Shown one piece after another: positions 1-64,000 of a stretch of DNA of 64,000 nucleotides. The DNA is from Mesonia hippocampi. Its GTDB lineage: Bacteria; Bacteroidota; Bacteroidia; Flavobacteriales; Flavobacteriaceae. The notes beneath the pieces were generated by a model. The model saw nothing but the letters and a program-made list of their open reading frames with translations, did no database searches and had not been told where the DNA came from. Position numbers and translations under genes: made by a program. The stretch lies in the NCBI RefSeq assembly GCF_014197445.1, contig NZ_JACIFO010000003.1, positions 1-64,000 of the forward strand, in the 5' to 3' direction. The stretch's first letter is position 1, and every line of letters begins with the position of its first letter.

Positions 1-563
<563 letters not shown>

Positions 564-739
564 TGTTTTTTCCATTTGCTCTAAAAAAGGATATTTATTT
601 GCTATTTAGCTTTAATTCGTTTTTACTGTCAATATTTCAATGAACTCTCATTCTGTTAAAAAGAAAGGAATCGAACCTTTTATAAACCCTTATCGTTTCT
701 TCTTGTTTCTTACAAACCCACTCTCGTTGTTTGCGGCTG

Positions 740-771
740 CAAATGTATAAGCTTTTTTCTTTCTGACCAAA
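740..771 (-). promoter_or_regulatory. rRNA promoter, proximal
   Basis: On the minus strand the -7 box TACATTTG (740-747) and the -33 box TTTG (768-771) are separated by 20 bases. This is an exact match to the Bacteroidota RpoD consensus. Transcription would start near 733 and run into the 16S gene. Confidence 0.75.
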
Positions 772-911
772 TGTTTTTGAAAATTTTTTAAAAATATTTT
801 TTTTAACCGATTTTCTAAAAACAATATCCTTTCTACTCCTGCTCCTACACTACTCTCACCCTAACTCCTCAATGAACTCTCAAGCTTTATACTTGACCGC
901 TTAGCGGGCTG

Positions 912-942
912 CAAATATACAACCGTTTTTTACTTTGGCAAG
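912..942 (-). promoter_or_regulatory. rRNA promoter, distal
   Basis: On the minus strand the -7 box TATATTTG (912-919) is an exact consensus match. A -33 element CTTG lies at 939-942, about 19 bases upstream. Together with 740-771 it makes a tandem pair of promoters about 170 bp apart, a common arrangement for rRNA operons. Confidence 0.65.
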
Positions 943-1067
943 TTTTTTATTCTATTTTCTTAGATTATTTTTCAAGATTAAACTTAAACTATTTATTCAC
1001 AACAAGATAAAATAATATTTTTTTTAGAAAAATAACCTCTCTACTATAAAAACGTAGAATTTCAGGC

Positions 1068-1097
1068 TTGCAACTTCTCTCAAAGTAATTATATTTA
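1068..1097 (+). promoter_or_regulatory. Candidate promoter for the DUF819 gene
   Basis: TTGC at 1068-1071 and TATATTTA at 1090-1097 (7 of 8 to TAnnTTTG) are spaced by 18 bases and lie 20 bp before the start codon at 1117. Confidence 0.5.
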
Positions 1098-1116
1098 CGC
1101 CAAATCTTAAAAAAAC

Positions 1117-2382
1117 ATGGAAAAGACCCCTTTATTTACTAATGATGCTATTGTATTTGGATTATTAATGCTAGTATTGGCTTTTGTATTTTATACTTCT
1201 TCTATAAAGAAAGGATTATGGGTTAAATTTTACAAAGTTATTCCCGCTTTATTAATGTGTTATTTAATTCCGGCTATATTAAACTCTATTGGAATAATTA
1301 GCGCTAAAGAGTCTAACCTATATTATGTAGCAAGCAGGTATCTTTTACCCGCATCTCTTGTATTAATGACATTAAGTATTGATCTAAAAGCCATTTTAAA
1401 CTTAGGCCCTAAGGCGCTAATTATGTTTTTTACAGGAACTCTAGGTATTGTGATAGGCGGCCCTATAGCTATACTTATTGTAGGCTCAATTTCTCCCGAA
1501 ACAGTTGCAGGCATTGGCCCAGATGCTATATGGAGAGGTTTAGCCACACTTGCAGGTAGTTGGATTGGCGGTGGTGCAAACCAAGCTGCTATGTTAGAAA
1601 TTTTCCAATATAACCCTGAAAAATACGGAGGAATGGTTTTTGTTGATATTGTTGTAGCTAATATTTGGATGGCCGTGGTGTTAATAGGCATAGGAAGAAC
1701 AAAAGCCATCGATAAATGGCTTAAAGCAGATTCGTCTGCGATTACCGAGCTTAAAGAAAAAGTATCTAACTACACTGCCAGCATTACACGTACACCTACC
1801 TTAACCGATTATATGATTATGTTAGGTTTAGCTTTAGGAGCTGTTGGGATAGCTCATTGGGGTTCTGAGAGTATCTCTAATTTCTTGAAAGATAATTTTG
1901 AAACGTTTAATGATAGTACTTCAGCCTTATCATCGTTTACGTCTACGTTTTTCTGGATGATAACCATTGCGACATTTATCGGAATATTGCTTTCTTTTAC
2001 AAAGGCAAAAACCTATGAAGGAGCAGGTGCTAGTAAATTAGGAAGTATTTTTATCTACATCTTAGTAGCTACTATAGGTATGAAAATGGATTTAGGGATG
2101 ATATTTGACAACCCTGGGCTAATAGGTATTGGTTTAGTCTGGATGGCTATACACGCAGGCTTGCTTATTTTGGTTGCTAAACTTATTAAAGCTCCTTATT
2201 TCTTTTTAGCGGTAGGAAGCCAAGCAAATGTTGGTGGAGCCGCATCGGCTCCTGTTGTAGCCGCAGCATTTCATCCGTCATTAGCTTCTGTTGGAGTTCT
2301 TTTAGCTGTTTTAGGTTATGTTGTTGGTACTTGGAGCGCCTACGCCTGCGCTATCTTGATGCAAATTGCCTCAGGAAACTAA
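1117..2382 (+). CDS. DUF819 family integral membrane protein
   Basis: A 421-residue, very hydrophobic protein with about ten predicted membrane segments. It matches the DUF819 (YjcL-like) family in overall sequence, notably a glycine-rich GGGANQAAM motif around residue 150 and a GSQANVGGAASAPVVAAAF-type motif around residue 370. Two such inverted glycine-rich motifs in a membrane protein suggest a transporter fold, but the substrate is unknown. The start follows a candidate promoter (1068-1097). It is the first gene rightward of the rRNA promoters, which fire the other way, so it is a separate transcription unit. The family assignment is good; the function is not established. Confidence 0.85.
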   Translation: MEKTPLFTNDAIVFGLLMLVLAFVFYTSSIKKGLWVKFYKVIPALLMCYLIPAILNSIGIISAKESNLYYVASRYLLPASLVLMTLSIDLKAILNLGPKALIMFFTGTLGIVIGGPIAILIVGSISPETVAGIGPDAIWRGLATLAGSWIGGGANQAAMLEIFQYNPEKYGGMVFVDIVVANIWMAVVLIGIGRTKAIDKWLKADSSAITELKEKVSNYTASITRTPTLTDYMIMLGLALGAVGIAHWGSESISNFLKDNFETFNDSTSALSSFTSTFFWMITIATFIGILLSFTKAKTYEGAGASKLGSIFIYILVATIGMKMDLGMIFDNPGLIGIGLVWMAIHAGLLILVAKLIKAPYFFLAVGSQANVGGAASAPVVAAAFHPSLASVGVLLAVLGYVVGTWSAYACAILMQIASGN

Positions 2383-2424
2383 TAAATTAAAGTATATTTA
2401 CCCCACTTTATTATACCTTATTTA

Positions 2425-3159
2425 ATGAAAAAAATAATTAGCATACTTAGTGTTATTACATTACTTAGTGCCTGTAAAGAAAAAAAGAGTTTTACACTTA
2501 GCGGACATGTAGATGGACTAAAAAAAGGAACGCTTTTTCTGCAAAAGATGAAAGACACGCTTATTGTAAACCTTGATTCTATCCAAATAAATGGTGATGC
2601 CAACTATCATCTTACTACAAATTTAAAAGAACCTCGTTTACTTTTCTTATACCTTGATAAAATAGATGGGGATAAAAATGATGATATTATTGATTTTTTC
2701 GCAGAACCTGGAGAAATGACATTGAATACTAGTCTTGATAATTTTGAATTAGACGTCAAGATAACAGGTTCTGAAAACCAAATTCGTTGGGAAAAATACC
2801 AAGAAATTCTAAAGCAATTTAATGCAAACAGTCTAGAGTTAATTCAAGAGAATTTTGAAGCCCATAAAAATAAAGACAGTACTGCTATTGCTGCTTCTAG
2901 AAAAAAATATGAAAACTTATTAAAACGCAAATACCTTTACACTGTAAATTATGCTATTGGTAATAAAGATTATGCTATCGCACCATTTTTGGCACTTACA
3001 GAAATCTACGATGCTAACATTAAATACCTCGACACGATTTATAGCGCTCTAGACAAGCCTATTAAAAAATCTATTTACGGAAAAGAGTTAAAAAAATACA
3101 TCAAGGGACGTAAAAAAGAAGAAAAGCTAGCTGATAAGGTGATTGAGAAACGTTCATAA
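2425..3159 (+). CDS. DUF4369 domain lipoprotein
   Basis: A 244-residue protein with a lipoprotein signal (KK, hydrophobic core, lipobox LLSAC with Cys17). Residues about 23-125 look like a DUF4369 domain: a beta-rich region starting FTLSGHVDGLKKGTLFLQ, found in Bacteroidota lipoproteins, often fused to thioredoxin-like domains. Here no CxxC thioredoxin motif follows; the C-terminal half is helical, lysine-rich and ends KEEKLADKVIEKRS. It is therefore probably a DUF4369-only envelope protein. A TATATTTA box at 2393-2400 may serve as its promoter. A bidirectional terminator follows it. Confidence 0.8.
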   Translation: MKKIISILSVITLLSACKEKKSFTLSGHVDGLKKGTLFLQKMKDTLIVNLDSIQINGDANYHLTTNLKEPRLLFLYLDKIDGDKNDDIIDFFAEPGEMTLNTSLDNFELDVKITGSENQIRWEKYQEILKQFNANSLELIQENFEAHKNKDSTAIAASRKKYENLLKRKYLYTVNYAIGNKDYAIAPFLALTEIYDANIKYLDTIYSALDKPIKKSIYGKELKKYIKGRKKEEKLADKVIEKRS

Positions 3160-3184
3160 ACTATAAAAGATTCATAGTAAAAAC

Positions 3185-3213
3185 AAAAAATCCAGGAATT
3201 TCCTGGATTTTTT
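3185..3213. terminator. Bidirectional terminator between converging genes
   Basis: A TCCAGGA (3191-3197) / TCCTGGA (3201-3207) hairpin flanked by A-tract and T-tract on both sides, so it can terminate transcripts from either strand. Confidence 0.8.
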
Positions 3214-3241
3214 GTTTCTTATAAATAAAACGATGTATTAC

Positions 3242-3508
3242 TTATAGTGCGTTTAATTTAGCCACCAAGTCTTGAGCTTGTTTCTCAATACTTTGATTTA
3301 CTTCTTTTAAGTGAGCACTTCTATTTTCTACATTTTTATTATTAATTTCTCTAATAAAATCACCGTGAATAGCTATAGCTTCATCTACAATAGCTTCTGT
3401 TTGCTCGGTGTTTGCATTAGGATTTAAAATTTGTTGAATATATGCAGCTTCTATAATACCTGCTGTTACATAATTCAAATCTTTTTTTAGGTTTCTTATA
3501 CTTGCCAT
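3242..3508 (-). CDS. Small conserved hypothetical protein (88 aa)
   Basis: An all-helical, charged 88-residue protein starting MASIRNLKKDLNYV with no signal peptide or membrane segment. I recognise the pattern as a small conserved flavobacterial protein without known function. An upstream ATG at 3529 is rejected as the start: a consensus -7 box TACTTTTG lies on the minus strand at 3527-3534, so transcription would begin near 3520 and only the ATG at 3508 is inside the mRNA. It sits just downstream of manA, whose stop codon overlaps the promoter area. Confidence 0.65.
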   Translation of the reverse strand: MASIRNLKKDLNYVTAGIIEAAYIQQILNPNANTEQTEAIVDEAIAIHGDFIREINNKNVENRSAHLKEVNQSIEKQAQDLVAKLNAL

Positions 3509-3544
3509 AAGGTTTATTTTAGATTGCAAAAGTACAACTTATTT

Positions 3545-4531
3545 TTATATTGTTACTTCTAAAAGCACACACTTATCAGTTTCTATAAAAACAGCCTCAC
3601 ATTGTGCCGGGATTAAGGCTGTTTGTCCTGTGTTTAATGCTACTTTTTCCTTAGTTTTTTTACATGAAATTTCGCATTTCCCTTCTACACATATATATAT
3701 AATAAACGATTCTACCGTTGCGTAAGAAACTGCTTTTGCTTGTGTAAGGTATAAATAGTTGGTTGTAAAGTACTGATTCTGTTCCATTCTTACAGAATCG
3801 TTTTCTTTTTTAGTATAAGCTAATTTATAATTACTTGTTTTAGAAAAATCTATAGCATCTAATGCCAATGCAGTGTGTAGTTCTCGTTTTTCGCCATTAA
3901 TGTCAGGACGGTTCCAATCATAAACACGGTAAGTAACATCTGAGGTTTGCTGTATTTCTGTCAACAACACTCCTTTCCCAATGGCATGAATTAAGCCAGG
4001 GTGAATAATATAACAGTCGCCTGTTTTAACTTTTTCGGCATTTAGTATGGTTGGTAAACTCTCTTTTTTTAAATGTTTTAGGTAAACATCTTTCGAGATT
4101 TGCTCATTAAAATCTATAATGATACGGCTATCATCATCTGCTTGCATTATATACCACATTTCGGTTTTCCCGTATGAGTTATGGCGTTTTTTTGCAATTT
4201 CATCATCAGGATGCAACTGTACTGATAAGTTTTCTCGGGCATCGATAAACTTTATCAATAACGGAAAATGATGCTTAAATTTTTTATAAACTTCCTCCCC
4301 TACTATTTCTTTTGGATAACGCTGCATTAAGTCTCGTAATGTGTTTCCTGCCAGAGGTCCATTTTTTACAACAGAGCAATCGTTCCCCACATCGCTAATT
4401 TCCCAACTTTCCCCAATATGGTTTCCAGAAAAAGGCTTATTTAACAGCTTTCTCAATTTAGTACCTCCCCAGATTTTTTCTTTTGGGATTGGATGAAATG
4501 TTAGTGGATATAATGTTTGGGTGTTTTTCAT
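3545..4531 (-). CDS. manA: Mannose-6-phosphate isomerase, class I
   Basis: A 328-residue cytosolic zinc enzyme that interconverts mannose-6-phosphate and fructose-6-phosphate, feeding GDP-mannose and polysaccharide synthesis. The zinc ligands of the family are visible: Gln105 and His107 in VQLHPDD, Glu124 in KTEMWY and His182 in GLIHAIGKG. The active-site segment YRVYDWNRPD follows at about 201. The protein is of the short bacterial type I form with a cupin C-terminus. It lies 23 bp downstream of the queD-like gene and is likely co-transcribed with it and idi. Confidence 0.93.
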   Translation of the reverse strand: MKNTQTLYPLTFHPIPKEKIWGGTKLRKLLNKPFSGNHIGESWEISDVGNDCSVVKNGPLAGNTLRDLMQRYPKEIVGEEVYKKFKHHFPLLIKFIDARENLSVQLHPDDEIAKKRHNSYGKTEMWYIMQADDDSRIIIDFNEQISKDVYLKHLKKESLPTILNAEKVKTGDCYIIHPGLIHAIGKGVLLTEIQQTSDVTYRVYDWNRPDINGEKRELHTALALDAIDFSKTSNYKLAYTKKENDSVRMEQNQYFTTNYLYLTQAKAVSYATVESFIIYICVEGKCEISCKKTKEKVALNTGQTALIPAQCEAVFIETDKCVLLEVTI

Positions 4532-4553
4532 TAAAAATTCTCTATATATTAAT

Positions 4554-4967
4554 TCAAGCCTGTTCGCCTTGGTAACTCACAAAATTTCTTGGGGTTTCAT
4601 ATAAGGTAACTCCTAGTTTGTGCTCTTTAGCGATATAAGGTCGAAGTTTTTCCCAGATAACAACAGCTATATTTTCTGCAGTGGGGTTTAGCTCCTTAAA
4701 TTCTGGAACTTCTATATTTAAGTTTTTGTGATCAAAATGATTCTCTACATGTTCTTTTATAAGCTGTTTTAATATTTTTAAATCGATTACAAAACCTGTT
4801 TCCGGGTTTATTTTCCCGGTTACCGATACAATCAACTTATAATTATGCCCATGATAATTGGGGTTGCTACATTTCCCAAATACTTCGGAATTTTTTTGAT
4901 CGCTCCACTCCTTCCGAAATAACCGGTGTGCTGCATTAAAATGAGATTTTCTGTTTACTGTAATCAT
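4554..4967 (-). CDS. queD: 6-pyruvoyl-tetrahydropterin synthase / 6-carboxytetrahydropterin synthase family protein
   Basis: A 137-residue T-fold enzyme. The zinc histidines are His14 (FNAAHRL) and His39 and His41 (NPNYHGHNY), and the catalytic cysteine is probably Cys33. Family members make 6-carboxytetrahydropterin for queuosine (QueD) or pyruvoyl-tetrahydropterin for biopterin. The motif GKCSNPNYHGHNY resembles the PTPS side of the family, and no other queuosine gene is nearby, so the exact product is open. Its start overlaps the stop of idi by 4 bp (ATGA), indicating translational coupling. Confidence 0.85.
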   Translation of the reverse strand: MITVNRKSHFNAAHRLFRKEWSDQKNSEVFGKCSNPNYHGHNYKLIVSVTGKINPETGFVIDLKILKQLIKEHVENHFDHKNLNIEVPEFKELNPTAENIAVVIWEKLRPYIAKEHKLGVTLYETPRNFVSYQGEQA

Positions 4968-5476
4968 GAAATATGCGCGTAATACTTTTCGAAAATTATT
5001 TTAAACCAAGCGGTATATATTTCAGGATTTGCTTCCATATCTGCTTTTATATCTTCTAGCTTCATCCATTTCCAAGCTGCTACTTCTGAAGGGTTTACGT
5101 TAGGATCTCTATTATATTTGCCTATTAAAATATAATCGTATTCATGCTCACTCAATCCATTTGTAAATGGAGCTTTATAAATAAAAGAAATACTTTCTTC
5201 CAAATCTGTACTAAAGCCCATTTCTTCTTGTAGCCTTCGCTTTCCTGCTTCGATATTTGTTTCTCCTTCACGTTGGTGACTGCAACAAGTGTTAGTCCAT
5301 AATCCTGGAGAGTGATATTTCCCTAAAGCCCTTTGCTGTAATAAAACTTCTCCTTTTTCATTATAAACAAATACAGAAAAAGCTCGATGAAGCAATGCTT
5401 TTTCATGAGCTTCAATTTTCTCCATCAAACCAATCTGCTCATCTTTTTCGTTTACTAAAATTACGTATTCTTTCAT
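4964..5476 (-). CDS. idi: Isopentenyl-diphosphate delta-isomerase, type 1
   Basis: A 170-residue Nudix-fold enzyme that interconverts isopentenyl and dimethylallyl diphosphate in isoprenoid synthesis. The active-site segment TNTCCSH (Cys65 aligns with the catalytic cysteine, His67 with a metal ligand) is followed by the Nudix-like helix GKRRLQEEMGF and the glutamate-bearing motif EHEYDYI near residue 116. It is the first gene of an idi-queD-manA run. A TATTTTG -7-like box with a TTG element lies at 5546-5577 on the minus strand as a possible promoter. Confidence 0.93.
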   Translation of the reverse strand: MKEYVILVNEKDEQIGLMEKIEAHEKALLHRAFSVFVYNEKGEVLLQQRALGKYHSPGLWTNTCCSHQREGETNIEAGKRRLQEEMGFSTDLEESISFIYKAPFTNGLSEHEYDYILIGKYNRDPNVNPSEVAAWKWMKLEDIKADMEANPEIYTAWFKIIFEKYYAHIS

Positions 5477-5681
5477 CTTTTACAATTTTTCAAATTTTAA
5501 TATTACACAACTTAAAACCTAAAGACCTAAGACTTCTTTAAGCTGCAAAATACCCTTAAGTTGAAACCTTTTTTCAACGAAAAAATTTTGCTCATTCCAC
5601 AAGCCTCCAAAAATACAAAATCTAACAATCATTTAGAAGTATTTTAAACAGGTTTTAAGAAACTGCTTTTTGCATAAAGCA

Positions 5682-5715
5682 AAAATCGCTTTCATGTAAA
5701 ACAGAAAGCGATTTT
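5682..5715 (-). terminator. Rho-independent terminator after the PHGxxGHRC lipoprotein gene
   Basis: A 12-bp perfect inverted repeat, AAAATCGCTTTC (5682-5693) and GAAAGCGATTTT (5704-5715), with a T-rich continuation on the minus strand. Confidence 0.8.
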
Positions 5716-5741
5716 CACCAAATATATTTTCATTTTTTATT

Positions 5742-6170
5742 TTACGGTAAAGGTTCACCTACTTTTACATCACAACGGTGCCCTGCTTGCCCATGTGGAG
5801 GATTTGGTTTTCCTTGCATACCCTCTGCCGTTTGCTGCTTAGCACGTGGTTGTACGGTGGTATTTGCTTTTTGGGTAGTATTCCCCGTGTTTCCGTACAA
5901 ATCCTTATTTAGTAAATTTGCATTGTTTCCGCTCTGAGTTGCAGACCCATCTAAAGGCGCACCAACAGGAATACCACAACGGTGACCTGGCTCTCCATGA
6001 GGTGGATTTGTTTTGGGGCTAGCTTTTGCTGCTGGTGTAGTTTCTGTTTTCTTATCTACCTGTTTTGTAGTTTGTGTATCTGATGCTTCTGCTGGAGTGC
6101 TTTTTTTCTCATCTGCACAGCCTATCCATAACAAACCGCAAACACAAAACAACGGGAGTATTTTTTTCAT
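5742..6170 (-). CDS. Lipoprotein with two PHGxxGHRC motifs
   Basis: A 142-residue secreted lipoprotein (lipobox LWIGC, Cys18) with a low-complexity linker rich in Lys, Thr, Ala and Gln. Two copies of a short conserved block occur: NPPHGEPGHRC followed by GIPVGAPL at 55-73, and NPPHGQAGHRC followed by DVKVGEPLP at 123-142. I know this block from other Flavobacteriaceae proteins of unknown function. The conserved His, His and Cys could bind a metal, which is inference. It is monocistronic, with its own terminator (5682-5715). Confidence 0.75.
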   Translation of the reverse strand: MKKILPLFCVCGLLWIGCADEKKSTPAEASDTQTTKQVDKKTETTPAAKASPKTNPPHGEPGHRCGIPVGAPLDGSATQSGNNANLLNKDLYGNTGNTTQKANTTVQPRAKQQTAEGMQGKPNPPHGQAGHRCDVKVGEPLP

Positions 6171-6289
6171 AACTTAATTCTATTTAATTATTTAGGTTAA
6201 GGGCGAATATAAAAAAAACAAACAAAACGCCATAATTAAATTAACATTCTTTAAAAATAGTTATCTCTTTACAAGAAACTCCTTATTTT

Positions 6290-6319
6290 TTTGTAGCAGG
6301 ACAAAAAAGAATATCTTTG
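6290..6319 (+). promoter_or_regulatory. Promoter of prfC
   Basis: TTTG (6290-6293), an 18-base spacer and TATCTTTG (6312-6319) match the Bacteroidota consensus exactly. A transcript from about 6326 gives a 17-nt leader. Confidence 0.8.
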
Positions 6320-6342
6320 CCCCACAAAATTTTCAACTCCCC

Positions 6343-7929
6343 ATGAAGTTACAAAACGAAATAAATAAACGTCGTACATTCGGAATTATCTCTCACCCAG
6401 ATGCGGGTAAAACCACCTTAACCGAAAAACTACTCCTTTTTGGAGGCGCTATACAAGAAGCTGGTGCTGTAAAATCTAATAAAGCAAAAAAAGGTGCCAC
6501 CAGCGATTTCATGGAAATTGAACGTCAACGTGGGATTTCGGTGGCTACATCGGTGTTAGCTTTCGAGTATAAAGACATTAAGATTAACATTCTTGATACT
6601 CCAGGACACAAAGATTTTGCCGAAGATACCTTTAGAACCCTAACGGCAGTAGATAGTGTAATTGTTGTAATTGACGTTGCTAAAGGAGTTGAGGAGCAAA
6701 CCGAGAAATTGGTAGAAGTTTGCCGTATGCGTAACATTCCTATTATTGTTTTTATCAATAAACTGGATCGTGAGGGAAAAGATGCCTTTGACTTGCTAGA
6801 CGAAATCGAACAAAAACTCCACCTTAAAGTAACCCCACTTAGTTACCCTATCGGGATGGGGTACGATTTTAAAGGAATATACAATATTTGGGAGCAAAAC
6901 ATTAACCTGTTTACAGGCGACCCCCGTAAAGATATCGAAGAAACCATAGAAGTTACCGATATTAACAATCCGGAATTAGACGACCTTATTGGTAGCGATG
7001 CAGCAAATACCTTACGTGATGAATTAGAACTTGTGCAAGGTGTTTACCCTGATTTTGACCAAGAAGCCTACAAAGCTGCAAAACTTCAACCTGTATTTTT
7101 TGGTTCGGCATTAAACAACTTTGGTGTACGAGAATTGCTAGACTGCTTTATAGATATTGCCCCAACACCGCTACCCAAAGAAAGCGAAACCAGAATAGTA
7201 AGCCCAGAAGAAGATAATTTTACAGGTTTTGTATTCAAAATACATGCTAATATGGATCCTAAACACCGCGACCGTTTAGCCTTTGTAAAAATAGTTTCGG
7301 GCATTTTTAAACGAAATGTCCCTTACCTACATGTACGCCAAAATAAAAAATTACGTTTTAGCAGCCCTAATGCATTTTTTGCCGAGAAAAAAGAAATTGT
7401 AGAAAACTCTTTCCCAGGAGATATTGTAGGTTTACACGACACAGGAAACTTTAAAATTGGCGATACCCTTACCGAAGGAGAACTTTTAAATTATAAAGGC
7501 ATTCCGAGCTTCTCTCCAGAGCACTTTAGGTACATTAATAACGCAGACCCAATGAAGTCTAAACAATTAGAAAAAGGAATAGACCAATTGATGGACGAAG
7601 GGGTTGCCCAGCTTTTTAGATTAAACCTTAACAACCGAAAAATTATAGGAACCGTTGGGGCCTTACAATATGAAGTTATCCAATACCGCTTAGAGCATGA
7701 ATATGGTGCAAAATGTACCTACGAAAACATTAATGTACATAAAGCTTGTTGGGTAGAACCCGAAGATGAAAAAAATGAAGAATTTGCCGACTTTAAACGT
7801 GTAAAAAGTAAATTTTTAGCTACCGACAAGCGTGGGCAATTGGTATTTCTTGCAGATTCTCCTTTTTCATTACAAATGACACAACAAAAATACCCCAGTA
7901 TAAAATTCCATTTCACCTCAGAGTTTTAA
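6343..7929 (+). CDS. prfC: Peptide chain release factor 3
   Basis: A 528-residue translational GTPase that recycles RF1 and RF2 from the ribosome after peptide release. The GTP-binding motifs are intact: G1 HPDAGKTT (18-25), G3 DTPGHKDF, G4 NKLDREG. The effector-loop region GATSDFMEIERQRGIS is characteristic of RF3 rather than EF-G. Length is normal for the family. It has a strong promoter at 6290-6319, and the next gene follows after 38 bp on the same strand, so they may be co-transcribed. Confidence 0.96.
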   Translation: MKLQNEINKRRTFGIISHPDAGKTTLTEKLLLFGGAIQEAGAVKSNKAKKGATSDFMEIERQRGISVATSVLAFEYKDIKINILDTPGHKDFAEDTFRTLTAVDSVIVVIDVAKGVEEQTEKLVEVCRMRNIPIIVFINKLDREGKDAFDLLDEIEQKLHLKVTPLSYPIGMGYDFKGIYNIWEQNINLFTGDPRKDIEETIEVTDINNPELDDLIGSDAANTLRDELELVQGVYPDFDQEAYKAAKLQPVFFGSALNNFGVRELLDCFIDIAPTPLPKESETRIVSPEEDNFTGFVFKIHANMDPKHRDRLAFVKIVSGIFKRNVPYLHVRQNKKLRFSSPNAFFAEKKEIVENSFPGDIVGLHDTGNFKIGDTLTEGELLNYKGIPSFSPEHFRYINNADPMKSKQLEKGIDQLMDEGVAQLFRLNLNNRKIIGTVGALQYEVIQYRLEHEYGAKCTYENINVHKACWVEPEDEKNEEFADFKRVKSKFLATDKRGQLVFLADSPFSLQMTQQKYPSIKFHFTSEF

Positions 7930-7967
7930 TAAACCTTGCTTAGAAAAACACTCTTAAAAAGCTTATA

Positions 7968-9179
7968 ATGAAGTATGATGTTATTATTGTGGGTGGAGGA
8001 GCTGCGGGTTTCTTTACGGCTATCAATATAGCCGAACAAAATAAAAAACTAAAAATAGCCATTTTAGAAAGAGGCAAAGATGTTTTAGCTAAAGTTAGAA
8101 TTTCTGGCGGCGGAAGGTGTAATGTAACCCATGCCTGTTTTGACCCTAAAGCGCTAACTCAATTTTACCCAAGAGGAGAAAAAGAACTACTAGGACCCTT
8201 TCATCGGTTTTGTTCTGGCGATACAATAGCTTGGTTTGCCGATAGAGGTGTAAACTTAAAAATAGAAGACGACGGACGTATGTTTCCCGATACAGATTCT
8301 TCTGAAACAATTATCAACTGTTTTTTACAAGAAGCAAAACGTTTAAAAATAGAAATATTAACAGGGGTTAGCGTACAGGGTTTCTGTAAGAAAGAAAATG
8401 TTTGGGAACTAAACACTTCAAAAAGCAATTATACGTGTACCCACCTTGCCATTACTACAGGAAGTAACCCGAAAATATGGCAGCTTATAAACAAATTAGC
8501 GCATACCATTGTACCGCCTGTACCTTCGCTGTTTACCTTTAATATTAAGGATAACCGCATTAAAGATTTAATGGGAATAACTGCTAAAGCAAACATTAAG
8601 GTAAAAGAAACAAAACTAGAAGCTAGCGGCCCTTTACTAATTACACATTGGGGCATGAGTGGTCCCGCTATCTTAAGACTATCAGCATGGGGTGCGCGTA
8701 TTTTGGCCGATAAAAATTATCAGTTTCATATTGCAGTAAATTGGGTACCACAACACAATACAGCTTCCATACTCGAAGACCTTCAAAAAATACGCAAAGC
8801 AGAAGCTAAAAAAACAGTAAGCAAGCATAAACTTTACAAGCTCCCCAATCGTTTATGGGAACGTATTGTAAGTGCAAGTAGTATTAACGAACATGTAAAA
8901 TGGGCCGATTTAAACAATAGCCAGCTACATACATTAGCCAATCAGCTTACTGCAGCAACCTACCAAGTAAACGGAAAAAGCACTTTTAAAGAAGAGTTTG
9001 TTACAGCGGGTGGCGTAGACCTAAAGGAAATTAACTTTAAAACCATGCAAAGTAAACAACAAGAAAATCTTTATTTTGCGGGTGAGGTTTTAAACATCGA
9101 TGCTATTACAGGAGGTTTTAACTTCCAAAATGCATGGACAACAGCATTTATAGCTGCGCAAACCATAGCGAATAAATAA
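7968..9179 (+). CDS. HI0933-like (BaiN/RdsA-type) flavoprotein
   Basis: A 403-residue NAD(P)/FAD-dependent oxidoreductase of the HI0933 family. The dinucleotide-binding motif VGGGAAG is at 8-14, followed by the family signature RISGGGRCNVTH near residue 45. The C-terminal FAD-contacting block GEVLNIDAITGGFNFQNAW is at about 370-390. Members include a bile-acid reductase and enzymes of unknown role, so the substrate cannot be given. It follows prfC closely and ends before a strong hairpin at 9237-9267. Confidence 0.88.
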   Translation: MKYDVIIVGGGAAGFFTAINIAEQNKKLKIAILERGKDVLAKVRISGGGRCNVTHACFDPKALTQFYPRGEKELLGPFHRFCSGDTIAWFADRGVNLKIEDDGRMFPDTDSSETIINCFLQEAKRLKIEILTGVSVQGFCKKENVWELNTSKSNYTCTHLAITTGSNPKIWQLINKLAHTIVPPVPSLFTFNIKDNRIKDLMGITAKANIKVKETKLEASGPLLITHWGMSGPAILRLSAWGARILADKNYQFHIAVNWVPQHNTASILEDLQKIRKAEAKKTVSKHKLYKLPNRLWERIVSASSINEHVKWADLNNSQLHTLANQLTAATYQVNGKSTFKEEFVTAGGVDLKEINFKTMQSKQQENLYFAGEVLNIDAITGGFNFQNAWTTAFIAAQTIANK

Positions 9180-9236
9180 AAAAAGTGCATTTGCTACCTG
9201 CTAAAATTTTATCACTATTCTTTACAAAAACAAATA

Positions 9237-9267
9237 CCCAACTTTACTCTTGAGAAATAAAGTTGGG
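9237..9267. terminator. Terminator-like hairpin
   Basis: A perfect 10-bp inverted repeat, CCCAACTTTA (9237-9246) and TAAAGTTGGG (9258-9267), between the rightward flavoprotein gene and the leftward tandem-paralogue locus. T-runs are short, so efficiency is uncertain. Confidence 0.6.
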
Positions 9268-9296
9268 GTTTGCACTATAAAACATTCATAATATGG

Positions 9297-9392
9297 TTAA
9301 GGTATAGTAACCATTTGTAAGTTTTGCGTTGCTTCATAAACCTTAAAAAAACCATTTAATTGAGGTTCAATAACTAAACTATATTTTTTCAT
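9297..9392 (-). pseudogene. Truncated fourth member of the tandem paralogue family
   Basis: Eleven bases after the stop of the preceding paralogue, a 31-codon reading frame starts MKKYSLVI. Its first 23 bases (9370-9392) are identical to the starts of the paralogues at 9898 and 10392. The sequence then diverges completely (EPQLNGFFKVYEATQNLQMVTIP) and stops at 9297-9299. It is either a remnant left by recombination among the tandem copies, or a hybrid in which a paralogue start was joined to other sequence. Whether it is translated is unknown. Confidence 0.6.
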
Positions 9393-9403
9393 CACAGCAT
9401 CAG

Positions 9404-9898
9404 TTAAAATGGTAGACTATAATTAGAATATATACGTACTTCTCTAGCATAAACTTTGGCACCGAAAAAATTTTCTTCTTCTATCAAATATATAGTTTTA
9501 TAAACAAGTATATTATACATTTCTATCACGTTAAACTTCTCAAAAAGCTTAGGATATATTATTTTATCTTGGTTGTTATTTATCCAAGTAGTGTCTATGA
9601 GTTTGACATCAGGAACTTTTAAAGAGGCGTTTAAATACCTACTTTTTATAAAAGTTATAAAGTCTTTATCATAAATAACGTTTTCCTTAAAATAGATGGT
9701 TTTCCAATAATCATAGTCTCCTGCATATTTTCTATTCTTTAAGCCTATAAGACGAGTTTCTTGATTTTTACCTCCGTCATAATACACGTATAGCGTGTCT
9801 TTATCAAAATATTTCTCTTTTAGTTCTTGATAAGTATTTTGAGAAAACAACGGTAAAACAAGAAATTGTAATACTATAACTAAACTATATTTTTTCAT
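9404..9898 (-). CDS. Tandem paralogue 3: small exported protein, function unknown
   Basis: A 164-residue protein with a Sec signal peptide (cleavage probably after LFSQ, residue 20), so it is periplasmic or outer-membrane exposed. It is almost identical to the next paralogue over residues 1-66 and differs strongly at about 67-86 and 121-138. The blocks at 88-120 (containing SLKVPDVKLIDTTWI) and 139-154 (containing EENFFGAKVYAREV) are shared by all three. The C-terminus SLPF differs from the SPPE of the others. Its start overlaps the preceding stop by one base (TAATG). I do not recognise the family. Confidence 0.8.
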   Translation of the reverse strand: MKKYSLVIVLQFLVLPLFSQNTYQELKEKYFDKDTLYVYYDGGKNQETRLIGLKNRKYAGDYDYWKTIYFKENVIYDKDFITFIKSRYLNASLKVPDVKLIDTTWINNNQDKIIYPKLFEKFNVIEMYNILVYKTIYLIEEENFFGAKVYAREVRIYSNYSLPF

Positions 9899-10392
9899 TA
9901 TTCTGGCGGGCTATAATTAGAAGAAACGAAAACTTCCCTAGCATATACTTTAGCACCAAAAAAATTCTCCTCTTCTATCAAATAAACAACTCTTGGGGTT
10001 AAAAGCTGGTATAACTCCCAAACTTTAAACCTTTCAAACAAGTTCGGATATATTATTTTATCTTGATTGTTATTTATCCAAGTAGTGTCTATGAGTTTGA
10101 CATCAGGAACTTTTAAGGATGGATTTAAATACCTATTTTTTACAAAAACAATATAATATCTACTTTGATGTAAATATTCATCTAAATACACCTTTTTCCA
10201 ATAATCATAATCTCCTGCATATTTTCTATTCTTTAAACCTATTAAACGAGTTTCTTGATTTTTACCTCCGTCATAATACACATATAGCGTGTCTTTATCA
10301 AAATATTTCTCTTTTAGTTCTTGGTAAGTATTTTGAGAAAACACGGGTAAAAGAAGAAATTGTAATACTATAACTAAACTATATTTTTTCAT
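9898..10392 (-). CDS. Tandem paralogue 2: small exported protein, function unknown
   Basis: A 164-residue exported protein. Its first 66 residues nearly equal those of the paralogue at 9404-9898, whereas its 121-138 segment (VWELYQLLTPRVV) equals that of the paralogue at 10392-10886. This mosaic suggests gene conversion or unequal crossing-over. Segment 67-86 is unique to this copy. It is joined by one-base stop/start overlaps on both sides, so translation is probably coupled along the three genes. Tandem, internally variable exported proteins next to a predicted peptidase could be inhibitors or immunity-like partners; that is inference. Confidence 0.8.
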   Translation of the reverse strand: MKKYSLVIVLQFLLLPVFSQNTYQELKEKYFDKDTLYVYYDGGKNQETRLIGLKNRKYAGDYDYWKKVYLDEYLHQSRYYIVFVKNRYLNPSLKVPDVKLIDTTWINNNQDKIIYPNLFERFKVWELYQLLTPRVVYLIEEENFFGAKVYAREVFVSSNYSPPE

Positions 10393-10886
10393 TATTCTGG
10401 CGGGCTATAATTAGAATATATACGTACTTCTCTGGCATAAACTTTGGCACCGAAAAAATTCTCCTCTTCTATCAAATAAACAACTCTTGGGGTTAAAAGC
10501 TGGTATAACTCCCAAACATTAAACCTTTCAAAAAGTTCCGGATATACAATCTTATCTTGGTTCTTATTTATCCAAGTAGTGTCTATGAGTTTTAAATCCG
10601 GGATTTTTAAAGAAAAATCAAGGTATTTGCTTTTTATAAAACGAATAAAGTCCTCATCATAAAACACATTCTTTTTAAAGAAAAACACTTTTTCATAATA
10701 GTAAGGTCCTAACAACTTACTTCCTACAGAAACAATTTCTGATTTTTGTAACTCTCCCCCATTGTAATAAACATATAAAGTATCTTTATCAAAATACATC
10801 TCCTTTAATTCTTGGTAATTATTTTGTCCAAAAAAATGCAATGGCAAAAACTGAAAGAAAAATATTATATAAATTGAAACTTTCAT
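10392..10886 (-). CDS. Tandem paralogue 1: small exported protein, function unknown
   Basis: A 164-residue exported protein, the most divergent of the three in the N-terminal half (MKVSIYIIFFFQFLPLHFFG signal region), but sharing the blocks NYQELKEMYFDKDTLYVYY, LIDTTWI and EENFFGAKVYAREV. It is the first of the three copies and starts only 4 bp after the stop of the putative metallopeptidase lipoprotein gene, so the four genes look like one operon. No catalytic motif is visible. Confidence 0.8.
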   Translation of the reverse strand: MKVSIYIIFFFQFLPLHFFGQNNYQELKEMYFDKDTLYVYYNGGELQKSEIVSVGSKLLGPYYYEKVFFFKKNVFYDEDFIRFIKSKYLDFSLKIPDLKLIDTTWINKNQDKIVYPELFERFNVWELYQLLTPRVVYLIEEENFFGAKVYAREVRIYSNYSPPE

Positions 10887-10890
10887 ATAT

Positions 10891-12782
10891 CTAATTTTTA
10901 CTAAAACTTCGCCCTACAGTAATGTATCTTCCATAAATGTGAAATTCTATATCATCACTTTTTATTTCGTCATCAAATGTTTGGGTATGGTGCAAGCCTT
11001 CCATACTATAATAATAGAAAAAATCGTTCCAATTAAAAGGAGTTGGAGGAACAGTAAGTCCATTATGAGTTCCTCCAAAGTCTAAAGACTCTGCAGAATT
11101 CTGTTCATTTTGCGGTATCATGTCATCTTTTACCACTGCCAAGTTACTAGCAAGGGTTGGCACTAAATGGTTGAACATAAAACTGTGCTGGTCGCTATTG
11201 GGACTGTTAAAGTTATTGTACATATCGTTAATCATCATACTTAAATCCTTATTGTTAATGTTAGGCAAAGTTGCCCCTGCATTACTGTCTAATTTTTTTA
11301 AAGTTAAAAAAGCATGAATAGTTTCGTGTAGTATAGTTCTTGCCACCGTTATATTAGAAGCTTTAGGCAAATTAATCCCTCCTACTAAAGCTTGTTTATT
11401 AATCCGTATAACAATATTTACAGTGTTAATACTATTGGTAGTATTATTGTATGTACCGTTTACCAAATCGGTATGCCCATTAGCTTGTTTTGTGGGATTT
11501 TGTGTTGAGGGAAGGTTATCTGCTATCTCAAAACTTACATTTAGATTAGGGTTTTGTCCAAAAGTTGCTTGAAATATATTTTTAAATAAAGAAGTATTTG
11601 TTAGTTTATCATAAATATTTATAAACCTTACCTTTTCTGGTTCTGGGTTTGTAGCATTTGGTGTAACTGAAGTTAAATCTATATTATAGGGTGATTTAAA
11701 CGAGCGAGAAACATCCATATTAAACGAAGGATGTTCGCTTATTATATTTACTGCTTCATTAGCAAACTCCATCGCTTCAGGGGAGAAATGGTTTTCTATT
11801 GCAAAATTAATTACCTCTCTAAAAGCAGCTTTGCTTTCTTCTGTATGAAGTGGAGATAACAACTTTGCAAATAATTTATTTATTAATGTTGTTACACTTG
11901 CTTTGTTGCCGCTGGTTATTAACCAATTTTCAGCTTCCTCGCTTAAACCTAGTGTTCCTGCTATAAATGTAATTTTGGCAGCTGTATAATCGTCTATTAG
12001 TTTAGGCTCTGGTATTTGTGTAAAAGGCTCTTGGGTAAAGTTTTCATTAGTGTAATCGTTTCCTGGTATATATTGCGGATAACCATACCATCCAGAAGGA
12101 TTTGTACTTCCTCCTCCACTAGTACCACTTGGAGTTCCACCTATATTAAAGCCACCTCCTTTTTCACCATCCTCGGTAACATAAACCGCTCCACATGGGA
12201 CACCTTGTGTAAATTCTTGTACATAACCTTTAGTACCACATGTACAACTCGGATCTCCTGGAAAATGCCCTGCACATATACATGGGTATATCCCTACTAC
12301 TGACACCTCTCCACAAGGATATGATTGTATATTTTTACCAAAAACAGGTTCCCATTCTATAGGCTCATCGGTTTCTATAGCATAACGCATCACAAAACCT
12401 CTTGTTCCTTCGCTATCTTCTACAACCACCAAATTCTCATAATACGATTTTGGAGTTTTATAATATTCCTCTTCTAAAGAAATTATTCCAAAAGTGTACG
12501 AAGTTACTCCCTCTCGCTCTACCTTATAGCCAGGACCTAAATACGTATGTGTATAAGGCATTTCTCCGCTTAAATTATTAACCGTATTAAATTGAAAACT
12601 TGAACTCAACGTTTTAAACTCTTCAATAGATAATTCTTGTATCCCTCCTTTTTTTGTTGTTTCGCTTACGCTTGTTTCTTCTATAAGGACATCTTCCTCA
12701 CAACTAGAAAAAATAAATACACTTAGTATAAAAACTAGCTTAAACCAGTAAAATCTGTGTGTGTGTGTGTGTGTTGTTTCAT
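10891..12782 (-). CDS. Putative zinc-metallopeptidase lipoprotein, phase-variable (frame OFF here)
   Basis: The long open frame (10891 up to about 12804) has no ATG. The only ATG (12780-12782) starts a frame that runs through an AC repeat and stops at 12735-12737. Removing one dinucleotide joins that ATG to the long frame. It then gives a lipoprotein signal: MKQHTHTH, a hydrophobic core, and lipobox FSSC followed by EED. The mature part has a Cys-rich segment, a Gly/Ser linker and a helical region. It also has the zincin motif HETIH (11314-11328, about residue 485 of the restored 629-residue protein). A TTG at 12609 could start a 572-residue form lacking the signal. I do not recognise the family; peptidase activity is inferred from HExxH alone. 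Confidence 0.7.
12756..12774 (-). repeat. Dinucleotide (GT/AC) simple sequence repeat at a gene start
   Basis: Nine GT units (12757-12774), with a preceding T extending the alternation to 19 bases. The tract begins in the third codon after the ATG at 12782 and lies before the signal-peptide core. With nine units the ATG is in frame +2 relative to the lipoprotein frame; with eight or eleven units it is in frame. This is the classic geometry of slipped-strand phase variation. Confidence 0.85.
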
Positions 12783-12928
12783 TATATAAATTTTTTAAGT
12801 TAATTTAAGTTAAATATATTAAAAACTATCTCAATAAAGAAACATTTAAGTAATAAATAAAAATTAACTTTAACAACTTCTATATAAACTATACTTCGTT
12901 TACAAGTATTAAAACCATTTACTATGGC

Positions 12929-14797
12929 TTACAATCCTATTTGGTAGCGCAAGCCTAAATTAACCCATCGGGTTGGCATGGGCACAGCTCCAGCTTCGGT
13001 ATAACGGGTATTAAATAAATTACTCACTTGGGTGTAAAGTTCTAATTGAGGCATACGGTAGCTTAGTTTTATATCGCTCACCCAATAGGCATCGTTCAGT
13101 TCACGTTTAATCCATCGGTTTTGCCAACTAAGTAAGTATTTATTTTTAGTATAAGAAACTCCTATAATGGCTTGATGCTTTAAACTTTCTAAAACATATT
13201 TAGAAATTAACTCGTTAGTTCTATCTTCCTTTTTAGGGCTTAAATATTGATAATTTACTTGATAGGTAAACACATCATTTTTGGTTATTTTTAAATTTTG
13301 TTGCCAGCTTACATGTAAACCTCTCATTTTTTGGTTTCCTACATTAAAAGGTTGGTAAGGTTCTTCGGGTACTATACGTGTCCAATCTATAAAATTGCTA
13401 ATATCACGTAAAAAAGCACCTGCATAAAAATACATTCCGTTAGCTTTATACGTTGCTCCTGCTTCGTATTGCCAAGCAGCTTCAGGTTGTAAATTAGGGT
13501 TACCAATATTTCCTGGACGTTGGTTTAAGTATAAATCGGTAAACGAAGGAATACGCTGACTGCTACCAAGATTTACATTTATTTTCCAATGTTTAGGTAA
13601 AGTATAGGCAAGCTCTATCCCTGGGTACCAATCAAAACCATAATCTGTATTATAATTAAAGTAAGCGCCAGCGTTAAGCAGTAAATTATCAAAAAGTGTT
13701 GTTTTATACTCCGCAAACCAGCCCTGATTTTTACGCTCGTGTTTCCCAAGGTTCGAGCTGTTTACTTCCTCAAAACGTGCTTCATAACCAAAACCGAAAT
13801 CACCAACAGCACTAGTATATACCCCATGTAACTCTGCCATAAAAGCATTGGTATAATGCTGAGAGCGCGCCTTACTTATATCATCTCTGTAAAAACGATA
13901 ATCGTCCTCATTATACCTATTGCTTAAACGGGGTTTTATTATCAAATTATCGGTTATATAATGTTTGCTTCCTACACTGGTAACCAAAGTGTTTACCAAC
14001 TCGTAAGCTTCCTTATCGTAAGGTGCAGCATAATAAGCATTTGCTCCAAACTCGTTGGCTACATAACCGCCCATTACATCGATAAAGTTTTTATCATTAA
14101 GCTTATAATTACCTTGATATAAAGCTTTTTTGTTTTCAGAAGCAGTATTGTAACGTTGCCCGTTTGCTTTTTCGGTAGCTAAGGCAAATAAATGCTGTGT
14201 TTTCCCTATAGAAATTCCAGCGGAAGCTTCCACCCCGCCTCCTGCATAAATACCACTTCCATCACCTTTGTCTTTTTTCTTAAAAGAGCTTCCACCATAG
14301 GCATGAATATTTACAAAAGGCGTATAACTGGTTTTAGTTACAATATTAATAGCTCCTGTTAAAGCATTAATACCGTACATTCTTGAAGCGGGTCCTTTAA
14401 TAATTTCTATACGTTCTATAGCGTGTAAAGGAATGGGAAGGTTTAACGAATGGTGAGCCGTTTGTACATCGCTAATTTTTACACCGTTCCAAAGTATAAT
14501 GGTTTGCTCGAAAGAACCCCCATCAATACTCACATCGGCTTGACTTCCAAAAGGTCCACGTTGCCTAACATCTATACCTAAAACATAAGACAAGGCTTCG
14601 TTAACCGAAGATATAGGTAATTTTTTTATAGTTTCTTTACCTATTACCTGAATGTTTCGTGTAGCCTCTTCAAAAGGAATTTGTAAACGGTTTTCTTGTA
14701 AAATAACTTCTTCCAACTGCTCGGCAACTGGGGTTTCTTGCGCATAAAAAAATATACTACTAAGTAAAAAAATGTAAGTAAAGCTCTGCTTAAACAT
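12929..14797 (-). CDS. TonB-dependent outer-membrane receptor
   Basis: A 622-residue protein with a signal peptide (to about residue 19). A plug domain follows (about 40-155, with QRGPFGSQADVSIDGG and the signature IERIEIIKGPASRMYGINALTGAINIVTK), then a beta-barrel ending in a C-terminal LGLRYQIGL-type strand. Its size and lack of a SusC-type N-terminal extension fit the BtuB/siderophore-receptor class. The ligand is unknown. It is divergent from a MocR-type regulator with only 76 bp between the start codons, so the regulator probably controls it. Confidence 0.9.
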   Translation of the reverse strand: MFKQSFTYIFLLSSIFFYAQETPVAEQLEEVILQENRLQIPFEEATRNIQVIGKETIKKLPISSVNEALSYVLGIDVRQRGPFGSQADVSIDGGSFEQTIILWNGVKISDVQTAHHSLNLPIPLHAIERIEIIKGPASRMYGINALTGAINIVTKTSYTPFVNIHAYGGSSFKKKDKGDGSGIYAGGGVEASAGISIGKTQHLFALATEKANGQRYNTASENKKALYQGNYKLNDKNFIDVMGGYVANEFGANAYYAAPYDKEAYELVNTLVTSVGSKHYITDNLIIKPRLSNRYNEDDYRFYRDDISKARSQHYTNAFMAELHGVYTSAVGDFGFGYEARFEEVNSSNLGKHERKNQGWFAEYKTTLFDNLLLNAGAYFNYNTDYGFDWYPGIELAYTLPKHWKINVNLGSSQRIPSFTDLYLNQRPGNIGNPNLQPEAAWQYEAGATYKANGMYFYAGAFLRDISNFIDWTRIVPEEPYQPFNVGNQKMRGLHVSWQQNLKITKNDVFTYQVNYQYLSPKKEDRTNELISKYVLESLKHQAIIGVSYTKNKYLLSWQNRWIKRELNDAYWVSDIKLSYRMPQLELYTQVSNLFNTRYTEAGAVPMPTRWVNLGLRYQIGL

Positions 14798-14841
14798 AAA
14801 TCAACAATTTTATTATTATCCGGAGCAAATGTTGTAACTTT

Positions 14842-14863
14842 CTGGACGAGTACACTAGTCCAG
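14842..14863. promoter_or_regulatory. Candidate operator between TonB receptor and MocR regulator
   Basis: Inverted repeat CTGGAC (14842-14847), ten bases, GTCCAG (14858-14863), with a further AGTCCGG half-site at 14880-14886 and TCCGGA at 14820-14825. A TAACTTTC -7-like box for the regulator lies at 14835-14842. On the other strand AACATTTG (complement at 14826-14833) may be the receptor's -7 box without a good -33 element, which would fit activation from this palindrome. Confidence 0.45.
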
Positions 14864-14873
14864 TTATAAAACA

Positions 14874-16367
14874 ATGAATAGTCCGGATATTACTTTTTAC
14901 ACAAAACTCTTACATATAGAGCATACACTAGCAACCCCAATATACCTACAGCTAGCACAGCAACTAAGCAATGCCATACAACGCGGAATTTTACCACAAG
15001 GAACTAAGCTTCCTGGTACGCGCCCTTTAAGTAAAGCAATACATTTGCACCGTAATACTATTGTTGCAGTATATGAAGAATTAGCGTTACAAAGTTGGGT
15101 GGAAATTATTCCCAATAAAGGCACTTATGTACTAAAACCCAATAAACATAAAACAACAGCCACTGCCGAACCAACACAGTTGGCTAATCAATACCCACAA
15201 CAAACAGGTTTTTCATTCTTTCCATCAATCCATTTAGCATCGCCTTATAAAAAACCAACTACAACTTATACCCTTAACGATGGGCAACCCGATGTAGGCT
15301 TATTACAAATAAATCAATTAACAAAATGGTATTCTGCATCCTTAAAACGAAAATCTTTAATAGGGAAATGGAACGACCGCATGTTTGAACCCAATTCCTA
15401 TTTTGAAAAACAACTTAGCAACTACCTAAACCTTACCCGAAATTTACACCTAAAGCCTACTAACCTTATGGCTACACGTAGCACCGAAATGTGTTTATAC
15501 ATCGTAGCACAATTGCTTATAAAACCTAGAGATATTGTGGTAATAGGAAATAAAAATCCGTTTACCTCAAACATGATTTTTCAACAATCTAAAGCACAAC
15601 TAATAAGTATTCCGGTAGATAACGAAGGTTTAAACATAAAAGCCTTAACAACATTACTCGAGCAAAGACAAAAAATTAGGGCTGTTTATATCTGTTCCAA
15701 TAGGCAATACCCTACAACCTATGCACTAAGTGCTGCTAGAAGAATAAAACTTTTACAATTGGCTAAACAATACAAATTTGCCATAATAGAAGACGATTTT
15801 GATTATGATTTTCAGTACGAAGCCACCGCAAGAACTCCGCTAATTAGTGCCGATACCTACGGTAATGTAATTTATCTTGGCAGGTTTGGACAATCGCTTC
15901 TTCCTACCTTACAAACAAGCTTTATGGTTGCTCCTTCTGCTTTTATTACAGAGGCTAAAAACTACCGACAGATGATAGATAGGCAAGGTGATCTTGTTTT
16001 GGAACAAATTTTATCAGAAATGATTCATGAAGGAGAAATACACAGACAAATAAAAAGATCATTAAAAGTATATAAACACCGCAGAGATGTAATGTGCAGT
16101 GAGTTAAACAATACTTTTAAAAATAAAATCGCTTTTCAAGTTCCCGATGGTGGATTAGCAGTTTGGGTAAGCTTCTCTCCGGCTATATCTTTATTTCAAT
16201 TTGCTAAAAATGCCGAGTTGGCAGGTATTTATATTCCTGAAACTTTGCTCTACCAAAACAAAGAGTATTGTTGCTTAAGGATAGGTTTTGGAAATCTTGA
16301 TGAAGATGAAATTCCACTTATCATACAAAAGCTTAAAGCTTCTTACGATAGAAGTGTTGCGGTATAA
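14874..16367 (+). CDS. MocR/PdxR-type GntR regulator with degenerate aminotransferase domain
   Basis: A 497-residue protein. Residues about 12-90 form a GntR winged helix (LPGTRPLSKAIHLHRNTIVAVYEELALQSWV), and about 135-495 form a type I aminotransferase fold. Family features are SNRQYPTTYALSAARR and EDDFDYDF. The PLP-binding lysine, normally in a (F/S)SK(T/S)L context, is replaced: the motif here is GRFGQSLLP with Gln340 (CAA at 15891-15893). It should therefore not form the usual PLP Schiff base. The divergent TonB receptor is the likely target. The bidirectional terminator 16405-16437 follows. Confidence 0.88.
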   Translation: MNSPDITFYTKLLHIEHTLATPIYLQLAQQLSNAIQRGILPQGTKLPGTRPLSKAIHLHRNTIVAVYEELALQSWVEIIPNKGTYVLKPNKHKTTATAEPTQLANQYPQQTGFSFFPSIHLASPYKKPTTTYTLNDGQPDVGLLQINQLTKWYSASLKRKSLIGKWNDRMFEPNSYFEKQLSNYLNLTRNLHLKPTNLMATRSTEMCLYIVAQLLIKPRDIVVIGNKNPFTSNMIFQQSKAQLISIPVDNEGLNIKALTTLLEQRQKIRAVYICSNRQYPTTYALSAARRIKLLQLAKQYKFAIIEDDFDYDFQYEATARTPLISADTYGNVIYLGRFGQSLLPTLQTSFMVAPSAFITEAKNYRQMIDRQGDLVLEQILSEMIHEGEIHRQIKRSLKVYKHRRDVMCSELNNTFKNKIAFQVPDGGLAVWVSFSPAISLFQFAKNAELAGIYIPETLLYQNKEYCCLRIGFGNLDEDEIPLIIQKLKASYDRSVAV

Positions 16368-16404
16368 AGTATTACAGATTAGAAAATTGTATTTATTATG
16401 AAAT

Positions 16405-16437
16405 AAAAAGTGCCATGCGAAAACATGACACTTTTTT
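16405..16437. terminator. Bidirectional terminator
   Basis: A hairpin AAAAGTGCCATG / CATGACACTTTT with one mismatch, flanked by A-rich and T-rich runs. It lies between the rightward MocR gene and the leftward end of the rpoBC operon and can serve both. Confidence 0.75.
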
Positions 16438-16460
16438 ACTTTTTATACTTATTAATTAGA

Positions 16461-16775
16461 TTAAGCTTGCCCTGTAGGCCCAAAATTCATTGGGATTGGA
16501 GGCTTATCATAATCTTTTATTTCACCATGAGCTTGTTCAAATCTTGCTACATTATCTCCTAAAGCCTTTAGCAAACGCTTAGCATGCTGAGGCGTTAATA
16601 TAATTCTAGACTGCACTTTGCTTTTTGGTACGCCAGGCATAATATTTACAAAATCTACCACAAACTCTGAAGGTGAATGGTTAATTACTGCTAGATTACT
16701 ATAAGTACCTTGTGCAACTTTCTCGTCTAACTCTATATTTAACTGGTTCTGCTTCGCTTTTTTATCTTCGCTCAT
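16461..16775 (-). CDS. DUF3467 domain protein
   Basis: A 104-residue soluble protein matching DUF3467: it contains NLAVINHSPSEFVVDFVNIMPGVPKSKVQSRIILTP and an AKRLLKAL helix. It lies 16 bp downstream of rpoC on the same strand and closes the operon, an arrangement common in Bacteroidota. The function is not established. Confidence 0.88.
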   Translation of the reverse strand: MSEDKKAKQNQLNIELDEKVAQGTYSNLAVINHSPSEFVVDFVNIMPGVPKSKVQSRIILTPQHAKRLLKALGDNVARFEQAHGEIKDYDKPPIPMNFGPTGQA

Positions 16776-16791
16776 AACAAGTATTTTTTTA

Positions 16792-19700
16792 TTAGTTTAA
16801 GTTTACTTCTTGCTTGTTCTCTTCCACTTCTTTAAAGTCATCTTTAGACCCTACAATAATGTTATCGAACTCACGTAGTCCTGTACCTGCAGGTATTTTA
16901 TGTCCTACAATTACGTTTTCTTTAAGACCCTCTAACTGGTCTACTTTACCACTTACCGCTGCCTCGTTAAGTACTTTTGTTGTTTCCTGGAACGATGCCG
17001 CAGAAATAAAGGATTTTGTTTGTAACGAAGCTCTTGTAATACCTTGTAAGATTGGCGTTGCCGTTGCTGGTTGTGCCTCTCTTGCAGAAACCAATACCTT
17101 ATCTTCTCGACGTAAAAGAGAGTTTTCATCTCTTAATTGACGAGCAGTGATAATTTGTCCTGCTTTTAAGTTTACACTATCGCCTGCATCTTCTACAACC
17201 TTCTTACCGAAAATCTCATCATTTTCCTCCATAAAGTCCATTTTATGAACTAATTGGTTTTCTAGGAATATGGTATCTCCAGCATCTTGGATTCTTACTT
17301 TTTGCATCATTTGGCGTACAACTACCTCGAAGTGCTTATCGTTAATTTTCACTCCTTGTAAACGATATACTTCCTGTACTTCATTTACTAAGTATTGTTG
17401 TACAGCACTTGGTCCTTTGATGTTTAATATATCTTCTGGGGTAATTGCACCATCCGATAAAGGCATTCCTGCTCTAACATAATCGTTTTCTTGAACAAGA
17501 ATTTGATTAGAAAGTTTTACCAAATACTTTTTAATTTCTCCTAGTTTAGACTCTACGATTATCTCGCGGTTACCTCGTTTAATTTTACCAAAAGAAACCA
17601 CTCCGTCTATCTCACTTACTACAGCTGGATTAGAAGGGTTACGTGCTTCGAATAACTCGGTTACACGAGGAAGACCTCCAGTAATATCACCTGCTTTAGA
17701 AGATTTACGTGGTATTTTCACTAAAATCTTACCTATTTTAATTTTTTCAGCATCATCTACCATTAAGTGAGCACCAACTGGTAAGTTGTAAGAACGTATT
17801 ACCTGTCCTTCTTTATCTAAGATAAGAAGTGTAGGTATTTTCTTTTTATTTCTAGATTCTGAAATTACTTTTTCTTGGAAACCTGTTTGTTCATCGGTTT
17901 CTACTTGATAAGTAATTCCTTGTTCTATGTTTTCGAATTTAATAATACCTGCAAACTCAGAAATAATTACCCCGTTATAAGGATCCCACTGGCAAATTAC
18001 ATCGCCTTTTTTCACCTTATCGCCTGGTTTTATAAATAATTGAGCTCCGTAAGGGATAACATTATTTGCTAACATTATGCCTGTGTCTCCATCATGTATT
18101 TTAACTTCCGATGTTCTAGAAATTACGATTTCTGCCGTTTCTCCTTCTTGGGTTTCTCCTGCAACAGTTTTTAAATCGTCTATTTCTGCAATACCATCAA
18201 ATTTAGCTATTACTTTATTTTCTTCCGAAATGTTTCCTGCAATACCTCCTACGTGGAACGTACGTAAGGTAAGCTGAGTACCTGGTTCTCCAATAGATTG
18301 TGCTGCAACTACTCCTACTGCTTCTCCTTTTTGTACTGTTTTGTTGGTAGAGAGGCTTCGGCCGTAACATTTTACACAAATACCTTGTTTAGCTTCACAT
18401 GATAATGGCGAACGTACTTCGATACTGTCTAAGGCAGAATTGTTTATTTTTTCTACAATTTCTTCCGTAATTTCCTCTCCTGCTTTTACAAGAAGTTCTT
18501 GAGTAATTGGGTCTATAACATCGTTTAAGCTGGTTCTACCTACAACTCTTGCGCCAAGACTTTCTACTACTTCTTCATTCTTTTTAAGCGCTTTTACTTC
18601 TATACCTCTTAAAGTACCACAGTCTTCTTCGTTAATGATTACATCTTGCGAAACATCAACCAAACGACGAGTTAAGTAACCTGCATCGGCCGTTTTTAAT
18701 GCGGTATCGGCAAGTCCTTTACGCGCACCGTGTGTAGAGATAAAGTATTCTAAAATTGAAAGTCCTTCTTTAAAGTTAGAAAGAATTGGGTTTTCAATAA
18801 TTTCTCCTCCACCCGAGTTAGATTTCTTAGGTTTTGCCATCAGTCCACGCATACCAGTTAACTGACGAATCTGCTCTTTAGATCCCCTTGCTCCAGAATC
18901 AAGCATCATAAACACAGAGTTAAATCCTTGTTTATCTTCTCTAATTCGTTTCATGGCAAGTTCTGTAAGGTTAGCATTGGTTGCTGTCCAAATATCAATT
19001 ACCTGATTGTAACGCTCGTTATTGGTAATAAGTCCCATGTTGTAGTTTCCTGTAATCGAATCTACTTGGGTGTTTGCCTCTTCTATCATGGTAAACTTCT
19101 CTTCTGGGATAATAATATCTCCTAAAGAGAATGATAGACCTCCTCTAAATGCAAAGCCATATCCTAGGGATTTCATTCTATCTAAGAAATTACCTGTTTC
19201 TGGCACACTTGTTACTTTTAATATCTTACCGATAATATCACGTAAGTTCTTTTTGGTAAGTACTTCGTTAATAAAACCAGCTTTTTCTGGAACTACTTCA
19301 TTAAATAATACTCTACCAACGGTAGTTTGTATTAATTGTGTTGTTAATTCGCCTTCTTCGTTAAAGTCTTTAGTTCTAACTTTTATACTAGCATTAAGAC
19401 TAACTTTTTTCTCGTTGTAAGCGATGTTAACTTCTTCTGGCGAATAGAAAGTTAAACCTTCACCTGCTACTTTAAAGTCTGGTGTAGATTTACGCTCTTT
19501 CGTCATGTAATACAACCCAAGTACCATATCTTGAGACGGTACCGTAATTGGCGACCCGTTAGCTGGGTTAAGAATGTTGTGCGATGCCAACATTAATAAC
19601 TGCGCTTCTAAAATAGCCTCTGGCCCTAATGGTAGGTGTACTGCCATCTGGTCACCATCAAAATCGGCGTTAAATGCGGTACAGGCTAATGGGTGTAATT

Positions 19701-21093
19701 GTATTGCTTTCCCTTCTATTAATTTAGGTTGAAATGCCTGAATTCCTAGACGGTGAAGCGTAGGAGCACGGTTTAATAATACAGGATGTCCTTTAAGAAC
19801 GTTTTCTAAAATATCCCATACTATAGGCTCTTTTTTATCGATTATTTTCTTTGCAGACTTTACCGTTTTTACAATACCTCTTTCTATTAGTTTTCTGATA
19901 ATAAAAGGCTTGTATAATTCTGCTGCCATGTTTTTAGGCAAACCACACTCGTACATTTTAAGCTCTGGCCCTACAACAATTACCGAACGCGCTGAATAAT
20001 CTACACGTTTACCTAATAAGTTTTGACGGAAACGCCCTTGCTTACCTTTTAATGAATCTGAAAGTGATTTTAACGGACGGTTAGAGTCTGTTTTTACCGC
20101 TGAAGATTTTCTTGTATTATCGAATAACGAATCTACAGATTCCTGTAGCATACGCTTTTCGTTACGCAAGATAACTTCTGGTGCTTTGATTTCCATTAAA
20201 CGCTTAAGACGGTTATTACGGATAATTACACGTCTGTATAAATCATTTAAATCTGAAGTTGCAAAGCGTCCACCATCTAAAGGCACTAATGGTCTTAACT
20301 CTGGTGGAATAACCGGAACAACTTTCATAATCATCCACTCCGGTTTGTTTTCTTTATTTAAATTAGCGTCTCTAAAAGCTTCTACTACTTGTAAACGTTT
20401 TAGCGCTTCTGTTTTACGTTGTTTAGAAGTCTCGTTATTAGCTTTATGTCTAAGCTCGTATGATAATTCATCTAAATCTAAACGCTGTAAAATATCTATT
20501 AAGCATTCTGCTCCCATTTTTGCAATAAACTTATTAGGGTCAGAATCCTCTAGGTACATATTTTCTTGTGGAAGTGTATCTAAAATGTTTAAATACTCTT
20601 CCTCGGTAAGGAAATCCATTTTTTGTAATGGTTCTCCTTCTTCATTTTTAGCATTACCCGGCTGAATTACTACGTAACGTTCGTAGTAAATAATCATATC
20701 GAGTTTTTTAGAAGGTATTCCTAACAAATAACCTATTTTATTAGGTAAAGAACGGAAATACCAGATGTGTGCTACGGGTACAACTAAATTAATATGCCCC
20801 ACACGGTCTCTACGTACCTTTTTCTCGGTAACTTCTACACCACAACGGTCACAAACAATACCTTTATAGCGTATTCTTTTATACTTACCACATGCACACT
20901 CATAATCTTTTACAGGTCCGAAGATACGCTCACAGAAAAGCCCATCACGTTCAGGTTTGTGCGTACGGTAGTTAATGGTTTCTGGTTTTAAAACCTCTCC
21001 ACGAGACTCTGCCAAAATGGCCTCTGGAGAAGCTAAACCTATGGAGATTTTATTAAATCTCTTTTGTGTATTCTTATCGTTATTTCTTGCCAT
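16792..21093 (-). CDS. rpoC: DNA-directed RNA polymerase, beta' subunit
   Basis: A 1,433-residue catalytic subunit of RNA polymerase. The N-terminal zinc-binding cysteines are in [19 protein letters not shown] near residue 66. The catalytic NADFDGD motif, whose aspartates hold the active-site magnesium, is at 475-481. The bridge helix and trigger-loop regions (including [19 protein letters not shown]) and a second zinc site ([13 protein letters not shown]) follow. It lies 61 bp downstream of rpoB and is co-transcribed with it. Confidence 0.98.
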
Positions 21094-21154
21094 AGTATAT
21101 GGTACTAAAAGAATTTGATGTAATTTTTACTCTTAACAATTATTTCAATTGTTA

Positions 21155-24100
21155 TTACTCTTCCAACTTAATATCTAAACCTAGACCTTTAAGTTCATGC
21201 ATAAGTACATTGAACGATTCTGGTAATCCTGGTTCTGGCATTGGTTCTCCTTTCACGATTGCTTCGTAAGTTTTTGCTCTTCCGATAACATCGTCTGATT
21301 TTACAGTAAGGATTTCTCTCAATGTGCTTGATGCTCCATAAGCTTCAAGTGCCCAAACTTCCATCTCTCCAAAACGCTGACCTCCAAATTGAGCTTTACC
21401 TCCTAATGGCTGTTGTGTAATTAGCGAGTATGGTCCTATAGAACGTGCGTGCATTTTATCATCAATCATGTGACCTAATTTCAGCATGTAGATTACTCCT
21501 ACGGTTGCTGGTTGGTCAAAACGATCTCCTGTTCCTCCATCGTATAAATAGGTATGCCCGTATCTTGGGATGCCTGCTTTATCGGTAAGCTCATTAATTT
21601 GTTCTAATGAAGCCCCATCGAAAATAGGAGTCGCGTATTTTTGCCCTAATTTTTGACCTGCCCATCCTAAAACAGTTTCGTAAATCTGCCCAATGTTCAT
21701 ACGAGATGGTACCCCAAGTGGGTTTAGTACGATATCTACTGGTGTTCCGTCTTCTAAGAATGGCATGTCTTCCTGACGTACTATTCGTGCAACAATACCT
21801 TTGTTACCGTGACGTCCTGCCATTTTATCTCCTACTTTTAGTTTACGTTTTTTAGCAACATAAATTTTAGCAAGTTTTAAAATTCCAGATGGTAACTCAT
21901 CTCCTACTGTAATGGTAAATTTCTCACGACGCAAGTTTCCTTGTAAGTCGTTTTCTTTAATTTTATAGTTATGAATTAAATCGGCTACTAAAGCATTTAC
22001 ATGATCGTCTGTAGTCCAAACTCCATGTGTTAAATGCGTATAGTCATCTACAGAGTTTAACATTTTAAGGGTGTATTTTTTACCTTTTGGTAAAACTACT
22101 TCTCCTAAATCGTTTTTAACTCCTTGTGCTGTTTTACCTGCTACGATGGCAAAAAGCTTTTCGATTAATTCATTTCTTAAAACTTCAAACTTCGCTAAAT
22201 ATTTATCTTCTAGCTTAGCTATTTGTTCTTTATCTTGTGCACGTTTACGCTTATCTTTTACGGCACGTGCAAATAACTTTTTGTTGATAACTACACCGTT
22301 TAATGATGGTGAAGCTTTTAACGATGCATCTTTTACATCTCCCGCTTTATCACCAAATATGGCACGTAGTAACTTTTCTTCTGGGGTTGGATCGCTTTCT
22401 CCTTTTGGAGTAATTTTTCCAATTAGAATGTCGCCAGGTTTAACTTCTGCTCCAATTCTAATCATACCATTTTCATCAAGGTCTTTTGTAGCTTCTTCAG
22501 ATACGTTAGGGATATCGTTAGTTAATTCTTCGTTTCCTAATTTAGTATCACGAACTTCTAATGAATATTCATCGATATGAATTGAAGTAAAGATATCCTC
22601 TCTTACTACTTTTTCTGAAATTACAATTGCATCCTCAAAGTTATATCCTTTCCAAGGCATAAAGGCTACTTTCATATTACGTCCTAAAGCCAGCTCTCCA
22701 TTTTCGGTAGCATAACCTTGACACAATACTTGTCCTTTCTCTACACGGTCTCCAACTTTAACTATAGGTTTTAGGGTTACCGATGTACCTTGGTTAGTTT
22801 TTCTAAATTTAATAAGATCGTAGGTTTTAGAATCAGAATCGAAGCTTACCATACGTTCTTCTTCTGTGCGATCGTATTTTATGGTTATTTGTCTTGCATC
22901 TACATACTCTACTACTCCTGCTCCTTCTGCATTCATAAGTACTCTAGAGTCTGAAGCTACTTGACGTTCAAGCCCTGTTCCTACAATAGGTGCATCTACA
23001 CGTAATAAAGGTACTGCTTGGCGCATCATGTTAGATCCCATCAATGCACGGTTTGCATCATCATGCTCTAAGAACGGAATAAGTGATGCTGATATAGACG
23101 AAATTTGGTTTGGTGCTACATCGGTATAATTTACTTCGCTTGGTGTAATTACAGGGAAATCTCCTTCCATACGTGCAATAAGTTGGTCTGTTGAAATAGT
23201 ACCATCTTCATGCATTGGTATATTGGCTTGTGCAATTAATTTATCTTCTTCTTCTTCTGCAGATAAATAAGTAGGTGCATCGCTTAAGTTAACTTTTCCG
23301 TCTTCTACTTTACGGTAAGGTGTTTCAATAAAGCCCATTCCGTTAACTTTCGCATACACAGAAAGTGAAGAAATAAGCCCAATGTTAGGTCCTTCTGGGG
23401 TTTCGATAGGACAAAGTCTTCCGTAGTGTGTAAAGTGAACGTCACGAACTTCGAAACCTGCACGTTCTCTAGATAAACCTCCTGGCCCTAACGCAGATAA
23501 TCTACGTTTATGAGTAATCTCTGCTAATGGATTGGTTTGATCCATAAACTGAGATAACTGGTTGGTACCAAAAAATGAGTTAATTACAGAAGATAATGTT
23601 TTTGCATTAATCAAATCTATTGGCGTAAACACTTCGTTATCACGAACGTTCATACGCTCACGAATGGTACGAGCCATACGTGCTAAACCAACACCAAACT
23701 GCTGAGATAATTGTTCTCCCACGGTTCTTACACGACGGTTAGAAAGGTGATCGATATCATCTATCTCTGCTTTAGAGTTAATTAACTCTATTAAATATTT
23801 TACAATGGTAATAATATCTTCATTGGTAAGTACTTGCTTATCCATTTCGATATTAAGACCTAATTTTTTATTCATTCGGTAACGACCAACTTCTCCTAGG
23901 TTGTAACGTTGGTCTGAGAAGAACAATTTATCGATAATACCACGAGCAGTTTCTTCATCTGGCGGCTCGGCATTACGCAATTGTCTATAAATATGTTCTA
24001 CAGCCTCTTTTTCTGAGTTTGTAGGGTCTTTTTGTAATGTATTATGAATAATTGCATAATCTCCTGTAGAATTATCTTCTTTATGAAGTAGGATAGTTTT

Positions 24101-24967
24101 AGATCCTGTTTCTAAGATTTCTTCGATATGCTCTTTTTCTAATACGGTATCACGATCTAGGACGATTTCGTTACGCTCGATAGAAACAACTTCTCCTGTA
24201 TCTTCATCTACAAAATCTTCATACCATGTATTTAAAACACGGGCTGCTAATTTACGTCCTAAAACTTTTTTTAATCCAGATTTAGAAACTTTTACTTCTT
24301 CTGCAAGGTCAAAAATTTCTAAAATATCTTTATCTCTTTCAAAGCCAATAGCTCTAAAGAGTGTAGTAACTGGTAATTTCTTTTTACGATCGATATAAGC
24401 GTACATCACGCTATTAATATCGGTTGCGAATTCTATCCAAGAGCCTTTAAAAGGAATTACTCTTGCAGAATATAATTTAGTTCCGTTTGCATGGAAAGAT
24501 TGCCCAAAGAATACGCCAGGTGAACGGTGTAATTGAGAAACAACAACGCGTTCTGCCCCATTAATAACAAATGTACCACTTGGCGTCATGTAAGGAATGG
24601 TTCCTAAGTATACATCCTGTACGATGGTTTCAAAATCTTCGTGTTCAGGGTCGGTACAATATAATTTTAATCTTGCTTTAAGAGGAACGCTATACGTTAA
24701 CCCACGCTCGATACATTCTTGAATAGAATAGCGAGGAGGATCTACGAAATAGTCTAAAAACTCTAATACAAATTGGTTACGGGTGTCGGTAATTGGGAAA
24801 TTCTCCATGAAGGTATTGTATAAGCCTTCATTTCCCCTTTCTTCTGATTTGGTTTCTAATTGGAAAAAATCTTGAAAAGATTTTATCTGAATATCCAAGA
24901 AATCTGGATAATCAGGTCTATTTTTTACAGAAGAAAAATTCAATCGTTCAGTTTGCGTTTCTAACAT
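21155..24967 (-). CDS. rpoB: DNA-directed RNA polymerase, beta subunit
   Basis: A 1,270-residue core RNA polymerase subunit. The rifampicin region is recognisable ([31 protein letters not shown]), with wild-type residues at the usual resistance positions. Conserved blocks near the C-terminus include [13 protein letters not shown] and [24 protein letters not shown]. It is preceded by a hairpin between rplL and rpoB (25083-25110). Confidence 0.98.
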
Positions 24968-25082
24968 CTATAGGACGGAATTTAAGGTTTTCAGCATGAG
25001 CCATTTCAGACTGAAAGTATATAAAATATATAGTAAAAATAGTGTTTTATAAACACTTACGTATAAATACGCAAAATGGTCT

Positions 25083-25110
25083 AGACCTCTAGGAGCACAT
25101 CCCGAGGCCT
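25083..25110 (-). promoter_or_regulatory. Hairpin in the rplL-rpoB intergenic region
   Basis: On the minus strand AGGCCTC (25104-25110) pairs with GAGGTCT (25083-25089), and an inner GGG/CCT extends it. There is no long U-tract directly after it. The position between rplL and rpoB is where attenuation or RNA processing is known to set the L7/L12-to-polymerase ratio in other bacteria; the role here is inferred. Confidence 0.5.
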
Positions 25111-25137
25111 AAACCTTATGTAATTTAGAGTGTTTGC

Positions 25138-25515
25138 TTATTTAAGCTCAACCTCTGCTCCAGCTTCTTCTAACTGAGATTTAAGTGCTTCTGCTTCGTC
25201 TTTAGCGATACCTTCTTTAACTGGCTTAGGAGCTCCGTCTACCAATTCTTTAGCATCTTTAAGACCAAGACCAGTTAATTCTTTAACTAGTTTTACAACT
25301 GCTAATTTAGATCCTCCTGCAGCTTTAAGAATTACGTCGAATTCTGTTTGCTCATCAGCAGCATCTGCACCACCAGCAGCAGCACCTCCAGCAACTGCAA
25401 CTGCAGCAGCAGCAGGCTCGATACCATACTCTTCTTTTAAAATATCTGCTAACTCATTTACTTCTTTTACAGTAAGGTTAACTAATTGTTCTGCGAAATC
25501 TTTTAAATCTGCCAT
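25138..25515 (-). CDS. rplL: 50S ribosomal protein L7/L12
   Basis: A 125-residue stalk protein that recruits translational GTPases. It has an N-terminal dimerisation domain (to about 35), an Ala/Gly-rich hinge (about 36-55) and a C-terminal domain with the conserved [23 protein letters not shown] segment. It is 56 bp downstream of rplJ. Confidence 0.97.
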
Positions 25516-25571
25516 TTTCTATCGTTTTAAAATGTGTTTGTTAAATATAAAATTAAAAAGTGCGTACGAAA

Positions 25572-26090
25572 TTATTCTTTTTCAGAAAGGGTTTTAAGAA
25601 TACCTGATAATTTACTTCCTCCAGACTTAAGTGCCGAAACAACGTTTTTAGCTGGTGATTGTAATAACCCGATGATATCTCCAATAACTTCTTCTTTAGA
25701 TTTGATATTGGCAAGGGTTTCTAAGTACTCATCTCCTACATAAACAGCTTCGTCTATAAAAGCTCCTTTTAAAATAGGCTTCTCATTTTTCTTTCTAAAT
25801 TCTTTAATTACTTTTGCTGGTGCATTACCAACTTCAGCAATCATAATAGAGGTATTTCCTTTTAAGGTTGATGGAAGGTCTCCATAATCAATACCACTTT
25901 GCTCCATGGCTTTCGCCAATAATGTGTTTTTTACTACCGAAAGCTTTACATTTGCTTTGAAACAAGCTCTACGTAAGTTAGACGTTGCTCCTGCATCTAA
26001 GCCCGAAATATCTGCCAAATAGATTGTTGATGTATCAGCTAACTGGGCAGTTAAATCTTTTATTACTTGTGATTTTTCTTCTCTTGTCAT
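25572..26090 (-). CDS. rplJ: 50S ribosomal protein L10
   Basis: A 172-residue protein forming the base of the L7/L12 stalk. It is recognised by its N-terminal MTREEKSQVIKDLTAQLADT, the LRRACFKANVKLSVVKNTL block and a C-terminal helix that docks L7/L12 dimers. It lies 9 bp after rplA in the conserved rplKAJL order. Confidence 0.96.
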   Translation of the reverse strand: MTREEKSQVIKDLTAQLADTSTIYLADISGLDAGATSNLRRACFKANVKLSVVKNTLLAKAMEQSGIDYGDLPSTLKGNTSIMIAEVGNAPAKVIKEFRKKNEKPILKGAFIDEAVYVGDEYLETLANIKSKEEVIGDIIGLLQSPAKNVVSALKSGGSKLSGILKTLSEKE

Positions 26091-26099
26091 AATAATCTA

Positions 26100-26798
26100 T
26101 TATTGCTCAGTAAACCTTTTTGAATCTATTTCTATACCTGGACTCATTGTGCTAGACATGTATATACTTTTTATATATACACCTTTTGCTGCTTGAGGTT
26201 TTAACTTTACTAAAGTAGTTAATAATTCTCTTGCGTTTCCTGCTATTTTTTCAGCATCGAAAGATGCTTTTCCTATACTTGCATGTACGATACCTGTTTT
26301 ATCAACTTTAAAGTCAATTTTACCAGCTTTAACATCGCTAACTGCTTTAGCAATATCCATAGTTACAGTACCTGTTTTCGGGTTAGGCATTAATCCTCTT
26401 GGCCCTAAAACTCTACCTAGAGGTCCTAATTTCCCCATAACGCTAGGCATAGTGATAATTACATCAACATCTGTCCAACCTCCTTTAATTTTATCAAGGT
26501 ACTCGTCTAAACCAACGTAATCAGCTCCAGCATCCTTAGCTTCTTGCTCCTTGTCTGGAGTAACTAAAGCTAAAACTTTTACATCTTTACCTGTTCCGTG
26601 AGGAAGTGTTACTACTCCACGAACCATTTGGTTTGCTTTTCTAGGATCTACATTAAGACGCACAGCTAAATCTACAGAAGCATCAAAGTTTACGGTCGAA
26701 ACTTCTTTAATAAGTGCCGAGGCTTCTGCAACAGTATATTGTTTTGAAGCATCAACTTTAGATTGTGCTTCTTTTTGTTTCTTTGTTAATTTTGCCAT
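26100..26798 (-). CDS. rplA: 50S ribosomal protein L1
   Basis: A 232-residue protein of the mobile L1 stalk of the 50S subunit. The L1 signature ([25 protein letters not shown] region) is near residues 120-145. It is 18 bp downstream of rplK. In many bacteria L1 represses the rplKA mRNA; no target site is proved here. Confidence 0.97.
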
Positions 26799-26816
26799 TG
26801 TTACTTATTTTAAAGA

Positions 26817-27254
26817 TTAAAATGGTGCATCACCTTTTACAGATATTCCCATAGAACGGGCTGTACCTGCAACCATTTTCATTGCCGACTCTACTGTAAA
26901 TGCATTTAAGTCTTGCATTTTATCTTCCGCAATAGCTTTAACTTGATCCCAAGAAACACTTGCTACTTTTTTACGGTTAGGCTCTCCTGAACCTTTTTTT
27001 GTTTTTGCTGCTTCCATAAGCTGCACTGCCGCTGGTGGTGTTTTCACAACAAAGTCAAAAGACTTGTCTGAATAAACTGTTATCACAACCGGCAATACTT
27101 TTCCTGCCTTATCTTGAGTTCTACCATTGAATTGCTTACAGAATTCCATGATATTAACTCCGGCAGCACCTAAAGCAGGTCCAACTGGAGGTGACGGGTT
27201 AGCGGCACCACCTTTAACTTGTAGTTTTACAACCTTACTTACTTCTTTTGCCAT
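26817..27254 (-). CDS. rplK: 50S ribosomal protein L11
   Basis: A 145-residue protein of the GTPase-associated centre. The N-terminal proline-rich segment ([13 protein letters not shown], about 16-28) and the C-terminal rRNA-binding domain ([23 protein letters not shown]) are complete. The 79-bp leader contains the inverted repeat GAATTATT (27276-27283) / AATAATTC (27306-27313), a possible regulatory stem. Confidence 0.97.
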
Positions 27255-27333
27255 TTTGTTATTTTTTTAATGCTTGAATTATTCTATAATTTTGGAAGCC
27301 TATAAAATAATTCTATATTTAAGTTGTAACAAT

Positions 27334-27885
27334 TTAAATTTTCTCTACTTGCATATAGCTTAATTCTAATGGTGTTTTTCTTCCAAATATTTTCACCATT
27401 ACTTCTAGTTTACGCTTTTCTTCATTTACATTTTCTACCGTACCATTAAAGCCATTAAATGGCCCATCTATCACTTTTATCGTTTCTCCTACCGTATAAG
27501 GTATAGCTACATTATCTTCTTTTACAGATAATTCATCTACTTTACCTAACATTCTATTCACCTCAGATTTCCTTAAAGGAACAGGATCTCCTCCTTTGGT
27601 TTCCCCTAAAAACCCAATAACACCGTTAATAGATTTTATTACGTGCGGCACTTCTCCTTCTAAATTTGCTTGAATCATTACATAACCTGGAAAATAAACT
27701 CTTTCTTTACTTATTTTTTTCCCGTTACGCACCTGAACAACTTTTTCTGTCGGCACAAGTATCTCCCCTACATAATCCTCAAGACCTTCATGAGCAATCT
27801 CCTTCTCAATATAGTCTTTCACCTTATTTTCTTGCCCACTAACTGCTCTTACTACATACCATTTTCTCAACTTATCTTCAGCCAT
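27334..27885 (-). CDS. nusG: Transcription termination/antitermination protein NusG
   Basis: A 183-residue RNA-polymerase-binding factor. The NGN domain starts KWYVVRAVSGQENKVKDYIE, and the C-terminal KOW motif is GETIKVIDGPFNGFNGTVENV (about 130-150). It lies between secE (20 bp upstream) and rplK, the standard order. Confidence 0.97.
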   Translation of the reverse strand: MAEDKLRKWYVVRAVSGQENKVKDYIEKEIAHEGLEDYVGEILVPTEKVVQVRNGKKISKERVYFPGYVMIQANLEGEVPHVIKSINGVIGFLGETKGGDPVPLRKSEVNRMLGKVDELSVKEDNVAIPYTVGETIKVIDGPFNGFNGTVENVNEEKRKLEVMVKIFGRKTPLELSYMQVEKI

Positions 27886-27905
27886 ATTTCTTTTCTTTTA
27901 TTAAA

Positions 27906-28103
27906 TTAAGATTTAACCCAGTTAAAATACAATTCAATAATATGAGAAAACAATGAATCTACCCCCCATATCAACAAAGAAAATAAAACTGAAAAAACAA
28001 GCACAATAATAGTTAATTTTTGTGCTTCAGTATAAGTAGGCCAGGTAACGTGATTTTTTAATTCGTTAAAAGACTCTGATATATAAGTTGAAAATCCTGC
28101 CAT
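27906..28103 (-). CDS. secE: Preprotein translocase subunit SecE
   Basis: A 65-residue single-span membrane protein, the essential small subunit of the SecYEG channel. It has the amphipathic N-terminal segment with the conserved ELKNHVTWPTYTEAQKLT and one membrane helix (about 28-50). It is the minimal form typical of most bacteria outside the gammaproteobacteria. Confidence 0.95.
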   Translation of the reverse strand: MAGFSTYISESFNELKNHVTWPTYTEAQKLTIIVLVFSVLFSLLIWGVDSLFSHIIELYFNWVKS

Positions 28104-28153
28104 CTGTAGTATTTTTTTTAAAGCTCAAAAGAAAGAGCTTCATTCCTTAAAAG

Positions 28154-28226
28154 CACGGGTTGAGAGGCTCGAACTCCCGACACCTGGTTTTGGAGACCAG
28201 TGCTCTACCAACTGAGCTAAACCCGT
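28154..28226 (-). tRNA. tRNA-Trp (CCA)
   Basis: A 73-nt cloverleaf on the minus strand. The acceptor stem ACGGGTT/AACCCGT, the D-arm AGCTCAGTTGGTAGAGC, the anticodon arm with loop CTCCAAA (anticodon CCA) and the T-arm with TTCGAGC are all present, with discriminator G at 28154. CCA is not encoded. It lies between tuf and secE. Confidence 0.95.
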
Positions 28227-28232
28227 ATTTAT

Positions 28233-28269
28233 AAAAGTCAAGGCATTCCCAAGGAACACCTTTGACTTT
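28233..28269 (-). terminator. Hairpin between tuf and tRNA-Trp
   Basis: The repeat AAAAGTCAAGG / CCTTTGACTTT with an inner GTTCC/GGGAA stem ends in a TTTTATAAAT stretch on the minus strand. It could be a partial terminator after tuf or a processing stem ahead of the tRNA. Confidence 0.5.
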
Positions 28270-28287
28270 ATTTTATTTTCCAGATAA

Positions 28288-29475
28288 TTAATCTAAAATT
28301 TCAGTTACCTGACCAGCCCCTACTGTTCTACCTCCTTCACGGATAGCAAAACGAAGACCAATATTCATTGCAATTGCCTGAATAAGCTCTACAGTAATTG
28401 TAAGGTTATCTCCCGGCATCACCATCTCAACTCCTTCTGGTAAAGAAATATTACCTGTTACGTCTGTTGTACGTACATAAAATTGAGGACGGTAGTTATT
28501 ATGGAATGGAGTGTGACGTCCACCTTCTTCTTTCTTAAGGATATAAACCTCTGCTTTAAATTTAGCGTGAGGAGTTACAGATCCTGGCTTTACGATAACC
28601 ATACCTCTAGAAATCTGAGTTTTCTCGATTCCTCTTAATAAGATACCTACGTTATCTCCAGCTTCCCCTCTATCTAATATTTTACGGAACATCTCAACTC
28701 CTGTAATAGTAGAAGTTAATTTTTCAGCTCCCATACCGATAATCTCTACAGGATCTCCAGTGTTAGCTACACCTGTTTCAATACGTCCAGTTGCAACAGT
28801 ACCACGACCGGTAATAGAGAATACATCTTCGATTGGCATTAAGAAATCCTTATCCACATCACGCTGAGGTAATTCAATCCAGTTATCAACTTCCTCCATT
28901 AACTTCATTACAGTTTCAGCCCATTTTGGCTCACCGTTTAAAGCTCCTAACGCAGATCCAGAAACAACAGGCCCATTATCTCCATCATACTCATAGAAAG
29001 ATAATAAATCTCTAACTTCCATCTCAACAAGCTCTAAAAGCTCCTCATCATCCACTAAATCTACTTTATTTAAGAAAACAACAATACGAGGAATACCTAC
29101 CTGACGACCTAATAAGATATGCTCACGTGTTTGTGGCATAGGACCATCTGTAGCAGCAACTACAAGAATAGCACCATCCATCTGAGCAGCACCCGTTACC
29201 ATGTTCTTTACATAATCGGCGTGACCAGGACAATCAACGTGCGCATAGTGACGATTAGCAGTTTGATATTCTACGTGAGATGAGTTAATAGTAATCCCTC
29301 TCTCTTTCTCCTCAGGAGCGTTATCAATTTGGTCAAAAGCACTAGCTTCTGAATATCCAGCATCAGCCATTACTCTAGTGATAGCTGCTGTCAAAGTTGT
29401 TTTTCCGTGATCTACGTGTCCAATTGTACCTATATTCAAGTGCGGTTTGGAACGATCGTAAGTTTCCTTTGCCAT
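28288..29475 (-). CDS. tuf: Elongation factor Tu
   Basis: A 395-residue GTPase that delivers aminoacyl-tRNA to the ribosome. The P-loop [10 protein letters not shown] (19-28), [16 protein letters not shown] and the SAL-type guanine loop (SGSALGAL) are intact. It lies downstream of four tRNA genes and upstream of tRNA-Trp-secE-nusG, the same order as the thrU-tyrU-glyT-thrT-tufB block of E. coli. Confidence 0.98.
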
Positions 29476-29566
29476 AATTAATACTTATTTAATCTTAGTT
29501 ATATATTAGTGTTCAAAATTCAATTAAACAACAAAATAGCTACAACAAACGCTGTACCTAACACAG

Positions 29567-29638
29567 AGCCAACGACGAGAATTGAACTCGTGACCTCTTC
29601 CTTACCAAGGAAGCGCTCTACCCCTGAGCTACGTCGGC
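29567..29638 (-). tRNA. tRNA-Thr (GGT)
   Basis: A 72-nt cloverleaf with acceptor GCCGACG/CGTTGGC (one G-T pair), anticodon loop TTGGTAA (anticodon GGT) and T-loop TTCAATT. It is the last of the four tRNA genes before tuf. Confidence 0.95.
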
Positions 29639-29661
29639 TTAAAACTTCCGTTTTATGTGAG

Positions 29662-29734
29662 AGCGGGAGACCGGGTTCGAACCGGCGACATTCAGCTTGG
29701 AAGGCTGACGCTCTACCAACTGAGCTACTCCCGC
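29662..29734 (-). tRNA. tRNA-Gly (TCC)
   Basis: A 73-nt cloverleaf with acceptor GCGGGAG/CTCCCGC, anticodon loop CTTCCAA (anticodon TCC) and T-loop TTCGAAC. Confidence 0.95.
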
Positions 29735-29750
29735 AATTTTAACTTATAAG

Positions 29751-29833
29751 TGGGAAGAGCAGGATTCGAACCTGCGAAGGTAAAAACCAACAGATTTACA
29801 GTCTGTCCTCGTTGGCCGCTTGAGTATCTTCCC
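29751..29833 (-). tRNA. tRNA-Tyr (GTA)
   Basis: An 83-nt class II tRNA with a long variable arm, acceptor GGGAAGA/TCTTCCC, anticodon loop CTGTAAA (anticodon GTA) and discriminator A. Confidence 0.95.
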
Positions 29834-29878
29834 AATGTTTTTTTTTATTCTTTAAAAGAACTAACTTTAATAATTAAG

Positions 29879-29952
29879 AGCCGATGGAGGGACTCGAACC
29901 CACGACCTGCTGATTACAAATCAGCTGCTCTAGCCAGCTGAGCTACATCGGC
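29879..29952 (-). tRNA. tRNA-Thr (TGT)
   Basis: A 74-nt cloverleaf with acceptor GCCGATG/CATCGGC, anticodon loop TTTGTAA (anticodon TGT) and T-loop TTCGAGT. It is the first gene after the promoter at 29984-30014. Confidence 0.95.
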
Positions 29953-29983
29953 TTATTTTAAAGCCCGTTTGCTTAACGGACTG

Positions 29984-30014
29984 CAAATATAGACCTCTAT
30001 ATCGTTTCTGCAAA
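29984..30014 (-). promoter_or_regulatory. Promoter of the tRNA-tuf-secE-nusG-ribosomal operon
   Basis: On the minus strand TTTG (30011-30014), a 19-base spacer and TATATTTG (29984-29991) match the Bacteroidota consensus exactly. The start would be near 29977, about 25 nt before the first tRNA. Confidence 0.85.
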
Positions 30015-30085
30015 ATTTTTTTTTACTTTTTTGCATTATTTTTTCACTTTAATTTATAATTTATTGAAAATGAAAAAAATACAAT

Positions 30086-30976
30086 CTATTTTTTTTCACT
30101 CCTAGGATGGGCGTTTTTATAAATATTCGCCAATTCACTAATACTTGTATGCGTATACACCTGCGTACTTGACAAGCTTGCGTGCCCCATAAGTTCTTTT
30201 ACCGATGCTAAATCGGCTCCATCATTTAACAAGTGTGTTGCAAATGTATGTCGTAACATATGCGGACTTCGTTTAAGTTTAGAAGACACACCTGTCAAAG
30301 CAGTTACTACAGTCCTATACAACAAAGCTCCATAGGTTTTTTTTCCTCGTTCTGTAAGCAACAAAAATTGCCTATCCTCTATTACAGGTAACTCTGATCT
30401 AAAAGCTATGTATTGCCTCAATATACTATTTAAAGATGTTAGCATTGGAATAATTCTATACTTCCCTCCTTTTCCTTTTACTTTTATTTGCTGGGTTTCT
30501 AAATTAACATCTTGAATTTTAAGCGAAATTAATTCTGCACGTCGCATCCCTGTACTATACAAAATCTCTATAATTAAACGAGCTCTCGCCGACTTAAAAT
30601 CAACTACAGAAACTCCCTCAATAGCTTCTTCCATTTCCTTTATTGAAAAAGGCGGGTAAATTTTCATGTCCGTTTTTAATGCTTTATGCTCAGATAAGGG
30701 ATTAACTTTCACTTCTTTTATATGAAAAAGAAAAGCATAGTATCGTTTTAAAGAGGTTACTTTTCTATTAATGGAGCGATTACTGTAATTTCTCTCCGAT
30801 AGTTCTACAAGCCAACTTCGAACAACTAGATAATCAGCCGTTAAACAAGAGGTGTTTTCGTGTTTTTCTTTTAGAAAATTTAAAAAATCTTCTACATCTT
30901 TCTTATAGGCTTTCAGCGTATGAAAACTATATTTTTTTTCTAATTCAAGGTAATCTAAAAAAGCAGTTAGCAACAT
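30086..30976 (-). CDS. xerC: XerC/XerD-type tyrosine recombinase
   Basis: A 296-residue site-specific recombinase with an N-terminal SAM-like DNA-binding domain (about 1-85) and a complete catalytic set: Arg145 (STGMRRAEL), a lysine near 172, His239 and Arg242 (HMLRHTFATHLL), His265 (LMGHASLSS) and nucleophile Tyr274 (TQVYTHTS). Its length and position between rpsU and the tRNA-tuf cluster mark it as a housekeeping Xer enzyme, probably for chromosome dimer resolution, not a mobile-element integrase. Whether it is XerC or XerD is not settled by sequence alone. Confidence 0.85.
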   Translation of the reverse strand: MLLTAFLDYLELEKKYSFHTLKAYKKDVEDFLNFLKEKHENTSCLTADYLVVRSWLVELSERNYSNRSINRKVTSLKRYYAFLFHIKEVKVNPLSEHKALKTDMKIYPPFSIKEMEEAIEGVSVVDFKSARARLIIEILYSTGMRRAELISLKIQDVNLETQQIKVKGKGGKYRIIPMLTSLNSILRQYIAFRSELPVIEDRQFLLLTERGKKTYGALLYRTVVTALTGVSSKLKRSPHMLRHTFATHLLNDGADLASVKELMGHASLSSTQVYTHTSISELANIYKNAHPRSEKK

Positions 30977-31054
30977 ATATAAAAAAACTGTTGATTTACA
31001 AAAGTATCAAATCTTTTATAAACCAACAGTTAATAATTTAAGCTGTAACAACTT

Positions 31055-31249
31055 TTAGAAACTTTCTTGATCTCTTAAATGTTGTACATACTGTGCTTTT
31101 TGCATTTGAGCTCTCTTCTTTACAGAAGGCTTTGTAAATGTTTGGCGTTCTCTTAACTGTCTCATCGTCTTTGTTCTGTCAAACTTACGTTTATAACGCT
31201 TTAAAGCTCTATCGATATTTTCTCCGTCTTTAACCGGTATAATTAACAT
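31055..31249 (-). CDS. rpsU: 30S ribosomal protein bS21
   Basis: A 64-residue basic protein (MLIIPVKDGENIDRALKRYKRK start) that binds the 30S platform near the 3' end of 16S rRNA. In Bacteroidia bS21 helps hide the anti-Shine-Dalgarno sequence, which is why most mRNAs lack that signal. This gene keeps a perfect one (31256-31265), the known feature of bS21 autoregulation. It is followed by the xer gene after 78 bp. Confidence 0.95.
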   Translation of the reverse strand: MLIIPVKDGENIDRALKRYKRKFDRTKTMRQLRERQTFTKPSVKKRAQMQKAQYVQHLRDQESF

Positions 31250-31255
31250 AGGGTC

Positions 31256-31265
31256 ATCACCTCCT
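31256..31265 (-). promoter_or_regulatory. Extended Shine-Dalgarno sequence of rpsU
   Basis: On the minus strand AGGAGGTGAT is fully complementary to the 16S rRNA 3' tail and ends 6 bases before the ATG (AGGAGG itself ends 10 bases before it). Such a strong site is rare in this phylum. In Flavobacterium johnsoniae it lets ribosomes lacking bS21 translate rpsU preferentially. Confidence 0.85.
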
Positions 31266-31283
31266 CTCTTTAAAAATATGGCT

Positions 31284-31315
31284 GCAAAAATAATACTTTT
31301 TACTATACCTGCAAA
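31284..31315 (-). promoter_or_regulatory. Promoter of rpsU
   Basis: On the minus strand TTTG (31312-31315), 20 bases, TATTTTTG (31284-31291): an exact consensus match, placing the transcript start near 31277, about 28 nt before the ATG. Confidence 0.75.
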
Positions 31316-31351
31316 TAGTATTTTATAATTATTAGTTTTTTAACCTCAAGT

Positions 31352-31803
31352 TTTATGTCGCAGGTTTGTACTCTTTACCATCAATCACCATTTTGGCGAT
31401 AATGGTAAGGGAATTTTCGCCAAAACCTTACCCCTACAACATCTAATAATATTTATGTCGCAGGCTTGTACTCTTTACCATCAATCACCATTTTGGCGAT
31501 AATAGTAAGGGAATTTTCGCCAAAACCTTACTCCTACAACATCTAATAATATTTATGTCGCAGGTTTGTACTCTTTACCATCAATCACCATTTTGGCGAT
31601 AATAGTAAGGGAATTTTCGCCAAAACCTTACCCCTACAACATCTAATAATATTTATGTCGCAGGTTTGTACTCTTTACCATCAATCACCATTTTGGCGAT
31701 AATAGTAAGGGAATTTTCGCCAAAACCTTACCCCTACAACATCTAATAATATTTATGTCGCAGGTTTGTACTCTTTACCATCAATCACCATTTTGGCGAT
31801 AAT
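31352..31803. repeat. Four 100-bp tandem repeats copying the 3' end of the acyl-CoA dehydrogenase gene
   Basis: Exact period of 100 bp: full units at 31352-31451, 31452-31551, 31552-31651 and 31652-31751, then a partial fifth (31752-31803) that is the genuine 3' end of the dehydrogenase gene. Each unit carries the last 17 codons including the stop, plus about 48 bp of downstream sequence. Units differ by only one to three bases. Each contains TTTTGGCGA/TCGCCAAAA and an interleaved GTAAGG/CCTTAC inverted repeat. The array separates the dehydrogenase gene from the rpsU promoter. No spacers are present, so it is not a CRISPR array. Confidence 0.95.
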
Positions 31804-32910
31804 TTCTTTCAAAATTTCAGAAGTACCACCGCCAATAGGCCCGAGCCTACTATCTCTAAACATTCTTGCTAATGGGTAATCTTCCATATAACCATAACCG
31901 CCAAGAAGTTGTAAGCAACCATACATTACCTCATCTGCCATTTTAGTTGATAACATTTTAGACATGCTGGCTTCTTTAACTACATATTCACCATCTAACA
32001 TACGTTTGGTAATGGAATAATTAAACTCTTTACACATTTCTGCCTGACTAGCTAACTCTGCTACTTTATGCCTCAACGCCTGGAATTTATCGATAGAACG
32101 CCCAAAAGCCGTGCGTTCGCTCATATACTGAATAGTGTACTCTAACGCATACTGAGCTCTTGCATGTGCATTTACTCCCATCACCAATCGCTCTAAAGCA
32201 AAATGCTGCATAATGTAAGGAAAGCCTTTTCCTTCTTCTCCCATTAAGTTTTCTACAGGAATTTTCACATTGTCAAAAGCGATTTCTGCCGTATCTGAAG
32301 CTCTCCAACCTAACTTATTTAGCTTTGTTGATGATATTCCTGGGGTTTCTCTATCTACTACAAAAATGCTCATTCCTTTATTACCTAGTTCAGGTGAAGT
32401 CTTTGCTGCCACTACCAAATAATCTGAATAAACACCGTTTGTTATAAATGTTTTTGACCCGTTTAAGATATAATGCCCTCCTTCTTTTACAGCAGTAGTT
32501 TTCATACCAGCTACATCAGACCCTCCAAAAGGCTCTGTTATACAAAGGCAACCAATCATATCACCACTTATGCTAGGTGCTAAATATTTTTCTTTAATTT
32601 CGTGATTTCCTTCTTTATTAAGATGCGTCATTGCCAAATAAGCATGCGCCCACATTGCAGCTGCAAATCCACCAGAATTAACACGTTGAAGTTCTTCTAA
32701 GAAAATTACGGTATAGAATAAATCTAAATTTAAGCCTCCATATTCTTCTGGAGAGTTAAGCCCAAAATAGCCCATATCTCCAAATTTCTTCCAAATAAAA
32801 CGTTCTATAGTACCTGTTTCTTCCCACTTATCAATATACGGCACTACTTCTTTCTGCAAGAAATCGCGTAAACTCTTTCGAAACATTTCATGTTCTTCTG
32901 TAAAATACAT
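31753..32910 (-). CDS. Acyl-CoA dehydrogenase family protein
   Basis: A 385-residue FAD enzyme of fatty-acid or amino-acid catabolism. It has the CLCITEPFGGSD and GSKTFITNG blocks of the family and the C-terminal signature LLGGYGYMEDYPLARMFRD. The catalytic base is probably Glu343, and GPIGGGTSEIL follows. The acyl chain preferred is unknown. The last 17 codons lie in a tandem repeat (31352-31803), but the reading frame itself is complete and of normal length. Confidence 0.92.
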   Translation of the reverse strand: MYFTEEHEMFRKSLRDFLQKEVVPYIDKWEETGTIERFIWKKFGDMGYFGLNSPEEYGGLNLDLFYTVIFLEELQRVNSGGFAAAMWAHAYLAMTHLNKEGNHEIKEKYLAPSISGDMIGCLCITEPFGGSDVAGMKTTAVKEGGHYILNGSKTFITNGVYSDYLVVAAKTSPELGNKGMSIFVVDRETPGISSTKLNKLGWRASDTAEIAFDNVKIPVENLMGEEGKGFPYIMQHFALERLVMGVNAHARAQYALEYTIQYMSERTAFGRSIDKFQALRHKVAELASQAEMCKEFNYSITKRMLDGEYVVKEASMSKMLSTKMADEVMYGCLQLLGGYGYMEDYPLARMFRDSRLGPIGGGTSEILKEIIAKMVIDGKEYKPAT

Positions 32911-32942
32911 ATCTCTGTAATTTTTTTAATAAATTCTGTCGG

Positions 32943-33827
32943 TTATTTCTCAATCGCCAAATATAATTTTATTCTATCTAATTTGTAAGCAGGAAAGCCC
33001 TCTATTTTTGTTAATTCTTCAAAATCTTGTATTCCTTCATGTAGTTTTCTATAGGTTACAATAGCCCTAGCCAATTCGTAATCAAAATAAACCACCTCTA
33101 CCAAATCTAAAACACTAGCGGTATTTAGGTTTATTTTTTGAGGCTTGACGCCAGATTTTACAGTAAATTTTTCTAGAATTTTTATCCTAGTAGCTGTTTT
33201 TAATCCATAAATATCTTTTAGCTGTATATCGTCTACAAAACCTCCTAATTTATTTCTATACCTTATGATACGTAACGAAAGGACTTCTCCTACGCCACTA
33301 ATATTTTGTAAATCTGCTTGAGTGACCTTATTTAAATCTACCTTATCGGCATAGCTAAGCTTTACTTTGGTCGAAGATTTCTCTGCATTTTTCTTTTGTT
33401 TTTGTACCACCCAGTCTGGAAATTTAAAAAAAGGCGCTATTTTAAGAAAAATAGAATCGGGTACTTTGGTAACTCTTTTAAAATCTGCCGATGAATTTAT
33501 CCATTTACCCTCTGCTCTAAATGCATGCAAGCGGTCGATTTCTTCTGGAGTCATTCCCAAAGTATAGCCTTTATAATCGGAAATAAAATTAGGATTAAAC
33601 GGGTATATTTTTTGCTGACGTTTTACTTTTTCAATACTATCTATACGGCGTAAAGAATCTACCTGCATACGTAACTTCTCTAAGTTTTTATCTGCAAAAA
33701 CAGGTTTTGTAAAAAAACTTGGCAATAAAACTATTCCTAACAAAACTAGGACAATTACTGCTGCTAAAGCAAAAACCCCATTGCGTTGGCTTTGGGTAAG
33801 CACGTAATGGGGTTTAAGTTTTTTCAT
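32943..33827 (-). CDS. ComEA-like helix-hairpin-helix membrane-anchored protein
   Basis: A 294-residue protein with one N-terminal membrane segment (about 16-37) and at least two helix-hairpin-helix DNA-binding repeats: VDLNKVTQADLQNISGVGEVLSLRI (about 165-190) and INLNTASVLDLVEVVYFDYELARAI (about 233-260). An earlier degenerate one is around 95-125. Related proteins include ComEA, the DNA receptor in transformation; this longer form is widespread in Bacteroidota and its role is not settled. It lies between the symporter genes and the dehydrogenase gene, all leftward. Confidence 0.8.
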   Translation of the reverse strand: MKKLKPHYVLTQSQRNGVFALAAVIVLVLLGIVLLPSFFTKPVFADKNLEKLRMQVDSLRRIDSIEKVKRQQKIYPFNPNFISDYKGYTLGMTPEEIDRLHAFRAEGKWINSSADFKRVTKVPDSIFLKIAPFFKFPDWVVQKQKKNAEKSSTKVKLSYADKVDLNKVTQADLQNISGVGEVLSLRIIRYRNKLGGFVDDIQLKDIYGLKTATRIKILEKFTVKSGVKPQKINLNTASVLDLVEVVYFDYELARAIVTYRKLHEGIQDFEELTKIEGFPAYKLDRIKLYLAIEK

Positions 33828-33839
33828 AATTATTAAATT

Positions 33840-35954
33840 TTATTCCATTTTCTTCTTGTTTTCACGTTGCTTTTTAAACAACTCGCCTGCATTTAACTTT
33901 TTTAAATATTCACGTAAATCACCGCGAACTTCTTTAGATAAAATATACAATCCGATAATATTTGGGAAAGACATGGCTAGAATCATCATGTCTGAAAAAT
34001 CTAACACCGCTCCTAAACTTACCGACGCCCCTACAACAATAAAGACTAAAAATAACAATTTATAGAATAACTCCGACCTTTTACTCTTACCAAAAAGATA
34101 AGTCCATGCTCGCATCCCGTAATACGACCACGAAATCATGGTGGAAAATGCAAATAAAAACACCGCCACAGCCAATACATACGGGAACCACGAGATAACA
34201 CTTGCAAAAGCATCTGAAGTAAGTTGCACCCCTCCTAAACCTTGAACTTCGTGCATTCCTGTAAAAATAAGTACCAATGCTGTAAGTGTACAAACCACAA
34301 CCGTATCGATAAAAGGCTCTAACAAAGCCACAAAACCTTCGGATGGGGGATGATTGGTTTTTACTGTACTATGTGCAATGGCAGCAGAACCTACTCCTGC
34401 TTCGTTAGAAAATGCAGCACGTTGAAAACCTACAATTAACACTCCTATAAAACCACCTTTTAATGCATCTGGAGAAAAAGCCCCATCGATAATTGCAGAA
34501 ATTGCAGGACCTATGTTATGAATATTAACACCTATAACAATTAGCGAAACAATAATATAAATTACCGCCATAAAAGGAACCACCTTCCCTGTTACTTTTG
34601 CAATACTTCTTATTCCGCCTATAATTACCACTCCTACAAGAAGCGCTATAACAACCCCAAAGGTAAAACCATGCCCTACTAAAGCGGGAAATTGTCCTGA
34701 TAAAATTTCGTAAGATTGATTGGCCTGAAACATATTTCCGCCACCAAAAGAAGCACCAATAGCTAACACCGCAAAAAAGCCTGCCAAAAATTTACCTAAA
34801 CCTTTTAAATTTCGTTTTTCTAAGCCATAGCGTAAATAGTTCATCGGTCCGCCAAAAACACGACCATCTTTTGTGATATGCCTATACTTTACACCAAGTG
34901 TGCATTCAACAAACTTAGTTGACATTCCTAATATCCCTGCAACAATCATCCAAAAAGTAGCTCCCGCACCTCCTAAAGAAACCGCTACTGCTACACCTGC
35001 AATATTACCTAAACCTACTGTTGCCGATACTGCAGTTGCTAACGCCTGAAAGTGCGTTATGGTTCCTGGAGCATCAGGATTATCGTACTTACCCCTTGCT
35101 AAGGCAATAGCATGTTTAAAGCCTCTAATGTTAATAAAGCCCATTCTTAGGGTAAAAAACACCGCTCCTAAAATTAACCACACTACAATAAATGGAACAC
35201 CGCTTCGCTTTAGTGTTCCGTTAGGATAACGTAAAGCAACAGGCTCATCAAACTCTATCTCTGCAAAATATTGTGAACCTTGAGCAATTAAATGTTCTGC
35301 ATTATTTGGATTAAAAATTACCTCGCCTTCCGCTAGTAAATGTTTTAAATTTCCACTAGCGCTAGCTTTTATTATTTCTTCGCTTCCGTTGGAAAGTGCT
35401 ACAACAGCAATTTCCTGCCCTTTAGTTATATGGTTTTCATCTGAGACCAACCATTTTTTTAAACTATACGAAACCGCTGTAGTAGCTTCCCAACTAATAG
35501 GAGCAACTTGTGTACGTTTAGAATAGATTACAGGGTCGTAAAAACCTAAAGCAGCAAACGGGTCTGAAAATAAAACCACTCCCATTTTATCTACAATAGG
35601 TTTAAAAAAACCATTAAAATGCTCTGTAATAGATTCTACAGGAACGCGATAGGTTCCTGTAAAAGAGTTCTGGTTAGCATCGGTGATTAAAACATCATAG
35701 TTTATACCTTCTACAAGGTTTTCTGCTCTATTAGATTTTAATGAAGTATTTTGATCTGACCAAGCATAAGTATAAGGCGGGACACCACCTTTTACACTTA
35801 GCTCGATAAATCCATTATTTATTATTCCTGAGGGATTGCCTATTGTTGCGGTTACTTTGAGCTCGGAACTACCGACCTCCTCTTCGTCATCTTGGGCGTA
35901 TGTTAAATTCAATATACTACATATTAGTAATACCGAAAACAATATTTTCCTCAT
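33840..35954 (-). CDS. Sodium:alanine-type symporter (AGCS) with exported N-terminal domains
   Basis: A 704-residue protein. Residues about 235-690 form an AGCS transporter ([36 protein letters not shown] signature, about ten membrane spans). The first 230 residues are unusual for the family: a Sec signal peptide, an SprB-like beta repeat ([14 protein letters not shown], about 54-100), then a segment at about 150-215 resembling a biotinyl/lipoyl hairpin ([10 protein letters not shown] and [16 protein letters not shown]). No obvious lipoyl-lysine context is seen. The substrate is probably a small amino acid with sodium. A close paralogue lies just upstream. Confidence 0.85.
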
Positions 35955-36078
35955 ATTTTTTTACAATTAATTAATACTTTTCTATTGTTAAAATGAATTA
36001 ACGGCACAATATCATAAAAAAATAAGCTACTTCAAAAAACAGAACGTTAAAATGTGAATTTTTTGTTAAATAAAACCA

Positions 36079-38181
36079 TTAATCGGTTGTCTCTGGCACA
36101 CGATACAATTCATTATTTTTAAGCTTCTTTACATAAGCTTTCATATCCTGCTTTACTTCTCCTGCCATTATATATAATCCAATAATATTAGGGAAAGACA
36201 TCGCCAAAATCATCATGTCTGAAAAATCTAACACGGCTCCTAAGCTTACCGAAGCCCCTACAACAACAAAGACTAGAAATAAAATTTTATAAAGCAATTC
36301 AGACTTTTTGCTTTTCCCAAAAAGGTATGTCCAAGAACGCATCCCGTAATACGACCATGAAATCATAGTGGAAAATGCAAATAAAAATACCGCTACTGCC
36401 AACACACTAGGAAACCATGAGATAACACTAGCAAAAGCTTCTGAGGTAAGTGCTACTCCTGCCACTTCAGACACCTCGTGTTTCCCTGTAAAAATAAGCA
36501 CTAAAGCCGTCATGGTACAAACTACCATTGTATCGATAAAAGGTTCTATTAAAGCAGCATACCCGTCGGCTATTGGCGTTTCTGTTTTTGAAGCACTGTG
36601 CGCAATAGCTGCCGAACCTACACCTGCTTCACTAGAAAATGCGGCACGTTGCAATCCTACGATTAATACGCCTAAAAAACCACCTTTTAAAGCTTGTGCA
36701 GAAAAAGCTCCTTCAAAAATAGCGGTAAAAGCTGTCCCTATATTCTGGTAGTTTACTCCTATAATAATAAGCGAGCCTACAACATAGATAATAGCCATAA
36801 CGGGCACTACTTTACTGGTAACTTTAGCAATGCTATTTATTCCTCCTATAATTACCGCACCTACAAGTAAAGCAAAACCTATCCCAAACTCAAAACCATG
36901 TCCATGAAGAAAATCTAATTGTGTTTCAACAATTTCGAATGCTTGATTGGCCTGTAGCATGTTTCCGCCACCTAACGAAGCACCAACGCCCAACAAGGCA
37001 AACAGTATGGCTAATGCTTTCCCCAATCCTTTCATGTTCCGTTTTTCTAAACCATAACGAAGGTAATTCATAGGTCCACCAAAAATTCTCCCTTCATGGT
37101 TAATATGCCTATATTTTACGCCTAATGTACATTCTACAAACTTTAAAGACATCCCAAAAAAACCAGCTAAAAACATCCAGAAAGTAGCCCCTGCACCACC
37201 TAAAGAAATAGCTACCGCAACACCTGCAATATTTCCTAAACCAACCGTAGCCGAAACTGCGGTTGCCATAGCTTGAAAGTGTGTAATGGTACCGGGTGCA
37301 TTGGGATTATCGAATTTACCTTGTGCTAATTGTATAGAATGTTTAAATCCTTTTATGTTTACAAATCCTAATTTAAAGGTGAAAAATATACTCCCTAGAA
37401 TAAGCCAAACCACAATAAACGGAATGTTATTTTTGCGTTTATCTCCATTAGGATGGTATAAGGGCTGTGGATCATCGAAAGTTATTTTGGCTAAATTATG
37501 TGCTCCTTGCTCAATAACATCCGCTTGTTTTGTGGAATCATAAATTATTTCACCTGCGTTGATGTATTGTGTTAAGGTTCCGTTCGCTTCCGCATAAGCG
37601 ATTGTTTCATTTCCTTTATCATCCAATATCTTTGCTAGTTTTTCTCCTTTTTGGATGTGCGTATTATCAGCAACATACCATTTCTGTAATGTATAGATAC
37701 GGTCTTTATCAGGGCTCCAGTTAGGTATAGCTACTTCGGCCTCATCGGTATAAATAACAGGATCGTAAAGATTTAATGCGGCAAAAGGATCCCAGAATAA
37801 AATTGCTGCTTGAAAATCTACAGCGGGTTGAACAATTCCGTTAAAAATTTCGGTAATTGATTTGGAGGGAACTTTATAGGTTTTGGTTATACTTGCTCCG
37901 TTCGCATCGGTAACTATAACTTGGTAAGGAATGCCTTCTATAATATTTTCTGAAACAGAAGAACTAAGTGGTGTTGTTTGGTTAGACCATTTATAGAAGT
38001 AAGGAGCTTTACCTCCGGTAACTTTAAGCGAAATTTTAGCATCGTTAATTCGCTTAGTGGGATTGATTAATTGGGCTTCTACGTTTAAGCCCAACCTGGA
38101 ATAATCCTCATCTTCTGGCTGTGAAAATAATAGTGATAAACTGGTACAGGTTAATAGTACAGATAGTACAATTTTTCTCAT
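36079..38181 (-). CDS. Sodium:alanine-type symporter (AGCS) with exported N-terminal domains, paralogue
   Basis: A 700-residue protein with the same architecture as the neighbour at 33840-35954: signal peptide, SprB-like repeat (GGKAPYFYKWSNQT, about 55-100), biotinyl/lipoyl-like segment (about 150-215, IQKGEKLAKIL and AEANGTLTQYINAGEII), then the AGCS transporter. The transporter halves are very similar and the exported parts clearly less so, indicating an old tandem duplication. The 124 bp between the genes leaves room for a separate promoter. Confidence 0.85.
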   Translation of the reverse strand: MRKIVLSVLLTCTSLSLLFSQPEDEDYSRLGLNVEAQLINPTKRINDAKISLKVTGGKAPYFYKWSNQTTPLSSSVSENIIEGIPYQVIVTDANGASITKTYKVPSKSITEIFNGIVQPAVDFQAAILFWDPFAALNLYDPVIYTDEAEVAIPNWSPDKDRIYTLQKWYVADNTHIQKGEKLAKILDDKGNETIAYAEANGTLTQYINAGEIIYDSTKQADVIEQGAHNLAKITFDDPQPLYHPNGDKRKNNIPFIVVWLILGSIFFTFKLGFVNIKGFKHSIQLAQGKFDNPNAPGTITHFQAMATAVSATVGLGNIAGVAVAISLGGAGATFWMFLAGFFGMSLKFVECTLGVKYRHINHEGRIFGGPMNYLRYGLEKRNMKGLGKALAILFALLGVGASLGGGNMLQANQAFEIVETQLDFLHGHGFEFGIGFALLVGAVIIGGINSIAKVTSKVVPVMAIIYVVGSLIIIGVNYQNIGTAFTAIFEGAFSAQALKGGFLGVLIVGLQRAAFSSEAGVGSAAIAHSASKTETPIADGYAALIEPFIDTMVVCTMTALVLIFTGKHEVSEVAGVALTSEAFASVISWFPSVLAVAVFLFAFSTMISWSYYGMRSWTYLFGKSKKSELLYKILFLVFVVVGASVSLGAVLDFSDMMILAMSFPNIIGLYIMAGEVKQDMKAYVKKLKNNELYRVPETTD

Positions 38182-38275
38182 AAAAATAATTATTTATTCT
38201 CGATTTTAGATTTACTAAAGAATAAAACTCAAGATATTTTCTTGAATTTTTAAAAGTATCGAATAGGAATTGTTA

Positions 38276-38506
38276 TTATAAATCGAACACCGAAGTCCGT
38301 TTGGTATAAACCAAATCTTTTAAGCGGAGCCAAAAAGCTAGTGTTAAATAAAGCGCAAAGCCCATGCCTAGCGTAGCAAATGAAAGGTATATAAAAAACA
38401 AACGAATACTTTTAACACGAATTCCTATTCGGTCGGCTATTCTTGAACTTACAAAAAAACCGTAACGCTCAAAAAAGTATCGTATTTTATATATTATTTT
38501 TAGCAC
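38276..38506 (-). CDS. PspC-like small membrane protein
   Basis: A 76-residue protein with an N-terminal amphipathic part (FVSSRIADRIGIRVKSIRLFFIYLSF) and one membrane segment (about 35-60). It matches the PspC domain, whose prototype acts in the phage-shock envelope-stress response. In Bacteroidota short PspC proteins occur alone, and no other psp gene is nearby. It is 28 bp downstream of the DUF2851 gene. Confidence 0.7.
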   Translation of the reverse strand: MLKIIYKIRYFFERYGFFVSSRIADRIGIRVKSIRLFFIYLSFATLGMGFALYLTLAFWLRLKDLVYTKRTSVFDL

Positions 38507-38534
38507 CGCACAAATTTACAATTCTTTAAGATGC

Positions 38535-39800
38535 TTACAAAACTTGATTTCCTAAAGTACATAGTAAGCATTTATTTTTAGTGCAATATTCGGTATACAT
38601 TTGCAATAAAGCTTGCGAATGCATTGCACTGTTGCCTAGATTATTATGAAGCTTATGATATTGAGTAAGAATATGATTATTTTCTGGCGGAAGTTGTTTT
38701 AAAAATTCGAAAATTTTCTCATCAAAAGGTTTTCCTATTGCCCGCCCATAGACAAACTGCAACGGAAACACGGCATTGATTAAAAGTAAGTTAATAAATT
38801 TTTTGCTTGTTTTCTTGATGAAAAATTTACTTGTTTTGCCAAAATTATAATGTGTTTCCCAATACGGAGAAGTTTTTACCGACAATACTTGATAGAAGTC
38901 TTCCAGTTTATCCACCTGAATTAATTGACTAAACAAGTTTTTTTGTTTAGTATATAAACTTGCCAATTGGGCTAGCCTAACGGTTGGGAAATTTAAAGGC
39001 CTGAGTCTAAAAAAATGCACAGGTTCGGCTATTGGCGAACACTTGAATTTAGTTTTTAAAAACTGATATTCTCGTTGTAATTTTTTCTGATAATCGTCTT
39101 TGGTTTCCTCTAAAAGCCCTGCTTGCCCAAATAACAATGCTTCTATTTTTTCTGCTTGAGTTTCTTTTTGAAGCATTGCAAAAGGAACCGATTGTGCAAT
39201 TGCAATAAAAGGCGTTGCGTTTTGTTTAAGTCCAAAATATTTAGCCAACATACAAAACAAAGTTTGCTCCCAATGGAAATTGTTTTCTGCTAACAATTTT
39301 TCTATATAGACTGCTTTATTTTCTAAGCGCTCGGCATACAACTTGGTTAACCAAAAATCTATTTTTAAAGAGTTAAAGTTAGGAAAATACGAAGCGCAAT
39401 TAATAAACTTAGTCTCCTTTTTAGTAAAAAGTTGATGGTAATTTTCTAATAATTTATCATCTATATAATTTGCAATAACCAAGGTTGGAATTGGCGTGTT
39501 GTTATTTCTATACACCTCAACATCATGCTCCCAAACTACATGAAGGATTACATTATCATAAGCAGAATCGGTATGATGGTTGTGCGCAAACCAATCGCTA
39601 GATTTTTGATGCACCTCTACATTACCCGCCCAGTGCTGTGTTCCTATATCTAATTGCGCATTAAAAAAATCTGGCCCAGCCTTTTGTGTATTATGCATCC
39701 CAGAGGAACGTATATAAATTTCATCTCCTGCTGTTGTTTTCGCTTTTAAAAAATCGAATTTTTTAAACTTCCACAAATAATGTATAAAATCCTCTTTCAT
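38535..39800 (-). CDS. DUF2851 family protein
   Basis: A 421-residue soluble protein matching DUF2851: it starts MKEDFIHYLWKFKKFD, has the GMHNTQKAGPDFFNAQL and WAGNVEVHQKSSDW blocks, and ends with a Cys-bearing tail (CTKNKCLLC). The family is almost confined to Bacteroidota and has no known function. The N-terminal GPDFFNA and EVH blocks recall nuclease-like cores, but that is speculation. Confidence 0.88.
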   Translation of the reverse strand: MKEDFIHYLWKFKKFDFLKAKTTAGDEIYIRSSGMHNTQKAGPDFFNAQLDIGTQHWAGNVEVHQKSSDWFAHNHHTDSAYDNVILHVVWEHDVEVYRNNNTPIPTLVIANYIDDKLLENYHQLFTKKETKFINCASYFPNFNSLKIDFWLTKLYAERLENKAVYIEKLLAENNFHWEQTLFCMLAKYFGLKQNATPFIAIAQSVPFAMLQKETQAEKIEALLFGQAGLLEETKDDYQKKLQREYQFLKTKFKCSPIAEPVHFFRLRPLNFPTVRLAQLASLYTKQKNLFSQLIQVDKLEDFYQVLSVKTSPYWETHYNFGKTSKFFIKKTSKKFINLLLINAVFPLQFVYGRAIGKPFDEKIFEFLKQLPPENNHILTQYHKLHNNLGNSAMHSQALLQMYTEYCTKNKCLLCTLGNQVL

Positions 39801-39891
39801 TTAGCGATTTTTAGAAAATAAAAGAAGTTTGTTTATGTACAAACCTATCATCGAAAACGTCTTATTGTATAAAATTCTTCTCTAAAAATAA

Positions 39892-39921
39892 AAAATCTTG
39901 CCGACATACCGGCAAGATTTT
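39892..39921 (-). terminator. Terminator of the cysteine synthase gene
   Basis: The hairpin AAAATCTTGCC (39892-39902) / GGCAAGATTTT (39911-39921) is followed on the minus strand by a T-rich tract. Confidence 0.8.
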
Positions 39922-39947
39922 CACATAAATGATTCTTTATAAGGTTT

Positions 39948-40928
39948 TTACTCTATAAACCCTTGGGCTTTCATCCAATCATCGTTAAACATTTTACCTA
40001 CATACCTGCTCCCATGGTCATGAAAAAGCACAACAACAACATCATCTTTTGTAAAGTGTTCTTTTAGTTGTAAAACACCTTTTATAGCAGCTCCTGCCGA
40101 GTTTCCTACAAACATCCCTTCTTCTTTTGCCAATCGCTGCGTGTAAACCGCCGCATCTTTATCGGTAACTTTTGTAAAACCATCAATCACCTCAAAATTT
40201 ACATTTTTAGGTAAAATATCTTCCCCTATTCCTTCGGTGATGTAAGGGTAAATTTCTTTTTCATCAAAAATTCCTGTTTCGTGGTATTTTTTAAATACAC
40301 TTCCGTAAGTATCTATTCCCCAAATTTTAATGTTAGGATTTTTCTCTTTTAAATACTTTCCTACACCCGAAATGGTTCCTCCTGTACCTACTCCAACAAC
40401 AAAATGAGTGATTTTTCCATCGGTTTGCTCCCAAATTTCTGGACCAGTTGTTTCGTAATGTGCTTTTGTATTAGACGGATTATCGTACTGATTTACATAC
40501 CATGCATTAGGGGTTTCTTCTGCCAAACGCTTTGAGGTAGAATAATAGGAACGAGGGTCATCGGGTTCTACATTGGTAGGGCAAACAATTACTTCACTAC
40601 CTACTGCACGAAGAATATCTACTTTTTCTTTACTTTGCTTATCGGCAATTACACAAATCATTTTATAACCTTTTACAATAGCAGCTAATGCAAGCCCCAT
40701 TCCTGTATTTCCAGAAGTTCCTTCTATAATAGTACCTCCAGGTTTTAAGCGCCCATCAGCCTCTGCATCTTCAATCATTTTTAAAGCCATACGGTCTTTT
40801 ACAGAATTCCCAGGATTAAAAGTTTCGTATTTTGCCAATACCAAAGCTGGGATTTCTTGCGTAAGCTTATTCAGTTTTACCAAAGGAGTGTTTCCTATGG
40901 TTTCCAGTATGTTTTTTGCGTATTCCAT
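39948..40928 (-). CDS. cysM: PLP-dependent cysteine synthase family protein
   Basis: A 326-residue fold-type II PLP enzyme. The lysine that binds PLP is Lys44 (NPGNSVKDRMAL), the substrate loop is EGTSGNTGMGLA near 75, and the phosphate-binding loop is GVGTGGTISG. It could be O-acetylserine sulfhydrylase or a cystathionine beta-synthase without regulatory domain; the sequence alone leaves this open. The start at 40928 is preferred over an ATG at 40952 because a consensus -7 box (40950-40957) places the transcript start near 40943. It is divergent from rpoD. Confidence 0.88.
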   Translation of the reverse strand: MEYAKNILETIGNTPLVKLNKLTQEIPALVLAKYETFNPGNSVKDRMALKMIEDAEADGRLKPGGTIIEGTSGNTGMGLALAAIVKGYKMICVIADKQSKEKVDILRAVGSEVIVCPTNVEPDDPRSYYSTSKRLAEETPNAWYVNQYDNPSNTKAHYETTGPEIWEQTDGKITHFVVGVGTGGTISGVGKYLKEKNPNIKIWGIDTYGSVFKKYHETGIFDEKEIYPYITEGIGEDILPKNVNFEVIDGFTKVTDKDAAVYTQRLAKEEGMFVGNSAGAAIKGVLQLKEHFTKDDVVVVLFHDHGSRYVGKMFNDDWMKAQGFIE

Positions 40929-40949
40929 TTCTCTATATAAATAAGGCAA

Positions 40950-40957
40950 CAAATATA
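40950..40957 (-). promoter_or_regulatory. -7 box of the cysteine synthase gene
   Basis: TATATTTG on the minus strand, an exact TAnnTTTG match. No clear TTTG -33 element is present. It decides the start codon at 40928. Confidence 0.6.
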
Positions 40958-40986
40958 AGATTTAGATTTTTTCTAAAAAAAATGAA

Positions 40987-41117
40987 TTTGTTTGTAACAT
41001 TTCCGCTGTTACTTTCGTATAACCTATACGTAACCCATTTTAAATTCTAGGAGGAGAGAAGATGAGACAATTAAAAATTACGAAACAGGTAACTAATCGT
41101 GAAACTGCTTCGTTAGA
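40987..41117 (+). promoter_or_regulatory. rpoD promoter region with embedded palindrome and strong Shine-Dalgarno
   Basis: TTTG (40987-40990), 19 bases, TACTTTCG (41110-41117 lies on the same line as 41100-41120; the box is six of eight to consensus). The coordinates of the operator are GTAACA (40994-40999 read across the 41000 boundary) and TGTTAC seven bases later, ending near 41012. A strong AGGAGGAG follows at 41049-41056, before the ATG at 41062. The palindrome sits in the promoter spacer, where a repressor could act. Confidence 0.35.
41049..41056 (+). promoter_or_regulatory. Strong Shine-Dalgarno sequence of rpoD
   Basis: AGGAGGAG, with AGGAGG ending 7 bases before the ATG at 41062. 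In a genome where such sites are scarce, this stands out next to the one of rpsU. Confidence 0.75.
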
Positions 41118-41925
41118 TAAGTACTTACAAGAAATTGGTAAAGTTGATTTAATTACTGCCGAAGAAGAGGTAGAATTAGCGCAACGTATTAAAGCTGGCG
41201 ATGAACGCGCTTTAGAAAAACTTACTAACGCAAACTTACGTTTTGTGGTATCTGTTGCAAAACAATATCAAAACCAAGGGCTAACCCTTCCCGATTTAAT
41301 TAACGAAGGAAACCTTGGGCTTATAAAAGCTGCAAAACGTTTTGATGAAACTAGAGGTTTTAAGTTCATCTCGTATGCCGTTTGGTGGATTAGACAGTCT
41401 ATTTTACAAGCCCTTGCAGAGCAATCGCGTATTGTTAGATTACCACTAAACAAAATTGGTTCTATAAACAAAATAAACAAAATGTATGCGTTTTTAGAAC
41501 AAGCAAACCAACGTCCTCCAAATGCTGAAGAAATTGCACAGGAGTTAGACATGACGGTAAACGATGTTAAAGAATCGATGAAAAACTCAGGGAGACACCT
41601 ATCTATGGATGCTCCTTTGGTAGAAGGCGAAGATTCTAACCTGTATGACGTTTTGCGTTCTGGAGAATCGCCAAACCCTGATAAAGACCTGTTGCACGAT
41701 TCGTTAAAAACAGAAATTGAGCGTGCGTTGGAAACACTTACACCGCGTGAAGCCGATGTGATTAGGCTATATTTTGGATTAGGAGATCAGCAAGCAATGA
41801 CCTTAGAGGAAATTGGAGAAACCTTCGACCTTACCCGCGAACGTGTACGCCAAATTAAAGAAAAAGCTATTAGACGCTTAAAACATACAACACGCAGTAA
41901 GATATTAAAAACTTACTTAGGATAA
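41062..41925 (+). CDS. rpoD: Primary RNA polymerase sigma factor, RpoD/SigA type
   Basis: A 287-residue sigma-70 factor of the short Bacteroidota form, without region 1.1. Region 1.2 is [27 protein letters not shown], region 2 is [57 protein letters not shown] in part, and region 4 ends [22 protein letters not shown]. It directs the TTTG/TAnnTTTG promoters seen through the window. It has a strong Shine-Dalgarno sequence and a terminator at 41959-41994. Confidence 0.95.
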
Positions 41926-41958
41926 ACAACAGTTTTTACTGTTCGTTTTTTGATGAAT

Positions 41959-41994
41959 GAAAGCCTCGGAATATATATATTTCGAGGCTTTTTT
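41959..41994 (+). terminator. Terminator of rpoD
   Basis: The hairpin AAAGCCTCG / CGAGGCTTT enclosing an AT-repeat loop is followed by TTTTTT. Confidence 0.85.
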
Positions 41995-42021
41995 GCTGCC
42001 TTATTCTTTTCGATATAAAAA

Positions 42022-42053
42022 TTTCTACATAAAAAAGCTTCTTTGTACCTTTG
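42022..42053 (+). promoter_or_regulatory. Promoter of rpe
   Basis: TTTC (42022-42025), 20 bases, TACCTTTG (42046-42053). The -7 box is an exact match, and it lies 20 bp before the ATG. Confidence 0.7.
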
Positions 42054-42073
42054 CTTAAACAACACAAAACTCT

Positions 42074-42733
42074 ATGAATAAGTTAATAGCTCCTTCTATT
42101 TTAGCAGCCGATTTTGCTAACCTGCAACGCGATATCGAAATGATAAACGAAAGCCAAGCCGATTGGTTTCATATTGATATTATGGACGGTGTTTTTGTAC
42201 CCAACATCTCTTTTGGGATGCCTGTGCTAGAAGCCATTAATAGGCATGCAGGAAAAGTTATCGATGTACATTTAATGATTGTAGACCCCGATAGGTACAT
42301 TGATACGTTTGCCAATTTAGGAGCCGATATTCTTACCGTACATTATGAGGCTTGCACTCATTTACACCGCACCTTACAAGCCATAAAAGCTGCGGGAATG
42401 CGCGCAGGAGTTGCCTTAAACCCGCACACCAATGTTAATTTACTAGAAGATGTTATTAACGATATTGATCTAGTTTGTGTAATGAGTGTTAATCCTGGTT
42501 TTGGAGGACAAAAATTTATCGAAAACACGTACAAAAAAGTAAAACAATTGCGAGAGTTAATTGCCGATAATAATGCGAATACTCAAATAGAAATAGACGG
42601 TGGTGTAACCAGTAGTAACGCAAAAGCACTTGTTGATGCTGGCGCCGATGTACTTGTTGCTGGAAGTTTTGTATTTAAAGCTACAAACCCTACCGAAACC
42701 ATACAAAATCTTAAAGAAATTGCAAACCAATAA
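42074..42733 (+). CDS. rpe: Ribulose-phosphate 3-epimerase
   Basis: A 219-residue TIM-barrel enzyme of the pentose phosphate pathway that converts ribulose-5-phosphate to xylulose-5-phosphate. Metal-binding and catalytic motifs are intact: HIDIMDGVFVPNISFG (about 34-49), VHLMIVDP, MSVNPGFGGQKF and EIDGGV near the C-terminus. The following YpdA-like gene probably starts inside its last codons. Confidence 0.96.
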   Translation: MNKLIAPSILAADFANLQRDIEMINESQADWFHIDIMDGVFVPNISFGMPVLEAINRHAGKVIDVHLMIVDPDRYIDTFANLGADILTVHYEACTHLHRTLQAIKAAGMRAGVALNPHTNVNLLEDVINDIDLVCVMSVNPGFGGQKFIENTYKKVKQLRELIADNNANTQIEIDGGVTSSNAKALVDAGADVLVAGSFVFKATNPTETIQNLKEIANQ

Positions 42734-43706
42734 TTTTAAAAGCAACTATATTTACGACCTTATTATTGTTGGAGCAGGACCTATAGGGATTGCTTGTGCG
42801 CTAGAAGCTAAGAAAAAAGGATTAACTTACCTTGTTATTGAAAAAGGAACTCTGGTAAACTCCCTTTATCATTACCCTTCTAATATGCGTTTTTTTTCGA
42901 GCTCAGAAAAATTAGAAATCGATGGGATTCCATTTATTAGTAAAAACCCTAAGCCCTCAAAAGAAGAGGCTTTAGAATATTATCGTCGTATTGCAACAGC
43001 TAACAAACTTTTTATCAACCTATTTGAAAAAGTAGAAAAAGTTACTAAAGCAAACGATATTTTTACGGTAAACACTTCAAAAAAACAATATCAGGCTAAA
43101 AACATAGTTATAGCCACCGGTTTTTACGATATCCCAAATTACTTGAATGTAAAAGGAGAGAATTTACCCAAGGTTTTTCATTACTACAAAAACCCTCATT
43201 ATTTTGCAGGGCAACAGGTAATTGTTGTAGGCGCAAGTAACTCCTCGGTAGATGCTGCCCTAGAAATATACCGAAAAGGCGGTAAAGTTACCATGGTGAT
43301 TAGAGGAGAAGCTATTGGCGAACGTGTAAAATATTGGGTGAAACCAGACATCGAAAACCGTATTGCTGAAGGAAGCATAAAAGCCTATTACCGTGCTGAA
43401 ATTACAGAAATTAGAACCGACGAAGTAGATATTTGCATCGATAAAAAAATATCAAAAACAATTGCCAATAATTTTGTACTAGCATTAACAGGCTATCGCC
43501 CTAATTTTGATTTTTTACAGAAACTAGGCATCGAGCTTTTAGGAACGCATAAAATTCCCAATTACAACCCAAAAACAATGGAAACCAACGTTAAAGGAAT
43601 TTACCTAGCTGGAGTAATTTGCGGCGGTTTAGAAACGCATAAATGGTTTATTGAAAATTCTCGCGTTCATGCTCAAACAATTATTTCGGCTATTGGTAAC
43701 AATTAG
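42720..43706 (+). CDS. ypdA: YpdA family thioredoxin-reductase-like flavoprotein
   Basis: A 328-residue FAD/NAD(P)H oxidoreductase: FAD motif IVGAGPIGIACALEAKKKG near the N-terminus and NADPH motif VVGASNSSVDAALE in the middle. There is no CxxC active site, as in YpdA, which reduces bacillithiol disulfide in other phyla. The start is uncertain. The frame extends to an ATG at 42630 deep inside rpe, but the residues before SNYIYDLIIVGAG look non-native. A TTG at 42720, overlapping rpe by 14 bp, fits the family length, and no ATG is available near it. Confidence 0.8.
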   Translation: MQTNNFKSNYIYDLIIVGAGPIGIACALEAKKKGLTYLVIEKGTLVNSLYHYPSNMRFFSSSEKLEIDGIPFISKNPKPSKEEALEYYRRIATANKLFINLFEKVEKVTKANDIFTVNTSKKQYQAKNIVIATGFYDIPNYLNVKGENLPKVFHYYKNPHYFAGQQVIVVGASNSSVDAALEIYRKGGKVTMVIRGEAIGERVKYWVKPDIENRIAEGSIKAYYRAEITEIRTDEVDICIDKKISKTIANNFVLALTGYRPNFDFLQKLGIELLGTHKIPNYNPKTMETNVKGIYLAGVICGGLETHKWFIENSRVHAQTIISAIGNN

Positions 43707-43715
43707 TGTGTTTTC

Positions 43716-44357
43716 TTATATTTTTAATTCTTCTATCGGAATAACTCCTTGGGTAAAAACATAAACAACAACCCCTATAAAATTTTTAGAAGAGGTTTTT
43801 GCCATTAGATTATATTTATGTTTTTCTACCGTTCGAGGGCTAATATTAAGTTCATTTCCTATTTCTTTTCCGCTATATTCTTTTAATATCAAACGAATAA
43901 TCTCTTTTTCTCTATCAGAAAACACTAAAGCATTCGCTTGGTTTTCTACCTGAGTTTCTATGATTGAAGCAAGTTTTTTCTCTAAATAAAAACCATGCTG
44001 ATGCAGTTTTAAAATGGCTTCTTTAAGCTCGTTGGGGTCGGCATCTTTTGTAAAATACCCCTGGACTTCTAATCCTAGAATTGCTTTTATGGTTTCTTTT
44101 TCGCTTAACGAGGTAAGCACAAGAATTTTAATTTCAGGATAAGCCTTGTTTATTGCTGGAATTGTTTGAAAACCATTCATTGTTGGCATCTGAAGGTCTA
44201 GCAACAAAATATCTACTTCTGCAGTATTTAAGTTTTCTAAAAGCTCTTTCCCATTTGCGGCTTCTAGCACCACCTGCATTTCTCCAAAACTATCAATTAA
44301 AAGTTTTAGGCTTTTTCTAAACAACTGATGGTCATCAGCTATGGCTATCCGTAACAT
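43716..44357 (-). CDS. LuxR-family response regulator
   Basis: A 213-residue protein with a receiver domain (acidic Asp8 and Asp9, phosphorylation site Asp54 in LLLDLQMPT) and a C-terminal LuxR/NarL helix-turn-helix (GKEIGNELNISPRTVEKHKYNLMAK, about 165-190). Its start lies within the end of the upstream histidine kinase gene (23-bp overlap), so the two are translationally coupled partners. Two matched palindromes upstream of the operon (46126-46184) are candidate binding sites. Confidence 0.92.
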   Translation of the reverse strand: MLRIAIADDHQLFRKSLKLLIDSFGEMQVVLEAANGKELLENLNTAEVDILLLDLQMPTMNGFQTIPAINKAYPEIKILVLTSLSEKETIKAILGLEVQGYFTKDADPNELKEAILKLHQHGFYLEKKLASIIETQVENQANALVFSDREKEIIRLILKEYSGKEIGNELNISPRTVEKHKYNLMAKTSSKNFIGVVVYVFTQGVIPIEELKI

Positions 44358-45129
44358 GGGTATTTTCTTTAAAGGTTATTATCAATTTATTACCGCTATC
44401 AATTTGTTCTTGTGTAAGGTTGGCATCAAATTGCTTTAACCTCGAGATAATGCTTTTTAATCCCATCCCAGAACTATTGCGTAAACTTTCGTAAAAATTA
44501 AATGGGATTCCGTTATCTGTAATGCTTATGGTATAACTACCTTCTTGGTATATTATCAAAAAATCAACATTCTCAACCTTCCCATATTTTAACATATTAC
44601 TGATTAATTCTTGCACAACGCGGTAAAGCTCGTAAGCTACAAAATTAGGTATAACAAGATGTTTTGGGGAATAATGAAAAGTAATGCTTAGGGCATTCCA
44701 TTTCTCTAATTTTTTAAAATACTCCTCTATGGCAACTAGAAATCCACTATCATCCAGCATGGGTGGCATCAGGTTATAACTAATGCACTTTATATTTTCT
44801 TGCATGGCTGTTAAGGCTTGTGTAACTTCTTTTAAAAGTACAGCCGATGAGGAGCTTTCTTTTTCGAGCTGATTACTCAATACCGTAACATAATTACGAA
44901 TAGCATTTAAATCTCCTATAACGCCATCGTGTAAATCTGAGGCAATCCGTTTTCGTTCCTTTTTCTCGGTTAGTAAAGAAACCTTTAGTAAGCTTTCTGC
45001 CTCTTTCTGTTTTAATTGATGTACTTTTTTTTGATAAATTACCGTGAGTAACAATACCATGAAAGTTAAACCCAGCATAATAGCTGTGCCTACCCAAAAA
45101 AATAATTTCAATTCCGATTCATGTTCCAT
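44335..45129 (-). CDS. HisKA_3-type sensor histidine kinase
   Basis: A 264-residue kinase with one membrane helix (about 10-33), a short coiled coil, the dimerisation/phosphoacceptor motif KRIASDLHDGVIGDL (His67) and an HATPase domain (ELISNMLKYG, DNGIPFNF, GMGLKSI). It lacks any extracellular sensor domain. The upstream membrane protein, overlapping by 22 bp, may supply sensing; that is inference. Confidence 0.92.
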   Translation of the reverse strand: MEHESELKLFFWVGTAIMLGLTFMVLLLTVIYQKKVHQLKQKEAESLLKVSLLTEKKERKRIASDLHDGVIGDLNAIRNYVTVLSNQLEKESSSSAVLLKEVTQALTAMQENIKCISYNLMPPMLDDSGFLVAIEEYFKKLEKWNALSITFHYSPKHLVIPNFVAYELYRVVQELISNMLKYGKVENVDFLIIYQEGSYTISITDNGIPFNFYESLRNSSGMGLKSIISRLKQFDANLTQEQIDSGNKLIITFKENTHVTDSHS

Positions 45130-45746
45130 ACACCTATAATCAAAAGCACTCTTAAAATCAATGTTGCTAGTACATTGACAAATGAATAATCATTATAATA
45201 AAGATTGCTGCTAAAAATAAGGTCACTAAGTAAAAAAAACAAGAATGTACTGGAATAATAAATGGTAAATCCTGAAATAAAGTAAAATCCAGCGTTTTTC
45301 CATAAATTAGAAATATGCATTTTTTCAAATAGGTTTTTCACCCATTGAATAGCACCAAAAAACACAAATAGCGTTAAAAATGTTGTTGTAATGGCATCGG
45401 GAAATAATGTATCATCATACTTTTTCCAATAAAAAATAGAATAGCCATATACAAGTACAAAAAGTACCAAAAACACCCCATATAGTGTTTTGTTTTTAGG
45501 TTTTATTAAGCGATAAAAAAAATAATATAACGCACTAAACTCGACTAATGGATAAAAACGAAACCAATACGAAGTATCTAATTGCAATAGCAGTGTACCT
45601 ACAGACTCATATAAAGACGCAATAAAAGTTAGCCATATAAAAGGTACAATAGGTTGCTTAAAAGAAAACTCCCTATTTTTATAAATCAACACCCAAAAAG
45701 GTATAACACCTATAAAAAGAGCTATATAAAGAAATAATTGATACAA
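45108..45746 (-). CDS. Multi-span membrane protein of a two-component operon
   Basis: A 212-residue hydrophobic protein with about six or seven membrane segments and no motif I recognise. It overlaps the histidine kinase start by 22 bp and follows the 108-residue protein gene by 3 bp, so all four are one operon. Since the kinase has no sensor domain, this protein is a candidate signal-receiving partner. Confidence 0.75.
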   Translation of the reverse strand: MYQLFLYIALFIGVIPFWVLIYKNREFSFKQPIVPFIWLTFIASLYESVGTLLLQLDTSYWFRFYPLVEFSALYYFFYRLIKPKNKTLYGVFLVLFVLVYGYSIFYWKKYDDTLFPDAITTTFLTLFVFFGAIQWVKNLFEKMHISNLWKNAGFYFISGFTIYYSSTFLFFLLSDLIFSSNLYYNDYSFVNVLATLILRVLLIIGVWNMNRN

Positions 45747-45749
45747 GGT

Positions 45750-46076
45750 TTATCGTTTTATTAACGGGCTTTGCTTTGGGCAAATGGTTGGACACCGAAT
45801 TAATCTTTCTAAAATTATTCCATCAGTCATATCCTCCCCTTCTTCATTAACACCAACCAGTACTAAATTCGCTTTAATCTCGTTGTTAGCATCCGCTACA
45901 TTACCATTATACATTCTAATCCCCATGCAGCCTTCTTGCTGTAAAATACCTTGTATTTTTTCTACACCCACATAAAATGATTTTGTTGCTTCTGGTTGTT
46001 GTTCCTGAAATGAATGTGTATAATTTACTGCCTCTTCTAAGTTAATTACGGTTCCGCTTTGTTTATCTAATTTCAT
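45750..46076 (-). CDS. Conserved hypothetical protein, first gene of two-component operon
   Basis: A 108-residue soluble protein with no signal peptide. It contains a Cys in QQEGCMGIRMYNG and two in the tail (RCPTICPKQS), which could bind metal or form a redox pair. I know similar sequences only as hypothetical Bacteroidota proteins. It is the first gene of the operon and directly follows the palindrome-bearing promoter, so it may be a main target or accessory of the regulator. Confidence 0.7.
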   Translation of the reverse strand: MKLDKQSGTVINLEEAVNYTHSFQEQQPEATKSFYVGVEKIQGILQQEGCMGIRMYNGNVADANNEIKANLVLVGVNEEGEDMTDGIILERLIRCPTICPKQSPLIKR

Positions 46077-46095
46077 AACTACATTTTAATTTAAA

Positions 46096-46184
46096 CAAAT
46101 ATCTTATTTAATTTTTAAGTTTCAAATACGTAAAAACACGTATAACTCCCGCTATAAAACTAAAAAATACGTAAAAATACGTAT
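46096..46184 (-). promoter_or_regulatory. Promoter with two identical palindromes upstream of the two-component operon
   Basis: On the minus strand TTTG (46123-46126), 19 bases, GATATTTG (46096-46103) form a promoter with one mismatch. Two palindromes ATACGT-N6-ACGTAT lie directly upstream at 46126-46143 and 46167-46184, 41 bp centre to centre (about four helical turns). One abuts the -33 box, a typical activator geometry. The likely binder is the operon's own LuxR-type regulator. Confidence 0.65.
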
Positions 46185-46273
46185 TGCGCATAAAGGTTAT
46201 TCAACCGAAATTTGTCCCAGAACTAATAAGTAAACCACTCTATTTTATTTATATCAGAACTAAACTTTAGTTT

Positions 46274-46304
46274 AAAGCTATGGGAACCCCCATAGCTTTT
46301 TTTG
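46274..46304. terminator. Terminator hairpin
   Basis: AAAGCTATGGG (46274-46284) / CCCATAGCTTT (46289-46299) followed by a T-run on the plus strand; the minus-strand T-run after the NTP-pyrophosphohydrolase gene is weaker. Confidence 0.65.
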
Positions 46305-46313
46305 CTTCTCTAT

Positions 46314-46700
46314 TTACTTTTCTAAAATACTTTTAATATCGGGTTTAAAGTAATTAGGGCCTTTTAGCACCTTTCCATCTTCTCTATAAATAGGTTTTCC
46401 ATCCGCTCCTAATTTACTCATATTGCTTCGTTGAATTTCATTAAAAACCTCTTCAATTTTATATTGCATCCCATGTTCTAAAATGGTTCCACAAAGAATA
46501 TATAACATATCGCCTAGAGCATCGGCAACCTCAACCAAATCGTTATTTTGTGCAGCTTCGAGGTATTCTTCATTTTCCTCTTTCATCAAATTAAAACGCA
46601 ATTTATGCTTTTGCTCTCCTAAGGCTACGCTTGGTTTTTCGTTTACTCCTAACCCAAAAGCTTCATGAAACTGTTGTACGGCAGCTAATTTATTTTTCAT
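46314..46700 (-). CDS. MazG-like nucleoside triphosphate pyrophosphohydrolase
   Basis: A 128-residue all-alpha protein of the MazG/dUTPase superfamily. The metal-binding pattern KEENEEYLEA (about 40-49) and EVADALGDMLYIL (about 57-69) gives the ExxE and ExxD signature. Family members remove modified or surplus nucleotides. The C-terminal tail LGADGKPIYREDGKVLKGPNYFKPD is typical of a bacterial and phage subgroup. It is a single gene followed by the hairpin at 46274-46304. Confidence 0.82.
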   Translation of the reverse strand: MKNKLAAVQQFHEAFGLGVNEKPSVALGEQKHKLRFNLMKEENEEYLEAAQNNDLVEVADALGDMLYILCGTILEHGMQYKIEEVFNEIQRSNMSKLGADGKPIYREDGKVLKGPNYFKPDIKSILEK

Positions 46701-46762
46701 TCGTATAATTATTTTTTAGTTTATAAAGTTTAATTACTGTAATTTTGTTTAAAAAGATAATA

Positions 46763-46945
46763 ATGTTTAGTCAAGGACAGCTAATTTTTTCGGGTTTATT
46801 TGTATTAGCTTTTGTAATTTTTATGGTAATTAGTTACCGCAAAGATAAAAAGCTTCATAAAAAATATTACAAAGGAAGCATCTTTGTACTGGTTGCCTTT
46901 ATTTGTTTTATAGCTTTATTGTTTGTAATAAAAAGTGTAAGATAA
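46763..46945 (+). CDS. Small membrane protein
   Basis: A 60-residue protein with two membrane helices (about 5-25 and 38-56) separated by the basic loop SYRKDKKLHKKYYKGS. No function is known. An upstream ATG at 46745 is rejected because it lies inside an exact -7 box (TAATTTTG, 46740-46747). A transcript from about 46754 contains only the ATG at 46763. Confidence 0.65.
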   Translation: MFSQGQLIFSGLFVLAFVIFMVISYRKDKKLHKKYYKGSIFVLVAFICFIALLFVIKSVR

Positions 46946-46994
46946 TAGGTTGTTTGTGTTTTTTTACCTATTTTAGAAAGCATTTCTTTCCATT

Positions 46995-47747
46995 ATGAAA
47001 ACACAAATAAAATTTTCTAACCGAACTTTAACAATAGATTTAAGCAAACCGATAGATATCGCTATTAGTTTAAGTGGTGATGACGCAAACCCTTTGGCTT
47101 GGTATCTTTCAGCTCCAAAAATAACCCCTGTAAAAGAAGGAGATTGGATTGCAAAAGTATCGGAAGGCGCTTCGATAAACTTCAACAGTATATGGTTTAA
47201 CCCCCATGCACACGGAACGCATACAGAATGTTACGGGCATATCTCCAAAGAGTTTTACAACGTAAATAAAGCACTTAATAAATATTTTTTTACAGCAAAA
47301 CTAATCTCGGTAGCTCCAGAAAAGAAAGGTGAAGATTTTGTAATTTCTAAGCAACAATTAAAAACCTTATTTTCTCCAGGCAGTTGCGAGGCGCTTATTA
47401 TTAGAACACTCCCTAATCTTAAAAGTAAAAAACAAAAAAATTACAATCACTCTAATTGGCCTTACCTTACAGAAAGCGCAGCAACCTATATTAGAGAAGC
47501 AGGAGTTGAGCATCTTTTAATAGATTTGCCATCGGTTGATAAAGAAAAAGATGACGGACTCCTAAAAGCTCATCGAGCATTTTGGAATTACCCTAAAGCT
47601 CCACGAAAGCACGCTACAATTACCGAGTTGATTTATGTACCCAACAAAATAACCGACGGCGACTATTTATTAAACCTACAAATAGCTCCTTTTAAAAACG
47701 ATGCTAGCCCAAGTAAACCTATTTTATATAAAACACTAGCAAAATGA
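46995..47747 (+). CDS. Cyclase family protein (kynurenine formamidase-like)
   Basis: A 250-residue metal-dependent hydrolase of the cyclase/KynB family. The HAHGTHTECYGH motif (about residues 74-85) corresponds to the HxGTHxDxPxH metal site, with a Glu-Cys-Tyr variation where Asp-x-Pro is usual. The substrate is unknown; no tryptophan-degradation gene is nearby. Its stop overlaps the next start by 4 bp. Confidence 0.82.
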   Translation: MKTQIKFSNRTLTIDLSKPIDIAISLSGDDANPLAWYLSAPKITPVKEGDWIAKVSEGASINFNSIWFNPHAHGTHTECYGHISKEFYNVNKALNKYFFTAKLISVAPEKKGEDFVISKQQLKTLFSPGSCEALIIRTLPNLKSKKQKNYNHSNWPYLTESAATYIREAGVEHLLIDLPSVDKEKDDGLLKAHRAFWNYPKAPRKHATITELIYVPNKITDGDYLLNLQIAPFKNDASPSKPILYKTLAK

Positions 47748-48088
47748 AACTAAGCTTAAAATTAGAAGAATTTGCCATGTTTGCTCTAGGCGCTTATGCT
47801 TTTAGTACTTTATCTATCTCTTGGTGGTGGTTTTTTGGCTTATTATTTCTCCCTGATATAGGCATGCTAGGCTATGCTTTTGGTAATACCACAGGGGCAA
47901 TGGTCTATAATATTTTTCACCATAAAGGACTTGCTATTTTTATTTTTACTATTGGAATCTATACACAAATCCCTTGGCTTAAACTTATTGGAATTATCTT
48001 ATTTACTCATGCCAGCTTAGACCGAATACTAGGCTACGGACTTAAATATAAAAAAGGGTTTAAATTTACCCATCTAGAAAATTTATAA
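47744..48088 (+). CDS. DUF4260 family membrane protein
   Basis: A 114-residue protein with about four membrane segments and the DUF4260 patterns WWWFFGLLFLPDIGMLGY, AMVYNIFHHKGLA and HASLDRILGYGLKY. The function is unknown. It is translationally coupled to the cyclase-family gene (ATGA overlap) and followed by the DUF4230 gene after 8 bp. Confidence 0.85.
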   Translation: MKLSLKLEEFAMFALGAYAFSTLSISWWWFFGLLFLPDIGMLGYAFGNTTGAMVYNIFHHKGLAIFIFTIGIYTQIPWLKLIGIILFTHASLDRILGYGLKYKKGFKFTHLENL

Positions 48089-48096
48089 AAACAACT

Positions 48097-48717
48097 ATGG
48101 AATTACTATTTATAGGACTTGCTGTAGGGGCTGTTATCGCTTATTTTATTCTTTCTAAATTTAACAGAAACAGAAAGAAAGAACGTGTAGAAAAGCAATC
48201 TGTTGTACTTATGGAAAAAATAAGAAGTGTTTGTAAATTCATCACTATAGAAGGCGATTTCTCTGAAATTTACCACTACAAAAACGTAAAAGATAAATGG
48301 GTAAATTTACTTTTTGGAAGTAAAAAAGCACTTGTATTAATCGAGGCGAAAGCACACATTGGTTTCGACTTGACCAAAGTAAAAATGCATGCCGACACCC
48401 AAAATAAAACCATTATTCTAACCGAGTTTCCTAAACCCGAATTGCTCACCATAGAAACCGATTTTAAATACTATGACAAACAAGAAGGCTGGGCAAACCC
48501 GTTTACCTCTACAGATTTAACCGACATTAACCAAGAAGCAAAACAATATATCGTAGATAAAGTACCCGAAAGTGGTTTACTTGCCGAAGCTTCTAAACAA
48601 GCGCTTGAAACCATACAACTTATGGAAAAAATTGTAGAAACCATTAACTGGAAATTAGATTATACAGGATTGGAAACACAAACTTCCCTTAAAAAAGTGG
48701 AAGCAAAAAAAGACTAA
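48097..48717 (+). CDS. DUF4230 family protein
   Basis: A 206-residue protein with one N-terminal membrane anchor (about 3-19) and an extracytoplasmic or cytoplasmic domain matching DUF4230 (VCKFITIEGDFSEIYHYK near 45-62, LVLIEAKAHIGFDLTKV near 77-93). The function is unknown. It is part of a four-gene rightward run. Confidence 0.8.
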   Translation: MELLFIGLAVGAVIAYFILSKFNRNRKKERVEKQSVVLMEKIRSVCKFITIEGDFSEIYHYKNVKDKWVNLLFGSKKALVLIEAKAHIGFDLTKVKMHADTQNKTIILTEFPKPELLTIETDFKYYDKQEGWANPFTSTDLTDINQEAKQYIVDKVPESGLLAEASKQALETIQLMEKIVETINWKLDYTGLETQTSLKKVEAKKD

Positions 48718-48727
48718 AAACTACGTT

Positions 48728-49102
48728 ATGAACCTAGAAGATTTTAGAAATTTTTGTTTAGAAAAAAAAGCGAGCGAAGAAGATTTCCCTTTCACTAAAG
48801 ATATTCTTGTATTTAAGGTTATGGGAAAAATGTTTGCCCTTACCAACATTAACTCATGGGAAAGCGGAATCCCAGAAGTAAACTTAAAATGTGAACCTGA
48901 AAAAGCAGAAGAATTACGGGCTAAATATCCCGAAAGCATACTACCTGGATACCACATGCACAAAAAACATTGGAACACTATAAAAATATACCACAAGGAT
49001 ATTGCGCCTAGCTTACTTACAACATTGATAAATCACAGCTACCAACTGGTTGTACAAAAACTTACCAAAAAGCAACAACAGCAATTAAACGAGCATTTTT
49101 AA
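48728..49102 (+). CDS. MmcQ/YjbR family protein
   Basis: A 124-residue CyaY-like fold protein: MNLEDFRNFCLEKKASEEDFPF start, the FKVMGKMFAL strand, and the LPGYHMHKKHWNTIKI motif near 75-90. The family is often annotated as DNA-binding on weak evidence. It is the last gene of the run. Its end overlaps the end of the convergent DUF3078 gene by 4 bp, with no terminator between them. Confidence 0.85.
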   Translation: MNLEDFRNFCLEKKASEEDFPFTKDILVFKVMGKMFALTNINSWESGIPEVNLKCEPEKAEELRAKYPESILPGYHMHKKHWNTIKIYHKDIAPSLLTTLINHSYQLVVQKLTKKQQQQLNEHF

Positions 49103-50142
49103 AGCGCTAGCAACACTCCAATTCCCAATTGCTGCTTCCATTGTACACGCGAGCCTGCATCTACCATTTCGCCCGCATCATTCTTTTTCTGTATCTTAAC
49201 ATCATCATCATACTTTAAATGCGAACCTATACTTGCAAGCACATATTTATTTACTTTAAAATTAAAGCTCAACTCCCAATTGATGTCTATATTTCCAAAA
49301 TTATTTAGGTAATCGGTATATAGGCTTATTTTATGCTTTAATTTAATATTGTTAAATATCTCGGTATTGTATTCATTGGTAATTAATGCTCCTAGCTCTG
49401 TACGGCTATTTCTTCCTCTTTTTATAATATTTCCATCGGCATCTTTAACAGCGGCTTTTACACCAAATGCTCCCGAATTAGCCAACTCTTGGTCTAATAC
49501 AAATGTAGATTTTAAGGTAAGTGGCGATAAATATAATGTAAACGATTTTATTTTTTTACCATATTCTGTCCCTAAACCTAAATACCAATAAGCAGGAGCC
49601 ATAAAGGTTGATATTTTATTATCGGTATCAGGGTATTTATATCCGTTAGAAATTTGCGTGCTGAAATTAAATTTCGCAGAATAAAACCATGCTGAAGAAG
49701 AATCTCTACGGTAACCAACAGTAGAGTTAAATTCTAAATGATCATCGGTTTTTTGGAGCTCTCTTCCTTTTTGCTCATTAAGTCCGTAGCGTGCTTTCAG
49801 TTCATTATTCCAACGTAATTTATTTGTTTCATAAATACGTTGAAACTCTGTTTTTAATAAGCCCGAAATGGCATTTGCACCTCCTGCATTCCAGTTTACA
49901 AAAGCAACTTCGTTAACATCTAAGCCTATTTTATTTACTTTTTTCCATTGCCAACGCCTAGGACTTAACCTTAATACTGTTGGAGGAACCAGGCTTGGCT
50001 CTATCAACGTTTTATCGAATGGTAAGGAATCTACAGGCTTTATCTCTAACTCTAAGGGAGTAGCTAATTGTGGTTGTTGAGAAAAACCAATAGCACAAGT
50101 ACAAAGAGCAATTATCAGCCATAATTTCTGTTTGTAATCCAC
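49099..50142 (-). CDS. DUF3078 outer-membrane-like protein
   Basis: A 347-residue exported protein (signal peptide to about residue 21, ending GFSQQ) with alternating beta-strand patterns. It matches DUF3078, including NKIGLDVNEVAFVNWNAGG near 67-85 and a C-terminal strand LGIGVLLAL. It is probably a small outer-membrane barrel of unknown function. It lies 20 bp downstream of the purM-type gene. Confidence 0.82.
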   Translation of the reverse strand: MDYKQKLWLIIALCTCAIGFSQQPQLATPLELEIKPVDSLPFDKTLIEPSLVPPTVLRLSPRRWQWKKVNKIGLDVNEVAFVNWNAGGANAISGLLKTEFQRIYETNKLRWNNELKARYGLNEQKGRELQKTDDHLEFNSTVGYRRDSSSAWFYSAKFNFSTQISNGYKYPDTDNKISTFMAPAYWYLGLGTEYGKKIKSFTLYLSPLTLKSTFVLDQELANSGAFGVKAAVKDADGNIIKRGRNSRTELGALITNEYNTEIFNNIKLKHKISLYTDYLNNFGNIDINWELSFNFKVNKYVLASIGSHLKYDDDVKIQKKNDAGEMVDAGSRVQWKQQLGIGVLLAL

Positions 50143-50161
50143 AAAAAAATAGTTTATGTAT

Positions 50162-51343
50162 TTATTGATATTGAAAACTTCCTAAACTGCTTTTTATGCT
50201 AAGTTTTTTTTCTTCGGAAGCTTCTACACGGCCAACAATTTTTGCATCGACATTAAACGTTTTTGAAATTTCAATAATATCGGTAGCTATTTCCTCTGGC
50301 ACATACAACTCCATACGATGCCCCATATTAAATACCTGATACATCTCTTTCCAATCTGTTTTGCTTTCTTCCTGAATCAATTTAAACAACGGTGGCACTT
50401 CAAACATATTGTCTTTAATAATATGTAAGTTATCTATAAAATGTAAAATTTTGGTTTGTGCGCCTCCGCTGCAATGTACCATTCCGTGGATTTCTTTTGC
50501 AGAATATTTTTCTAATATCTTCTTGATGATAGGGGCGTATGTTCGGGTTGGCGAAAGCACTAATTTCCCAGCATCTACAGGAACATCTGCTACAGTATCG
50601 GTAAGCTTTTTGCTTCCTGAATAAACCAATTCTTTAGGAATCGAAGCATCAAAACTTTCTGGATATTTTTCGGCTAATGCATGGGTAAACACATCATGCC
50701 TAGCGGAAGTTAATCCATTGCTTCCCATTCCTCCATTATAACGCTGCTCGTATGTTGCTTGCCCAAAAGAGGCTAAACCTACTATCACATCGCCAGGTTT
50801 TATATTGGCATTATCTATAACCTTATCTTTTTTAATTCTTGCAGTTACTGTAGAATCTACAATAATAGTTTTCACTAAATCTCCTACATCTGCAGTTTCT
50901 CCTCCGGTAGTATGAATCTCTACGCCAAACTTTTTAAGCTCGGTTACCAATTCTTCGGTTCCATTAATAATAGCAGAAATCACCTCTCCTGGAATTAAGT
51001 TTTTGTTTCTTCCTATGGTTGAAGATAGTAGTATATTATCGGTAGCGCCTACACAAAGTAAATCGTCTACATTCATAATTAATGCATCTTGGGCGATTCC
51101 TTTCCAAACAGAAATGTCTCCGGTTTCTTTCCAATACATATAAGCCAAAGACGATTTTGTTCCTGCTCCATCTGCATGCATGATAAGGCAATACTCATCA
51201 TCTTGAGTTAAGTAATCGGGAATAATTTTACAAAAAGCTTTAGGAAACAAGCCTTTATCTATGTTTTTTATTGCTTTATGTACTTCTTCTTTCTCTGCAG
51301 AAACCCCTCGTTGCGCGTAACGTTTACTAACTTTTTGACTCAT
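50162..51343 (-). CDS. purM: Phosphoribosylformylglycinamidine cyclo-ligase (AIR synthase)
   Basis: A 393-residue enzyme of purine synthesis that makes aminoimidazole ribotide. It has the PurM pattern: YAQRGVS near the start, HADGAGTKSSLAY (about 58-70), DALIMNVDDLLCVGA (about 84-98) and GGETADVGDLVKT. It is longer than the usual 345 residues, as in other Bacteroidota. The ATG at 51343 is chosen because an exact -7 box TATTTTTG on the minus strand at 51362-51369 excludes an ATG at 51373. Confidence 0.9.
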   Translation of the reverse strand: MSQKVSKRYAQRGVSAEKEEVHKAIKNIDKGLFPKAFCKIIPDYLTQDDEYCLIMHADGAGTKSSLAYMYWKETGDISVWKGIAQDALIMNVDDLLCVGATDNILLSSTIGRNKNLIPGEVISAIINGTEELVTELKKFGVEIHTTGGETADVGDLVKTIIVDSTVTARIKKDKVIDNANIKPGDVIVGLASFGQATYEQRYNGGMGSNGLTSARHDVFTHALAEKYPESFDASIPKELVYSGSKKLTDTVADVPVDAGKLVLSPTRTYAPIIKKILEKYSAKEIHGMVHCSGGAQTKILHFIDNLHIIKDNMFEVPPLFKLIQEESKTDWKEMYQVFNMGHRMELYVPEEIATDIIEISKTFNVDAKIVGRVEASEEKKLSIKSSLGSFQYQ

Positions 51344-51375
51344 ACTATTAAATTTGAAATGCAAAAATAACAAAT

Positions 51376-51404
51376 AAAAAATCCCGTTTTAAGAAAAACG
51401 GGAT
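51376..51404 (-). terminator. Terminator of the glutamine synthetase gene
   Basis: ATCCCGTTTT (51381-51390) / AAAACGGGAT (51395-51404), a perfect 10-bp stem followed by TTTTTTA on the minus strand. It lies just 12 bp after the glnA stop. Confidence 0.85.
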
Positions 51405-51415
51405 GAAATAATTTT

Positions 51416-53602
51416 TTAATGTGTAAAAAGTAATTCTCGGTATTTGGTTAATGGCCAAAGCTCATCGTCTACCAATACTTCCAATTTATCACAATGGTAA
51501 CGGATATCATCAAAATAGGGCTTTACCTCATCGCAATACATTATTGCTTTTTCTTCTATACAGGTTAATTTATTGGCCTTTTTACGTGCATCTATCATCT
51601 GTGTAGTTGCTTTGTTTATTTTGGCTATATGTCCCGATATAGCTTCTATAATACGCAATTGCTCTTCTGCGTAGGTTTTAAAACTATCGCCATAAATATC
51701 TTTAAGTCCTTTTACATTTTCTATAAGAATATTTTGGTAGCGGATAGCTGTAGGAATAACATGATTTCTTGCAATATCGCCCAACACACGTCCTTCTATC
51801 TGGATATGTTTTGCATACTCCTCCATCTCTATATCGTAACGGGCTTGAATCTCTACTTCATTCATCACCTCCATGCGTGTATAAAGGTCTATCGCTAATG
51901 GAGATATCTTTGCTTTTAAAGCAATTGGAGTTGTTTTATTATTGCTTAATTTACGTTTTAAAGCTTCTTTTTCCCATGCATCACCATAGCCGTCACCCTC
52001 AAAACGTATTTTTTTAGAGGCTTTGATATACTCGCGCAAGACATTAAAAATCGCATCGTCTTTTTTCATATTTTCTGTTGCGATTAATGCATCTACCTCT
52101 TTCTTAAATTCTTCTAATTGCCTTGCTACAATCGTGTTTATAACCGTCATGGCATTAGAGCAATTTGCTGTAGAACCTACCGCACGAAGCTCAAATTTAT
52201 TTCCTGTAAAAGCAAATGGCGAAGTACGGTTACGATCTGTATTATCGAGTAATATTTCAGGTATTTTCCCAACTACATTTAGCTTTAATTCTGTTTTTTC
52301 TTGCGGAGATAATTTCCCATCGGTTACTTTTTCTAGCTCGTTAAGCACCTCATCTAACTGCGATCCTATAAATACCGATATAATTGCTGGCGGTGCCTCA
52401 TTTGCTCCTAATCTATGGTCGTTAGAAGCGGTTGCTATGGCCGCTCTAATTAATTCTTCATAATCGTGAACCGCTTTTATGGTGTTTACAAAGAAGGTTA
52501 AAAACTGTAAATTTTTCATAGGAGTTGCTCCTGGACTTAACAAGTTTATGCCTGTATCTGTAGCTAAAGACCAGTTGTTGTGTTTTCCGCTTCCGTTTAC
52601 ACCAGCAAATGGTTTCTCGTGAAATAGCACTTTAAAGTTATGGCGTTCAGCAACTTTCCCCATCACATCCATCAACAACAGGTTATGATCTACTGCGAGG
52701 TTTGCTTCTTCAAAAATAGGAGCTAATTCAAACTGATTGGGAGCTACTTCGTTATGACGCGTTTTTGCGGGGATTCCCAACAGCATACATTCGTTTTCTA
52801 AATCGCGCATATAGTTTAATATACGTGAAGGTATAGAGCCAAAATAATGATCGTCTAACTGCTGCCCTTTTGCTGGAGCATGCCCTAATAGAGTTCTTCC
52901 TGAAAGCATAATATCTGGCCTAGAATTTGCTAAATCTTTATCAATCAAGAAGTATTCTTGCTCCCAGCCTAAAGTTGCATTTACTTTTTTTACTTTCTTA
53001 TCGAAATACTGAACAACTTTAGTTGCTGCACTATCAAGAACTTGTAAAGAGCGTAATAAAGGAGTTTTATAATCTAAAGCTTCTCCTGTATAAGAGACAA
53101 ATACTGTAGGAATACAGAGCGTTGTACCCCAAATAAAGGCTGGTGAGGTGGGATCCCAAGCGGTATAACCTCTAGCTTCGAAGGTATTACGAATTCCGCC
53201 GTTAGGAAAGCTTGAAGCATCGGGTTCTTGTTGCACTAAAGCCGAACCTCCAAATTTTTCTATAGCAGATAAATCATCATCTATATCAAAAAAGGCATCA
53301 TGCTTTTCTGCTGTAGATCCGGTAAGCGGCTGAAACCAATGTGTATAATGGGTTACTCCTTTAGAGATTGCCCACTCCTTCATCCCTGTAGAAATATAGT
53401 CGGCTAAATGGCGTTCTATTTTTGTTCCTTTCTCGATAGCATCCATCAAACTATTGAAAGATGTTTTTGTAAGAAATTGACGCATTGCCTTTTTATTAAA
53501 GACATTTGTGGCGTAAATTTCTGAACGTCGGTGCGGTTCTTGAACCTCTACTGGCTTACGCGTAGAGATTTGTTTTAAAGCGTGAAATCGTAATGTTGAC
53601 AT
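51416..53602 (-). CDS. glnA: Glutamine synthetase type III
   Basis: A 728-residue GSIII enzyme that joins ammonia to glutamate, the main ammonium-assimilating form in Bacteroidota. Family blocks include RSEIYATNVFNKKAMRQFL near the start, KHNNWSLATDTG, NRTSPFAFTGNKFELRAVGS (catalytic region) and a long helical C-terminal domain. A consensus -7 box TATTTTTG (53627-53634) overlaps an upstream ATG at 53629, so the ATG at 53602 is taken as the start. Confidence 0.95.
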   Translation of the reverse strand: MSTLRFHALKQISTRKPVEVQEPHRRSEIYATNVFNKKAMRQFLTKTSFNSLMDAIEKGTKIERHLADYISTGMKEWAISKGVTHYTHWFQPLTGSTAEKHDAFFDIDDDLSAIEKFGGSALVQQEPDASSFPNGGIRNTFEARGYTAWDPTSPAFIWGTTLCIPTVFVSYTGEALDYKTPLLRSLQVLDSAATKVVQYFDKKVKKVNATLGWEQEYFLIDKDLANSRPDIMLSGRTLLGHAPAKGQQLDDHYFGSIPSRILNYMRDLENECMLLGIPAKTRHNEVAPNQFELAPIFEEANLAVDHNLLLMDVMGKVAERHNFKVLFHEKPFAGVNGSGKHNNWSLATDTGINLLSPGATPMKNLQFLTFFVNTIKAVHDYEELIRAAIATASNDHRLGANEAPPAIISVFIGSQLDEVLNELEKVTDGKLSPQEKTELKLNVVGKIPEILLDNTDRNRTSPFAFTGNKFELRAVGSTANCSNAMTVINTIVARQLEEFKKEVDALIATENMKKDDAIFNVLREYIKASKKIRFEGDGYGDAWEKEALKRKLSNNKTTPIALKAKISPLAIDLYTRMEVMNEVEIQARYDIEMEEYAKHIQIEGRVLGDIARNHVIPTAIRYQNILIENVKGLKDIYGDSFKTYAEEQLRIIEAISGHIAKINKATTQMIDARKKANKLTCIEEKAIMYCDEVKPYFDDIRYHCDKLEVLVDDELWPLTKYRELLFTH

Positions 53603-53721
53603 AATATTTTTGTTGTGTTGAGACCACAAAAATAAAACAAAAACAAAAACACCCCTTCAAAAATGTAATTTTATTCTAAAAAAATAACAAAATTAAACTT
53701 CACCCCCTAAAAAAACAAGGG

Positions 53722-54669
53722 CTATAAAAAGGAAAGCGAAACAAAAACCGCATAAGCCCCAACTAACAACAGTCCTTTATACTTTGTAAACTCATACTTT
53801 TTAGGTAAAAACACCAACGGAAATAAAACAAAGGCAAAACCTATCATCCACCAAATATCAAACGTTAATATTCCTTCAGACTGCATTTTGATAGGCTGAA
53901 TAATTGCTGTAATCCCTAATACCGAAGCGATATTAAAAATATTAGATCCGATTAAGTTTCCTATAGATAAGGCTTTTTCTTTTTTAAGTGCAGCAATCAC
54001 AGAAGCTGCTAATTCTGGAACACTCGTCCCAACGGCAATCATTGTTACAGATATAACGCGCTCGCTTACACCTAATTTTTCGGCTAAATCTACGGCTCCA
54101 TTCACCAACCAATCTGAGCCAAAGTACAAAGCAACTCCACCAATTATTAGCCATACAATTGTTTTAAACATCGATGTATATTGCAATTTTTCATCGACTT
54201 CTTCGGTTGCATCGGCAGGCGGATTTCGTCTTGCGCGTTGCAACAATAACACCAAGTACAATACAATTGCAATAACAAGCCCTATTCCTTCTATTCTAGA
54301 AATACCTCCGCCAGATTGTAAACAAAAATATAAGACGATAGAAAACAACATCATTACAGGCCAATTAAACCTATAAAAATCTCTATCTACTGCAATGTTG
54401 GTAATAAGCGCGGTAATCCCTAATACCAATCCTATATTTGCGATATTAGAGCCTACTACATTTCCTAAACTTATGTCTGAAGAGCCTGCGATAGCTGCTT
54501 GTAAACTCACTAATAATTCAGGTAAAGAAGTAGCAAAAGACACCACTGTTAACCCAATAATCATTTTAGAAATTTTAAATTTAAATGATATTGCCACAGA
54601 GGAACGCACCAAAAACTCTCCTCCTACTACCAATAAAACTAATCCAAGAAGTATAAAAACTATAGCCAT
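53722..54669 (-). CDS. Calcium/sodium antiporter (CaCA family)
   Basis: A 315-residue inner-membrane exchanger with two inverted alpha repeats, each with the family motif: GNVVGSNIANIGLVLG (about 70-85) and GNLIGSNIFNIASVLG (about 233-248). The preceding VSFATSLPELLVS and VAVGTSVPELAAS carry the ion-binding glutamates. About ten membrane spans. It is similar to YrbG; ion specificity is not proved. Confidence 0.92.
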   Translation of the reverse strand: MAIVFILLGLVLLVVGGEFLVRSSVAISFKFKISKMIIGLTVVSFATSLPELLVSLQAAIAGSSDISLGNVVGSNIANIGLVLGITALITNIAVDRDFYRFNWPVMMLFSIVLYFCLQSGGGISRIEGIGLVIAIVLYLVLLLQRARRNPPADATEEVDEKLQYTSMFKTIVWLIIGGVALYFGSDWLVNGAVDLAEKLGVSERVISVTMIAVGTSVPELAASVIAALKKEKALSIGNLIGSNIFNIASVLGITAIIQPIKMQSEGILTFDIWWMIGFAFVLFPLVFLPKKYEFTKYKGLLLVGAYAVFVSLSFL

Positions 54670-54757
54670 ATATCTAGTCTATTTTGAAGCTGCAAAGATA
54701 AATGATTTCAATCAAACACTACTTTAAAATAAACTCATAATATTTTTTTGTTATTAT

Positions 54758-54789
54758 TTTGATTTAATAAACAAAACATTGTATATTTG
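54758..54789 (+). promoter_or_regulatory. Promoter of tRNA-Arg
   Basis: TTTG (54758-54761), 20 bases, TATATTTG (54782-54789): an exact consensus match, with the start near the tRNA 5' end. Confidence 0.8.
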
Positions 54790-54799
54790 CAGCCGCAAA

Positions 54800-54873
54800 G
54801 GCCTCGTAGCTCAACTGAATAGAGTACCTGATTACGGCTCAGGCGGTTGCAGGTTTGAATCCTGCCGAGGTCA
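54800..54873 (+). tRNA. tRNA-Arg (ACG)
   Basis: A 74-nt cloverleaf with acceptor GGCCTCG/CGAGGTC (one G-T pair), anticodon stem CCTGA/TCAGG with loop TTACGGC (anticodon ACG, read as ICG after deamination) and T-loop TTTGAAT. It marks the left border of the accessory stretch that follows. Confidence 0.95.
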
Positions 54874-54875
54874 CT

Positions 54876-54913
54876 AAAAACCTTCTTAATCTGTAGATTT
54901 TGAAGGTTTTTTT
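54876..54913 (+). terminator. Terminator of tRNA-Arg
   Basis: AAAAACCTTC / GAAGGTTTTT stem followed by TTT; it begins 3 bases after the tRNA. Confidence 0.8.
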
Positions 54914-55042
54914 ATTTGTATCACTTTGGTAATTAGATAATTATCTAAATTCACACACAACTTTCGGGAATGCTCTAAAGAAAACCTACAATCCACATTC
55001 CTTTTTATTGAAAAATACCACAAGATATGTTTTCTTTGTTAT

Positions 55043-55648
55043 ATGGCTTCAACAAATTGTACAGATACCACTAACCTAATTAAACATATACAAGCTTATG
55101 TTTCTTTAACTGATACAGAGATAACGCAACTTACAGCGGCTATCCAAGTAAAAACTGTAAAAAAGAAGGAATACCTTGTAAAGACTGGCAACATTTGTAA
55201 AGATTACTATTTTGTTAGTCAGGGCTGTTTGCGCATGTTTTTTATTAAAGAAAACGGCACAGAACAAATCACACAATTTGCCATTGAAAACTGGTGGATG
55301 ACAGACCACATGAGCTTGTTAAAACAGCAACAATCCCCTTTTTATATACAAGCTATTGAAAATACGAACGTAATTATTTTACACAGCTCCACCGCAGAAA
55401 AACTTTTTAAAAAAATCCCTGCGCTAGAAAAATATTTTAGAATTATCTTACAACATGCGTATGCCGCTTCACAGTTTCGCATCAAATACTTATATGATTA
55501 TTCTAGAGAAGAATTATACACTCACTTTGCTGCTCATTTTCCTGATTTCTTACAACGTGTTCCTCAATATATGCTAGCTTCCTATTTAGGTTTTACACCA
55601 GAATACCTTAGCGAAATAAGAAAGAAACTACAAAACAACCCTTCTTAA
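55043..55648 (+). CDS. Crp/Fnr family transcriptional regulator
   Basis: A 201-residue protein with an N-terminal cyclic-nucleotide-binding-like beta-roll (LVKTGNICKDYYFVSQGCLRMFF near 45-67) and a C-terminal helix-turn-helix (VPQYMLASYLGFTPEYLSEIRKKL). The cAMP phosphate-binding motif is not conserved, so the ligand is unknown. It is followed by an AhpD-like gene, a frequent pairing in Bacteroidota where the regulator likely controls the redox gene. Confidence 0.88.
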   Translation: MASTNCTDTTNLIKHIQAYVSLTDTEITQLTAAIQVKTVKKKEYLVKTGNICKDYYFVSQGCLRMFFIKENGTEQITQFAIENWWMTDHMSLLKQQQSPFYIQAIENTNVIILHSSTAEKLFKKIPALEKYFRIILQHAYAASQFRIKYLYDYSREELYTHFAAHFPDFLQRVPQYMLASYLGFTPEYLSEIRKKLQNNPS

Positions 55649-55706
55649 ACCAGTTTAAGTTTTAACATCATAAGGAATAATATCTTTGATTTATAAAATG
55701 AAAATT

Positions 55707-56150
55707 ATGGAACAAAGACTAAACATTCAGCAATTAGAACCCAATGCTTACAAAGCTATTTTAGAAATTTCTAAATACCTTGAAACAACATCCCTTTCAA
55801 AAACCAGTAAAAACCTTATAAAAATAAGAAGTTCTCAAATTAACGGTTGTGCTTACTGTATAGAAATACACACTACTGAAGCTTTAAAAAACGGAGAAAA
55901 ACAAAACAGAATTTTTGCGTTGAGCGCCTGGAAAGAATCTCCTTTATTTTCTGAAAAAGAAAAAGCCTTGTTAGCGGTTACTGATGAAATAACACAGATA
56001 AGTAATAATGGATTAACAGAAGAAACCTTCCAAAAGCTTAAAAGTTACTTTAACGACAATGAAATAGCACAAATTATTATACAAATAGGAGAAATTAATA
56101 TTTGGAATCGTATTGCGGTTTCTACACAAATGTTTCATCAACCATCATAA
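55707..56150 (+). CDS. Carboxymuconolactone decarboxylase / AhpD-like protein
   Basis: A 147-residue all-alpha protein with the redox motif CAYCIEIHT (Cys48, Cys51, His55), as in AhpD-type peroxidase partners. The likely role is disposal of peroxides or reactive small molecules. The ATG at 55707 is chosen because an exact TATCTTTG box (55681-55688) puts the transcript start near 55695; ATGs at 55686 and possibly 55698 are upstream of or at that point. Confidence 0.82.
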   Translation: MEQRLNIQQLEPNAYKAILEISKYLETTSLSKTSKNLIKIRSSQINGCAYCIEIHTTEALKNGEKQNRIFALSAWKESPLFSEKEKALLAVTDEITQISNNGLTEETFQKLKSYFNDNEIAQIIIQIGEINIWNRIAVSTQMFHQPS

Positions 56151-56204
56151 GAGTTTGCAATAAAATTAATCGATAAAGCTATTCTGTTTGAGTAGCTTTA
56201 TTGG

Positions 56205-56783
56205 TTACCTTTCGTTATGTCCTTTACCTTGAAACATTTTAGGTATCGATTTTTCTATTCTCGATAAACGTGTTTTTGATTGTTTGGCTTGAGAAAAATA
56301 CAACAAGTAACTTCGTTGCCTTCCTGGTGTTAATGCTTCGAAAACTTTTTTTATAGCTGAGTTTTCTTCTAGAATTTCTTTAAATTCACTTGGCATTTCA
56401 AATTCTGAAGTTTCTTTCGTTTTTACTTTTACACCTGCTTTTTCAACTTCTATCGCTTCAAAAATATATCTTTTGATTGTTGGCGTCAAATCTATAACCT
56501 CTTCTGGTTTTGTAAATCTAATTTGACGAGCCGTTTGCACATTTTCTGTTTGCTGAATTAAAACTTCATCGGTGTCTTTTAACAGCACTCCTTTATGAAA
56601 AAGTAAGGCACAATAATCTTTAAAGCCATGAATTAACACTACGTTTTTCCCTTGAAATGTATAACAAGGATGCTTCCATTTAAAATCTTCTTCAAGACCA
56701 CAGTCCAAACAAATTTGGCGCAACAACGTTGTTTCTTCCTTCCAATTTTTTATACTTTTTATGTATGCATCTACTTTTTCCAT
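56205..56783 (-). CDS. YdeI/OmpD-associated family protein
   Basis: A 192-residue protein. The N-terminal part is a DUF1801/YdhG-like domain (LRQICLDCGLEEDFKWKHPCYTFQGKNVVLIHGFKDYCALLFHKG in part), and the C-terminal part is an OmdA-type helical segment (LTPGRQRSYLLYFSQAKQSKTRLSRIEKSIPKMFQGKG), both typical of YdeI. The E. coli homologue is linked to antimicrobial peptide resistance; this is not tested here. It is transcribed against its neighbours. Confidence 0.85.
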   Translation of the reverse strand: MEKVDAYIKSIKNWKEETTLLRQICLDCGLEEDFKWKHPCYTFQGKNVVLIHGFKDYCALLFHKGVLLKDTDEVLIQQTENVQTARQIRFTKPEEVIDLTPTIKRYIFEAIEVEKAGVKVKTKETSEFEMPSEFKEILEENSAIKKVFEALTPGRQRSYLLYFSQAKQSKTRLSRIEKSIPKMFQGKGHNER

Positions 56784-56892
56784 TTTTAAATAAAATTCTT
56801 AAAAACAAATGTAAAAAAATAAAATATTGATAATAAAAACTAAACAAGTATATTTTATTTACATTTTTTATATTTACAAAAATAATACATCT

Positions 56893-57462
56893 ATGAAAAG
56901 TGCTTTTTTTGAAAGAATTTATAACTATCCTACCATCCTAAAAAGCGAATATCAAGAAATAATCAATTCGCATAGCAGAGTTGAATGTTCGAAGAATCAA
57001 ACGATAGTGCACTCTGGAAGTATTTGCAATGAATATTATTTAATAGAACGTGGTATTTTCAGGTCTTCTATTTTCAATTATGATGGAGAAGAAGTAACTA
57101 CCGGTTTTTTTAATGCTCATGAAGTTTTAATCGATTCTTCTTCTTTATTCCAGAGAATCCCTGCCCTTGAAAGCATTCAAGCAGTAACTGATGGTGCATT
57201 ATGGAAAATAGAATATGAAACTTTTCAAGAACTATTCCATAAGATAGAAGGTTTTAGGGAATGGGGACGTAATTGGATGACAAATCAGCTTTTTATCGCT
57301 AAACAACGCTCCTTATCGATGATTACATTAACTGCTACAGAAAGGTATTTAAACCTGATGAAAGAAAAACCACAAGTTATAAAACAAGTTCCTTTAAAGC
57401 ATATTGCCAGTTATTTAGGGGTTACCGATACTTCTCTAAGCAGAATTAGAAAAGAGCTTTAA
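56893..57462 (+). CDS. Crp/Fnr family transcriptional regulator
   Basis: A 189-residue regulator: a beta-roll domain (QTIVHSGSICNEYYLIERGIFRSSIF near 35-60) and a C-terminal helix-turn-helix (VPLKHIASYLGVTDTSLSRIRKEL). It is only distantly like the one at 55043. The ATG at 56893 is preferred: a TATATTTA box at 56869-56876 lies after an earlier in-frame ATG at 56827, whose extension is low-complexity. Confidence 0.85.
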   Translation: MKSAFFERIYNYPTILKSEYQEIINSHSRVECSKNQTIVHSGSICNEYYLIERGIFRSSIFNYDGEEVTTGFFNAHEVLIDSSSLFQRIPALESIQAVTDGALWKIEYETFQELFHKIEGFREWGRNWMTNQLFIAKQRSLSMITLTATERYLNLMKEKPQVIKQVPLKHIASYLGVTDTSLSRIRKEL

Positions 57463-57531
57463 AACTTGCCATAGGACAAGATTATTTATCTCCTGTTTTT
57501 TCATCTTTGAAGAATAACTTAAACTTAATTA

Positions 57532-57918
57532 ATGATGAAAAAAAATAATCCTATTGTCTGGTTTGAAATTTATGTGGACGACTTGGAAAGAGCCGCTAAA
57601 TTTTACGAAAGTGTATTTCAGGTTACTTTAGAAGAAATAAGCGACCCTTCCGATGCTTCTATCCAAATGAAAGGTTTCCCAAGTGATATGGATAGCTATG
57701 GCGCTTCCGGTGCTTTGGTAAAAATGAAAGGTGTTGAACCTTCTGCCAATGGAAGCATTGTTTATTTTGGATGTGATGATTGCGCTGAACCTGAAAGCCG
57801 TGTAACAGCTAATGATGGCAAGATACTGCAGGCTAAAATGGCTATTGGCGAACATGGTTTTGTTTCTTTGGTTAGCGATACTGAAGGAAACACAATCGGT
57901 TTTCATTCGCTGAAATAA
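57532..57918 (+). CDS. VOC family protein
   Basis: A 128-residue protein with the paired beta-alpha-beta-beta-beta modules of the vicinal oxygen chelate fold (VWFEIYVDDLERAAKFYESVF start, SLVSDTEGNTIGFHS end). Members include glyoxalases, dioxygenases and antibiotic-binding proteins; the substrate is unknown. The ATG could also be 57535. A CATCTTTG box at 57502-57509 is a possible promoter. Confidence 0.85.
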   Translation: MMKKNNPIVWFEIYVDDLERAAKFYESVFQVTLEEISDPSDASIQMKGFPSDMDSYGASGALVKMKGVEPSANGSIVYFGCDDCAEPESRVTANDGKILQAKMAIGEHGFVSLVSDTEGNTIGFHSLK

Positions 57919-57934
57919 ACCACTTATAGAGATA

Positions 57935-58020
57935 GTTTGTCAAGCACCTGCCTCAGAAGAGGGCTTGGGAAACGCATGGACAAAAAAATAGAAGTAAATG
58001 AGAAAACTAATAGCATATGA
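57935..58020 (+). pseudogene. SRPBCC/AHSA1 gene fragment
   Basis: The frame from 57935 encodes VCQAPASEEGLGNAWTKKIEV and ends at a stop at 58018-58020. It matches the segment VYQALTSEEGLGEVWTNKLKV of the intact SRPBCC gene at 58619 almost residue for residue, and the DNA is alike over about 45 bp (57935-57981). There is no start. It is a remnant of a second copy and its tail overlaps the start of the reductase gene at 57998. Confidence 0.65.
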
Positions 58021-58552
58021 GTTTCTGTCTTTGGATGGTTTTATGGCTGGAAGAGAAGGACAAGAAATGGATTTTGTCACACAACGGTTTTTAGCAGAAA
58101 TGGAATCGGATATTGCTCAAGAATATAAAAACGCAGATACATTTTTGTTTGGTCGTAAAACATACGAAAGCCTTTCTCAATATTGGCCTAATGTTACTAT
58201 AAAAGATGAACCATTGGCCGATTTTATGAATGGGATGAGAAAAATTGTCTTTTCTTCTACAATTAGTGATTTAAGTTGGAATAATTCCAAACTATCTCAA
58301 GTTAGTCTAGTTGAGCAGGTGACAACATTAAAAAAGGAAGAAGGGAAGAATATAATAATTATAGGAAGCGCAAGTATTATACAAAAGCTAACTGAACTAA
58401 AACTAATAGATGAGTATAAAATATTGCTTTTTCCTGTTGTTTTAGGCGACGGAAAACCTCTTTTTAACAGGCAAAAAAATGCCGTTAATTTAAATTTAAG
58501 GCAGACTAAAAAGTATAATAATGGGGTTCTATTATTAACCTATTCAAAGTGA
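57998..58552 (+). CDS. Dihydrofolate reductase family protein (RibD C-terminal type)
   Basis: A 184-residue NADPH-dependent reductase-like protein: MRKLIAYEFLSLDGFMAG start, FLFGRKTYESLSQYWP (about 49-64), IIIGSASIIQKLTELKLIDEYKI and VVLGDGKPLF. The family covers riboflavin-pathway reductases and many stand-alone proteins of unknown substrate. It starts inside the decayed SRPBCC fragment, so its promoter arrangement was likely created by a deletion. A second member lies at 60679. Confidence 0.85.
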   Translation: MRKLIAYEFLSLDGFMAGREGQEMDFVTQRFLAEMESDIAQEYKNADTFLFGRKTYESLSQYWPNVTIKDEPLADFMNGMRKIVFSSTISDLSWNNSKLSQVSLVEQVTTLKKEEGKNIIIIGSASIIQKLTELKLIDEYKILLFPVVLGDGKPLFNRQKNAVNLNLRQTKKYNNGVLLLTYSK

Positions 58553-58618
58553 AAATTAGAATACAATCGGAAATAAAAATAAGGACTCACAAATATCAAA
58601 GCCTAAATATATATAAAA

Positions 58619-59047
58619 ATGGAAAGCATAGAACAAGTCAACTATATCAAAGCACCTATAGAGTCAGTTTACCAGGCACTTACCTCAGAAGAAGGCTTGG
58701 GAGAAGTCTGGACTAATAAACTAAAGGTAAAACCTGAGGTAGGTTTTGTAAACGAATTTGACTTTGATGAAGGCTATATCACAAAAATGAAGACCATAGA
58801 ATTAAAGGAAAACGCTAAAATTATTTGGGAATGTATTGCTTCCGATAAGGAATGGGTAGGCACAACAATTTCTTTTGAACTATCAGAAAAGGACAACGTA
58901 ACAGCTGTCGTTTTAAAGCATTCAAATTGGAGAGAATTAACGGAGTTTTACCAATGGTGCAATTATAATTGGGCAATGTTTTTATTTAGTTTAAAGACCT
59001 ATTGCGAGAATCAAAAGGGATTGCCATACCAAGAACGAAAATTTTAA
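58619..59047 (+). CDS. SRPBCC / AHSA1 domain protein
   Basis: A 142-residue START-like protein with a hydrophobic ligand-binding cavity fold. MESIEQVNYIKAPIESVYQALTSEEGLGEVW is the classic N-terminus and the C-terminal helix ends in WAMFLFSLKTYCENQKG. Related to activator of Hsp90 ATPase and polyketide-cyclase proteins; the ligand is unknown. The next gene follows after 5 bp and is probably co-transcribed. Confidence 0.85.
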   Translation: MESIEQVNYIKAPIESVYQALTSEEGLGEVWTNKLKVKPEVGFVNEFDFDEGYITKMKTIELKENAKIIWECIASDKEWVGTTISFELSEKDNVTAVVLKHSNWRELTEFYQWCNYNWAMFLFSLKTYCENQKGLPYQERKF

Positions 59048-59052
59048 GATAG

Positions 59053-59451
59053 ATGAAAAAACAGATTACAAGCTTTTTAACGTTTCAGAAAAACAACGCA
59101 GAGGAAGCCATGAACTTTTATATTGATTTGTTCGATAATTCCAAAGTAATAGAAATACAACGATACGACAAAAATGGCCCTGGTAAAGAAGGAACAGTTA
59201 TAAAAGCAATTTTTGAACTGAATGGCAAACAGTTTATTTGTAGCGACAGTTTTATTCAACACGAATGGGATTTTACACCTGCTATTTCAAACTGGGTAGA
59301 ATGTGAAACAGCTAAAGACATTGAATATCTTTTTGAAAAGCTATCAGAAAACGGAGATGTAAAAATGCCACTAGACAACTACGACTTTAGCAAACAATTT
59401 GCTTTTGTAGAGGATAGGTTCGGAGTTTCTTGGCAATTAAATTTGGAATGA
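59053..59451 (+). CDS. VOC family protein, PhnB-like
   Basis: A 132-residue protein of the PhnB/3-demethylubiquinone-methyltransferase-like VOC group: ITSFLTFQKNNAEEAMNFYIDLFDNSKV start, GKQFICSDSFIQHEWDFTPAIS middle and FGVSWQLNLE end. It is a binding or catalytic protein of unknown substrate. It lies directly after the SRPBCC gene. Confidence 0.85.
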   Translation: MKKQITSFLTFQKNNAEEAMNFYIDLFDNSKVIEIQRYDKNGPGKEGTVIKAIFELNGKQFICSDSFIQHEWDFTPAISNWVECETAKDIEYLFEKLSENGDVKMPLDNYDFSKQFAFVEDRFGVSWQLNLE

Positions 59452-59507
59452 ATAAGATGTTTAAAACACACACCACTTAGCTTGCTTTAAAAACACAATC
59501 AAACAAT

Positions 59508-59921
59508 ATGAATCCAAAACAAATGTGGGCAAATCTTGGAGTGGAAAATATTGAACGAACTACAAAGTTTTATAAATCCTTAGGTTTTAAGCTAAATGGA
59601 AGTCCTTCAAACGATTTAGTAAGTTTCTTTTTTGGTCCTGATAATTTTGTTATCCATTTTTTTAAGAAAGAGCAGCTAGAAGTAAGCTTAGAGAGTAAAG
59701 TTGCTGATTTGAACAATGGGAATGAAGTCATGTTTTCTTTGGCTATAGAATCTAAAACGGAATATGACCATTGTGTAGAAAAAATAAAAAAAGCCGGTGG
59801 TAAAATTATCTTCGATTCAAATTTTGACAGAAAAGAATTTTACGATAAAAACGGTTTTTTTGTTTGTGTTTTTACCGACCCCGATGGGCATAAATTCAAT
59901 CTGTTGTATAATGATAATTAG
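59508..59921 (+). CDS. VOC family protein, glyoxalase-like
   Basis: A 137-residue protein: MWANLGVENIERTTKFYKSLGFKLNG start and VFTDPDGHKFNLLYND end with the conserved DPDGH motif. It resembles lactoylglutathione-lyase-like proteins; the metal ligands are partly conserved. The substrate is unknown. Confidence 0.82.
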   Translation: MNPKQMWANLGVENIERTTKFYKSLGFKLNGSPSNDLVSFFFGPDNFVIHFFKKEQLEVSLESKVADLNNGNEVMFSLAIESKTEYDHCVEKIKKAGGKIIFDSNFDRKEFYDKNGFFVCVFTDPDGHKFNLLYNDN

Positions 59922-60061
59922 CCTATTCGGTTGAATATAAGCACCTCAGCTATTAGGACTCATACAATTGAACACTACTGCAATGACATCAAGTTATGAG
60001 CTAAAGATGTTCTTATTTTTCCCAATAAAAAACAAATAATTTTATTAGAAATAAACCTGAA

Positions 60062-60274
60062 ATGATTGTCGCTATTTTTAAAACAGATATTGTTCAAGAG
60101 AAAGAAGCTCAGGAAATTGTTGATCAATTAAAAAATAAATTACCCGCTTACGAAATAAATTTCGACCTAGAAGATTGTGATAATATATTACGCGTCTATG
60201 GCACAAGTGATAAAACCAACTTTGTTGTACGTTTTATGAGTAATATGGGGTTTCAATGTGTTCCCATACTTTAA
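60062..60274 (+). CDS. Small hypothetical protein (70 aa)
   Basis: A 70-residue soluble protein with a ferredoxin-like alternation (MIVAIFKTDIVQEKEAQEIVDQL, INFDLEDCDNILRVYG, NFVVRFMSNMGFQCVPIL). It recalls heavy-metal-associated-like or ACT-like small domains in Bacteroidota, without the CxxC motif. I do not recognise a function. Confidence 0.6.
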   Translation: MIVAIFKTDIVQEKEAQEIVDQLKNKLPAYEINFDLEDCDNILRVYGTSDKTNFVVRFMSNMGFQCVPIL

Positions 60275-60678
60275 CCTGTGGAAGTTTAGAAGTTATAACA
60301 AAAGTGCTATTGGCTTATTTCAATAAAGGTTTGCCCAAAGTTAGTTTTTAGGGTGACACTTTTTAGGAGTCGTTTTTTCCTGATTTGGAATTGTTGATTC
60401 GTTATACTTGAAAAATCATATTTGCTGTTAAAATTTAACAAGACACAAAAAATCATGTCTTTTTTTAATCTATACAGTTAGTTCAAGACAGGAGATTACT
60501 GTCCATAATACGGGAATAAGTAGTGAATAAACTGAAGTTAGCGGGCATTAAAAAAAAACAAGCCAAAACAGAAAATTCCAACATAATAATAAAAGACCAA
60601 AATAAATTTACAAAACCCAAAAAAAGGTTGCGGTTATATTTACAACCGATTGGTTTCATAAATTAAAAAGAATAAAAA
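60275..60678. other. Intergenic stretch with a gene fragment, a hairpin and a cassette-like motif
   Basis: No intact gene is seen here. It holds an erm-like 3' end fragment (60317-60382, listed separately), a terminator-like AAGACA/TGTCTT hairpin with a long T-run near 60440-60466, and the motif GTTAGCGGGC at 60537-60546. A TATATTTA box at 60635-60642 is probably the promoter of the reductase gene. Confidence 0.6.
60317..60382 (-). pseudogene. Remnant of the 3' end of an erm-like gene
   Basis: On the minus strand the frame ends TTPKKCHPKN and stop at 60341-60343, resembling the end of the intact gene at 62974, which reads VVPEKYHPKN. The DNA similarity continues past the stop into downstream sequence (AATAAAG, TTTG). 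The resemblance is 24 of about 30 bases in the best part. It probably records a second copy that was mostly deleted. Confidence 0.5.
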
Positions 60679-61245
60679 ATGAGAAAATTAAAATTACAAG
60701 TTCAAATGTCCGTTGACGGATTTATCTCAAGTCGTAGTGGAGAAATGGATTGGATGGAGTTAAACTGGTCTAATGATATAAAAAATTATGTTAGCGAAAT
60801 ATTAAAAGAAGTTGACACCATATTACTAGGAAAAAATTTAGCAAAGGGGTTTATTCCACATTGGGCGGCAGTTGCCAACGACAAAAGCAATCCTGAACAG
60901 AAAGCAGGAGTTATATACACTCAAACACCTAAAATAGTGTTTAGTAAAACCTTGACTAAATCAGAATGGGAGAATACAACCATTGAAAATGGAGATTTTG
61001 TTGAGAAGATTAACGCATTGAAAAATCAATCAGGTAATGACCTAATTGTTTATGGCGGTGGTCAGTTTGTTTCATCCTTAATCAAAGAAAAACTTATTGA
61101 CGAGCTTCATTTGTTTATCAATCCTTCAATACTTGGTAGTGGAATGCCAATTTTTCAGGATGTAGATGCAATGCAAAAACTAAATTTGGTTTCTTCAAAA
61201 CACTTTGACTGTGGTATAATAGTACTTGTATATAAACCTTTGTAA
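60679..61245 (+). CDS. Dihydrofolate reductase family protein (RibD C-terminal type)
   Basis: A 188-residue protein: MRKLKLQVQMSVDGFISSRSGEMDW start, TILLGKNLAKGFIPHWA, LIVYGGGQFVSSLIKEKLIDELHLFINPSILGSGMPIF in parts. It is only moderately like the member at 57998, so it is a separate acquisition, not a recent duplicate. It is flanked by GTTAGC (60537-60542) and GCTAAC (61304-61309), an inverted pair. The substrate is unknown. Confidence 0.85.
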   Translation: MRKLKLQVQMSVDGFISSRSGEMDWMELNWSNDIKNYVSEILKEVDTILLGKNLAKGFIPHWAAVANDKSNPEQKAGVIYTQTPKIVFSKTLTKSEWENTTIENGDFVEKINALKNQSGNDLIVYGGGQFVSSLIKEKLIDELHLFINPSILGSGMPIFQDVDAMQKLNLVSSKHFDCGIIVLVYKPL

Positions 61246-61308
61246 ATTGCGTAGAGACATTTTTAAAAAGGCTACAAAACTATCTCTGGAGGAGAATCAA
61301 ATAGCTAA

Positions 61309-61473
61309 CAATTATTCATTCCAATCGAAAATATTCAAGAGTTAAGCAAACTTCAAAATATTTTTGTTTTTGATGATGAAAGTTTGATAAAAGCTTATTC
61401 TCAAACTGTGAAATTTAATACATCTGAATTGTGGCTTTATTCAAAAAAAATAACGTTGTTAAATGAAAAATAA
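61309..61473 (+). pseudogene. Gene fragment without a start codon
   Basis: An open stretch of 54 codons between two stops (61306-61308 and 61471-61473). It encodes a protein-like sequence (PIENIQELSKLQNIFVFDDE, then SLIKAYSQTVKFNTSELWLY) but has no ATG, GTG or TTG near its beginning. It looks like the C-terminal end of a lost gene; the family is not recognised. Confidence 0.5.
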
Positions 61474-61494
61474 AAAAGACTCTGCCTAATAACA

Positions 61495-62301
61495 ATGTAT
61501 CCGGTTATAAGAAAATATTACAAACCGATTCAACCAAGCGTTTCGGCTACAGATAATGATATAAACTATCAAGAAATCCAACCAAATAAAGATATTGAGA
61601 ATTTTATTTACTGTTTTTGGCAACTTAAATCACAGCAACCATTATTAAAAGACTATAATTATCGCGTGGTTTCAGACGGTTGCATCGACATTTTTTTCGA
61701 TCATAAACAACCTGCTGAAAACTTTGTAATGGGATTTTGTAGAAAGTTCGTTCAATTTCCAATTGGAAAAGAATTTGATTATATAGGTGTTCGGTTTTTA
61801 CCTTCTGCATTCCCTCACTTGTTTGGAGTTGATGCTAAAACTTTAAGCAATCAATCTCAGGAATTATACAAGGTTTTGCCTGACTTTTCCAATTGGATTA
61901 CTTCAGAAATCAAGCCTGTGGATTCATTTGAAAACATTACAAAAAGGCTGAACGAAAGAATAATCGGAATTCTAAACTTTCAAGATATTCATTACGATTA
62001 TCGTTTTTTAGATTCACTGAAACAAATTTTCCAAAGACATGGATATTTGGATACCGAAAAAGACCTTAATACAGGCTTAAGTTCAAGACAACTTCGCAGA
62101 ATTTTCAATTTTTATATTGGAACTACAGCAAAATCGTTTAGTAATGTTGTACGCTTTCAGCATATTTTAAATGCAAAACCTTCAATACAAAGTTTAAAAG
62201 AAAACAAACTATATTTTGATGTTGGATTTTTTGACCAAGCCCATTTTATTAAAAACTTCAAAACATTTTATGGTGTAACACCTTCAGAAGCCTTCCGTTA
62301 A
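61495..62301 (+). CDS. AraC family transcriptional regulator
   Basis: A 268-residue protein with an N-terminal sensor region of the DUF6597 type (PNKDIENFIYCFWQLK, VVSDGCIDIFF, DYIGVRFLPSAFPHLFG) and a C-terminal AraC DNA-binding domain (about 185-268: LSSRQLRRIFNFYIGTTAKSF, DVGFFDQAHFIKNFKTFYGVTPSEAF). The effector is unknown. The exported VOC gene downstream may be a target. Confidence 0.9.
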   Translation: MYPVIRKYYKPIQPSVSATDNDINYQEIQPNKDIENFIYCFWQLKSQQPLLKDYNYRVVSDGCIDIFFDHKQPAENFVMGFCRKFVQFPIGKEFDYIGVRFLPSAFPHLFGVDAKTLSNQSQELYKVLPDFSNWITSEIKPVDSFENITKRLNERIIGILNFQDIHYDYRFLDSLKQIFQRHGYLDTEKDLNTGLSSRQLRRIFNFYIGTTAKSFSNVVRFQHILNAKPSIQSLKENKLYFDVGFFDQAHFIKNFKTFYGVTPSEAFR

Positions 62302-62369
62302 GATTGTCCGATTTTTACAATGCCTCGGTTTCTTGCCAATCTATATTTGTAACAACAAAATTATTGGCA

Positions 62370-62819
62370 ATGAAAACATTATTATTAACCGTATTTGTCC
62401 TAATGGTAGGTTATACAAATGCACAAACAACAAACAAGATGAAGCTTAACGCAGGAATAATTACCGAAAAACTACAGGAAACCAAGAAATTCTACACAGA
62501 AGTTTTGGGCTTTGGGGTAAGTTTTGAAAACGAGTTCTATTTATTACTTCATACACCTAATCAATCGGAAGAAATCAGTTTTTTAAAACCAAATCACCCT
62601 AGCCAAAAGCCAATTTTTCAATCGGCATTCAACGGAAAAGGTGTTTATTTAACAATTGAAGTTGAAAATGTAGATAAAGTTTATAAAGAGCTTAAAGAGA
62701 AAGGAATTCTAATGGAAATTGAAATAAGAGATGAGCCTTGGGGTGATAGACATTTCGCAATTAAAGACCCTAATGGAGTTGGAATTGATATCGTTACTTA
62801 TACAAAACCCGAAAAATAA
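62370..62819 (+). CDS. Exported VOC family protein
   Basis: A 149-residue VOC protein with a Sec signal peptide (MKTLLLTVFVLMVGYTNAQ), so it acts outside the cytoplasm, unlike most VOC proteins. The fold core is LNAGIITEKLQETKKFYTEVLGFG and IKDPNGVGIDIVTYTK. The start at 62370 is chosen because an exact -7 box TATATTTG (62342-62349) lies after an upstream in-frame ATG at 62304. Confidence 0.82.
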   Translation: MKTLLLTVFVLMVGYTNAQTTNKMKLNAGIITEKLQETKKFYTEVLGFGVSFENEFYLLLHTPNQSEEISFLKPNHPSQKPIFQSAFNGKGVYLTIEVENVDKVYKELKEKGILMEIEIRDEPWGDRHFAIKDPNGVGIDIVTYTKPEK

Positions 62820-62904
62820 AATAATAGAAGGAAGTTTTTCGTATATAAATTAATACTCATGAAAATTACTTGACAAAAAGATTTCCATTATATTGTTTTA
62901 AACA

Positions 62905-62951
62905 AAAACTCAATTATCGGAAACGCAAATAATTTCCAATAATTGAGTTTT
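62905..62951. terminator. Strong bidirectional terminator
   Basis: AAAACTCAATTAT (62905-62917) / ATAATTGAGTTTT (62939-62951), a 13-bp perfect stem with additional GGAA/TTCC inside. It lies between the rightward VOC gene and the leftward erm-like gene. Confidence 0.85.
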
Positions 62952-62973
62952 CTTAATAAAGATTTGTTCGAAA

Positions 62974-63777
62974 CTAGTTTTTAGGATGATATTTTTCAGG
63001 AACAACTTCGAGCATTTCAAGAAAGCAATTCACCCATTGGGGTGTTTCTAAACAGACTATTTCTGCATTTAAATCTATATTAAATTTCTCTGCAAGCTCC
63101 CTGACTTGATTTTTCCTGAATACTTTTTTTAAGGCAGTACGGGTTGGCAAGTGAGGCCGCTTAAGCATATATGAAATAAAACACAGGTACTTTTCCTTAT
63201 AATTGACATCAAACGCTGGTTGCTTTTTGGTTATTTTCAACAACACTGATTTAACTGTGGGAGGAGGCAAAAAACTTTCCGGACTTATTTCATACATAAT
63301 TCTTAAATCGAAAAATGTATGATAAAATATCACGAAAGGATTATAGACCTTCTTTGTAAAGAGTTTTCTTGCAGGTTCTAACTGAAGTATTATAGCACCT
63401 TCCTGAAAAAACGCTGCATTTTTAAACATCAGAATTTTAAATATGTCGGATGTAATTCCAAAAGGTATATTTGAAACAACTTTAAATGGAATCTTAGGAA
63501 CTATATACTTCCTGAAATCTTCTCTGACAATGTGAATATTCTTATTTTCTATGAACCTTTTTCTTAAGTGTTTATATAATTTATAATCGTTTTCGACGGC
63601 TATAACTTTATTGCTGCTTTTTACTAAATGAACCGTAATAAATCCTTTTCCTGCACCTATATCAATAATGGTATCATTTGGGTTTATTTGTATTTGTGAA
63701 ATAGTATCTGTAATCAGGTGCTTATCAATCGTAAAATGTTGACCTGTATAGCGAACAGGTCGTTTCTTTTTTGGCAT
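62974..63777 (-). CDS. erm: Erm(F)-like 23S rRNA (adenine-N6)-methyltransferase
   Basis: A 267-residue SAM-dependent methyltransferase of the Erm/KsgA family. SAM motif DIGAGKGFITVHL (39-51), VENDYKL, EDFRKY and the catalytic NIPFG (103-107) are intact. The N-terminus RPVRYTGQHFTIDKHLI, the segment FGITSDIFKILMF and the end NCFLEMLEVVPEKYHP follow Erm(F) of Bacteroides closely, far more than KsgA. Erm enzymes methylate A2058 of 23S rRNA, giving macrolide-lincosamide-streptogramin B resistance. No leader-peptide attenuator is evident in 63778-64000. Confidence 0.88.
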   Translation of the reverse strand: MPKKKRPVRYTGQHFTIDKHLITDTISQIQINPNDTIIDIGAGKGFITVHLVKSSNKVIAVENDYKLYKHLRKRFIENKNIHIVREDFRKYIVPKIPFKVVSNIPFGITSDIFKILMFKNAAFFQEGAIILQLEPARKLFTKKVYNPFVIFYHTFFDLRIMYEISPESFLPPPTVKSVLLKITKKQPAFDVNYKEKYLCFISYMLKRPHLPTRTALKKVFRKNQVRELAEKFNIDLNAEIVCLETPQWVNCFLEMLEVVPEKYHPKN

Positions 63778-64000
63778 TAATTTGTTCGTGAAGGTTAAAC
63801 TGGATTTCTAAGTATGAAAAAGTAAATAGGCTGTAATACCTAAACAGCATAACTCTCCAGTAACCTTAAGAAAAGGCTAAAGTATAAACAGTATTAAACT
63901 ATACTGATAGAAGAATGATTGAAAACTGTACGGAATTGCCTATTACTTAGCTGAAATTCCTTAACCTACAAAAACAAGCCATAAAAATGATTATAATTAT

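What the first reader, a model, noticed from the sequence alone, without database searches (positions are those of the whole stretch)
12735..12782. A GT/AC microsatellite switches a lipoprotein gene: phase variation, OFF state
The only ATG (12780-12782) of the 10891-12.8k gene leads through nine GT/AC units into a frame that stops at 12735-12737. The long downstream frame has no ATG. Dropping one dinucleotide (or adding two) joins the ATG to that frame and creates a textbook lipoprotein signal (basic-polar start, hydrophobic core, FSSC lipobox). The restored signal peptide shows that the ON form is real and that the OFF form is one slip away. Hypermutable dinucleotide tracts controlling surface proteins are established in pathogens such as Haemophilus and Campylobacter; I know of no description for this gene.
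Basis: partly seen in the sequence, partly recalled or inferred. Interest (0 to 1): 0.88.

Follow-up and report, generated by a model that had tools for sequence, protein, structure and literature searches.

The report
Repeat-switched lipoprotein toxin gene, now OFF
A slippery DNA repeat right after the start codon appears to switch a probable antibacterial lipoprotein toxin on and off; some related toxin genes carry other repeats at the same place, which suggests that gambling with weapon expression can be favoured.

Summary
In detail: TG x 9.5 at 12756-12774; the ATG at 12782 is out of frame with the 637-codon open frame 10891-12804 that carries the lipobox. It is the only exact (GT)9 place in the 2.59-Mb genome.

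The gene looks like a modular polymorphic toxin: N-part shared with genus relatives that have other C-termini, HExxH C-part shared with proteins that have other N-termini, three tandem exported proteins (putative immunity) behind it. Homologues carry frame-breaking repeats at the same place: 7 of 39 assessable ones (5 of 37 without the two reached through their tract) against 0 of 797 control genes (0 of 105 lipoprotein-like). Units are 2, 4, 7, 8 and 11 nt. A start-anchored (AAAC)n scan of 398 genomes gave 12 sites, 17-64 nt, 2 ON and 10 OFF, some with recognised toxin C-termini (Tox-MPTase3, Tae4). One near-identical N-module is ON in one genome and OFF in another; an OFF/OFF pair has dN/dS 0.30.

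Best reading: a slippage-switched antibacterial lipoprotein toxin, sampled OFF. Switching within a strain, expression and toxicity are untested; 32 of 39 homologues have no such tract. Nine searches of an open-access library showed no description of this combination. New variant of a known kind.

The parts
12756..12774 (-). AC/GT dinucleotide tract, 9.5 units (19 nt), between the start codon and the signal peptide
12735..12782 (-). Short frame from the only nearby ATG (12782-12780) through the tract to TAG (12737-12735), 15 aa: OFF product
10891..12804 (-). Long open frame (637 codons stop to stop): lipoprotein with N-terminal module and C-terminal HExxH domain; no start codon before the lipobox
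12700..12711 (-). Lipobox FSSC after a hydrophobic core (read by eye; the lipobox rule is recalled)
   Evidence: genus homologues G005 and G012 have ATG-led signals ending ISC
11791..12738 (-). N-terminal module (query residues about 1-316), shared with G005 and G012, whose C-termini differ
10894..11790 (-). C-terminal domain (query residues about 317-615), shared with proteins of other genera that have other N-termini; putative metallopeptidase toxin
11314..11328 (-). HETIH (HExxH zinc-peptidase signature, recalled); H, E, I and H invariant in 8 of 8 aligned homologues
10392..10886 (-). 164-aa exported protein, copy 1, starts 4 nt after the long frame: putative immunity protein
9898..10392 (-). 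164-aa exported protein, copy 2; start overlaps the stop of copy 1 by one base
9404..9898 (-). 164-aa exported protein, copy 3; part of a 494-bp tandem duplication

Best explanation
The tract is a phase-variation (contingency) switch of an antibacterial polymorphic lipoprotein toxin. Shown: the anatomy, the module swapping, the linked small exported genes, and frame-breaking repeats at the same place in some homologues. Inferred: when replication slippage changes the number of units, the ATG comes into or goes out of frame with the signal peptide; in frame, the cell makes a membrane-anchored lipoprotein that presents a C-terminal metallopeptidase domain to neighbours on contact; out of frame, as sequenced, only a 15-aa peptide is made. 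The three small exported proteins downstream are the likely immunity proteins, which would protect cells in either state if they are still made.
For: (1) Non-triplet tract exactly between ATG and signal, full-length frame beyond it intact. (2) Modularity: G005 and G012 match only residues 4-319 and 9-319 and have other C-termini; the strong matches in other genera cover only about 308-614. (3) In the 6 C-domain loci aligned with the window's small proteins, a small exported protein follows; identity is only 17-26%, but a profile of the six finds all 3 window proteins at E 3e-11 to 8e-13, best of 677 decoys 0.033; in the other direction 5 of 6 score E 6e-6 to 0.003, L012 0.073, best decoy 0.11. 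(4) Frame-breaking repeats at the same place in 7 of 39 homologues with a visible lipoprotein signal, 5 of 37 without the window and G015, against 0 of 797 control genes and 0 of 105 lipoprotein-like ones. (5) Units of 2, 4, 7, 8 and 11 nt, none a multiple of 3; G799 and G1077 share an N-module (60% over 173 aa) but use different units. (6) Twelve start-anchored (AAAC)n sites, 17-64 nt, 2 ON and 10 OFF, 11 of 12 with an open frame of 445-644 aa. (7) One N-module, near-identical over about 410 aa, is ON in G1041 and OFF in G953 and continues into different C-termini. (8) dN/dS 0.088/0.296 over 597 codons for the OFF/OFF pair G513/G953. (9) Toxin families above the curated cut-off in switch-bearing relatives: Tox-MPTase3 4e-16, Tae4 8e-12.
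Against: No read-level or single-strain variation could be examined. No tract-bearing orthologue of the window gene was found; G005 and G012 have none. The window C-domain is below the Pfam cut-off (Tox-MPTase3 12.5 bits against 25) and its model has no significant PDB match (best E 0.27). 32 of 39 homologues have no such tract, so the switch is not a general property. With lenient repeat criteria 20 of 797 controls score too. Homologues broken at other places are common (for example G330, G059, G107, G405, G1032, G766, G1049); three (G158, G817, G001) have no in-frame ATG before the signal and no repeat that meets the criteria. dN/dS rises to 0.52 in the last 147 codons of the G513/G953 pair.
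Confidence: 0.75

Rival explanations
1. The gene is a dead or dying pseudogene; the tract length is just the lesion that silenced it.
For: Many homologues carry ordinary lesions outside any repeat; G001 holds a decayed copy.
Against: The 637-codon frame has no other lesion; 9 of 10 OFF (AAAC)n genes are full length; dN/dS 0.30 in an OFF/OFF pair; ON copies of the same design exist (G015; G887 and G1041).
Confidence: 0.12
2. The gene is expressed as it stands from a non-canonical start (ATT at 12804, or TTG 12609) or through transcriptional or ribosomal slippage, so the tract does not act as a switch.
For: The long frame is open through the tract up to 12804, so an unusual start there would keep the signal peptide; TTG 12609 exists.
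Against: G005 and G012 and the ON genes of G887 and G1041 have an ATG in frame before the signal; TTG 12609 would give a protein without signal peptide; the shared layout with ATG before the tract would be a coincidence.
Confidence: 0.07
3. Assembly or sequencing error in the tract; the real genome is in frame.
For: Dinucleotide runs are error-prone (recalled); reads were not available.
Against: A 19-nt run is short for modern reads (recalled); out-of-frame tracts recur in independent genomes.
Confidence: 0.06

Closest known systems
Simple-sequence contingency loci of Haemophilus, Neisseria and Campylobacter (recalled); putative phase variation of FSD genes in Ornithobacterium hominis (PMC13183296, passages seen)
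   Same: Repeat whose length sets the reading frame of a surface protein (for Ornithobacterium the passage names only a putative mechanism)
   Different: The switched genes here look like antibacterial polymorphic toxins, not antigens or adhesins, and the repeat unit differs between relatives
SitA modular lipoprotein toxins of myxobacteria (PMC8546572, abstract and passages seen)
   Same: Lipoprotein, conserved N-terminal escort modules, swapped C-terminal toxins, linked immunity gene
   Different: Sequence relation not tested; delivery unknown here; the small partners here are exported and the named C-termini are peptidase or amidase types rather than nucleases; slippage switch. In that paper 'phase variation' occurs once, in a cited title
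Polymorphic toxins with lipobox N-termini APD1/APD2 (Amoebophilus) and Tox-MPTase3 (PMC3482391, passages seen)
   Same: Lipobox followed by a conserved N-part and a polymorphic C-part; Tox-MPTase3 is the named family of a switch-bearing relative
   Different: [quoted passage not shown] 'phase variation' does not occur in the held text (first 300,000 of 357,715 characters)

Membership tests
SSR phase-variable (contingency) gene | Non-triplet simple repeat between start codon and the rest of the coding frame | tested here: met
SSR phase-variable (contingency) gene | Repeat more than chance and enriched in the gene class | tested here: met
   0 of 100 shuffles; 7 of 39 against 0 of 797, 5 of 37 without the two reached through the tract
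SSR phase-variable (contingency) gene | Tract length differs between related copies and changes frame | tested here: inconclusive
   Met for relatives, not testable for the window gene (no tract-bearing orthologue): G009 13 nt, out of frame, against G011 and G015 17 nt, in frame; (AAAC)n 17-64 nt with ON and OFF; G513 and G953 differ by 13 nt measured (5.2 and 8.5 copies) and are both OFF
SSR phase-variable (contingency) gene | Length varies inside one strain and expression follows | not testable with these tools
   No reads, colonies or proteomics
Polymorphic toxin system | Conserved N-part with exchangeable C-parts | tested here: met
   16 switch-bearing proteins fall into 8 N groups and 6 C groups by single linkage
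Polymorphic toxin system | Linked immunity gene | tested here: inconclusive
   Linked small exported genes are related by profile; protection not tested
Polymorphic toxin system | Toxic activity | not testable with these tools
   No assay
Tox-MPTase3 (PF15639) | Score above the gathering cut-off for the window protein | tested here: not met
   12.5 bits against 25; a relative, L178, meets it with 59.8 bits
Bacterial lipoprotein | Signal peptide with lipobox cysteine, in frame with a start codon | tested here: inconclusive
   Signal and FSSC present, but no start codon in frame before them at the present tract length; no dedicated predictor available

The most novel reading that the evidence does not exclude
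In this bacterial family, contact-acting lipoprotein toxins are repeatedly placed under slippage switches at one fixed spot, with different repeat units, sometimes with two switchable toxins side by side, while their immunity genes stay in the open. Clonal populations would then be random mixtures of armed and unarmed cells that may all stay immune: bet-hedging of weapons, combined with C-terminal toxin swapping.
Probability: 0.5. Interest if true: 0.87.

Novelty: new variant of a known kind. Interest (0 to 1): 0.78.

Why it matters
Phase variation is known mainly from host-facing surface structures (recalled). If these switches work, armed and unarmed cells coexist in one clone, which makes the cost of carrying contact weapons, and the question whether immunity outlasts toxin expression, testable by counting repeat units. 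It also means that automatic annotation may miss or mis-start such toxins, because OFF copies lack a start codon in frame before the signal.

Tried and rejected
Fold comparison of the C-domain: model of moderate confidence (mean pLDDT 73.9); 49 PDB matches, none at or below E 0.001, best a neutral metalloprotease at E 0.27: no support drawn. NCBIfam: nothing above cut-off for 6 proteins, one sub-threshold HExxH match for the window protein. Plasmid collection: no match. Synteny by the neighbouring TonB receptor: all 16 genus genomes have relatives of it, best 30-31% identical in G009, G011 and G015 and 53% in G007, so no empty site was defined (the G007 neighbourhood was not examined). The single 164-aa homologues of G009, G011 and G015 lie in another neighbourhood. 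In the family sample (AC)8 or longer occurs in 18 of 397 genomes, 19 tracts, mostly away from gene starts, so an AC tract alone is no marker; one (L033) lies just before a gene of another kind. L041 (G283) has ATG plus (AC)8.5, but stops follow in the frame of the next gene; not counted. L021 (G220) has G9 near a signal peptide but a later ATG; counted as no tract. G001 has an out-of-frame ATG before a 2.4-copy 8-nt repeat; below the criteria, counted as no tract.

Controls and limits: the first control set (259 genes, 11 lipoprotein-like) was enlarged to 797 and 105, with the lipoprotein pattern loosened in between. Control region: -20 to +100 nt of the stop-to-stop frame of ORFs of at least 150 aa. 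With lenient criteria 20 of 797 controls (3 of 105 lipoprotein-like) score. Fisher values: 7 of 39 against 0 of 797, 3e-10; 5 of 37 against 0 of 797, 1e-7; 5 of 37 against 0 of 105 lipoprotein-like, 1e-3; 5 of 37 against lenient 20 of 797, 4e-3. The homologues are related by descent, so these overstate independence. Of 55 distinct homologous genes 16 were set aside: contig edge, deleted N-terminus, orphan tail, no signal seen, or upstream part not examined. The sorting into 39 and 16 was by eye. A mechanical recount over all 55 found the same 7 with a tract; its own signal finder marked 36 others (some of them neighbouring genes) and found none in 12 (at least 5 of which show one by eye). The window and G015 were reached through the tract; G007 was reached through G015's protein. 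Seven of the 12 (AAAC)n genes share N-modules with others of the set, so they are not independent either.

Full report
Observation. The window carries TG x 9.5 at 12756-12774. The only nearby ATG (12782-12780, minus strand) runs through the tract into TAG at 12737-12735. A second frame is open from 12804 to 10891 (637 codons); it passes through the tract, then through RFYWFKLVFILSVFIFSSC, and has no start codon before that lipobox. None of 100 shuffles of the window reproduces the tract and the genome has no other exact (GT)9 place.

What the gene is. Within the genus (4 of 16 genomes match) G005 and G012 match only residues 4-319 and 9-319 and end in different C-termini; G001 has a decayed copy that matches 3-174 and 517-614. 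In the family sample (15 of 397 genomes match) the strong matches cover only about residues 308-614 and sit behind other N-termini; the MAG contig matches 308-614. That is the pattern of a polymorphic toxin: an exchangeable C-terminal part on a carrier. The C-terminal part has HETIH with H, E, I and H invariant in 8 of 8 aligned homologues. It scores below cut-off with Tox-MPTase3; a profile comparison with the C-terminal part of relative L178, which does meet that family, aligns 41 columns around HExxH (probability 70). A metallopeptidase is likely, not proven; the fold search gave nothing significant.

Partners. Four bases after the long frame come three tandem 164-aa proteins with signal peptides (9404-10886; 494-bp tandem duplication; start and stop overlap by one base between copies). 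The 6 homologous loci aligned with them (L002, L008, L009, L011, L012, L013) have a small exported protein in the same place, only 17-26% identical. Profiles support the relation: the six find the three window proteins at E 3e-11 to 8e-13 among 677 decoys (best decoy 0.033); the other way round, 5 of 6 score E 6e-6 to 0.003 and L012 0.073 (best decoy 0.11). By the usual logic of such systems these are immunity proteins, and their export suggests that the toxin acts in the periplasm or at the cell surface. This is inference.

The switch recurs. Two further AC tracts of the genus, in G011 and G015, also sit just after an ATG. In G015 the 712-codon frame is in register with its ATG and leads to a lipobox (TSSC) and a second type of HExxH C-terminus; the related copies of G011 and G009 lack the lipoprotein part and are broken further on, with 17 nt (in the ATG frame) and 13 nt (out of it). 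Among C-domain homologues G378 has an 11.3-copy 7-nt repeat, G007 a 5.2-copy 8-nt repeat, G513 and G953 a 4-nt repeat (5.2 and 8.5 copies), and G799 a 5.5-copy 11-nt repeat that itself encodes the hydrophobic core. In each of these five the ATG frame stops early and the long frame has no ATG before the signal: OFF. In all, 55 distinct homologous genes were met; 39 show a lipoprotein signal by eye and 7 of these have such a tract; a mechanical recount over all 55 finds the same 7. By the same criteria (unit 2-11 nt, not a multiple of 3, at least 4 copies and 16 nt, -20 to +100 nt of the frame) none of 797 control genes in 60 stretches of 20 kb does, including 105 lipoprotein-like ones; with lenient criteria 20 of 797 do. 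Leaving out the window and G015, which were reached through the tract, 5 of 37 remain (Fisher values; relatedness makes them too small).

The (AAAC)n set. Searching 398 genomes of the genus of G513 for ATG followed by the repeat gave 12 places in 9 genomes and none in the listed columns for the reversed control pattern. All 12 have a lipoprotein-type frame behind the tract; 11 of 12 are 445-644 aa long (L171 in G772 is only 96 aa). Tracts measure 17-64 nt; 2 are ON (G887, G1041) and 10 OFF. G953 and G693 have two such genes within a few kb. The G1041 gene (ON) and one G953 gene (OFF) are near-identical over about 410 residues and then have different C-termini and different genes downstream. 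Pfam names two C-termini above cut-off, Tox-MPTase3 (L178) and the amidase effector Tae4 (L175), and one below it, Peptidase_C39_2 (L173); the other 7 of the 10 proteins given have only weak matches or none. Clustering of 16 switch-bearing proteins gives 8 N-terminal and 6 C-terminal groups by single linkage; G799 (11-nt unit) and G1077 (4-nt unit) share an N-group at 60% identity, so the kind of repeat changes while its place stays. The OFF/OFF relatives G513 and G953 have dN 0.088 and dS 0.296 over 597 codons (ratio 0.30; 0.52 in the last 147 codons): selection has kept the silent frame working, as expected if it is switched on at times.

Mechanism and rivals. The best account is slippage-driven phase variation of an antibacterial lipoprotein toxin, sampled OFF in this genome. 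Shown: layout, modularity, recurrence, tract-length differences between related copies, both frames occupied in nature. Inferred: slippage in the living strain, surface exposure, toxicity, protection by the small proteins, and their expression in OFF cells. Plain pseudogenisation is the main rival, because lesions outside repeats are common in this gene class, but it does not explain the intact frames, the low dN/dS or the repeated placement of non-triplet repeats.

Comparison and novelty. It works like the contingency loci of Haemophilus and Neisseria (recalled) and, in architecture, like SitA lipoprotein toxins (PMC8546572, abstract and passages) and lipobox-bearing polymorphic toxins (PMC3482391, passages). 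In the passages seen of the MafB paper PMC4287609, phase variation is named for capsule and in cited titles. PMC13183296 (passages) names a putative phase-variation mechanism for FSD genes in Ornithobacterium. Nine full-text searches (listings only, apart from the four papers named) showed no paper that by its title or abstract start describes repeat-switched polymorphic toxins in this group; the library lacks most subscription papers. I rate it a new variant of a known kind.

Noticed in passing
window 31352-31803: A 100-bp unit repeated 4.5 times at 98% identity, reaching into the ORF 31753-32910.
   Followed up: no
window 25356-25415: Imperfect CAG / 15-bp repeat inside the small ORF 25138-25515.
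   Followed up: no
L079 5185-5688, L080 5263-5766, L081 5125-5628: Single homologue (about 65% identical) of the 164-aa proteins in three close relatives, in another neighbourhood and with no C-domain gene seen among the ORFs listed beside it: possible orphan immunity gene.
   Followed up: partly
L076 2-1824, L077 3846-5666: Arrays of short toxin-tail-like ORFs and small exported ORFs behind the tract-bearing gene.
   Followed up: no
L006 (G001), 5' end of the gene near 2028-2100, minus strand: Decayed, internally deleted copy of the window gene next to a shortened 164-aa homologue; its ATG is out of frame with the lipoprotein frame and is followed by a 2.4-copy 8-nt repeat, too short for the criteria used.
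   Followed up: partly
L002 2291-4204: Next to the C-domain homologue of the named MAG contig lies a second lipoprotein with a different C-terminus (HHLIPWE, nuclease-like by recall).
   Followed up: no
L127 560-620 (G799): The 11-nt repeat lies inside the signal peptide and gives hydrophobic residues in all three frames.
   Followed up: no
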